Origin: a virus
Reading direction: 5' to 3' (one strand)
Length of the DNA: 39,402 bases
IMG/VR virus record: IMGVR_UViG_3300037119_011606
Location: 1 to 39,402 of that record
A program made the translations under genes and the position numbers. The notes beneath the pieces were generated by a model that made no database searches, was not told where the DNA came from, and was given only the letters and a program-made list of their open reading frames with translations. Below, one piece after another: positions 1 through 39,402 of this stretch (positions within the stretch are counted from its first letter, which is position 1; each line of letters opens with the position of its first letter).

Positions 1-579
1 TTATTGTCGATCCTTGGCCCATTTAGGCCGTGGATTCCTCGCCGTTACAACCTCCGATATACGCCACTGGACTTCAAGGTCAGCTAACCTGTAATCCATG
101 TCTGCTTCAGTCTCCGGGGTAAGGTGCATGTCTGCCACCAACATGCAATAGACCTTATTCCACCAGTCCCTAATCTCAGGCTCCGGATGCTTGTAGCCCA
201 GGATTTCAGCCGCGTGCATGAAGTGTAGTTGAAAGTGGTGTGGCATCTCATCTACACACTGTAGGTATTGCCTGACCACCCCCAACATGGGATTGACCCA
301 TTCACCAGTCAGTACATTCTCTGGTAGAATGTTTTCCGGCTGGAGTATCTGGGACTGAGGCGCAATCGACGGCCCCGTGAACGATCCACCTTTGGTATAC
401 ATCGGGTTCATGATTGGCACTCGGTCAAATGCCGACAGCATCACACATCGCCGATACCACCGCAACAACAGCTTACTGACGTGATCCTTCCGGATACCGT
501 CTGGTCCCCTCACGGCCGCAATCAATACCGATTGCTGCATAAAGTTCAAGTTACAAACCCAATCCTGTAGTACTGTCAT
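1..579 (-). CDS. Conserved phage hypothetical protein, end of the replication operon
   Basis: A 192-residue soluble protein that I cannot assign to a function. It has no signal peptide, membrane segment or Cys cluster. The N-terminal 60 residues are rich in aromatic and basic residues and include a QSVLIAAVRGPDG stretch followed by a KLLLRWYRRCVM helix, a pattern I associate loosely with uncharacterised phage proteins near replication genes. The start is ATG, 7 nt after an AAGGAG ribosome-binding site. It follows the zinc-ribbon gene, and a copy of the TTTACTWAGTAAA palindrome fills the gap. Its stop codon TAA is the first three bases of the window. The coding region is certain; the function is unknown. 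Confidence 0.85.
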   Translation of the reverse strand: MTVLQDWVCNLNFMQQSVLIAAVRGPDGIRKDHVSKLLLRWYRRCVMLSAFDRVPIMNPMYTKGGSFTGPSIAPQSQILQPENILPENVLTGEWVNPMLGVVRQYLQCVDEMPHHFQLHFMHAAEILGYKHPEPEIRDWWNKVYCMLVADMHLTPETEADMDYRLADLEVQWRISEVVTARNPRPKWAKDRQ

Positions 580-593
580 CTCATCGCTCCTTG

Positions 594-606
594 TTTACTT
601 AGTAAA
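594..606. repeat. Dispersed palindrome TTTACTWAGTAAA, copy 1
   Basis: Exact 13-bp copy. On the transcribed (minus) strand it directly follows the TAA stop of the zinc-ribbon gene and precedes the AAGGAG ribosome-binding site of the next gene. Confidence 0.95.
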
Positions 607-831
607 TTACTTGGGGATGTCTAATTCCCCACCGTGCTCTTTAACAAACTCGATCAACCTACGCATGTATTTCAGTTGGCTGTTGTCTGACATGAACGTG
701 TGGATTACTTGACTCAAGAAGTTTCCACAACTATTACACAACCAGACTTTGTGGTAGTCGGCTGGACCATACCTAATCTGACTGGTAGCACCTTCATTCT
801 CACAACGTTGACAAATGTATGACCTACTCAT
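607..831 (-). CDS. Small zinc-ribbon protein
   Basis: A 74-residue protein with two CxxC pairs, CQRC near residue 7 and CNSC near residue 32, the layout of a zinc ribbon. The C-terminal half is a helical tail. An in-frame start six codons upstream exists, but the ATG used here overlaps the polymerase stop codon as ATGA, the coupling seen across this genome. It is co-transcribed with the DNA polymerase and may bind nucleic acid or a replication protein. That role is inferred from context only. Confidence 0.75.
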   Translation of the reverse strand: MSRSYICQRCENEGATSQIRYGPADYHKVWLCNSCGNFLSQVIHTFMSDNSQLKYMRRLIEFVKEHGGELDIPK

Positions 832-2219
832 TTTGGTATATGCCCCCATGACTGCTCACTCATCGCAACCCCGTAGCCTATTGGCACCTTCAACGGACAG
901 CAATGCTCAAACACTTCCCCGCAGTAATATAGGAAGTCTTCAAGTACCGCTTTCGGTCCCTCGGCCAGTAACTCATCATGTACCAGGATCAACAACTCTA
1001 CCCCGTACTTTCTCCAATACGACTCCCACATGTCATGTATCTCAGCCACGGCCAACTTCAATATCCCGGCCGCGAATGACTGGATGTGGAAGTTAGCGAT
1101 CCTACGCTTGCCCTGACTGATAATCCATGTATGTACACTTCTCATCTCTGGTACGTAGGTGAACCGGCCTAACGCATCCCAGACCATATTCGTCCTGACA
1201 GCCCGCCTACCCTGTAGCTTGCTACCTTCCAACACCTCCGGATACACCCCGTACCACTTCTGAATGACCCATTCACACTTCGGCTCCGTCCAGTAGTCCT
1301 TATCGCCACCGCTGGACGCAATAAGTGTGGCCAGTCCCGGAGGTGTGATTTCGTACACGATACCAAAGTTGACGTTCTTACATGGCGACCGCTGATCGTT
1401 ACGGAACTGGAGTACCATTGAGCACTCCGCACAATCACACTTCGGTGGATGTAACTTAGTGTTGCTGATAGCCCTATATAGTTGGTCACGATCCCGCTGG
1501 AATACTTCAATAGCTGTCTCGGTGTGTAGGTCACCCTTGGCCCACAACACCTCCATCATCTTACTGACGTTCCGCTCACTGGCCAGCACACGTAGTTCAA
1601 TCTGACTCATGTCTATTGAACCTATCCAGTTCCCCGGCCGTGGTACAAACGCCTTCCGGATCTCCTTACCTAGTGCCGTCCGCACTGGTATATTTTGTTG
1701 GTTGGGGTTCTTACTCGCCAACCTCCCCGTACTCGTTCTGGTGGGTAGTAACTCAGTGTGTAGCCTATCGGTGGATGGATTCACCAGCCGTATTAGTGAG
1801 GTGGTGTAAGTCGAACGTAACTTAGACCGTTCCCGGTAGTCAATAATAATCGGGATAACCTCATGTTCGTTACGTATTACTTCCAGTACGTCACCGTCCA
1901 CTTGCTCCCGTTTACCGGAGTCAGTCAGCTTGATCTTGTGCTTAGTTCGTATACCTAACTTAGCTGGACTAAACAGTAACTCAGCCACCTTATCCGGGGA
2001 GTTGATATCAGTCTCAAACCCGGTAATGATGTTAGCAGCTTCGTTTAACTGCTCCATCTCGGTAGTCAACCGTGACTTCAACCTAATCAGGTGGTCCTTA
2101 TCCAGGCCCATCCCGGTTTCCATCATGGTACTGATGGCTGGAAGGATGCCCATGTCCAGCCGCTTCACATTAGCAGGACACGGGCTATCAACCAGACGGA
2201 CTCCGTTGTACAGGCGCAT
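828..2219 (-). CDS. polA: DNA polymerase I family A, polymerase domain only
   Basis: A 463-residue family A polymerase made of thumb, palm and fingers, without exonuclease domains. Visible motifs: TGRLASKNPNQQNIP (164-178), motif A DMSQIELR (203-210) with the first metal-binding Asp, the O-helix RSPCKNVNFGIVYE (277-290) with Arg, Lys, Phe and Tyr in the Pol I positions, KRRIANF (371-377), and motif C HDE (414-416). Two oddities: an insertion between motif A and the O-helix carries CDCAEC (261-266), and the usual Gly after the O-helix Tyr is Glu. The missing 3'-5' exonuclease lies in a separate upstream gene, fused to a uracil-DNA glycosylase. It replicates the phage DNA. ATG lies 1 nt after the preceding TGA stop. 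Confidence 0.96.
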   Translation of the reverse strand: MRLYNGVRLVDSPCPANVKRLDMGILPAISTMMETGMGLDKDHLIRLKSRLTTEMEQLNEAANIITGFETDINSPDKVAELLFSPAKLGIRTKHKIKLTDSGKREQVDGDVLEVIRNEHEVIPIIIDYRERSKLRSTYTTSLIRLVNPSTDRLHTELLPTRTSTGRLASKNPNQQNIPVRTALGKEIRKAFVPRPGNWIGSIDMSQIELRVLASERNVSKMMEVLWAKGDLHTETAIEVFQRDRDQLYRAISNTKLHPPKCDCAECSMVLQFRNDQRSPCKNVNFGIVYEITPPGLATLIASSGGDKDYWTEPKCEWVIQKWYGVYPEVLEGSKLQGRRAVRTNMVWDALGRFTYVPEMRSVHTWIISQGKRRIANFHIQSFAAGILKLAVAEIHDMWESYWRKYGVELLILVHDELLAEGPKAVLEDFLYYCGEVFEHCCPLKVPIGYGVAMSEQSWGHIPK

Positions 2220-2220
2220 A

Positions 2221-2454
2221 TCAGTTGGGAAGACTGATGTCTACTTTCACGCCTTCTAATATGTACTTGCGGTTAGGTAGGTCATCAAAGGTAGTGACTT
2301 CCACAGTACTAATGAATACCCCCTGAATTGATAGTCCGGTTTGTTCCGTGAACTTTTCGGTTGCTATTAGAAGGGCTGAAGTAATGAAATCTTCTGCTTC
2401 CTTCTTGGCTGCTTTCAACTTTAGTACAAACTCTTTTGCTTGTTCGTCGGTCAT
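2221..2454 (-). CDS. Small hypothetical protein between the exonuclease and polymerase genes
   Basis: A 77-residue protein of unknown function. The N-terminal 40 residues are charged and probably helical (DEQAKEFVLKLKAAKKEAED); the C-terminal half is probably beta-rich. The start ATG overlaps the preceding stop as ATGA, preceded by a GGGGAG ribosome-binding site, and the stop is 1 nt before the polymerase ATG. This tight packing supports a real gene. Nothing in the sequence gives a catalytic role. Confidence 0.75.
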   Translation of the reverse strand: MTDEQAKEFVLKLKAAKKEAEDFITSALLIATEKFTEQTGLSIQGVFISTVEVTTFDDLPNRKYILEGVKVDISLPN

Positions 2455-2627
2455 ACCAAGTCTCCCCTATCCAACAGAATCAACCACTCAACAAAGACAG
2501 CCGAAGGTGGTAGTAAGTCTTGCTCAGCCAATGTAACTACTTGTTCGTTAGTCAATTGGCACTCCTCTTGTAATGACTTTAGGCGTGCTTTGACTTGCTT
2601 ACGGCTCATCTCGTGCTGGTTAGCCAT
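2451..2627 (-). CDS. Small helical hypothetical protein (58 aa)
   Basis: A short gene that fills the only gap between its neighbours. It begins with ATG overlapping the upstream TAA stop (TAATG) and ends with a TGA overlapping the downstream ATG (ATGA). The product starts MANQHEMSRKQVKARLKSLQ and is a basic-then-acidic helix followed by EQDLLPPSAVFVEWLILLDR. The reading frame is open throughout and both junctions match the genome's style, so I consider it real. Function unknown. Confidence 0.7.
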   Translation of the reverse strand: MANQHEMSRKQVKARLKSLQEECQLTNEQVVTLAEQDLLPPSAVFVEWLILLDRGDLV

Positions 2628-2866
2628 TACCCCTCCAGTAACTTCACACCAGGACTCAAGTTGTGAAATATTGGTTCCGGGATCGGTACAACATCATACT
2701 GCTCGAACTGTCCGCACCAACCTGTAACACCGTCTGTTTCCGGCCACGCTATATCCTTGTGAGTTGGGAACACCGTTACGGTTGGTGGGTTCAACCTACA
2801 CTCACCCTTACCTTTTGGTGCTGACACTGGACTCCAGTTACTACAGTTGTTACAACTACGCTGCAT
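2627..2866 (-). CDS. Cys-rich small phage protein
   Basis: A 79-residue protein with CNNC (5-8), GEC (about 23) and GWCGQFE (about 50), a four-Cys pattern spaced by Pro- and Thr-rich segments. This layout is common in small phage proteins thought to bind zinc or an Fe-S cluster. A strong GAGGAGG ribosome-binding site precedes the ATG, and the gene overlaps the end of the UDG-exonuclease gene by 11 nt. Metal binding is inferred from the Cys spacing; the cellular role is unknown. Confidence 0.75.
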   Translation of the reverse strand: MQRSCNNCSNWSPVSAPKGKGECRLNPPTVTVFPTHKDIAWPETDGVTGWCGQFEQYDVVPIPEPIFHNLSPGVKLLEG

Positions 2867-4244
2867 ACTTTTTCATCCTCCTCAAGACGTCCTTACTCAA
2901 CTTAGTTAGTAACGGCCGCAGTCTCAACGTAGCGTCAGCGTCTCTACACGCGTAGGGGATCACCAAGTTACGTGGTACCTGACCGATGTTAGGCCGTGGC
3001 ATCGGCCCATACTTACGAATTGCCGGTAACACGATCTCATCCGGCCACGACTCCCACCGCTCCATAACTATCTGACTTACCTTACCGGGGTCAGCCGTAC
3101 CCACAACGCACTTGTCCAGGTCACCTAGTGCCCGCTTCACATACGTATTCAGCGACCATGCCCGCTTGGGCCAGCCGTCTGGTTTAGGCCACTCATCACC
3201 GGCCAACTCATACAGGTAGTCGATAGCTTCCGACTGTGCATACGGCCGTACTAAGTCGTCAAAGTCTTGCATTTCCATACCGGCCAACCTGTACGCTAGG
3301 ACCTTCAACCCCAGTCTGAAGAGACCCAGGTTATACGCTCGGGTCATGGTGTCATCCACCCTAGACCAATCAATGTGTATGCCTATCTTCCGTAGTACCC
3401 CCAGGTCAGCTTCAGGGTTATGGAATAGGAACTGTTCCCGCCACAACCCTACATACCTAACAAACTCACTTACTAACTCCTTGTTATTGGCATCTACCAT
3501 GTAGCCAGTCCCAGGCTGACATGAGTAGCTCCAGCAATAAGGAACCTTCTGGAAGTTAGTATTGCGATTCCGTATGTACTCGGTATCAATAGCCAGCGGC
3601 CGACGAAACTCCCCGGCCAGTGTCCGCTTCATGTCGGCTATGTTGTGTATCTCTCGGTAGTCAGTGTTGGGGTATTCATCCCTGACCCATCCCACCTCAC
3701 CTTTCAATACGTGCTTCAAATGATCGAAGTCTTCACCCAACGGCCGCATGTACTTGTAGTCATGCATCCCGGCCGCAGGGTGGAACATCGGTATGACCGT
3801 TACGAAGTGGCCGTAGAAGTCCACGTTGCGAGGTATGCCGTGGTGAACGTCCAGGTCGATCCCAGGTACCAGTGAGCACGCGGTTGCACCCATCAACACC
3901 ACGTACTTGGGCTTGATATGCCGCATCTCATCCTTGAGGTGCCAGTCACTACAAGACTGAATCAGCTTGTCACCTGGAGTCTTGTTATTCCTTGGCCTAC
4001 ACTTAGCCACGTTGGTTATGTAGATGTACTCCCGGTGCGTACCGGCCGCTGGAAGGTAGCCTTCATTCAACTGCTTGCCAGCCTTCCCCACAAACGGACG
4101 GCCCTTGTCGTCCTCATCGGCCCCAGGTGCCTCACCGATGAACACCAGATCACCATCGGCATACAACCCCATGTCAGGGGGTACGACGTGGGTGTCACCC
4201 GGACACTCCGGACAGCGCGAGGGATTGAACCAAGGACAGTTCAT
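2856..4244 (-). CDS. Uracil-DNA glycosylase (family 4) fused to a DnaQ-like 3'-5' exonuclease
   Basis: A 462-residue two-domain protein. Residues 1-175 match family-4 UDGs: GEAPGADEDDKGRPFVGKAG (37-56), HPAA (155-158), and four Cys at 11, 14, 82 and 98, whose spacing (C-x2-C, then C-x15-C) fits the Fe-S ligands of that family. Residues 205-455 match the proofreading domain of Pol I: ExoI DTE (220-222), ExoII HNPEAD (275-280) and ExoIII YACRD (431-435). It would remove uracil and proofread for the polymerase encoded three genes downstream. Glycosylase domains joined to phage family A polymerases are known (SPO1-type, from memory); here the join is to the exonuclease and the polymerase is separate. 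The ATG lies only 4 nt after a palindrome copy and has no clear Shine-Dalgarno site. Confidence 0.92.
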   Translation of the reverse strand: MNCPWFNPSRCPECPGDTHVVPPDMGLYADGDLVFIGEAPGADEDDKGRPFVGKAGKQLNEGYLPAAGTHREYIYITNVAKCRPRNNKTPGDKLIQSCSDWHLKDEMRHIKPKYVVLMGATACSLVPGIDLDVHHGIPRNVDFYGHFVTVIPMFHPAAGMHDYKYMRPLGEDFDHLKHVLKGEVGWVRDEYPNTDYREIHNIADMKRTLAGEFRRPLAIDTEYIRNRNTNFQKVPYCWSYSCQPGTGYMVDANNKELVSEFVRYVGLWREQFLFHNPEADLGVLRKIGIHIDWSRVDDTMTRAYNLGLFRLGLKVLAYRLAGMEMQDFDDLVRPYAQSEAIDYLYELAGDEWPKPDGWPKRAWSLNTYVKRALGDLDKCVVGTADPGKVSQIVMERWESWPDEIVLPAIRKYGPMPRPNIGQVPRNLVIPYACRDADATLRLRPLLTKLSKDVLRRMKKYAA

Positions 4245-4248
4245 GGAA

Positions 4249-4261
4249 TTTACTTAGTAAA
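4249..4261. repeat. Dispersed palindrome TTTACTWAGTAAA, copy 2
   Basis: Exact copy between the stop of the 4558 gene and the UDG-exonuclease start. It ends 4 nt before that ATG, where a ribosome-binding site would normally lie. Confidence 0.95.
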
Positions 4262-4267
4262 CTCTGT

Positions 4268-4558
4268 TTATACCCGGTCGCAGGACATCTTTGGGGTTAT
4301 ATTGTGGTTTCCCGTATCCCGCACACGGGCTATCGCTGTCTGCAAACAGGCGTCACCACATATGTCCAACTGTATAGGTGGAGGTAGTTTGTTAGTGTTT
4401 GGTTGAACCATCATCGTGGCGTTGTCTCTTGACCGGGGGCCGGGATTGACATAGTAGTCATTCCCTCCCTCTATATATTCCAACAATGGCCACTTGTCCA
4501 AGTCACCATTGGCCACCTTCCCGCATACATCACAAACAATCTTCAGTAATTTAGACAT
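4268..4558 (-). CDS. Small zinc-binding-like protein from a near-leaderless mRNA
   Basis: A 96-residue protein with CDVC (about 9-12) and CGDAC (about 76-80), a split Cys4 arrangement suggesting zinc binding. The frame could be extended 12 codons to a TTG, but that TTG is the -35 box of the promoter at 4567-4594. The ATG chosen starts MSKLLKIVC and has no Shine-Dalgarno site. The predicted transcription start is only 1-2 nt before it, so translation is probably leaderless. It is the first gene of a transcript that continues into the UDG-exonuclease and polymerase genes. Function unknown. Confidence 0.75.
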   Translation of the reverse strand: MSKLLKIVCDVCGKVANGDLDKWPLLEYIEGGNDYYVNPGPRSRDNATMMVQPNTNKLPPPIQLDICGDACLQTAIARVRDTGNHNITPKMSCDRV

Positions 4559-4566
4559 GGGAATAG

Positions 4567-4594
4567 TGTATACCAAATGATGGCTTATTGTCAA
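4567..4594 (-). promoter_or_regulatory. Sigma70-like promoter ahead of the 4558 gene (TTGACA-N16-TATACA)
   Basis: The -35 TTGACA occupies 4594-4589 directly after the TAG stop of the upstream gene, and the -10 TATACA is at 4572-4567. The spacer begins ATAAGCCATCATTTG, nearly the same as in the promoter at 12255-12283. The distance from the -10 to the ATG at 4558 leaves almost no 5' leader. Confidence 0.6.
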
Positions 4595-4789
4595 CTAATG
4601 TTTACGTTTATGGTGGATTACTGCTAACAAGAGGTCATTAGCTGGAATCCCTGTAACTGCCGCAGCTTTACCTATCATTGTTATCTGTATTGAATTAAGT
4701 CCATTGTCCAAGGCGTACTGTACTTGTACTGCTCTTAGTGGTAGGGTGACGGCTAACTCAATAGCTTGTTTACTTAGTGGGTATGTCAC
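4595..4789 (-). CDS. Small helical hypothetical protein
   Basis: A 64-residue mostly helical protein with a basic C-terminus (HHKRKH). The start is GTG overlapping the upstream TGA stop as GTGA. Residues 4-7 are PLSK, encoded by a degraded copy (10 of 13) of the genome-wide palindrome. It has no recognisable domain, although the region ALDNGLNSIQITMIGKAAAV could be a short helix-turn-helix. Its TAG stop abuts the -35 box of the next promoter. Confidence 0.65.
   Translation of the reverse strand: MTYPLSKQAIELAVTLPLRAVQVQYALDNGLNSIQITMIGKAAAVTGIPANDLLLAVIHHKRKH
4769..4781. repeat. Degenerate copy of the dispersed palindrome (10/13)
   Basis: On the minus strand it reads CCCACTAAGTAAA: one half-site is intact and the three outer bases of the other are changed. 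It lies in frame in the start of the 4789 gene, encoding part of PLSK. It may be a decayed copy or chance. Confidence 0.4.
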
Positions 4790-5013
4790 TCTTGGCTCCC
4801 GTACCGCTTAATTATGTCTGTGCGTCCATCACCGTAAGTAACGGATTCACCCACCAGTACCCTCTTGTAAGTCAAGCAAGCCTCACAAAAGAATACATCA
4901 TAGTACTTAGACTCTGGATGAAATCCACCGTCTTTGTCTACGTCTTGCCGCAAGTACACGTACTTGTGTTCATGTGGCGTCTGGTCAACCGTCACCTTAA
5001 CTTTACCCACCAT
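4786..5013 (-). CDS. Small possible zinc-binding protein
   Basis: A 75-residue protein with HEH (14-16) and CEAC (about 43-46), a possible His/Cys metal site, between beta-strand-like segments. The ATG overlaps the TAA stop of the ERCC4 nuclease gene (TAATG), with an AGGAGG site just upstream. Together with its neighbours it forms a run of small, coupled genes between the nuclease and the UDG gene. No family recognised. Confidence 0.7.
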   Translation of the reverse strand: MVGKVKVTVDQTPHEHKYVYLRQDVDKDGGFHPESKYYDVFFCEACLTYKRVLVGESVTYGDGRTDIIKRYGSQE

Positions 5014-5786
5014 TACTTCCTCCTTTTCCTCACGGCCATATAGATCGCATCGGCCAACCCTTTACCAATCCCGTCCACCTCTTGTAACTTCTCCCTGCTG
5101 GCCAGTATCATCTCGCTGATTGTGTCGAAGTGCTGCGCTAGGTTACCGGCTTTCTTCCAGCCCACACCAGGGAACCGGCTGGCTATGTATTGCATAAGAT
5201 CAGGCTCTTGCCTAAACGTATCGGTGATGGATTCCCCAGTACAGAACTTATGTAAGCTGTGGTGCTCCTCGTTAGGCTTCTGGCTATGCTTCCACAAGTT
5301 CCTAAGTGCCCTTGCCGACTCTTCCTTGGTCCTGGTCCGTATCAGCTTGACCCCGGCCACCCGCTGGATAGTCCACAGGAACCCTTCCAACTGGTCAAAC
5401 GTATACGGCCGTACTGTCTTACCAGTCCTGGTCTTGAATCCGAAGTCAACCCACCCTTGTTTCCGCCTGACGTAATCCCATCCCCAGTGCTGTATCTTGC
5501 CGTCCTCATCGCTCCTGTAGATGGCTTCAAACAGTAGGTAAGTCTCAGCCTTGTATAGCTTCAACATCCCAGGCAACTGAAGGTCAGCATACCGGGCATC
5601 AGTCATGCACGTTATCAGGTCACTCAGGGTCTTACGTTCCACGCCCAACATACAGGCCCCACTACGGCCGTAGCCTTCCCAGGCGAAGTCCCCAAACGCC
5701 AAGGTATCCAGGTGGGTGGGTACCCCTAACTTGGCCAACTCGGGTTCTAGTTCCTTAGATCCGGTGCGGTAGTCTACAATAATCAT
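5013..5786 (-). CDS. ERCC4/XPF-type structure-specific nuclease with C-terminal helix-hairpin-helix
   Basis: A 257-residue nuclease. The N-terminal half has the ERCC4 fold signature: VDYR (4-7), GDF (32-34) and VERKTLSDL (49-57), matching the GDxnERKxxxD active site. The C-terminal segment (about 205-250) has two helix-hairpin-helix motifs, PGVGWKKAGNLAQHF and VDGIGKGLADAIY, which bind DNA backbone. It would cut branched or flapped DNA during recombination or replication. I chose the ATG at 5786 over an in-frame TTG at 5798 because GGGAG lies 6 nt upstream of it. Confidence 0.92.
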   Translation of the reverse strand: MIIVDYRTGSKELEPELAKLGVPTHLDTLAFGDFAWEGYGRSGACMLGVERKTLSDLITCMTDARYADLQLPGMLKLYKAETYLLFEAIYRSDEDGKIQHWGWDYVRRKQGWVDFGFKTRTGKTVRPYTFDQLEGFLWTIQRVAGVKLIRTRTKEESARALRNLWKHSQKPNEEHHSLHKFCTGESITDTFRQEPDLMQYIASRFPGVGWKKAGNLAQHFDTISEMILASREKLQEVDGIGKGLADAIYMAVRKRRK

Positions 5787-5802
5787 CAATGCTCCCAAGA
5801 TG

Positions 5803-5815
5803 TTTACTTAGTAAA
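5803..5815. repeat. Dispersed palindrome TTTACTWAGTAAA, copy 3, containing a stop codon
   Basis: Exact copy. On the minus strand it is read TTT ACT AAG TAA, so it encodes the last residues (FTK) and the stop codon of the 6058 gene. Confidence 0.95.
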
Positions 5816-6058
5816 TTCTTTGAATCTAATCAAGTAGGGCAATAACGGATACTCTCCCAATTCCGGTACTTTTGGAATCCGGCTGTCATAGGATCGCACC
5901 CTAACCACCAGTACGTCCCTGTTGAAGTCATGCTTTACCTCACAGATGGTAAGGTCAGTGGGCATGGGTGACCCATCGGCCATAACCAAGTGACAGAATC
6001 CTAATAGTATTTGCAGTAATCCCGTATAGGGGATCATAATAATACATCCACGCTTCAT
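5804..6058 (-). CDS. Hypothetical protein with hydrophobic N-terminus
   Basis: An 84-residue protein starting MKRGCIIMIPYTGLLQILLG; the first 30 residues are hydrophobic but include Pro and His, so a membrane segment is uncertain. The rest looks like a beta-rich globular domain (DLTICEVKHDFNRDVLVVRV). I chose the ATG that overlaps the HNH stop as ATGA, with GGGAGG upstream; an in-frame start six codons earlier is less likely. The gene ends inside a palindrome copy. Function unknown. Confidence 0.7.
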   Translation of the reverse strand: MKRGCIIMIPYTGLLQILLGFCHLVMADGSPMPTDLTICEVKHDFNRDVLVVRVRSYDSRIPKVPELGEYPLLPYLIRFKEFTK

Positions 6059-6405
6059 ATATCCTCCCGTACCCACTCTGGCGCGTCCGCAATCAATTGG
6101 TTTAACTTACGTCTAGTCATAAACCGTCCAGTATCCGGGTCTATCGGCTGAGTATCAGAACTAGTCCCATCGTGCAACTCAGCCTGTATCATCAGTAGGT
6201 TATTCGGACAGTTGTGTACCCCGCAGAAGTCCACATGATGAACGTGGAAGCCGGGGGGTATACCCGGCCCATAAAAACTCCACTCCCTTGTTAGTAAGTC
6301 AACTATCATTCGGTGCTCTACCCAATCCCTATAAGGACCTCTCCTTTTGACTCTCTTGTATCCGTTAGTTAGTGTGAATCCTACCCCACTACCCTTTCTT
6401 GCCAC
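6055..6405 (-). CDS. HNH endonuclease, homing type
   Basis: A 116-residue protein with a compact HNH motif: EHRMIVDLL (about 31-39), then PGFHVHHVDF (51-60) with the paired His, then HNCPNNLLMI (64-73) with the catalytic Asn. This is the form found in phage HNH proteins, often free-standing homing endonucleases. The start is GTG inside the end of the previous gene (17-nt overlap) with AAGGA upstream. It sits between unrelated small genes, as expected of an inserted mobile gene. Confidence 0.88.
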   Translation of the reverse strand: MARKGSGVGFTLTNGYKRVKRRGPYRDWVEHRMIVDLLTREWSFYGPGIPPGFHVHHVDFCGVHNCPNNLLMIQAELHDGTSSDTQPIDPDTGRFMTRRKLNQLIADAPEWVREDI

Positions 6406-6814
6406 CGTCCGTCCTTTTAGACCAGCCGAATCCAGGTACGATACCCTTCAGTACCCACAAATGGCGCATGTTGGCAACGTTAACTATGTCGCTGGTGGGT
6501 GGGTACACCTCCACGGCCCATTGCTCCTGATACCCCAATTGATCCTTGATCCCCTGTAACTCATCCCAGGAAACCTTATCCGGGAAGTCACCGGCCGCGT
6601 TAATTTCCGTTCGGCATATACTCAACCGTGTAACTTGTACGTTCTCCACATACACCTGGACCATGAACCGGTTGTTACGCCAGCACGAATCCGGTACACG
6701 TACACCCTTGGGCCAGTCGTCATCTGACATAAGCTCAAACTCATCCCCCAGACTGGCGTTGTACAGCCTAACGTTAGCCCGCCCGCGTCTGGTGTTCAAC
6801 CTTGGCAATTTCAT
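6389..6814 (-). CDS. Conserved phage hypothetical protein (DUF7694-like)
   Basis: A 141-residue protein ending in VEVYPPTSDIVNVANMRHLW, a C-terminal signature I associate with a phage DUF (possibly DUF7694). No catalytic residues are evident. Two in-frame ATGs exist. The second, at 6814, overlaps the upstream TGA as ATGA and has AGAGGA 6 nt ahead, so I prefer it. It is downstream of the Sak4-like ATPase in the recombination block. Function unknown. Confidence 0.78.
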   Translation of the reverse strand: MKLPRLNTRRGRANVRLYNASLGDEFELMSDDDWPKGVRVPDSCWRNNRFMVQVYVENVQVTRLSICRTEINAAGDFPDKVSWDELQGIKDQLGYQEQWAVEVYPPTSDIVNVANMRHLWVLKGIVPGFGWSKRTDGGKKG

Positions 6815-7644
6815 AACCATTCCTCTATTCTGGTGTTCGGGTACACCAAACAGCCCAGACTTGGAAATGTCGCATCCTCACCCCAGAACTCCATACCTGT
6901 AAGCTCGGGGTTAGCCGTACAGTTAAGGACCGTGAAGCCAAACTCCATGCCGCCGATTGCATTACCCTTGGAATCGGTCACCGGCCTACTGTGGTGACGT
7001 ATGTTGACCCGGAAGATGTGTTGAGTGTGTTGGAACCCTTCCCGCTCATACGCTCCCGTCCAAGCCCTTCTACTCTTCACCTCTCCCTTACTGACATACT
7101 CTGTGTCGGCCCACACCTGACCCAACCTATGACTACAAATGAAGTGGATACCGTGGTTTTGTGGAACCATGAGTAAGTTAGTCATGTACGCGTTGACGAC
7201 ATCGTAACTGGATTGAGCCACACCCTTGACCGCTCCTTGTTCAGCGATCCTGAGTATTCGCCAGACGGCATCCCCCGTGTCCATAGCCAGCGTGCGAATG
7301 GCCCCAGACTTACATAGGTTATTGACTCCTGTGTATATCTGTCCCCAGGCTTCCTCACACATCGGCCTCAACGCTTCAATATTCCGGGTAGAGGGTAGCT
7401 TGACGTCCAAGAAGAATAGATCCTTTCGTTTCTTCTCGACAATCATTTTTTCTTCTACATCGTCCGTCCCCATGTCAATGTTGATATGACCAACAGGACC
7501 AGGGGTATCCCGCAGCATGAAGTCTGTCTTACCCGAACGTGGTAGGCCCTCGCTACCAATCCACAGCCTACGTTGTCCCGCTTCCCGTACCCGCCCCGGC
7601 CGGAAGCCGCTTTCTTCGATGAGTGATAACTGTTGTGGTGTCAT
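6811..7644 (-). CDS. Sak4-like RecA-fold ATPase (single-strand annealing/recombination)
   Basis: A 277-residue P-loop ATPase with Walker A GLPRSGKT (33-40), an early IDMGTDD loop, and a Walker B-like strand TLAMDTGDAVW near residue 118. The compact RecA core and small-phage context match the Sak4 group of phage recombinases. Candidate SSB and nuclease genes lie just upstream, so the three could form one recombination set. The ATG is 2 nt after the preceding stop and has only a weak, distant Shine-Dalgarno site. A DnaB- or RepA-like ATPase is a less likely alternative. Confidence 0.8.
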   Translation of the reverse strand: MTPQQLSLIEESGFRPGRVREAGQRRLWIGSEGLPRSGKTDFMLRDTPGPVGHINIDMGTDDVEEKMIVEKKRKDLFFLDVKLPSTRNIEALRPMCEEAWGQIYTGVNNLCKSGAIRTLAMDTGDAVWRILRIAEQGAVKGVAQSSYDVVNAYMTNLLMVPQNHGIHFICSHRLGQVWADTEYVSKGEVKSRRAWTGAYEREGFQHTQHIFRVNIRHHSRPVTDSKGNAIGGMEFGFTVLNCTANPELTGMEFWGEDATFPSLGCLVYPNTRIEEWL

Positions 7645-7646
7645 GA

Positions 7647-7874
7647 CTAATTAAGTGTTGGGTCCTTCGGTGGTGTTACTTCGTCTACAACTCTGGCTTC
7701 AGTTGTTATCAACTGTAGTACCGTTTCAATGGCCGGAAACGCTGGAGAATCTTTAGCCACTATATAAATACGTATCTTCCTGACGCTCGATGCCGCATCC
7801 ATACTGGCGTAATCCGAATCATTGTTTGATACCAAACCAATAGCCTGTACGATTCTGATTAGTAGTTGCTTCAT
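7647..7874 (-). CDS. Small hypothetical protein
   Basis: A 75-residue protein of unknown function. The N-terminus is hydrophobic (LLIRIVQAIGLV), followed by a Ser/Asp-rich loop and KIRIYIVAKDSPAFPAIETV, probably a small alpha/beta fold. A GCAGGT sequence precedes the ATG, and the gene sits between the nuclease and the Sak4-like ATPase with gaps of 19 and 2 nt. No motif suggests a role. Confidence 0.7.
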   Translation of the reverse strand: MKQLLIRIVQAIGLVSNNDSDYASMDAASSVRKIRIYIVAKDSPAFPAIETVLQLITTEARVVDEVTPPKDPTLN

Positions 7875-7893
7875 TACCTGCTACTTTCCTTTC

Positions 7894-8556
7894 TTAATCT
7901 ACGTCATCAATGAGGTATTGATCCTCATCTACTCCCAAGTGCCTGTTGTTGACCAACATATCCCAGTTTTCATCAATCTCAAATTGAGAAAATTCAAACT
8001 CGAATATGCAATATAGTGGCTTCTTAGTCTCCCAATCCTTTCCCCAACTCCCCCGCATGAACAGAACGTGAAGGGTACACCAACGGGTTTCAAGCGATTT
8101 GCAATAACCCATCATTTGACTTCTCCACATCCAGAATCTCTTATCCAGAAATCCCAGACTAGGGTCAGCCAGTATCTTACGTGCTGACTTGTGGGTTGTC
8201 TTAGCTTCAACCAGGGTTACACCCCCGAAGTCTTTAGGCGGCTTACGTGCCCAAACCTTGGTGTACTCCCCGGCCGTAGTATCCTTGATCCCGTCGTATG
8301 ACTGTTTGATCCCGTCTAACTCCACTTCCGGAGGATGGTACAGGACCTCCGGGTGGTACTTACGAAAGACGTAATCCTCAAACGCTAGACCTATTAGGAC
8401 AAGTAACTTGTCCATGATGTCTTCACCCGCGTACTTGGTATCAAGGAACCCAGAACGTAGGGCTATACTCCGAATGACTGACGACTGGTGTATACCTCCT
8501 GAACGTCTCGGGTCACGGGTCAACTCTAACTCATACGGTATTTGGATTACGTTCAT
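7894..8556 (-). CDS. PD-(D/E)XK nuclease, Cas4/YqaJ-like
   Basis: A 220-residue nuclease. The motif is read as ELDGIKQSYDGIKDTT (about 78-93, supplying the Asp) followed by VTLVEAKTTHK (the E-x-K strand, about 113-123), with an early IGLAFEDYV helix that supplies the usual upstream Glu. This fits exonucleases of the PD-(D/E)XK superfamily used in phage recombination. It follows the candidate SSB gene and precedes a Sak4-like ATPase, a plausible exonuclease/annealase pairing. ATG is preceded by a GGAAG site and by a palindrome copy and terminator, so it may be expressed separately from the SSB gene. Confidence 0.82.
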   Translation of the reverse strand: MNVIQIPYELELTRDPRRSGGIHQSSVIRSIALRSGFLDTKYAGEDIMDKLLVLIGLAFEDYVFRKYHPEVLYHPPEVELDGIKQSYDGIKDTTAGEYTKVWARKPPKDFGGVTLVEAKTTHKSARKILADPSLGFLDKRFWMWRSQMMGYCKSLETRWCTLHVLFMRGSWGKDWETKKPLYCIFEFEFSQFEIDENWDMLVNNRHLGVDEDQYLIDDVD

Positions 8557-8569
8557 GGACCGGCTTCCG

Positions 8570-8582
8570 TTTACTTAGTAAA
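8570..8582. repeat. Dispersed palindrome TTTACTWAGTAAA, copy 4
   Basis: Exact copy between the terminator at 8593-8616 and the ribosome-binding site of the nuclease gene. Confidence 0.95.
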
Positions 8583-8592
8583 TTTCCAATAG

Positions 8593-8616
8593 AAAAGGGG
8601 CCATGTTTCGGCCCCC
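8593..8616 (-). terminator. Rho-independent terminator after the SSB-like gene
   Basis: On the minus strand a GGGGCC/GGCCCC stem with a 7-nt loop is followed by TTTTCT. It lies downstream of the SSB-like gene stop and would limit readthrough into the nuclease gene. Confidence 0.8.
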
Positions 8617-8650
8617 TCTCTTCCCCGTACTGCGTCCGCTTCAGCCCCGG

Positions 8651-9646
8651 TTAGGACTTACCTTTGACGGCGTTAGGGCCGTCGATTCTCCAGCCGACGT
8701 TGTTGAGCAGTGCGCCCAACTTGTTCAGGTCCTTAACAGCCGCGATAACCGCCGTTTTTACCGAATCGTTCTGGTCGGCCACCGCTTTAGTTACGGCGCC
8801 CCGAATCAAGGCCAGCATAACGGAATCCTGGTCCTTACCCTTGGCCGTCATGATCTCATCAATCAAGTTAACGGCTAGGTCGTCGGCATCATCGGACCCT
8901 CCAGAGTCACCGCCATCAGACCCGCTGTCCGCTGCATGATCCACCGCTCTACCATTTGTCTTGCCACCAGCCGCCGCAGTGGTTGTGCGCTCGACTGCCT
9001 TGCCCGCCTTGATTTTCTTGTCATCGGCTAGGGTGCTGTGTTCGATGTCTTCCGGAACTACTACAGTCTGCTTGTCCATACGGCGACGTGCGGCCGTAGC
9101 CTTGGCATCCTCCGCACCGGCAAGTTTGGTGTTGGTTGTCTCCTCGGGAAGGTCAGGTGCATACGGGTCTTCCCGTAGTTTGACCACCGCGCCGTTGAGC
9201 CCGTACACGCCGTACTTGCACAACCGGTCAATATCGTAGCCGCAATTGAGGAGATTGGTAATGAAGATTGAAGCCTTGGACTCTTTCCAAAGCCCTTTTT
9301 TAGACGAACGCGGGTGCAAAATGACGAACGAACCGACGTTGGTTTTGGATACCGTTTCGTCATCCTCGGAGGGAACAAAGTTGACAGCTTCACCGGCCGA
9401 AAGCCATTGATCCCTTACGATCTGTTGGCCTTTGTCGTCCTTCGACTTGGTTTTGCCGTCGTCATCCAACTGCGTCATGTTCAGGTGCAGACAAGTGTTT
9501 TCCTTGGACCCAGGAAACGGCTTCCCGTCTTTGTCTTTCGCCTGATGAACAGCGTATTCGACCAAGTTCAAGAGGTAATACCCTGGTCGAAAACTGAAAC
9601 CGCCCCCGGTCATATTATCCGGGTGCATTAAATTCTGCTTTGCCAT
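8651..9646 (-). CDS. Putative single-stranded DNA-binding protein
   Basis: A 331-residue protein. The first 165 residues look like a beta-rich binding domain (NLVEYAVHQAKD, VGSFVILHPRS, GLNGAVVKL). A low-complexity linker follows, ending in an acidic/Gly stretch around 240-255 (DSGSDGGDSGGSDD). The C-terminal 75 residues are helical. Globular domain plus acidic flexible region suits a phage SSB, and it is the first protein of a strongly expressed unit with its own promoter region, terminator and AAGGAAAG site. It adjoins recombination nuclease and ATPase genes. The SSB call rests on architecture and context, not on a diagnostic motif. Confidence 0.6.
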   Translation of the reverse strand: MAKQNLMHPDNMTGGGFSFRPGYYLLNLVEYAVHQAKDKDGKPFPGSKENTCLHLNMTQLDDDGKTKSKDDKGQQIVRDQWLSAGEAVNFVPSEDDETVSKTNVGSFVILHPRSSKKGLWKESKASIFITNLLNCGYDIDRLCKYGVYGLNGAVVKLREDPYAPDLPEETTNTKLAGAEDAKATAARRRMDKQTVVVPEDIEHSTLADDKKIKAGKAVERTTTAAAGGKTNGRAVDHAADSGSDGGDSGGSDDADDLAVNLIDEIMTAKGKDQDSVMLALIRGAVTKAVADQNDSVKTAVIAAVKDLNKLGALLNNVGWRIDGPNAVKGKS

Positions 9647-9671
9647 TACTTTCCTTTCTTCTGTGCTTTCT

Positions 9672-9690
9672 GGTTGTTACTGTAACTACC
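9672..9690. promoter_or_regulatory. Candidate operator upstream of the SSB-like gene
   Basis: A 19-bp inverted repeat GGTTGTTACTGTAACTACC with one mismatched pair and a TTAC-T-GTAA core. It starts just downstream of a TTGACA hexamer (9700-9695), where an operator over the -10/start region would lie. Confidence 0.45.
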
Positions 9691-9694
9691 GACT

Positions 9695-9729
9695 TGTCAA
9701 GCCTACTACAAATGACTGCTAATTGTCAA
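9695..9729 (-). promoter_or_regulatory. Promoter region with two TTGACA boxes ahead of the SSB-like gene
   Basis: The first TTGACA (9729-9724) overlaps the stop codon of the 9905 gene and is followed by ATTAGCAGTCATTTG, like the spacers of the promoters at 4594 and 12283. A second TTGACA is at 9700-9695. Neither has a good -10 at 17 bp, so the exact promoter is unclear. Weak choices are TAGGCT for the first and TAACAA for the second. Confidence 0.4.
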
Positions 9730-9905
9730 CTACTAAAGATCGGGCATTCAGGAACTTTCTCCCAAAAGTCCTTATTTAACCCGCAGTAATCACAACACGT
9801 ACTGGCTGGCATATCGCTAACGTGGGTGGTTGGTGGTTTGACCGGCTTAGGCTCAGTGATCTTACCAGTCTTAACTACTTGCGAAACGTGTACCGGCTTT
9901 GTCAC
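9726..9905 (-). CDS. Small Cys-containing protein (59 aa)
   Basis: A short gene overlapping the end of the preceding gene by 35 nt. It begins with GTG 9 nt after a strong GAGGAGG ribosome-binding site and ends in a TGA that is part of a TTGACA promoter box. The product is Pro/Thr/Val-rich for 35 residues and then has CCDYCGLNKDFWEKVPEC, a Cys cluster that could bind a metal. The strong start site and the Cys pattern make a real gene likely. No family recognised. Confidence 0.6.
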   Translation of the reverse strand: MTKPVHVSQVVKTGKITEPKPVKPPTTHVSDMPASTCCDYCGLNKDFWEKVPECPIFSS

Positions 9906-10098
9906 TCTTACTTACCTCCTCAATCTTGACTTTATACTCCACTTGTTTCTCATCACATGCTACAACCACACCGGAAAAGTCATAACCGTCGATGTGAAAC
10001 TGCACCTCACAGCCCACAGCATCCAAGTCGATGATTCCATCCCCAGGGCTGAACGGTACCACACGTCCTTTGTACGTTTGGAAATCAATATAACTCAT
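9871..10098 (-). CDS. Small hypothetical protein after the helicase
   Basis: A 75-residue, probably beta-rich protein (YKGRVVPFSPGDGIIDLDAV, then EVQFHIDGYDFSGVVVACDE). It resembles a small barrel fold, but this cannot be confirmed by eye. The ATG overlaps the helicase TGA as ATGA, so it is translated with the helicase. Possible helicase accessory or expression modifier; unknown. Confidence 0.75.
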   Translation of the reverse strand: MSYIDFQTYKGRVVPFSPGDGIIDLDAVGCEVQFHIDGYDFSGVVVACDEKQVEYKVKIEEVSKSDKAGTRFASS

Positions 10099-11669
10099 TG
10101 CACGACCCTCGTAATTGGTTTAGGTAAGAAACTCATGGATTGATAACGATTGTGAAAGTCAGGAGTTGCAAGGTAGGAGTATCGACGCCAGAACCAAGAC
10201 ATGTTTTCATCCATGATGATCGTCTCGCACCTATCGGAGTGTTGACGTCTAGGTCTACCAGCCGCTTGGTCCATCAGTTGCATGGTGTGATGGGCCGTGT
10301 ACTCCCTATCAACACACTCGCGGGCTACTACGATAGGGTGGGAACGATCTGGGAAGGGTACCTTGGGTATAACCATGTACTCAGCTTCAGCGCCAGGGAA
10401 GTTATAACCAGTCGCCACCGACGGACTAATAAACGCATACGGTGCTGGCATCTTCTTGAACCGTTCTACGGCCGCGTCGATGTTGTCACCCTCCCGGTTG
10501 AACATCATCGTGCGCTGGAACTTAGACCGCTCCCGAATCATGTTAGTAAGTCGGTAGCTGTTACAGAAGATTAGGCCCTTGCGATCCTGCCTGACCCGTA
10601 GGAAGTTATCAATCCCCCGCACCATCTCGACATAGTCTTGCTCCTCAGATCCTTGTTTAATGTTGGCGATGGGTACATGGTACACAGGGGAGTTATCGGT
10701 GGGGAATGGAGAGGCATACTGGAAGAACTCCATTTCACTACCTTTCACGCCGCACATCCACATTGACTTAGGCCGGATACTGGCAGATAGGAAGGTGACC
10801 TTTGGTACCCCTTTGTACAACACCCGTTCGGCATAGGGTGCAATACGTATGGGGTCCAGGATGTAACCCTCATCGGTACCCTCAACCGTCCAGGAGTCCG
10901 GCCGCATCAACATCAAAGTGGCCAGTTTCTTGGAGAGGTTACTGTAGTGGTGGACGTTCTCAACCCACGACGTAGGAGGGTTTGGTGTGCGGCTTACCTT
11001 GGTCTCCCACTCTCTTAGTATTGAGTCACACGATGGCTTATGACGTCCAGCCCAGGCTTTCCACTCACTAAGGTCATTGTTGATAGTGGGCCAGCCCGAC
11101 TTCAACATCAACTTAACTTCATGCTTACTCAACCTAACCTGCATGGCGTCTGCAATCGCCCCGTAGACTTCATGACCCTCATCCAATATCAACCGGTCTA
11201 TCTGGCCAATCCCTACACCATACTGCTGTGCGGCAATTAAGTAAGCGTAGTTGGTGATGACTAAGTTACTACTCAACGCGGTAAAGTAGGCTGACGAACT
11301 AGCACAACCGGGAGTACCCACAAACATACACCGGCCGTGACTGCCTTTCTCACAAGTCCAGTCATCCAACCCACCGTCACATTGGTAGTTGGCTTTACCC
11401 ATGATGTTGACTAAGCCACTTTGGGCGAAGTCCCTCATGTACTGGTGTTGAAGTCCTTTAGTCCGGGTTGCTATTACTACCCGTTCCTTGGTGAGTCTTT
11501 GAAGGGCCACCGCGAACAATGACTTACCTATCCCGGTGGGTGCTGCTACTCCTTGGAATCTCTTCTCGCTATTGGCTACATCCAGTAGCATTGATTCCTG
11601 ACTGTCTCGCCATTCTGTAAACTGTCTTGGTAAACCTAATTCCAGTGGTGATGGAATCTTGTTATACAT
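10095..11669 (-). CDS. DinG/XPD-family SF2 helicase with an Fe-S cluster motif
   Basis: A 524-residue helicase. Walker A APTGIGKS lies near residue 43, the DEGH box near 163, and four Cys at about 97, 106, 114 and 122 sit between them, as in the Fe-S cluster domain of XPD and DinG. The second RecA domain shows VTFLSAS, GLIFCNSY, SPSVATGYNFPG and QAAGRPRR, the usual motifs III-VI. It should unwind DNA 5' to 3'. I chose ATG at 11669 (AAGGA just upstream) over a GTG one codon earlier. It overlaps the small HTH gene by 8 nt and is the main helicase visible in the genome. Confidence 0.93.
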   Translation of the reverse strand: MYNKIPSPLELGLPRQFTEWRDSQESMLLDVANSEKRFQGVAAPTGIGKSLFAVALQRLTKERVVIATRTKGLQHQYMRDFAQSGLVNIMGKANYQCDGGLDDWTCEKGSHGRCMFVGTPGCASSSAYFTALSSNLVITNYAYLIAAQQYGVGIGQIDRLILDEGHEVYGAIADAMQVRLSKHEVKLMLKSGWPTINNDLSEWKAWAGRHKPSCDSILREWETKVSRTPNPPTSWVENVHHYSNLSKKLATLMLMRPDSWTVEGTDEGYILDPIRIAPYAERVLYKGVPKVTFLSASIRPKSMWMCGVKGSEMEFFQYASPFPTDNSPVYHVPIANIKQGSEEQDYVEMVRGIDNFLRVRQDRKGLIFCNSYRLTNMIRERSKFQRTMMFNREGDNIDAAVERFKKMPAPYAFISPSVATGYNFPGAEAEYMVIPKVPFPDRSHPIVVARECVDREYTAHHTMQLMDQAAGRPRRQHSDRCETIIMDENMSWFWRRYSYLATPDFHNRYQSMSFLPKPITRVVQ

Positions 11670-11874
11670 CACTTTCCTTTCGCGCTACGATTCTCTGTGT
11701 TCTCCAAGGTGTATTATTCGTACCGGCTGGTGTTTCCACCGCTCTTTCCACACTATACATCTGGCGATTCATCCGGTTTATTAAAGTCTTTGCCGGAATG
11801 CCACTCAATTTAGCCAGCCCGTCTATCGTATAGTACTTCCCTTGGTACTTGTAATAGTGTTGGCGTGAAATCAT
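11662..11874 (-). CDS. Small helix-turn-helix protein
   Basis: A 70-residue protein whose core YYTIDGLAKLSGIPAKTLIN (15-34) followed by RMNRQMYSVERAVETP is the short helix-turn-helix found in many phage regulators and in homing-endonuclease DNA-binding regions. An upstream GTG in frame would place the promoter -10 box inside the gene, so I use the ATG at 11874. It has its own promoter and is followed by the helicase with an 8-nt overlap. It could regulate the replication operon and is one of two candidate binders of the dispersed palindrome. Confidence 0.8.
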   Translation of the reverse strand: MISRQHYYKYQGKYYTIDGLAKLSGIPAKTLINRMNRQMYSVERAVETPAGTNNTPWRTQRIVARKESDV

Positions 11875-11908
11875 CCTAACCCCATATACATGAATTACAT
11901 ACGGGGGT

Positions 11909-11938
11909 ATTGTAACATACACTTAACAGGGGTGTCAA
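11909..11938 (-). promoter_or_regulatory. Sigma70-like promoter for the 11874 HTH gene and helicase (TTGACA-N18-TACAAT)
   Basis: The -35 TTGACA is at 11938-11933 and the -10 TACAAT at 11914-11909 with an 18-bp spacer. A transcription start near 11902 gives a leader of about 28 nt. The sequence upstream of the -35 (ATAAGCCAT) repeats part of the spacer of the other early promoters. Confidence 0.55.
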
Positions 11939-11971
11939 ATGGCTTATAGGAGAGGTTAAAGGAGGGGAAAG

Positions 11972-11984
11972 TTTACTAAGTAAA
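11972..11984. repeat. Dispersed palindrome TTTACTWAGTAAA, copy 5, beside the repressor-like gene
   Basis: Exact copy just downstream of the XRE-like gene and upstream of the 11938 promoter. It has T at the centre on the coding strand, unlike the other intergenic copies. Confidence 0.95.
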
Positions 11985-11995
11985 TTACCGTAATT
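11983..11995. promoter_or_regulatory. Second palindrome AATTACCGTAATT abutting copy 5
   Basis: A perfect 13-bp palindrome around a single central base, overlapping copy 5 by two bases and the stop codon of the XRE-like gene by two. Its TTAC-C-GTAA core uses the same half-site as the dispersed palindrome with closer spacing. Confidence 0.5.
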
Positions 11996-12245
11996 AGTCT
12001 TCGTATAGCAGGGAATACAACTTAGTCATACTGATTTTCGTCCGGTCTGACAACCTACGAAACAGTACGACACTCGGCACACGGGTACCATTGAGTACCC
12101 TCCAGAGGTGGGACTTATCGACTCCGATATCACCAGCTAGTCTGGTCAAGCCGGTAGCATCCGGCCGTCCGAACAACGCCCTACATACCGCAACAGGTAT
12201 ACTGATTGGTTTCCCTGTACCCTTACGCTTTTTAACGGCCACCAT
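11994..12245 (-). CDS. XRE-type helix-turn-helix regulator (candidate repressor)
   Basis: An 83-residue protein with a basic N-terminus (VAVKKRKGTGK) and an XRE/Cro-like helix-turn-helix around 32-58: TGLTRLAGDIGVDKSHLWRV followed by LNGTRVPS. It is short for a phage repressor and lacks a dimerisation or cleavage domain. Its promoter has consensus boxes and the predicted transcript begins 2-4 nt before the ATG, so translation should be leaderless. Two palindromes lie at its 3' end. It is the best candidate to bind the dispersed TTTACTWAGTAAA sites, but this is inference from position. Confidence 0.82.
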   Translation of the reverse strand: MVAVKKRKGTGKPISIPVAVCRALFGRPDATGLTRLAGDIGVDKSHLWRVLNGTRVPSVVLFRRLSDRTKISMTKLYSLLYED

Positions 12246-12254
12246 GTCTCAACT

Positions 12255-12283
12255 AGTATAGACACATGATGGCTAATTGTCAA
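12255..12283 (-). promoter_or_regulatory. Strong sigma70-like promoter for the XRE-like gene (TTGACA-N17-TATACT)
   Basis: A consensus -35 at 12283-12278 overlaps the upstream gene's TGA stop. A 17-bp spacer beginning ATTAGCCATCATGTG leads to the TATACT -10 at 12260-12255. The start site is predicted at 12247-12249, directly before the ATG at 12245. Confidence 0.75.
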
Positions 12284-12696
12284 TTGGAGGTCTTACGTTG
12301 ACGGCCCTCTGTCAGGTCCCTAAGACGTTGTAGCTCCAGCAGTAACCTAGAGTTATCTTCGCTATAACGTTTCAGTTCCGCCCGCACAGCGATCAATTCA
12401 TTATCACAAAGAGCACTCTTCACCCGTATATCGAATAGCTCAGACTGCTTAGTCTGAAGTCTTTCTTCCAGTTCTTTGATCTCAATCTCTTGTATCTCGT
12501 ACTTCTTTTGCATCCATGCATTGATCCCCCCGGACTCTTCATGAAGTAACTTATCCAGGTTCATCCTACGGTCCATGTACTTCCCATAGATGAATGCAAT
12601 CAACTTCAAGCCACCGTAACTACCCAAGGCTGTCCCCAGTAACTTCCACGCCTCACTAGGCAGAATGGGGGAGGTAGGAACGGGGAGGTTTTCCAT
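12280..12696 (-). CDS. Membrane-anchored coiled-coil protein, spanin-like
   Basis: A 138-residue protein with one hydrophobic segment (about 18-36, LLGTALGSYGGLKLIAFIYG), then a long charged coiled coil (about 60-130, with IKELEERLQTKQSELFDI). This is the layout of an inner-membrane spanin (Rz-like) subunit, and it follows two other membrane proteins. No Rz1-like lipoprotein overlaps it, so it could instead be a membrane scaffold. It overlaps the upstream gene by 41 nt. The lysis role is inferred from topology and neighbours. Confidence 0.6.
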   Translation of the reverse strand: MENLPVPTSPILPSEAWKLLGTALGSYGGLKLIAFIYGKYMDRRMNLDKLLHEESGGINAWMQKKYEIQEIEIKELEERLQTKQSELFDIRVKSALCDNELIAVRAELKRYSEDNSRLLLELQRLRDLTEGRQRKTSN

Positions 12697-13078
12697 TACG
12701 TGCTTGAGTTTCCATAATTCTGTGCTGATATACGTATATACAGCCAGAAAAGAAAGTAATGACTGGTGCTACTCCGGAAGTCATCGGAAATCCTTGGAAA
12801 TTTCCCCATGCCTTAATAGTTACCACAAACCAAAGCACAGTGATAACCCCGGCCGCGTGTTGGATCTTGGATCGTTCATTGAAATAGCTACCCCAAGCCA
12901 TCCAACCGCCGCACAGCCACCACGTACCAGACCACAGCCATGCTGGAGCTAAAAACTCAAACAGCAATCTATCGGAATGACCCCACAACGCAGTGAAGTA
13001 TGAAACGATTCCCATCGACATACACAGACTCACAACCAACCATTCCAGGTAGTGAGTATCACGACCACGGTAAGGCAT
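12656..13078 (-). CDS. Integral membrane protein, about four transmembrane segments
   Basis: A 140-residue protein with four hydrophobic segments, near 13-32, 42-62, 74-94 and 98-115 (for example VVSLCMSMGIVSYFTALW and GVITVLWFVVTIKAW). The long frame is open upstream, but the ATG at 13078 has an AAGGAG site 5 nt away and is the sensible start. It lies between a two-segment holin-like protein and a spanin-like protein. It may be a second holin or antiholin, but no family is recognised. Confidence 0.68.
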   Translation of the reverse strand: MPYRGRDTHYLEWLVVSLCMSMGIVSYFTALWGHSDRLLFEFLAPAWLWSGTWWLCGGWMAWGSYFNERSKIQHAAGVITVLWFVVTIKAWGNFQGFPMTSGVAPVITFFSGCIYVYQHRIMETQARNGKPPRSYLPHSA

Positions 13079-13088
13079 TCTACTCCTT

Positions 13089-13358
13089 TCACTTGGGCTT
13101 GTGATCCTCCAGTTCGGCCACCGCTTCAATCTTCTTTTCCTGGAGTTTCTGTTCTGACCCCCGGCTGTCTCGGGCAACCAGGAAGGCCCGCCAGATTGAT
13201 CCCCCCGACATTAGACCGGTGAGGAATGACAACCATTGTACATAGTAATTCTCCTTGTTGATAAGGCCAGCCGGAGCCTCATGGAGAATGATGGATATGA
13301 CCGTGAAAACCCCCGCGATCGTACCCCAAAACGACGTATAACTGATCCTGTTAAACAA
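13089..13358 (-). CDS. Holin-like small membrane protein
   Basis: An 89-residue protein with two membrane segments (about 9-26 and 41-60) and a charged, helical C-terminus (EQKLQEKKIEAVAELEDHKP). This is the size and topology of class II holins. The start appears to be TTG after a GGGGG site, and no Met occurs early in the frame. It is the first gene after the terminator at 13392-13418 in a three-gene membrane cassette. The holin call is by topology only; no endolysin gene accompanies it. Confidence 0.6.
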   Translation of the reverse strand: MFNRISYTSFWGTIAGVFTVISIILHEAPAGLINKENYYVQWLSFLTGLMSGGSIWRAFLVARDSRGSEQKLQEKKIEAVAELEDHKPK

Positions 13359-13391
13359 GTTACAATTCCCCCTAAGTTATAGTAACACAAA

Positions 13392-13418
13392 GGAAAACCC
13401 CGGTAGGTGACCGGGGTT
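13392..13418 (-). terminator. Rho-independent terminator after the tail-tip/hypothetical genes
   Basis: A 9-bp AACCCCGGT/ACCGGGGTT stem with a 5-nt loop is followed by TTTTCCTTTG on the minus strand. It separates the structural operon from the membrane-protein cassette. Confidence 0.85.
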
Positions 13419-13427
13419 CATCGCTAA

Positions 13428-13440
13428 TTTACTTAGTAAA
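13428..13440. repeat. Dispersed palindrome TTTACTWAGTAAA, copy 6
   Basis: Exact copy between the stop of the 13876 gene and the terminator stem, so transcripts cross it before the terminator. Confidence 0.95.
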
Positions 13441-13453
13441 CGCCACCGTCAGG

Positions 13454-13876
13454 TTAGACCTTTGTAAGTTCCCTTGCTCGGGGGGTCCGTGGCGACCTCC
13501 GTAGCTCAGACGCCTGTAACCCCTCGGTAGGTGTCGGCGTTGGCCCCTGGTCTTCTGCTGCGATCTCAGCGGGGGTCCTGTACTCAACCACTTCCACCCC
13601 TTCGATGTCCGGGTCAGTGGTCCATCCGTTCATCAGGTCGTTAAAGAACTTCATGGCTTCGGCTTCGAGCTTGGCCCGGTTCTTAACGATTACCTGATTG
13701 GGACGGGTAGGGTCAGAAATCGTGTATTCATCAATCTGGCCCACGTCCATCTTCTCTTGCTCCCGCTTGTTGAATGCGAGGGCGCCATTGTAGTCAGCCG
13801 CCAACCTTTGATTTTCCCGCTCCATCTCGGCGACAAGATCATCAATGATCGACTTCACTGCACGCTGGATATTCAT
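13454..13876 (-). CDS. Hypothetical protein, helical with Pro/Thr-rich tail
   Basis: A 140-residue acidic protein. The first half is probably helical (IIDDLVAEMERENQRLAADY); the second half has a VEVVEYRTPAEIAAED segment and a disordered Pro/Thr/Arg-rich tail (PTPTPTEGLQASELRRSPRT). The ATG directly follows the TAA of the previous gene (TAAATG), with AAGGAGAAG upstream. It is last in the structural operon. Function unknown; a small virion or tail-assembly protein is possible. Confidence 0.72.
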   Translation of the reverse strand: MNIQRAVKSIIDDLVAEMERENQRLAADYNGALAFNKREQEKMDVGQIDEYTISDPTRPNQVIVKNRAKLEAEAMKFFNDLMNGWTTDPDIEGVEVVEYRTPAEIAAEDQGPTPTPTEGLQASELRRSPRTPRARELTKV

Positions 13877-14278
13877 TTACTCTTCTCCTTTTGTGTCCGG
13901 TTCGGGGACTGGTTCAGCGACATCCGGTATGCCGCTAGTCCGTCGTGCTGCCAGTAATGCAACGGTACCGTAGACAAACATACCGTTGGCGTCCTGCGTA
14001 TTAAAGGCTTCCCACCACTTGATTAATGAGTTATAAAAAGCACTCGGGTCTACGGTTTTAGATAATACCGATAATTCATCCCAATTACTCACTTCAGCTT
14101 TCCCCACCAAGGTTATTACTTTATCCTCTGCGGATTTACTTCTGCGGCGACCGACGACTATTGAGATTGCTTCCTTAATAGTGGCCTCATCCTCCTTGAC
14201 AAAGAAGTCCTTACCCTCCTGCGGTAGGATGTCAAACATCTGGTCTACCTTGGCTATGACTGCTTCACTCACCGGCAC
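13877..14278 (-). CDS. Hypothetical protein
   Basis: A 133-residue protein, helical in the first 110 residues with a basic cluster VVGRRRSKSAEDK in the middle and an acidic Pro-rich tail (PVPEPDTKGEE). The start is GTG after AAGGAGAG. It sits between the tail-fibre-like protein and another hypothetical protein at the end of the structural operon. No motif gives a role. Confidence 0.72.
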   Translation of the reverse strand: MPVSEAVIAKVDQMFDILPQEGKDFFVKEDEATIKEAISIVVGRRRSKSAEDKVITLVGKAEVSNWDELSVLSKTVDPSAFYNSLIKWWEAFNTQDANGMFVYGTVALLAARRTSGIPDVAEPVPEPDTKGEE

Positions 14279-14287
14279 ATTCTCTCC

Positions 14288-14968
14288 TTATGTAGCCTTC
14301 AAGAATCCGCTGGCATCACGGGTTACTTCTCTGATCGCACCGTCTACCCACAACCATACCTTGTCATCGCCCATCGCAAACATGGTGCGGCCAGCATTCA
14401 GGTTGAAGAAGTTGTACCGCCCCACTCCAAACGTGCCGACATTGAGCCCTTGCTTGAACCCACGTACAGCGTCCGTTATGCGGATACCGGTGTCAGCATT
14501 GGTACCAGGAGTGTTGATATAGATCTCAGCCAGCGTAGTTGGACGTAGTATGTAGAGTGCGTAGCCGGGAGGTGGTGTACCACCCAAGCCTAAGTTACCG
14601 GTGTCGCCTTTCAGGTGGGCCACTAAGCTGGCACTAGAGTAAAACTCAAAGTCACCCTGGTTACTCGGGTAGGTAGACCCGATCATCCGGATACTGGCCC
14701 CACCAGCACCTATCCCAGTCCCCGCACACAAAGCAAGTAAGCCACTGCTGTTGGCATTCTTGATTATCATCTGGTTGACTGAGGACGTAATAGATCCAGC
14801 CAAACCCAGGTTGCCAAGTCCGTTCAGGCTCCTACCACCGGCCGCTACATCACCCCTCCACTGATAAAACTGAGTAAGTATCTGCTCTAACTGGTCTATC
14901 TTGATTACGTAGTTACCGTCTGCGTTGACCGGTACCTCGGGGAGTGTTAACCAGCTAGGGGTAGGCAT
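14288..14968 (-). CDS. Tail fibre/tip-like structural protein
   Basis: A 226-residue protein, beta-rich and Gly/Asn-rich (RSLNGLGNLGLAGSITSS, GTGIGAGGASIRMIG), ending with DDKVWLWVDGAIREVTRD, a C-terminal segment common in phage fibre and appendage proteins. It follows the long tail hub protein and one small gene, the usual place for receptor-binding parts. It probably trimerises at the tail tip; this is inferred from composition and position. A GGAG site and a palindrome copy precede the ATG. Confidence 0.7.
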   Translation of the reverse strand: MPTPSWLTLPEVPVNADGNYVIKIDQLEQILTQFYQWRGDVAAGGRSLNGLGNLGLAGSITSSVNQMIIKNANSSGLLALCAGTGIGAGGASIRMIGSTYPSNQGDFEFYSSASLVAHLKGDTGNLGLGGTPPPGYALYILRPTTLAEIYINTPGTNADTGIRITDAVRGFKQGLNVGTFGVGRYNFFNLNAGRTMFAMGDDKVWLWVDGAIREVTRDASGFLKAT

Positions 14969-14979
14969 CGTGTCTCCTG

Positions 14980-14992
14980 TTTACTTAGTAAA
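14980..14992. repeat. Dispersed palindrome TTTACTWAGTAAA, copy 7
   Basis: Exact copy directly after the TAA stop of the 15325 gene and directly before the CAGGAG ribosome-binding site of the next gene, the same layout as copy 1. Confidence 0.95.
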
Positions 14993-15325
14993 TTATGCTG
15001 CCTCTACACTGGCGAACGGGTCATCCAATGATGGTATCTCCGGTACGGCCACGGGTCCTGGTGCTGGCTTCTCATCAACCGTGTGCAGGTTCAAGGCCCA
15101 GTTGTTGTCAGCGTCCTTGACCAACTCGTAATTGACATACTTCTCCGGGTCCAACCCAAACGATTTTACAATCGCATCGGTATGACGTTTGTCCTCACCA
15201 ATGAGTACCTGAACGGTCATCGGTAGGGTTATGGTAATCATGCTCTGGGTATGCTTAATCTGCTGCATGCGATCATGGATCGCATCCCCGTGGGCTGTAG
15301 GTATCGTGATTCTTTCAGTCGCCAT
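14993..15325 (-). CDS. Small hypothetical tail-region protein
   Basis: A 110-residue protein. The N-terminus (MATERITIPTAHGDAIHDRM) and the repeated TITL/TVQVLIGE strands suggest a small alpha/beta fold; the C-terminus is Pro-rich and acidic (APGPVAVPEIPSLDD). An AGGAG site lies upstream. It is placed directly after the tail hub and before a fibre-like gene, so a minor tail or chaperone role is possible. Unrecognised. Confidence 0.72.
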   Translation of the reverse strand: MATERITIPTAHGDAIHDRMQQIKHTQSMITITLPMTVQVLIGEDKRHTDAIVKSFGLDPEKYVNYELVKDADNNWALNLHTVDEKPAPGPVAVPEIPSLDDPFASVEAA

Positions 15326-15343
15326 TTGACTATTATCTCCTAT

Positions 15344-18300
15344 TCAGAACAGAGTTACTATACCACCGGCTACTTGCATATTGAAGGACCCACCACCTAC
15401 TAACATAATGTTCCTGGTGGTTGGTCCGGTGTGTCCCAACACTCCACCTACTTGGTACTGATTGGCTACTACCAACCCGTTGAGTGCATCCATACGAATG
15501 GTGATAATCCCCGACGCATACAGAACCAATTCCCCGCACGTTGGATTAAACGGGTGACGGTTCAGAGAGGCTACCTTCTGAGGTGTGCCCACCACGTTGT
15601 TGTTATAGACAACTATTCCACGACTTACTACGTTGGTTGTGGCTCCTGAGTTGTCGGTGGCTTTGAGTGCCAATACAGCATAGGTAGGGTCAAAGTAAGC
15701 CGGGGATATCTCCACCGCACTGGTAGACCCAAGTGCAACCACACTGAAGTTAGCGTTGGTGATTCTAAGTCCAAGGTTGTCACACTCCATCAATGGACTG
15801 GCGAAGTTAGGACCTACCCGGAGGTTGAGAAAGTAACCACCCTGCCACCCCAGGTAACTACCTATCAGGGCTACCATTGAGCCTGAACCGTCGTTGATCT
15901 TAACTAATGGTGGACGGTCAGTAGAAGCCCCTCCGGCTCCCGGAGTTGGACCTACCAGCAACTCATTGGTGGCCATCTCAATACTACGCACGGCCCCCGC
16001 TGCAATCTTCCCGGCCGTAATCGCACTCGCCGCAACAAAGGTAGCTGTGACGGAGTTGAACTCCATATCACCAATCCCGGCAATCTTCTTATACCGGTTG
16101 AGGGAAGCCACCCAACGATAGCCAGTGTCGTTAGTAGTGTTGTGTACCTGGACAACGCCTATTGAAGTCTTGGTGAATGAAGCTGGAAGTACCTTGTAAT
16201 CCACACCCCCGACATTGATAGTCTCTTCAATGGCCCCTACTAACTTGACCGGTTCGATACCCGCCGCGAAGTCAGATACGTTGAGGTCTGGAAGTGCGGC
16301 GTTAGTTATGGTTCCACCTTGGGCCGTGATGAATAATGGTCCTACTCTAGGGCTAGTAGCTATCGGTGCTTCTTTGTTATAGACGTCCACCGTGACGGCA
16401 AACAAGTACATCCCGGACGCTACTACCACCGGCCACTTATCAGTGATGAAACTTTGCTTAGTCTCTATCCCCGTCAACGCCTTGGCTTCCGGTGCGGCCC
16501 CGAACCCTCCACCGGCCGCATTACCTATATAAATCTTGACCCCCGCATACCCAGGGTATTGCTCTGTGTTGGGCTTTAACCACGTACCGGTGTAGCCGTA
16601 GACATTGTTACCAAACTCATCCTTGGCATACACCACCGACGCCAGAAACGCACTTACCGGAGGTTGGGTAGTCGGTGGTGGTTGAAGAGTGAATACTTCA
16701 GTTTGAGGAGTTACACCCGGTTCATACTCATTGATATTGAGTCCCTTATCAACTGACAGACAATAGAAGAATACCCCAGGCTCAGGAGCACTAGGCGTGT
16801 TCTCTATGACGCAATCCTCACCGTTGTCTACCTCTACCCCGGTTAGCTTGTAGTGGTTCGTATCCGCTCGAACCATGAATACTACACCACCACCGAAGTT
16901 AATGTTAGTAACCGGGTCATCCCACCTAGCAGGGGCCACTAAGTCATATGACCCATCACCTTTTTGACGATAGAAGGGATTCTGTATCCGGAAGTTCCGG
17001 ACTAGTGGCGCGTGCTCACCACCAGGGGGTCCTAGTGGTTGCTCGATATGAAGAATTACATGCTTGGTTACGCCGTAGACAATCGTATTCCTTGGGTTCT
17101 TTACAGCGTTAGACCAGGGTACCAAATACAGGATTATGTCCCCAGTCTCCCCCAACGTATACGGCCCAATTTGTATACTAAGTAAATTCGCACTAATCCC
17201 AGATACAGCTTCAGCCCGCCGCCCACTGGTGTACTCGAATACTAAGTCATACCCTCCCAAAGCGGCCGCTTTCGGGTCATACGGGTTGTTGGTCCATCCC
17301 AGTGTGGCTTCCCAAACTGGCGCACCCCCCTGAATATTGCTGTATGTGACCGGCTGACCAGCCGCATTGTTGATAACAAAAAACGTCTCGGCATTTGGTG
17401 CGTACTCGTTACCTTCCGGGTCCGGAGACTTAGGAGTAACCTCGTACCTCACACTAGGAGAATCTTCGATCCTGTTGTGTATCTCCTTACTCGCACTCAC
17501 TACCTTAGTACGCCAAAACTGGGTTGCCGTGGGTGCTGGATAGTCGAACCTTACAAACTTCAAGTCAGAGTTGTACTCAAACTCGGCTACCTGGACGAAT
17601 CCATTGTTCTCAGTAACGACAACTGTGTCGGCATCATCCGAGACAACTATACCTACATCCCCGTCATCCTCGCCCACCAGGGCCGGTGGTGCATCGGCAT
17701 TATCCGGAGCTTGGTTATACACTATCAACCGGTCAACATCACCACTGACACCAGCGGCAAACGTGACGGGGATAGTTACTTCAGCTAATAGGCGTGTGCC
17801 ATCCTCTGGTGCGAACTTCTTGATAACCTTGGCCACACCAAGTACCGCGTGCGGCAACGGTGACAGACCACTCCCGTCTGTCTCTCCGGGCAACTGCACC
17901 ACTGATGAACTCGACGCCTGACCGGTGAGTCCCCTGAAGTAGTCAACTACATCCTGACTCAATGAGTACTTGGTCAAAGTCAACTCGTACAGTAGCCATC
18001 CCCCAGGCTCCATACTATTGGCCGGGTCCCCACACCCTGTTATGGTTGCGGATACAGTCTCTATCAGTAGGTCAACATCACCTCCAGAGTTAGGTGCAGT
18101 CGTGTTGAGGGTAACTATACCTCCAGGCTGTAACTTGTCAGCATTACCGATGTAACCCCGTGCCGACAACTTATACTGTTTGGGTAAGTAACCAAGTGGC
18201 GCACCATTGGCGTGGGGACAGTGGGCCTTCAGCAGACTGAGTGCTTTAGTCTCTCCAGCTTCGGCCGTGGCAATGGTTGAGTCCTCAAACATCAACTCAT

Positions 18301-19297
18301 ACACCCCAGACGCACCAATAAACTCATAGTCTTCAATCGACTGACGTTGAGCTATTTCGGCCGTGTCTTCTACCTCAATGATATTGCCGCCGATAGGGTG
18401 GTAGATGATCTTAAGTTCCTGACCGGCTCCAATGGGCGGGTCGTCTGGATTCTGGTACAGGGTTGACCCGCCGTACTCAAATGTCCAGTCGGCCGTAGCG
18501 ATCTCACTACGTAAGCCGAATGTGTTGGGTACACCATCTAACTCAACACTTAGTACTTGTTCGATAGCTATGGGTTGGCTTGACTCATCCTCAAAGTCAA
18601 ACTCCTGTGCCGTACCGTCACCCGTTGCTGTATCCTCAATCGGCGAAAACGCATCGAACGAGATAGACAGCTTGATCCGGTTTGCGTAGTCCGCTCTGTT
18701 CTCTGTGATTACCGGGTCATGGAAGTTATTGTTAGATGCATTGAATACGATGTCAGTCTCTACGCCAGTAAGTGGGCCGAAGTGAAGGAATATCTCAGGA
18801 TCAACATAAGTAACATACCCACTAAGGTCTTGTAACTTCAACAGTGCTTCCCACACTGTCAGACCTACGAATGTGATGGTACCTATCTGTTCAGCACTCG
18901 CACCAGGACTAATAAACCCTTCACCGGTGGTAAGGATTCCTTCATTCACTGAGTTAACAAGGTCTGTTACAATGGCACCGGCATTCATACCGAAGTAGAC
19001 TTTAGGCCCGCAGTAGCGCTTAGTTAGACGGGACTCCCACGACACAACCGTAACGTCCTGCCAAGTCCAGTTGTACTGTGGTGATATACGAGTGTGGACT
19101 ACCTCATCGTTAGTCCCTCCGAATACAGCTACACCGTGACTATCGTAGGCTTTGAACTGCTGACCGGGAACGGCCGCTAACTCAGTACTCCGGATGCGGT
19201 AGACAGCACGTCCGGGTTCCCTCATATTACGCGAGAAGGAGAATGAACCTTCTGCTATTGAATGTGCTGCACCATCAATCAGGAACCCTACGGCCAC
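15344..19297 (-). CDS. Large tail hub / central tail-tip protein with fibronectin-like repeats
   Basis: A 1317-residue protein directly after the tape measure, where siphophages carry the tail hub and tip. The first 450 residues contain an early AHSIAEGSFSFSRN segment and a hub-like region (VWEALLKLQDLSGYVTYVDP, EIFLHFGPLTG). The middle has several beta-sandwich, fibronectin-III-like repeats of about 100 residues. The last 250 residues are fibre-like (PPLVKINDGSGSMVALIGS). It probably closes the tail tube and contacts the receptor. The start is GTG, overlapping the TAG of the tape-measure gene by one base. A near-exact palindrome copy lies in its coding region. Confidence 0.85.
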   Translation of the reverse strand: MAVGFLIDGAAHSIAEGSFSFSRNMREPGRAVYRIRSTELAAVPGQQFKAYDSHGVAVFGGTNDEVVHTRISPQYNWTWQDVTVVSWESRLTKRYCGPKVYFGMNAGAIVTDLVNSVNEGILTTGEGFISPGASAEQIGTITFVGLTVWEALLKLQDLSGYVTYVDPEIFLHFGPLTGVETDIVFNASNNNFHDPVITENRADYANRIKLSISFDAFSPIEDTATGDGTAQEFDFEDESSQPIAIEQVLSVELDGVPNTFGLRSEIATADWTFEYGGSTLYQNPDDPPIGAGQELKIIYHPIGGNIIEVEDTAEIAQRQSIEDYEFIGASGVYELMFEDSTIATAEAGETKALSLLKAHCPHANGAPLGYLPKQYKLSARGYIGNADKLQPGGIVTLNTTAPNSGGDVDLLIETVSATITGCGDPANSMEPGGWLLYELTLTKYSLSQDVVDYFRGLTGQASSSSVVQLPGETDGSGLSPLPHAVLGVAKVIKKFAPEDGTRLLAEVTIPVTFAAGVSGDVDRLIVYNQAPDNADAPPALVGEDDGDVGIVVSDDADTVVVTENNGFVQVAEFEYNSDLKFVRFDYPAPTATQFWRTKVVSASKEIHNRIEDSPSVRYEVTPKSPDPEGNEYAPNAETFFVINNAAGQPVTYSNIQGGAPVWEATLGWTNNPYDPKAAALGGYDLVFEYTSGRRAEAVSGISANLLSIQIGPYTLGETGDIILYLVPWSNAVKNPRNTIVYGVTKHVILHIEQPLGPPGGEHAPLVRNFRIQNPFYRQKGDGSYDLVAPARWDDPVTNINFGGGVVFMVRADTNHYKLTGVEVDNGEDCVIENTPSAPEPGVFFYCLSVDKGLNINEYEPGVTPQTEVFTLQPPPTTQPPVSAFLASVVYAKDEFGNNVYGYTGTWLKPNTEQYPGYAGVKIYIGNAAGGGFGAAPEAKALTGIETKQSFITDKWPVVVASGMYLFAVTVDVYNKEAPIATSPRVGPLFITAQGGTITNAALPDLNVSDFAAGIEPVKLVGAIEETINVGGVDYKVLPASFTKTSIGVVQVHNTTNDTGYRWVASLNRYKKIAGIGDMEFNSVTATFVAASAITAGKIAAGAVRSIEMATNELLVGPTPGAGGASTDRPPLVKINDGSGSMVALIGSYLGWQGGYFLNLRVGPNFASPLMECDNLGLRITNANFSVVALGSTSAVEISPAYFDPTYAVLALKATDNSGATTNVVSRGIVVYNNNVVGTPQKVASLNRHPFNPTCGELVLYASGIITIRMDALNGLVVANQYQVGGVLGHTGPTTRNIMLVGGGSFNMQVAGGIVTLF
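17174..17186. repeat. Dispersed palindrome, one-mismatch copy (12/13)
   Basis: On the plus strand TATACTAAGTAAA, inside the tail hub gene, where the minus strand encodes N-L-L-S-I in frame. The single change is in an outer half-site base. Confidence 0.7.
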
Positions 19298-22200
19298 TAA
19301 GCCCTCCTACCCCGCACGCCACTAGTCTTCAGTAGTTTAGCCAATTCGTTACCCATTGCGCGAACGTTGGCACCGGCCGCGACTGGCATGTCATTAAGAT
19401 AGAAGTTGTAAGTGTCGCCACCTCCACCACCTCCACCTATCTTGTCGTATATCTGGTTGAGTCTTTGACCCACCACGTCAATACCCTTCATGGTAAAAAA
19501 CGTGTACTCACTGATCCGGAAGGTTTGGCCAAGGATTCCACCGTCAGCCCGTGAGCCAAGGAATAAGGATGCTTGGGCCGTGTTACGTTCGATCTGGTTG
19601 CTAGTTCCCTCCACCCTAAACGTGCCAATTGCGCTGAATATTCCCGCTACAGCACTCGTCAGGTTGGCGGCTAGGTTCAACCCCCCGACAAGCCCGCCCA
19701 ATCCACTAGCGGCCCCAGGACTGCCAGCACCGGTAGGTATAGAGCCGGGGGGTTTGGGCAATTCACCCCCAGGAATCGGGATAGTCGGCAACTGGCTAAC
19801 TCCTGGTACCTGACTGACTCCGGGAATCTTGGGGATACCAGCCGTGTTGCCGAAAATTCCAGCTAGACCTTTCCCAATGATAGGAATCTTTTGTATGATT
19901 CCGTCCATGCTGTTAATGAGGTTTTTGAGGTGGGTACCCACGAAACCCGCAATGGCTTTCGCGCCTTCTTCGACAAACACCCGGAGTACGCTATTACGAG
20001 TCTCGATCAACAATTGATTAAACTTACTTATTTTCTTCTCACCCTCGTCAAAATTCCTAAACGAGTCACCGGCTTGCTTCAGAACGTTGACCAGTCTACC
20101 GGCTTCAAGTGTGCCGTCACGTATACCACGGGCTATTTCCGGCCCGACTGACCCAAACGCTCTCAGCGCAATACGGTTAGCATCAGCGGCCGACGCTGCA
20201 TTCTTAATCTGGCTAATGATCTGTTGCAGACCTTCAATAGGCTGACTGAACCCTTGCTCACTCAAACGTTTCAGTGCGTCCTGAAACGGCTGGATTAACT
20301 TATCAGTGGACTGACTCCCACCAGTAGGTAGGAATATCTCAATCGCCCGTTTGCCGAAGTCGTTGAGTACAGAACTAACCTGACGACTAACACCCCTCCA
20401 CGCACGTTCAAGCCGGTTGGCCCCGTCCAACTGTCTTACTAGTTGTTGGTAATGTTGCTCCTGTTGGACTGTTAACTGTACGCCTTCCTGTTTCGCGGCC
20501 CGGTAGAAATTGACGTATCCACGGGCTAGGTTCCGGGTCGCACCCTCTTGCGTACCTAGTTGGGTGGTTAGCCTAGCAAGGGCTTCCTCCATCGCCCCAA
20601 GGTCAGCACCAGACGTGATACCCAGAGTCTTAAAGTCATCACCTTGTTGTGACGCCGCACCGAATCCACCTTTGGACCCACCACCGAAGAATATGTCAAA
20701 GGTCTTCTTGGCTTCAGCCGAACTAATCAGCTTCATTTCGGCATTCATCATGGCCAACTTCTTGGCACCGTCGAACGCCGCTAAAGCTATCTGGCCCTCC
20801 GCTAACGCATACTCACGTAGGGTATTGATACCAGTACCTGTAGTCTCTGCTGCGGCCGTAGCCGAAGCTGCTAGACCTCCCCGTACCGCCTCAGACGCCA
20901 GAAACGCTGACTTCTCAATCTCCTGGTTACTACTGATAATGGCCGCATTGTTTCCAGCCCCTAACTTATTCAGTAAGGCTATGTAGTAACGTAGACTGAT
21001 CGCACCATCATCATACGCCTTGGTTAATTCCTCGGTGATACCAGTGATGGCACTCTGTTTCTGGAGGGGTTCCAGAGATTTACTAAGTAAATTATATGCC
21101 GCCCCTACTTCCTTGACCTTCTTGGTGTGGTCCTCAATTCCCAGGGTGGTGAATGCCTTCTCCCACACCTCCGCAGCTTTCTTTGCTGCCTTCTCCGCTT
21201 CCTCTGGGTTGATTACCTTGGGTGGCTTTATACTAATGCCGATAGACTTGACGGCACTCTCACCCATGGACTGGTCCCACTTGCGACCACCCAACACACC
21301 TACATCCGAGAACTCACTACGTACTGCGTCCTTCTGTCCTGCCTTCCACTTCTCAAACTTATTGAAGGTCTCATCCAATCCCTGGTTAACCTGGAATAGT
21401 TTGACCCCAACAAACGCGATAGCTCCAGCCATCGCAACCCACGGTAGGGCTACCAGGGCCACACTCAACCCTCTAGCTGCCAATCCCGCCGCAGTCATCG
21501 ACGTACCAAAGATGGTCATCGGCTGTTGAGCTAACTTGGCGGCTTCACTGATACCAAGGATGGCTAGACCTACTTGCCCTGACACTGACAGAATGGGTCC
21601 CACAGATGCGGCTAGACCGGCCACACTGGCCCCGAATACCTTAACCGCCAACGGTGCTTCTTTAGTCGCCGCTATCAGGTCACGAAACGCCTTGACCCCG
21701 GTAGCTGCCATCCCCAGTAAACCTTCAGACACCGGCCGGATAGCCTCTCCCAAGTCGGCCATGGCAAAACGCCACTGTTCCTGGACCTGTTGAAGCTGAC
21801 CGGGAAGGGTCTGGACACGGGCTAGTGCTTCTCCACCAAACCTTTGATCCAAGCCGGTGATGATAGCCGATAATGCAGTATTTGCGTCAATGGCCTTGTC
21901 TTTGACGTCCTTCAATACTTGAGGTGCGGTCTTACCAAGTTGGTTGGCGATAATGTCAACCACATTGATATTGGCATTGGCAAACTGACGTATCTCCTGA
22001 CCGGCAAGGAACCCTTGGTTTTTGACGTCACTGAGGGCCTTGACGATTCTCAACAGAGACTCTTCACCACCACCTGTAGCTGAGACGGTATCGGTAAGTA
22101 TGCGTAGTATCCGGGTGGCTGTAGCTCCATCAGTCCGGAGGTTAGTCATTACCCTCCGTACACCTTCAAGAGTTTGGGCGAAGTTCAACGGGGACTGTAG

Positions 22201-22944
22201 GGACAGTTCCTTGACTTGGTTAAGTACACTAGCCGCTTCTTTACTACTCCCAGTCAACCGGGTAAGAGAAGTTTGGGCTACCTCGATCTCACCGGCCGCT
22301 TGAAATGAAGCCACGCCAAGGGCCACGATTGGACCCGTGACGGCCGCTGTCAGGATCAACCCAGTACTACGGGCATCATAGGCCAGTGACCGGTAGGCAG
22401 TCCTAGCCTTATTCAATCCTTCTATGTGCTTCTCAGTAGCTTCCTGGTTGGATGGTAGGGCCGGGGGCTTTACATTGTTAACATAGTTATCCAACGCCCG
22501 TGTTTGTTCTGCGAACTTCTTTTGACTCTCGGTGAATGACCGTAGGCTTATCTCACCGGCATCATACGCACGTACTATAGTGTTGAAGGCTTGGGTCTGA
22601 CGCTGAAATGACGTCTCGATGTCATTGACCCCTAGTGTACGTAGGGCCTTACCCAGGTCATTAGTCTTAACTGCTGTGTCACTGATGCCAACCGCGAAAC
22701 GGCCAGCTTCGGTAGACATCAACTGCAAAGCACCAGCAACACCCAGACCAGAGTCCCGGAGTTGTGAGAATATCTGGGTACCCTGGTCTTTGACTAGCGC
22801 GTTGCTGACTCTTTGGGCGAACTTATCGGCACTTAGTGCCGCGTTCTCCATGTCCTTAACTGATTCACGTATACCCTGACGGAAATCTTCTCTATCCAGG
22901 GCTAATCGTGCGAATATTTCAGCGATGGGTGTACCAACTGCCAT
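19297..22944 (-). CDS. Tail tape measure protein
   Basis: A 1215-residue tape measure, the longest gene except for the tail hub. The conserved tape-measure domain (about 215-400) shows GEIEVAQTSLTRLTGSSKEA, LNFAQTLEGVRRVMTNLRTD and GQEIRQFANANINVVDIIAN. Two hydrophobic stretches follow near 440 and 500. The rest is helical, with an Ala/Gly/Pro-rich region near 1090 and a basic C-terminus. It sets tail length and is probably ejected with DNA. The ATG is 2 nt after the frameshifted chaperone stop. It carries an exact palindrome copy encoding N-L-L-S-K. Confidence 0.95.
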   Translation of the reverse strand: MAVGTPIAEIFARLALDREDFRQGIRESVKDMENAALSADKFAQRVSNALVKDQGTQIFSQLRDSGLGVAGALQLMSTEAGRFAVGISDTAVKTNDLGKALRTLGVNDIETSFQRQTQAFNTIVRAYDAGEISLRSFTESQKKFAEQTRALDNYVNNVKPPALPSNQEATEKHIEGLNKARTAYRSLAYDARSTGLILTAAVTGPIVALGVASFQAAGEIEVAQTSLTRLTGSSKEAASVLNQVKELSLQSPLNFAQTLEGVRRVMTNLRTDGATATRILRILTDTVSATGGGEESLLRIVKALSDVKNQGFLAGQEIRQFANANINVVDIIANQLGKTAPQVLKDVKDKAIDANTALSAIITGLDQRFGGEALARVQTLPGQLQQVQEQWRFAMADLGEAIRPVSEGLLGMAATGVKAFRDLIAATKEAPLAVKVFGASVAGLAASVGPILSVSGQVGLAILGISEAAKLAQQPMTIFGTSMTAAGLAARGLSVALVALPWVAMAGAIAFVGVKLFQVNQGLDETFNKFEKWKAGQKDAVRSEFSDVGVLGGRKWDQSMGESAVKSIGISIKPPKVINPEEAEKAAKKAAEVWEKAFTTLGIEDHTKKVKEVGAAYNLLSKSLEPLQKQSAITGITEELTKAYDDGAISLRYYIALLNKLGAGNNAAIISSNQEIEKSAFLASEAVRGGLAASATAAAETTGTGINTLREYALAEGQIALAAFDGAKKLAMMNAEMKLISSAEAKKTFDIFFGGGSKGGFGAASQQGDDFKTLGITSGADLGAMEEALARLTTQLGTQEGATRNLARGYVNFYRAAKQEGVQLTVQQEQHYQQLVRQLDGANRLERAWRGVSRQVSSVLNDFGKRAIEIFLPTGGSQSTDKLIQPFQDALKRLSEQGFSQPIEGLQQIISQIKNAASAADANRIALRAFGSVGPEIARGIRDGTLEAGRLVNVLKQAGDSFRNFDEGEKKISKFNQLLIETRNSVLRVFVEEGAKAIAGFVGTHLKNLINSMDGIIQKIPIIGKGLAGIFGNTAGIPKIPGVSQVPGVSQLPTIPIPGGELPKPPGSIPTGAGSPGAASGLGGLVGGLNLAANLTSAVAGIFSAIGTFRVEGTSNQIERNTAQASLFLGSRADGGILGQTFRISEYTFFTMKGIDVVGQRLNQIYDKIGGGGGGGDTYNFYLNDMPVAAGANVRAMGNELAKLLKTSGVRGRRA
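21079..21091. repeat. Dispersed palindrome TTTACTWAGTAAA, copy 8, inside the tape measure gene
   Basis: Exact copy deep inside the tape measure reading frame; the minus strand reads AAT TTA CTT AGT AAA (N-L-L-S-K). It is more than 1.7 kb from either gene end. Confidence 0.95.
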
Positions 22945-22946
22945 AA

Positions 22947-23315
22947 CTAACCCTCCACAGAATCCATGAACTGTTGTTCAGACCGTTGGAACTCTTCCTC
23001 AGTGATCCAGCCTGTATCAGTCTTGATCCACCCCGGCCGCAACTTACGCAACAGGGTAGTCATATACTGCCTAGTCTCTACTACTTCAGGTTTCTGACCC
23101 TCCGGACAATTCTGTGCATTCCAGAGGGTATGGATTTGAGCCTGAATGGAAGCGGTAAAGGATTCTTGTAGTTCCATCTTGCTCCAGTAATCCTCCTCAA
23201 GTAGCTTGAACTGTGCTGGAGTCAAGCTGTAGAACCCGTCATGACTGAGACCCAAACGTGACCTTGCAAAGGTCCATACCTCACCTAAGTAGTCGCGGTC
23301 TGGGTCTTCGGGGAG
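22947..23315 (-). CDS. Tail assembly chaperone, -1 frameshift extension (gpT-like part)
   Basis: This frame is entered from the 23695 gene by a -1 ribosomal shift at the slippery heptamer CCCAAAC (23321-23315 on the minus strand, read C CCA AAC). It adds 122 residues, beginning LPEDPDRDYLGEVW and continuing DGFYSLTPAQFKLLEEDYW, for a 249-residue fusion. Lambda gpG/gpGT uses the same arrangement and sizes. The frame stays open across the stop of the short product; the only internal start is a TTG at 23255 without a clear ribosome-binding site, so separate translation is unlikely. It acts as the chaperone that loads tube protein onto the tape measure. Confidence 0.85.
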   Translation of the reverse strand, partial: LPEDPDRDYLGEVWTFARSRLGLSHDGFYSLTPAQFKLLEEDYWSKMELQESFTASIQAQIHTLWNAQNCPEGQKPEVVETRQYMTTLLRKLRPGWIKTDTGWITEEEFQRSEQQFMDSVEG

Positions 23316-23695
23316 TTTGGGTCCGGTGGTAAGTCTTCCTTCTTACGGGTTGGCGTAGACTTCAAGTACGCTTGAATGATTGCTGGCCCCGCTATTTCGA
23401 TGAGCCAACTAAGATTGTGGCACCACTCAACCACTTCTTCCCGCTTGATATTGCGCTGGTCTTGCGGTACTTCATGTTCTTTACCCATCTGGGTTAAGCA
23501 AGCCCAGATAGAAATCTCCAGACCGTCTGGAGTCTCCAAAGCGGGATACAGGGTCGATATCAGAGGGTTGACGCCAGTCCATCTTGCAATGGCTTTGGCT
23601 ACGTTGTAGTCATAGATCAGTTGGTACACCTCCTCACCTACGGGAAGGTGTACCACTGGATCGAAAATAGGGGAACTGACCGGTTGTTCCTTCAT
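23285..23695 (-). CDS. Tail assembly chaperone, short form (gpG-like)
   Basis: A 136-residue protein just upstream of the tape measure, the canonical site for tail assembly chaperones. The segment YNVAKAIARWTGVNPLIS and the following helices resemble that family. The C-terminus is charged and Pro-rich (KKEDLPPDPNSPKTQTATT), and the frameshift heptamer lies at codons 126-127. An AGGAGAG site precedes the ATG. Both the short and the frameshifted long forms should be made, in a fixed ratio. Confidence 0.85.
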   Translation of the reverse strand: MKEQPVSSPIFDPVVHLPVGEEVYQLIYDYNVAKAIARWTGVNPLISTLYPALETPDGLEISIWACLTQMGKEHEVPQDQRNIKREEVVEWCHNLSWLIEIAGPAIIQAYLKSTPTRKKEDLPPDPNSPKTQTATT

Positions 23696-23711
23696 TTCTT
23701 CTCTCCTGAAA

Positions 23712-23724
23712 TTTACTTAGTAAA
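23712..23724. repeat. Dispersed palindrome TTTACTWAGTAAA, copy 9
   Basis: Exact copy between the stop of the 24186 gene and the AGGAGAG site of the chaperone gene. Confidence 0.95.
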
Positions 23725-23730
23725 CGTCGC

Positions 23731-24186
23731 TTACCGCCGCCGCCGCGATGCTTCCGGCAGAGGTTCAGCCGGGGGAGGGGGAGGTGGAACGTCGGCAACG
23801 AGGTCGTCAAGCTCCTGTGATACTGCCTTGGCTTCCTCAATCTTGGTTGTCAACGGCGCAAACGCCGCATCAACCTGTGCCTGAAACTCGGCGCCCGCAT
23901 CGGCTTTCGCCTTGTCGATTGCCGCTTGCAACTCTTCGGGAGTGATCTGGACATCGCCCAGTTCGGACAATTTACCCTTGATCTCCGATAGAGCTTTCTG
24001 ATTCTGCGCCTTCAACTCTTCAATCTGGAGAGTTGCGGCATTCACGCGTCCTGCTAAATCGCCCATGGCTTCACCAAATTCCTTTCTTAAATTAGTTACG
24101 GTGGTTAAAATGTTTTGGATATCCTTCCGAAAGATACCCTTTTCCTGGTCTACCCACTTAATAAATTCAAGATCTGTGGGGTCCAT
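23731..24186 (-). CDS. Coiled-coil protein with poly-proline and poly-arginine tail
   Basis: A 151-residue protein with a long coiled coil (about 25-130, for example LQIEELKAQNQKALSEIKG), then a run of six prolines (VPPPPPPAEP) and a C-terminal RRRR. It is charged and probably elongated. It lies between the tube and chaperone genes, where some siphophages have a minor tail or chaperone-like component. No family recognised. A weak GAGG site lies 13 nt from the ATG. Confidence 0.68.
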   Translation of the reverse strand: MDPTDLEFIKWVDQEKGIFRKDIQNILTTVTNLRKEFGEAMGDLAGRVNAATLQIEELKAQNQKALSEIKGKLSELGDVQITPEELQAAIDKAKADAGAEFQAQVDAAFAPLTTKIEEAKAVSQELDDLVADVPPPPPPAEPLPEASRRRR

Positions 24187-24206
24187 ATTTTAATTGTACC
24201 TCGATA

Positions 24207-24632
24207 TTATGATACTTCGTCCCAAACTGGCGCACCAGACGGAGCGAGTACCATGGTGTAGCGCAACTGCTCACCGACATTCGCGGTAATCTTGAACGAC
24301 TCAATAACCGCGCTGAAGGTACATTCACGCTCACCGGTCGTACCGGGTAAGGTCGTCTCGAATACCACGGTGGCGCTGGCCAACTGTTGGGCACGTAGCC
24401 ACTCATGCATGGGATTACCGACGATGTAGTTTCCCTCATACGTGATATTCTCGGTGTCCTTAAACCCCGCGATCTTCTCACGTACACCGGCCACAGAGTC
24501 ATGGTTTGTCACGTCAATCGTCTCTGTCCGGATAGAGGGAGTCTCACCCCGGATCACTTCAGGGATGAGGGTCTGGGTAGTGTTCAACGCCTTGAACAAC
24601 GTACCCTGTGCGGATATTGCTTGTGTGGCCAT
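24207..24632 (-). CDS. Major tail tube protein
   Basis: A 141-residue protein of the lambda/TP901-type tube family. Features are an early ETIDVTNHDSVAGVREKIAG segment (the conserved loop region), DTENITYEGNYIVG, and a beta-rich C-terminus (ECTFSAVIESFKITANVG). It stacks as hexamers around the tape measure. It is the first tail gene after the terminator and zinc-finger genes. An AGAGGAG site precedes the ATG. Confidence 0.9.
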   Translation of the reverse strand: MATQAISAQGTLFKALNTTQTLIPEVIRGETPSIRTETIDVTNHDSVAGVREKIAGFKDTENITYEGNYIVGNPMHEWLRAQQLASATVVFETTLPGTTGERECTFSAVIESFKITANVGEQLRYTMVLAPSGAPVWDEVS

Positions 24633-24633
24633 G

Positions 24634-24942
24634 TTAGCTCCTCTTTACCCTCTCAGCCGCCAACTGACGGGCTTTCTCAAACGGGTCAGAGGTAGCCAGC
24701 CGGTGGTAACCCTTGGACTCCACCAGTTCCCCTTCGTCCGTTTCCCGGACTGCACCCTCTTGGAAAGCCCAAGGATGGTTCTTTTTGTCCAGGTGCTCAC
24801 CGAACTTTGCCGCGTCGATAGTAGCAAACTTACAACGCGTGCATTCATAGTTAGGGTGCATCCGGCCCCTGTGGTCCGGTCCCCACTCGGAGACAATGTA
24901 ATCAGTCCCCTCTTTGTATTTGGCTTTGATAGGGCTTGCCAT
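24634..24942 (-). CDS. C2H2 zinc-finger-like protein in the tail cluster
   Basis: A 102-residue protein with one classical-looking finger near 34-57, C-x2-C-x12-H-x5-H (CTRC ... EHLDKKNH), which fits the Cys2His2 pattern. The rest is charged, with a basic helical C-terminus (FEKARQLAAERVKRS). It sits between the tail terminator and tube genes, where most siphophages have no such protein. The ATG overlaps the previous TAA as TAATG. It may be a small DNA-binding regulator or a structural zinc protein. Metal binding is inferred from the spacing alone. Confidence 0.72.
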   Translation of the reverse strand: MASPIKAKYKEGTDYIVSEWGPDHRGRMHPNYECTRCKFATIDAAKFGEHLDKKNHPWAFQEGAVRETDEGELVESKGYHRLATSDPFEKARQLAAERVKRS

Positions 24943-25340
24943 TATTCACTCTCCTCTGTGTACTCAAGTATCCAGTCCTGTTGTGCGAGGTACCATGACA
25001 ACTTCTCATCGAACACATCGCGTCCTGTACCGGTGGGTAGACAAGACTGGATGTCCAATCCACCACCCATAATGCCGCTGAAATTGTTTAAGGAATTAAA
25101 TACCTTTTTCCGGATATCGTCAGCTTGTGTAATTAAAGGGCTGACACCGGCTATCTGTACGCGAGAACGGTTAAGGCCCGCTCCCTCGTGGCTAACCCCA
25201 ACGTAATTAATACTAATTAAGTTGAACACAAGAGCCGGTAAGTCAGACTCTTGCGGTATGGTCCCATAGTATATGTCTATACCGTTAAACCGGTCGTCTG
25301 CGGAAAGATGACCAGTGATGGACGCATAAAGGTTAGCCAC
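24942..25340 (-). CDS. Tail terminator / tail completion protein
   Basis: A 132-residue protein starting with GTG (MANLYASITGHLSADDRFNG), with LPALVFNLISINYVGVSHEG and a beta-rich C-terminus (SWYLAQQDWILEY). The N-terminal fold and position match DUF3168-type tail completion proteins, which cap the tube and join it to the head. Its start overlaps the gp10-like gene by 8 nt. Family assignment is from position and overall pattern. Confidence 0.75.
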   Translation of the reverse strand: MANLYASITGHLSADDRFNGIDIYYGTIPQESDLPALVFNLISINYVGVSHEGAGLNRSRVQIAGVSPLITQADDIRKKVFNSLNNFSGIMGGGLDIQSCLPTGTGRDVFDEKLSWYLAQQDWILEYTEESE

Positions 25341-25773
25341 GGGTAATAATCTCCCCTAACCCATCCTTCAATATCTCGGTAGCTTTACCGGTCCCAACTA
25401 CCTCATCGTAAGCCGGTCGTAGATAGGGTTTAGGTGCCCGGTTGCCGGTACCGTACTCCACGGGTGCAGCGTGGTTAGCGGAGTAACCGAAGTCTACTTT
25501 CGACGTGTTACCCACCGTGTCAACTTCCACAAAGTCCGATGATTTAAGCTCACCGGTAAGCACTGGTACATTCGGCTGCGAAACAGCGATAACCTCATCC
25601 CCAATTTGTTTGAGTACGCCTTCAATGGCCGTTTCACTTACTGATCGTTCCAACCTTTCCAACGGGTCAGTGTTGAGGGACACATAACCACTAAACTTAC
25701 TTCCTTTTGAACCTCCACCGAACTTTTCAGCCCTGACACGGGGGACTGGACCTCGTACACGACGGATAGCCAT
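25333..25773 (-). CDS. HK97 gp10-like head-tail protein
   Basis: A 146-residue protein with the diagnostic C-terminal half PVLTGELKSSDFVE followed by APVEYGTGNRAPKPYLRPAY, typical of HK97 gp10 family proteins. The N-terminus is basic and Gly-rich. It lies in the usual connector order and overlaps its neighbours by a TAATG junction and by 8 nt. It acts in head-tail joining. Confidence 0.88.
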   Translation of the reverse strand: MAIRRVRGPVPRVRAEKFGGGSKGSKFSGYVSLNTDPLERLERSVSETAIEGVLKQIGDEVIAVSQPNVPVLTGELKSSDFVEVDTVGNTSKVDFGYSANHAAPVEYGTGNRAPKPYLRPAYDEVVGTGKATEILKDGLGEIITRG

Positions 25774-26159
25774 TACGATCTACGCTCCAGTCGAATACGG
25801 GTATAGGTCTTGTTACCGTCATGCTCAACGTTCTTAATGTCAAACTCCAGCCCATCGGTCACAAACCGGTCAGTTAGTTTTATCTCGGGAAGGTGCTTAT
25901 TGAATGCAACCATCTCTTGAGCGATACCAAGGATAGTTATCTGACCATCATCTTCACCACTGACCGGCCGTTGAAGTATCAACGGGCTACGTCGGCAAGG
26001 AGCATTAACCAAGTCGGGGTCTTCAGAAGGTAGGTAACTGGTGATTACCTGTCCACTAGGTAAGTGAACCTTGGTAGCTACCATCACCGTACCAGTGGAC
26101 GGAAACACCAATGGCGGTACGGCCGCAAGTACTTTCGCATTGGGCCAGTACGGATTCAT
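25773..26159 (-). CDS. Head closure / head-tail joining protein
   Basis: A 128-residue beta-rich protein (GTVMVATKVHLPSGQVITSY, then FDIKNVEHDGNKTYTRIRLE) at the head-closure position of the connector block. Its ATG overlaps the upstream TGA as ATGA and its stop overlaps the next start. The order adaptor, closure, gp10-like, terminator is kept. No strong motif is visible, so the role comes from gene order. Confidence 0.72.
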   Translation of the reverse strand: MNPYWPNAKVLAAVPPLVFPSTGTVMVATKVHLPSGQVITSYLPSEDPDLVNAPCRRSPLILQRPVSGEDDGQITILGIAQEMVAFNKHLPEIKLTDRFVTDGLEFDIKNVEHDGNKTYTRIRLERRS

Positions 26160-26539
26160 TCAATACCCTTCTGCCACTGATGCCACATGTACTCAGCCCG
26201 TTGGTTGGCATTCACAATTACGGGGAATATCTCGAAGTCAGATTCACCTTCCTGGAGGGTCAAGGCATACGCCCCACGCATTTCTTTAGCACGATCCAAA
26301 AGTACTTTCGCCATGGATGGGCCGTCAGTAGTTAGGTCCATCAACTTGATTTTCTTCAGGATGTTGACGTGGTTGGTTGCCATCACCTCCAGGCAGGTTG
26401 CCGCAGCTAGGACGGTTACCCCTCCTTCTGCTGTAAGGATTGCTGAGACTTGCGTATCCGGTAGGAAGAATGCGGCCTCATCGGTATCCCCGGTTAAGGC
26501 CCGCACCTTGCCAATATCGGTGGTGAAGTCTACAGCCAT
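26156..26539 (-). CDS. Head-tail adaptor (gp6-like connector)
   Basis: A 127-residue helical protein with the N-terminal pattern DIGKVRALTGDTDEAAFFLP, close to the head-tail connector family in which a VRxLIGDT segment leads into helices. It is followed by VLAAATCLEVMATNHVNILK and an EYMWHQWQKG end. It would bind below the portal. Its position after the capsid gene and before head closure fits. Confidence 0.82.
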   Translation of the reverse strand: MAVDFTTDIGKVRALTGDTDEAAFFLPDTQVSAILTAEGGVTVLAAATCLEVMATNHVNILKKIKLMDLTTDGPSMAKVLLDRAKEMRGAYALTLQEGESDFEIFPVIVNANQRAEYMWHQWQKGIE

Positions 26540-26541
26540 GA

Positions 26542-26748
26542 CTATCTCCTTGGTTTGGGCTTATCTACAGTCTGGTGAGTCCGGATAACCTGTGCCTCAC
26601 GTTTACTTAGTAAATTACACACAGCCTGTAACGAACTTGCGATATCCAGGAGAATACCCTGGTTGGCTTCAAGCGTCTCAAGTATTTGCTCAAGACGCTT
26701 TTCAGTCAGAGTGTGTGGTGGCCCATGGACCGGATCAGGGGCCAGCAT
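26542..26748 (-). CDS. Small helical protein after the capsid gene
   Basis: A 68-residue protein beginning MLAPDPVHGPPHTLTEKRLE, then a helix EQILETLEANQGILLDIASS and a basic tail. The long frame extends upstream into the capsid gene, but an ATG 1 nt after the capsid stop (TAATATG) is the better start. It is unknown; a small chaperone or connector part is possible. A palindrome copy in frame encodes LLSK. Confidence 0.65.
   Translation of the reverse strand: MLAPDPVHGPPHTLTEKRLEQILETLEANQGILLDIASSLQAVCNLLSKREAQVIRTHQTVDKPKPRR
26602..26614. repeat. Dispersed palindrome TTTACTWAGTAAA, copy 10, in frame in the 26748 gene
   Basis: Exact copy; the minus strand reads AAT TTA CTA AGT AAA in frame (N-L-L-S-K) in the second half of a short gene. 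Confidence 0.95.
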
Positions 26749-26749
26749 A

Positions 26750-27985
26750 TTACGTACCGCTACCGTTGCTGGCAACCGTTGAACGAGGGTCAACCCGCCC
26801 GCCACCGATGAACATGCGAACTTTGTTCTGCAACATATCGGTGTTGAAGTCGCCATCAAGCGGACTGGACGCGCCGCCTACTCTCTGCTGGTCAGGGGTC
26901 TTGATGAACAGTTCCGGCTGTTCGTGACCGGCCAAAAAGCCAATCTCTACGGCCGGACGCCCATTACCACCGACGAAGATAAACCAGGAGGTTGTACCAT
27001 TGGCAGTAGATGCCAGCGTAGTAATATACGGGTTGACGTGGACCGTGACCTTACCCTTGAACGGGTTATCGGTCGTGACCACACGTCCCTCAACCGTGAC
27101 TTCCCACTTCTCGCCGCCGAACATCTGTTGTGCCAGCGTCACATACGAACGCGGGATAACCAAGTGCAGTTCATCGCCGATGTTAATGGGTTCACCATTC
27201 TCATCGACCATACTGCCCAACATGTCCAGTCCGGCTTGAAATGAAGCATAGCCCAACGGGGGGTTACCCGTGAGGATGTTGGTGTATGTCGTACCGTCTG
27301 GGTTGGCATGGTTCGTCTTGTACAGGCTGGCATGGGGGCCAGACGCATCAACGAACATGCCGGTTGCAAAACGATCCTCCCGACGACGGGCACCACGCGC
27401 CAACACTTGAGGCGTGCGCTGGAAGGCGTCCAGGTCATCGTTAAAGAACATCTCAAAACTGAAGGCCATGCGGTTACCGTACTTCTGAATACGGTACTTC
27501 GCCGTGCTCTCAGCCATCCGCCGCTCTTTGTACTCGCCCAACTCGGTAACGCGGTCAAGCGCACCATCACCGCCAGTGATGGTATAAACATGCTTCTCGC
27601 GGAAATCCTTCACCCGGCCCACGGACAAGTAGGCGCGCCAGTCAATCTGTTGATAGTTGTACTCCGTCAACAAGACCTTGTTGAGAACGTCACTGAACAA
27701 CAACGGGAAGTCGGTGGTTCCCATTGCCTCTTTCAAGGCGTGTTCGTAGTGGTAGTTACGCGGCCGACTGATGTAGTCCTGAATGCGGCCGTGTACCTCA
27801 TACGCCCGTGCATCGAACGTAGGATCATTGGCACGACGGCTGCGTACCCAGGCACTTACCGGGTAGCCGTCTTCCGTTGCCGACATGAGATATGAGGTGC
27901 TGGCTTGAAGGCCAAGGGTGCCAAGTTCCCCGCCAAACATGGGAACCATTTCTTCGAAGGGCCGGACGATTTCATTGTTTTCCAT
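26750..27985 (-). CDS. Major capsid protein (HK97 fold)
   Basis: A 411-residue protein with the features of the Mu-like/HK97-fold capsid family: an N-terminal helical region (HALKEAMGTTDFPLLFSDVL), a middle with NGRPAVEIGFLAGHEQPEL, and a C-terminal FNTDMLQNKVRMFIGGGRVD. It follows the decoration protein and protease/scaffold genes in the standard order. It builds the icosahedral shell and is probably the most abundant virion protein. An AGGAG site lies 8 nt before the ATG, just after a palindrome copy. Confidence 0.93.
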   Translation of the reverse strand: MENNEIVRPFEEMVPMFGGELGTLGLQASTSYLMSATEDGYPVSAWVRSRRANDPTFDARAYEVHGRIQDYISRPRNYHYEHALKEAMGTTDFPLLFSDVLNKVLLTEYNYQQIDWRAYLSVGRVKDFREKHVYTITGGDGALDRVTELGEYKERRMAESTAKYRIQKYGNRMAFSFEMFFNDDLDAFQRTPQVLARGARRREDRFATGMFVDASGPHASLYKTNHANPDGTTYTNILTGNPPLGYASFQAGLDMLGSMVDENGEPINIGDELHLVIPRSYVTLAQQMFGGEKWEVTVEGRVVTTDNPFKGKVTVHVNPYITTLASTANGTTSWFIFVGGNGRPAVEIGFLAGHEQPELFIKTPDQQRVGGASSPLDGDFNTDMLQNKVRMFIGGGRVDPRSTVASNGSGT

Positions 27986-28002
27986 TGTTTTATCTCCTGG
28001 AA

Positions 28003-28015
28003 TTTACTTAGTAAA
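28003..28015. repeat. Dispersed palindrome TTTACTWAGTAAA, copy 11, before the capsid gene
   Basis: Exact copy between the stop of the decoration gene and the CCAGGAGA site of the capsid gene. Confidence 0.95.
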
Positions 28016-28027
28016 TTGGTTACCCAA

Positions 28028-28378
28028 TTACTTCCGGACCAGAAGCACCTCGATTACTTTCGTCGCACCAGAGGTTATGCCTTCCATGGCGCGTCCTGCC
28101 AGTACCCCGGTGGTCTTCTTGCTGAGTTTGACTGTATCGCCAGCCGTGTAGTAGAGAAGATCCCACAAGGCTACCGCAGAGTTGCCCGCACCGTTGACGG
28201 CTTGGACATTGAGCATGAAACTTCCGTCGATTTCAACGGTCGCAAGACCGTCTTCCGAACGGTCAGTTGAAGCGACACCTACCAAGTCGCCCAACAGAAC
28301 AAGGTCCCCACCGACAACTCCAGAGGGGACAACAACTGACGGGAGGTGGTTCCCGTGATCCAAACGTCTAATCAGCAT
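28028..28378 (-). CDS. Capsid decoration-like protein (DUF2190-like)
   Basis: A 116-residue beta-rich protein (GDLVLLGDLVGVASTDR, FMLNVQAVNGAG, YYTAGDTVKLSKKTTGVLAG). This Gly-rich small barrel pattern is typical of DUF2190-type proteins found beside the major capsid gene and thought to decorate the shell. GGAAGG lies upstream of the ATG and the gap from the protease gene is 4 nt. Confidence 0.8.
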   Translation of the reverse strand: MLIRRLDHGNHLPSVVVPSGVVGGDLVLLGDLVGVASTDRSEDGLATVEIDGSFMLNVQAVNGAGNSAVALWDLLYYTAGDTVKLSKKTTGVLAGRAMEGITSGATKVIEVLLVRK

Positions 28379-28382
28379 TTGA

Positions 28383-29756
28383 TTACCTTCCCGCCGCTAC
28401 AAGTGCTGTAGCATGCTCTTTCGTATAACCCGCCCGCATCCATTGCGCTATCTGCGCTTCTTGCGTGGGTGCGCCCTCTTGGGCTACTTCCTTACTGTTG
28501 CCGGTCGTGCCAGCCGCACCGGTCGTATTACCGGGTAGGGTGATTACGCCACTTGACGCTTCACGCCCACCAGCGGCCGTCCCCTCAGCGCCCAGATCCT
28601 TGACATATTCGTCCAAGTCCGCGTTGAGTGCGTTGACATCCAAGGCGCCTTCCTTCATCGGTAGGTCTTTGAGGAACAGTGCAACTGTCTTCTCAAACGC
28701 CTTTCCTTTGAGTCCGGCCTTGGTCAGCTTGGCTTCGACTGCCGCCTTTGCGGTTTGGTTAATGTTGTCCTGGACTAACTGATTTACTCTTGCTTCCAGG
28801 GCTTTTGCTTTGTCCGCATCGGCTTTGAGTGCGGCGTAGTCCTGATCCGTAATTTCCATAACACCTCGTTTTGGTTTGGCGGGTAGACCCGCCGACTCAC
28901 TAGCTCTCGCAATTGCACCACCAGCGCCCGCCCGCGTGACAAAATCAACGGATTCGGCCGCTGTCATTTGGGTAATGACTTTGGTCTTCTGACCATCTAC
29001 CACACCCTCTGAATACTTCACCCATCCCTTCCAACTGATTTGAACGGTGCCCACTTTTGCCCGTTCACTGATCTTGTCCTTAAAGTCGCTGAAGGCTTTG
29101 TACTTGGCATACACACCAGGACCCACCGGACCCTTCTTGTCGTAGTAGGCATTACTGGTAAGTACACCAGCCTGTTGGTTAAGGTCACCTTCCGGCCGGT
29201 TGGCTGATTCATTCTCAGTCGCATGGTTGTAGTACATATGCGTACCGGTCTTGAAGATGAGGGGGCCGTCACGTTCGATCACGGCTTCAGGGTAGTACCC
29301 GCTTGAACCTTGCCCACCAGCGATAATCCGGATGAGCCCAGATCCATCCTTTTCCTTGCCTTCCATCACGGAACAGAATTGGGACTCGGAGACTTGCATA
29401 GTCGCCGTGGCCGCTTCGTTGGCCATGTCCACGTAGGATAGTTCGGTACGCACAGCAGATTCAAACGTAACCTTGTCATCCTTGGAGATACTAAAAGGTC
29501 GTCTCCAATCAGACTCCTTGTACCGGTACACGATGTCCTTCTCAAACACGTCACGTAGAGATAGATCAGCTTCCCAGAACTTTTCCCAGTCTTCAAGTCC
29601 TAGATCCTTCCGTAGGGCCATGAAAACCTTAGCGCGGATACCGTCATGTGACTGGTGAAGTTTAAGGGTTGCTTCCTGGAATGCCGCCCCTAATATCGGG
29701 TCAGGAGTCCCAGAATTTACTAAGTAAAATGCTGATCGTTGAGCCTCACTCAACAT
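28383..29756 (-). CDS. Prohead maturation protease fused to scaffold
   Basis: A 457-residue protein with a head-assembly layout. Residues up to about 110 are helical. The protease-like core (about 115-275) has PEAVIERDGPLIFK, MYYNH (His), VGTVQISWKG (candidate catalytic Ser) and ESVDFVTRAGAGG, as in Mu-type prohead proteases. The C-terminal third is a coiled coil (KADADKAKALEARVNQLVQD) with a Gly/Thr linker, typical of scaffold. It would scaffold the shell and then cut itself and the capsid protein. I use ATG at 29756 (GGAGG upstream), not a GTG eight codons earlier; it overlaps the portal gene by 11 nt. Catalytic residues are assigned by pattern only. Confidence 0.78.
   Translation of the reverse strand: MLSEAQRSAFYLVNSGTPDPILGAAFQEATLKLHQSHDGIRAKVFMALRKDLGLEDWEKFWEADLSLRDVFEKDIVYRYKESDWRRPFSISKDDKVTFESAVRTELSYVDMANEAATATMQVSESQFCSVMEGKEKDGSGLIRIIAGGQGSSGYYPEAVIERDGPLIFKTGTHMYYNHATENESANRPEGDLNQQAGVLTSNAYYDKKGPVGPGVYAKYKAFSDFKDKISERAKVGTVQISWKGWVKYSEGVVDGQKTKVITQMTAAESVDFVTRAGAGGAIARASESAGLPAKPKRGVMEITDQDYAALKADADKAKALEARVNQLVQDNINQTAKAAVEAKLTKAGLKGKAFEKTVALFLKDLPMKEGALDVNALNADLDEYVKDLGAEGTAAGGREASSGVITLPGNTTGAAGTTGNSKEVAQEGAPTQEAQIAQWMRAGYTKEHATALVAAGR
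29716..29728. repeat. Dispersed palindrome TTTACTWAGTAAA, copy 12, near the protease start
   Basis: Exact copy about 10 codons into the protease/scaffold gene, encoding part of A-F-Y-L-V-N-S, a different frame from the LLSK copies. Confidence 0.95.
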
Positions 29757-31350
29757 TGTCTGCTTCCTCCCCTCCCGCACCCATCGGCGGCTTAATTTCC
29801 GGATTCAAGTCTTGTATTTCCGGTACAACTTGTCCGGGAGGATACCACATATCTACAAGTGCCTCTGGATTCTTCAACCCCAAAGCACGGGCTACTAACA
29901 AGGCTACGTCCCTCGCGTTCGGGAAGATACTGGTCATTGGCTTGCCCATCATGGTAACTGCCATAACGATAGCCCGCACTCGTTCGGTAGCGTTAGGTTC
30001 GGTGATGTCTGGGAACTCAATATTGATACTTGAGTCCATACCCTCCGGGTAAATTACCCTAAATACCTTTGACCCGTCGCTGATATCAATGACCTTTTCG
30101 ACGGTGACACCGGCCAAACTCATCTTGCCACCTTCAGCCGATGCGGACTGCAACAGGACAAACCGAAACATCTTGATAAGCCAGTTAGCCCACTGGTTTT
30201 GACGGAATACCATCTTTAACTCGGTGGGCCGGTCGAGAGTTGCGGCCGTGGCACGGTTGCCGATGTCGGCATCCCCGAAGAATGTAATGGGTAGGCCAGC
30301 ACCAGCCGCTATCATCTTGGCTAATGGTTGACCTTCAACGGCATCGGTCGTGGCTCCAGACGTTTTGACGGCTTTCAATTCCACTTGTCCTGACATCGCG
30401 GCCCAGGAACCAACACCGGGAGGTGGGTTAGAGTCACCGATCACACCCGCACTTGGCTTACTAGCCAGCTTGTCTTTTGCCGCCGCCACACCCTTATTAC
30501 TCTGACGAATAATCTGCATAGCAACCACGGCATAGGATTCCATGAGGGTGGACCAGTTTTCAAGGAACTTGGTATAAGCCCGTGCCCAGGCTAGTATGCT
30601 GTGGATCTCCGGAAACCCATACTTCTGGTCAGGTAATCCACCGGTCTTGATTTGGGACATTGGCGTACCCCAATACACGGTTTCATTACGTCGTCCTTCT
30701 GTGGGGTCAGGCTTCTGTTTTTGGTTAGGGTGGAAATCCCAGTCTGGGTGCCATGCCACCTTCAACACCGAACCCTCATAGTATTGACGCTTGTAAAACC
30801 AGACTTCTTTAGAGTCCAGTGGGTTAGTGTAGATGTCTACCACTTGGTCCACATTGATCGTCCGGACTCTCACAGTACCGGTGTCACGATTGACAAAGTA
30901 AATCCAGTAGATGTTGCCGTTGACTTGAAGATTGACTTCCTTCTCCATGAGTGCGGTCTGGGATAACTCCACCTGATTCTTCAAGTCTTCAATAAACTCA
31001 TTGATTACTTCTTCAATGACCGGGTTACGGGTTTCGATCTTGAAGCCAAGTGCCCACACGTAGAGTTGTTGAACCTCCACGGCCCGTTTGACCATGGGAT
31101 TCTGGATAAACATATTACGTGCAAACGCACGGGCTTTCTTGACGTGTTCCCAGGAGAAGTCCCACTGTTCGAGCTTGCCATCCTTACTCCAGCCGGTGGA
31201 GTCAATGGCCAGTTGAATCTCAACCAAGGATTCTTTCAACATATCCACTTGGTTGACTAGTATCTCGTTCTGTATCTGTAGGGCATCCTTGGCGTGTTCA
31301 CGCATGTAGGTTACAGTCTGGAACGGGGGGAAATTGGCGGCTGCACTCAT
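29746..31350 (-). CDS. Portal protein
   Basis: A 534-residue protein directly after terL. It shows a portal-like pattern: AFARNMFIQNPMVKRAVEVQ near the start, a basic/aromatic KRQYYEGSVLKVAWHPDWDF clip-stem region, and a C-terminal helical crown (YPEGMDSSINIEFPDITEPN, then MVVP-like proline-rich tail). It forms the dodecameric ring through which DNA is packaged. Gene order and length (about 500-550 residues) match the family. The ATG is 1 nt after the terL stop. Confidence 0.88.
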   Translation of the reverse strand: MSAAANFPPFQTVTYMREHAKDALQIQNEILVNQVDMLKESLVEIQLAIDSTGWSKDGKLEQWDFSWEHVKKARAFARNMFIQNPMVKRAVEVQQLYVWALGFKIETRNPVIEEVINEFIEDLKNQVELSQTALMEKEVNLQVNGNIYWIYFVNRDTGTVRVRTINVDQVVDIYTNPLDSKEVWFYKRQYYEGSVLKVAWHPDWDFHPNQKQKPDPTEGRRNETVYWGTPMSQIKTGGLPDQKYGFPEIHSILAWARAYTKFLENWSTLMESYAVVAMQIIRQSNKGVAAAKDKLASKPSAGVIGDSNPPPGVGSWAAMSGQVELKAVKTSGATTDAVEGQPLAKMIAAGAGLPITFFGDADIGNRATAATLDRPTELKMVFRQNQWANWLIKMFRFVLLQSASAEGGKMSLAGVTVEKVIDISDGSKVFRVIYPEGMDSSINIEFPDITEPNATERVRAIVMAVTMMGKPMTSIFPNARDVALLVARALGLKNPEALVDMWYPPGQVVPEIQDLNPEIKPPMGAGGEEADNVE

Positions 31351-31351
31351 A

Positions 31352-32845
31352 TTAGAAAGGAGAAATCCTTACCTCATATTCCAGACCGAAGGGGATTAAC
31401 TCTTCCTCCTCAGACGGGTCGATTGCTAAATTGTCCTCGAATGCCACCGCATAACGTTTGGCGTCCATGCCATGGTCATTCAACTTGACTGGTATATCAC
31501 CCTTTTGTTTCTCGTGTGACTTCAGATCCCAGACATAACCCTCTACCTCATCCAACGTACTGGTGGGCTTGGATTCCTTCTGTAGTTCCGGGTCTGGTGG
31601 GTGAATTAGGGACGACTCCATAAAGTTGATACGTGGACGGCCACGGTCAACCATGATGCCCTCAGAATCCGGGGAGAAGTTAGTACCGTCGTATACCAAC
31701 GGTGTAAGCCTATTCTGTACGGCTTGGATGCCATCACTGACTACTTTGTAGGCTGGTAGGGTAGGTAGTCTGAAATACTTCTCCAGGGTCGCTCTAGCCT
31801 CACCGTCATGGTCACAGATTAAGGCGTCAGGGTAGGGTTGACCTTGGACACTATTCCATATCTGACGGCAAGCGTCTTCAACCAGAGTCTTGGTATGGTA
31901 GAACTCCTGGAATAAGTACATGTGGCCGTCAGGGTGGATAGCCCAATTTTGCCACACAAACGGGTTCACATAACCAAAGTCAAAGGCCCATATTCTACGC
32001 CAAGAGGTGGGCGGCACAAAGTTCTTACATACGTGAATCCCCCGGTCAAAGGATGCGTATATCTGTCCCTCGGCACTTGCCCACCTCCCCTCAAGTAGCC
32101 GCTCCCGCCTTGCACCGGTTAAGCTACCGAGCTTTACAAAAACGAAGTCGTAACCAGCTTCCGTCCAATCCTGTCTTTCGGAATCCCACCACCGGGGATT
32201 GTCTTTCAACTGGCCTTTGATATCCAGGACTACGTTGTTAGGGTCTCCAATGTAACCCATATCCAACATTTGTTTGACCCAGTGTTTTGGGTGTTGAGGG
32301 TTGCAATCCATCATCATGAATTGCCACGGCAACACACCATTACGGTTACGGGTCATGAGGTATTCCCATTGATCCTTACGGATATCGGTACCCTCATTGA
32401 GATAGATAATGTCAAATTGGGATGACATGATTTTAGCCATGTCGTCTAAACCTGACACTACTATTTCCGAACAGACACCCTTCTTACCCTTGGCTGTACC
32501 TGATACTCCAGTACGGGGAGGGTAGATGTAGGATTGTTGACCGGGAGAGAAATGGACCTTTTCAGATGGTTGAAGGACTTCTTTACCCATAGTGAACATA
32601 CAGCTATGGGTCATGGTCGATCTGAACTGGCGGGCCATTAGGACCCGGATGCCAGGGTACCTAATACATAGGAAGTTTATGAACTCACAACATATCCTGG
32701 TTTTGCCGGTACCAGCCGGTCCCTGGAATACTATATATGGTGCCCGCTTGCGCCAGAGTTGACCACCACTAGCTGGAACCGCAAAAGGTATGGCTACCTC
32801 GTGCGATTCCAACTTGTAAGCTGCCTTATAGTCTAGGGCTTCCAT
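31352..32845 (-). CDS. terL: Terminase large subunit (packaging ATPase and nuclease)
   Basis: A 497-residue terminase. ATPase: Walker A GPAGTGKT (42-49), Walker B-like IIYLNE (146-151, with Asn where Asp is usual), coupling motif DCNP (180-183). Nuclease: Asp289 in AFDFG, DHD at 345-347 in ICDHDGEA, and NDHGMDAKRY with Asp457/461. It drives DNA into the prohead and cuts it. Its ATG is joined to a palindrome copy (AGTAAATGG) and lacks a Shine-Dalgarno site. Three unrelated genes separate it from terS, which is unusual. Confidence 0.94.
   Translation of the reverse strand: MEALDYKAAYKLESHEVAIPFAVPASGGQLWRKRAPYIVFQGPAGTGKTRICCEFINFLCIRYPGIRVLMARQFRSTMTHSCMFTMGKEVLQPSEKVHFSPGQQSYIYPPRTGVSGTAKGKKGVCSEIVVSGLDDMAKIMSSQFDIIYLNEGTDIRKDQWEYLMTRNRNGVLPWQFMMMDCNPQHPKHWVKQMLDMGYIGDPNNVVLDIKGQLKDNPRWWDSERQDWTEAGYDFVFVKLGSLTGARRERLLEGRWASAEGQIYASFDRGIHVCKNFVPPTSWRRIWAFDFGYVNPFVWQNWAIHPDGHMYLFQEFYHTKTLVEDACRQIWNSVQGQPYPDALICDHDGEARATLEKYFRLPTLPAYKVVSDGIQAVQNRLTPLVYDGTNFSPDSEGIMVDRGRPRINFMESSLIHPPDPELQKESKPTSTLDEVEGYVWDLKSHEKQKGDIPVKLNDHGMDAKRYAVAFEDNLAIDPSEEEELIPFGLEYEVRISPF

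Positions 32846-39402: not shown

Follow-up and report, generated by a model that had tools for sequence, protein, structure and literature searches.

The window analysed here is a 39,402-nucleotide stretch of viral DNA (IMG/VR record IMGVR_UViG_3300037119_011606, positions 1 to 39,402). On its minus strand, a gene at 2856..4244 encodes a 462-aa protein that joins a uracil-DNA glycosylase (UDG) to a DEDDy 3'-5' exonuclease (UDG-exo), and a gene at 828..2219 encodes a 463-aa family A DNA polymerase with thumb, palm and fingers and without an exonuclease. Three small genes on the same strand lie between them: 2627..2866 (79 aa, cysteine-containing), which overlaps the end of the UDG-exo gene by 11 bases, 2451..2627 (58 aa), which shares a TAATG overlap with the first, and 2221..2454 (77 aa), which shares an ATGA overlap with the second. 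The ATG of the polymerase starts 1 base after the stop of the third small gene; neighbouring genes therefore overlap or abut from UDG-exo through to the polymerase.

Conserved neighbours are found nearby, also on the minus strand. Those of the replication module are an ERCC4 (XPF-type) nuclease with helix-hairpin-helix (5013..5798; PF02732 6.7e-11, PF12826 1.1e-8; 110 matches in related loci) and a DNA helicase (10095..11672; phrog_2488 2.2e-52) with homologues in the related loci L098, L097, L099 and L103 at 1e-117 to 7e-101. The product of 6811..7644 has no family match and 87 matches in related loci; its P-loop-like N-terminus, judged by eye, and its position in relatives make it a probable Sak4/RecA-type ATPase. 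The product of 7894..8556, likewise with no family match and with 41 matches in related loci, is a probable PD-(D/E)XK nuclease, assigned by position only. An HNH gene lies at 6055-6405.

Within UDG-exo, the UDG domain spans residues about 3-185 (window 3690-4238, minus strand) and the exonuclease residues about 216-462 (window 2859-3599, minus strand). A Pfam domain search identifies PF03167 UDG at residues 30-163 (E 6.7e-25) and PF01612 DNA_pol_A_exo1 at residues 216-325 (E 2.3e-7), and no polymerase match in this protein. The four Fe-S cysteines of type 4 UDGs are present and aligned with relatives (C11, C14, C82 and C98), as are the active-site residues E44, F51, N78 and H155. The type 4 motifs GEAPGxxE, N and HPA appear as G37-E38, E44, N78 and H155-P156-A157, and profile matches to solved type 4 UDGs are strong (4zbx 1.2e-53, 1ui0 2.5e-52). 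By motifs and homology the product is thus a family-4 (type 4) UDG, with uracil excision as its predicted activity. In the exonuclease, residues D220, E222, D280, Y431 and D435 are present, and the alignment places the DEDDy motifs DxE at D220/E222, N..D at N276/D280 and YxxxD at Y431/D435. Its profile match to the Klenow exonuclease is about 1e-11; used alone as query, the exonuclease part has no match among annotated phages at E 0.01.

The polymerase has PF00476 DNA_pol_A as its sole Pfam match (E 1.6e-75). Motifs A (D203), B (R277/K281/Y289) and C (H414-D415-E416) are intact in the alignment, and the profile match to Taq is about 1e-139 (5o7t 1.2e-139). These motifs, together with homology to Taq, place the protein among family A DNA polymerases. 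The initial annotation had read a replicative polymerase split into a proofreading half with intact UDG, Fe-S and exonuclease motifs and a half with polymerase motifs only, and had suggested AlphaFold modelling of both proteins and a search for the same split in other phages. The two genes, the small genes between them and the conserved residues confirm this reading, and AlphaFold2 models both proteins with confidence (UDG-exo pLDDT 93.6, pTM 0.89; polymerase pLDDT 94.4, pTM 0.90). The folds of both proteins are assigned from sequence profiles and from the models' own confidence.

The free polymerase begins with an N-terminal cap, MRLYNGVRLVDSPCPANVKRLD (residues 1-22, window 2154..2219, minus strand), which is conserved in most of the split clade described below as RLYNGVRL(L/V)..PSPxNV..(I/L)D. 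Along its full length, the cap profile matches no proteins other than polymerases of that clade; fused relatives match only at the thumb end of the profile. Residues 1-30, which cover the cap, are modelled at pLDDT 89-97. We consider the cap a candidate docking element.

The two proteins match consecutive stretches of a single profile, phrog_17 (1445 positions), of which UDG-exo covers 482-830 and the polymerase 841-1233, indicating that one chain has been cut cleanly at the exo/pol joint. Fused enzymes carry the three domains in one chain; here they are divided between two genes that lie 636 bases apart. The fused form is ordinary in phages, both isolated and environmental, and the cut form less so; in most relatives of the window the enzyme is an uncut protein. 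Most likely, the enzyme derives from an undivided UDG-exo-pol chain of this common form.

The search for the same split returned nine relatives that form one clade with the window (SH-aLRT 98 in a quick tree with long branches), all cut at the exo/pol joint. Gene order and strand are identical in every member and none has the fused form. The polymerase-only tree alone does not recover this clade; an AU test on the polymerase does not reject a tree constrained to contain it (p-AU 0.71). One member, L144, is cut again into free UDG, exonuclease and polymerase. In L101 the halves lie 4.2 kb apart, showing that the two genes need not be closely linked. Beyond this clade, at least three or four lineages have acquired a similar cut. 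We left L055 out of the count of sure splits, as a single in-frame TAG separates its exonuclease and polymerase, and L182, whose exonuclease seems to be interrupted by an insertion, does not show the same cut. In L137 and L181 the short overlaps lie in a different frame and could be natural or an error. With either protein as a single-sequence query, viral_contigs gave no match, and the relatives in viral contigs were recovered by profile searches. In genome_contigs, almost all matches were confined to the UDG part and represent ordinary type 4 UDGs, with no evidence of a prophage.

The two halves co-diverge as tightly as the halves of one chain: the correlation of pairwise distances between UDG-exo and polymerase is 0.96 within the clade and 0.86 in fused enzymes. 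In close relatives, purifying selection acts on UDG-exo and polymerase alike, with dN/dS among L097, L099 and L100, a set that does not include the window itself, of 0.10-0.11 for UDG-exo and 0.08-0.11 for the polymerase. Substitutions at active-site residues of the UDG, exonuclease and polymerase are rare across the clade. The earlier suggestion that the two products act together is therefore strengthened by their joint inheritance through deep divergence and by the overlapping or abutting gene chain that encodes them. The coupling of UDG and proofreading did not arise with the split; fused relatives ordinarily have it too, for example PaBG (PMC7412058).

The initial annotation had also allowed the small proteins a place in the complex, and the tight series in which their genes overlap or abut both enzyme genes speaks for it. 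However, no homologue of any of the three was found in about 300 related loci. The gap of relatives holds quite different genes (cytosine methylase, HNH, MT-A70, Dam) or, as in L097 and L098, no gene at all, the UDG-exo and polymerase frames overlapping. The missing homologues and the empty gaps indicate that the small proteins probably do not belong to the enzyme and are passengers, not subunits; a complex containing one or more of them is very unlikely.

On the sequence evidence, we consider it probable that the locus encodes one family A replicase in two polypeptides, with UDG-exo acting in trans. An ancestral UDG-exo-pol chain would have been cut between exonuclease and thumb in the ancestor of the window's clade, and the gap would then have gathered varying passenger genes. 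UDG-exo and polymerase would be translated in coupled series and would come together by way of the former contact between exo and pol domains, helped by the new polymerase cap and the C-terminal helix of the exonuclease. Once docked on the polymerase, UDG-exo would act in trans on a 3' end that is mispaired or on uracil that has been incorporated. UDG-exo could also act alone in repair, which we counted against this reading. If the halves indeed work apart, the polymerase would lack proofreading and UDG-exo would be a separate repair enzyme for uracil and for frayed or damaged ends. The 4.2 kb separation in L101, the lack of a fused clade member and the further separation in L144 are in keeping with such independence, but we find it unlikely given the tight co-divergence, the fully conserved exonuclease active site, the constant gene order and strand, and the restriction of the polymerase cap to split enzymes. 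Moreover, the two chains of a split family B polymerase, gp43A and gp43B of Aeromonas phage 25, co-purify with polymerase activity (PMC2988022).

That the gene was recently broken by a frameshift, a mobile insertion or misassembly, leaving one half dead, is scarcely credible. Gaps of relatives do hold HNH and methylase genes, and the L103 HNH resembles the window HNH (3e-7). Insertion may account for the origin of the cut, but not for its present state. The cut is identical across a deep clade, dN/dS is low for both halves in close relatives, motifs are intact and each half has its own start. No group I intron was matched in Rfam in the window or in seven related loci. A recent frameshift in a once-single gene is excluded by the 636 bases and three overlapping or abutting genes between the halves and by the same cut throughout the clade. 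Since several virus lineages show this cut and pass it on stably, the locus is neither a broken gene nor a defect and most likely encodes a genuine two-part enzyme. Compatible with this two-subunit replicase, the UDG domain might, in the manner of the vaccinia UDG D4, be chiefly a DNA-binding or processivity part and not a glycosylase, as most relatives have it on their replicase and some fused ones have lost its Fe-S cysteines. We regard this as distinctly unlikely: E44, N78 and H155 do not vary across 46 sequences, those without the cysteines included, which points to retained catalysis. Extending the two-subunit replicase to all these lineages, we tentatively propose, at somewhat less than even chances, that UDG, exonuclease and polymerase form a modular set whose parts have separated more than once and remained separate (UDG-exo/pol, UDG/exo-pol, UDG/exo/pol). 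UDG-exo would then be a detachable fidelity subunit, comparable to Pol III epsilon but made of family A parts, and the polymerase would recognise it by a docking cap peculiar to the lineage.

Our literature searches turned up neither a UDG-exo subunit nor this repeated cutting. If the halves assemble, they would represent a Klenow-type enzyme that nature has severed repeatedly at one joint while the partner kept its catalytic residues, and ready-made material for studying the coupling of proofreading to synthesis. A family A polymerase could then be made with proofreading and uracil removal optional. In annotation, the halves can be named 'DNA polymerase' and 'uracil-DNA glycosylase' and so remain unlinked.

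The closest known systems are the fused enzymes of PaBG (gp205), Pseudomonas phages PMBT14 and Lebethron, Caudoviricetes sp. vir526 and the solved chain 9qhs, which have the same three domains in the same order and are homologous throughout (PMC7412058). Their polymerase often lies beside comparable nuclease and ATPase genes ('AAA domain' or Sak4), as in the window. Unlike these single polypeptides, the enzyme of the window is cut at the exo/pol joint and has a new polymerase N-terminal cap. The phiEco32-like phages (Kuravirus) encode a family A polymerase without exonuclease and, apart from it, a PF01612 3'-5' exonuclease (PMC9965538), an arrangement that the window shares. However, the phiEco32 exonuclease (185 aa) has no UDG, whereas in the window a UDG precedes the exonuclease. 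The phiEco32 genes lie about 8 kb apart, and their separation may have been another event than that in the window.

A UDG, D4, is part of the processivity factor of the vaccinia replicase. As is probable for the window, a UDG belongs to a viral replicase, but D4 is of another UDG family and is not fused to an exonuclease. The gp43A/gp43B polymerases of Aeromonas phages 25 and 44RR are phage replicases in two chains like the one proposed for the window, and in phage 25 the gap holds a homing endonuclease (PMC2988022); they are family B enzymes, unrelated to the PF00476 polymerase of the window and without UDG. Finally, ExnV1 (PDB 7r0t), a free soluble Pol-I-type 3'-5' exonuclease from a hot-spring virus metagenome, was taken by its authors for a truncated polymerase (PMC9629493). 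Like the exonuclease of the window it is a phage Pol I exonuclease domain set free, although without UDG, and the present clades suggest that such free domains can be genuine subunits.

The viral record, 39,402 bases in size, encodes its replicative polymerase in two minus-strand genes. The first (4244-2856) specifies UDG-exo, a 462-aa protein in which a family-4 uracil-DNA glycosylase (UDG) domain precedes a family-A-type 3'-5' exonuclease domain, while the second (2219-828) specifies pol, 463 aa of nothing but family-A polymerase. On the PHROG profile phrog_17 (1445 positions), UDG-exo occupies positions 482-830 and pol positions 841-1233. The two proteins therefore correspond to successive parts of a single chain that has been divided at the exo/pol joint, and together with the domain matches these positions bear out the split proposed in the initial annotation.

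Both halves retain their active sites. An alignment of 46 relatives shows no variation at UDG residues E44, N78 and H155 or at exonuclease residues D220, E222, D298, Y431 and D435, and almost none at D280; all four Fe-S cysteines are kept in the window, in agreement with the earlier reading of intact glycosylase and exonuclease motifs. Pol carries motifs A (D203), B (R277/K281/Y289) and C (H414-D415-E416). Structure prediction gave confident AlphaFold2 models of both proteins (pLDDT 93.6 for UDG-exo and 94.4 for pol). Sequence profiles matched solved type-4 UDGs (1.2e-53), the Klenow exonuclease (about 1e-11) and, for pol, Taq polymerase (about 1e-139); 9qhs, a 1142-aa chain of solved structure that bears the name 'Putative DNA-directed DNA polymerase I', was matched across UDG and exonuclease (8e-21). 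Separately, pol has a KCDCAEC-bearing insertion between motifs A and B (residues about 262-272; window 1403-1436, minus strand) that is missing in most relatives, and its motif B reads VYE in place of their YG.

A search for other phages with the same split found it repeatedly. The nearest relatives (viral loci L097-L104 and L149; 34-39% identity in the best segment, with most of UDG-exo covered) carry the identical cut wherever both genes lie on the contig. When UDG-exo and pol were concatenated for tree building, the window grouped with L097, L099, L100, L103, L104, L101, L149, L144 and L114 in one clade (SH-aLRT 98), all of whose members have the cut at the exo/pol joint. This clade was recovered from UDG-exo alone (support 89); a free search with pol alone did not recover it, and the constrained tree was as good or better (p-AU 0.71). 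The two-gene family-A replicase is thus real and inherited. Similar cuts occur in two further clades (L020, L022, L128 and L152; L120, L121 and L123; 100 each), in L186 and in the annotated phage MW202554 (L004). Parsimony on an 82-row tree counts seven changes between fused and split forms, three of them on the uncertain single contigs L055, L137 and L181.

Other breaks were also observed. L144 (4142-9890) has three open frames, for UDG (186 aa), exonuclease (364 aa) and polymerase (467 aa), and the UDG is detached alone in L043 with L154, L146 and L191. In L055 (6997-7010) a lone in-frame TAG lies precisely at the exonuclease/polymerase boundary with the frame unchanged; it may be a nonsense change, a sequencing error or a read-through codon. 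The L022 polymerase frame (7984-8702) ends near motif B (..EDKYHS*), followed by AT-rich sequence to the contig end, an arrangement resembling an intron or an insertion placed at a conserved site; Rfam gave no intron match there.

The one-chain UDG-exo-pol, about 780-1180 aa, is widespread, occurring both in phage isolates and in environmental phages (PMBT14, Lebethron, Microcystis phage Mel-JY34, Brevundimonas phage MaInes, vir526 and several Manatee Spring phages) and on many IMG/VR contigs, and has been described in phage PaBG (PMC7412058). Coupling of uracil removal to proofreading is therefore the usual state of the family and was not created by the split. In L021 (5878-9375), as in L129, L135 and L062, the polymerase domain is interrupted by a large insertion, whose ends in L021, located at motif A, resemble those of an intein (..DYC LAEGTG .. 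VYTHN SQIEMR).

Between UDG-exo and pol are three small genes. Small gene 1 shares 11 bases with the end of UDG-exo, small genes 2 and 3 start in TAATG and ATGA overlaps, respectively, and one base separates the stop of gene 3 from the pol ATG, a spacing typical of genes whose translation would be coupled. The suggestion that the small proteins may belong to the complex gained no support: about 300 related loci contain no homologues of them, and gap contents vary or are absent. The L097/L098 gap holds no gene and the frames of the halves overlap; elsewhere in the clade we found a C-5 cytosine methylase (L099), a DUF1599-like protein under the Pfam cut-off (L100), an HNH protein with one small protein (L103), several small genes each (L104, L149 and L114) and a 4.2-kb separation (L101). 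Outside it, gaps contain MT-A70 (L020), Dam (L022) or a small zinc-ribbon-like ORF (L004). The three small genes appear to be passengers. The L103 gap HNH protein resembles one in the window (6055-6405, minus strand; 3e-7), and mobile HNH genes may therefore have opened or widened the gap, a comparable origin having been considered for the split gp43 gene in Aeromonas phage 25 (PMC2988022).

UDG-exo and pol likely assemble and act in trans. Free polymerases of the clade start, ahead of the thumb, with a conserved cap that in most members reads RLYNGVRL(L/V)..PSPxNV..(I/L)D; full-length matches to a profile of this cap are limited to polymerases of the clade, fused relatives matching mainly its thumb end. 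The cap (pol residues 1-22, modeled with high confidence) and the single long C-terminal helix of UDG-exo (425-461 in the AlphaFold2 model) would provide the inter-subunit contacts. The L020/L152 group has no cap and is cut between '..EMEM' and 'MLPIVLEMM'. Comparison of L097, L099 and L100 gave dN/dS values of 0.10-0.11 (UDG-exo) and 0.08-0.11 (pol). Within the clade, the pairwise distances of UDG-exo and those of pol have a correlation of 0.96, indicating that the genes travel together, versus 0.86 for the same parts of fused enzymes, a descriptive comparison given non-independent pairs and two sets of unequal size.

The window and its split relatives share a replication module that runs from a helicase (10095-11672) through two conserved genes (7894-8556 and 6811-7644) and an ERCC4 nuclease (5013-5798, minus strand) to UDG-exo and pol. 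The nuclease, of XPF/MUS81 type with helix-hairpin-helix, adjoins the polymerase genes and has 110 matches in related viral loci. Elsewhere on the minus strand, a 783-aa protein (35070-37421) contains collagen repeats, gives a weak phage depolymerase C-terminal match and is probably a receptor-binding or tail protein, and a 192-aa protein (37952-38530) matches a PHROG family whose annotation is RNase E (2.6e-7).

In the open-access papers searched we found no description of a UDG-exo subunit separated from a family-A polymerase, nor of recurrence of the cut; a separate family-A polymerase and exonuclease are already known. PhiEco32-like phages encode the two separately (PMC9965538), and our domain check of phiEco32 itself found PF00476 only in phi32_53 and PF01612 in phi32_74 (185 aa), so that the exonuclease stands apart from the polymerase as in the window. 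The split gp43A/43B, which co-purify and are active (PMC2988022), likewise form a divided replicase, but of family B whereas the window's is of family A.
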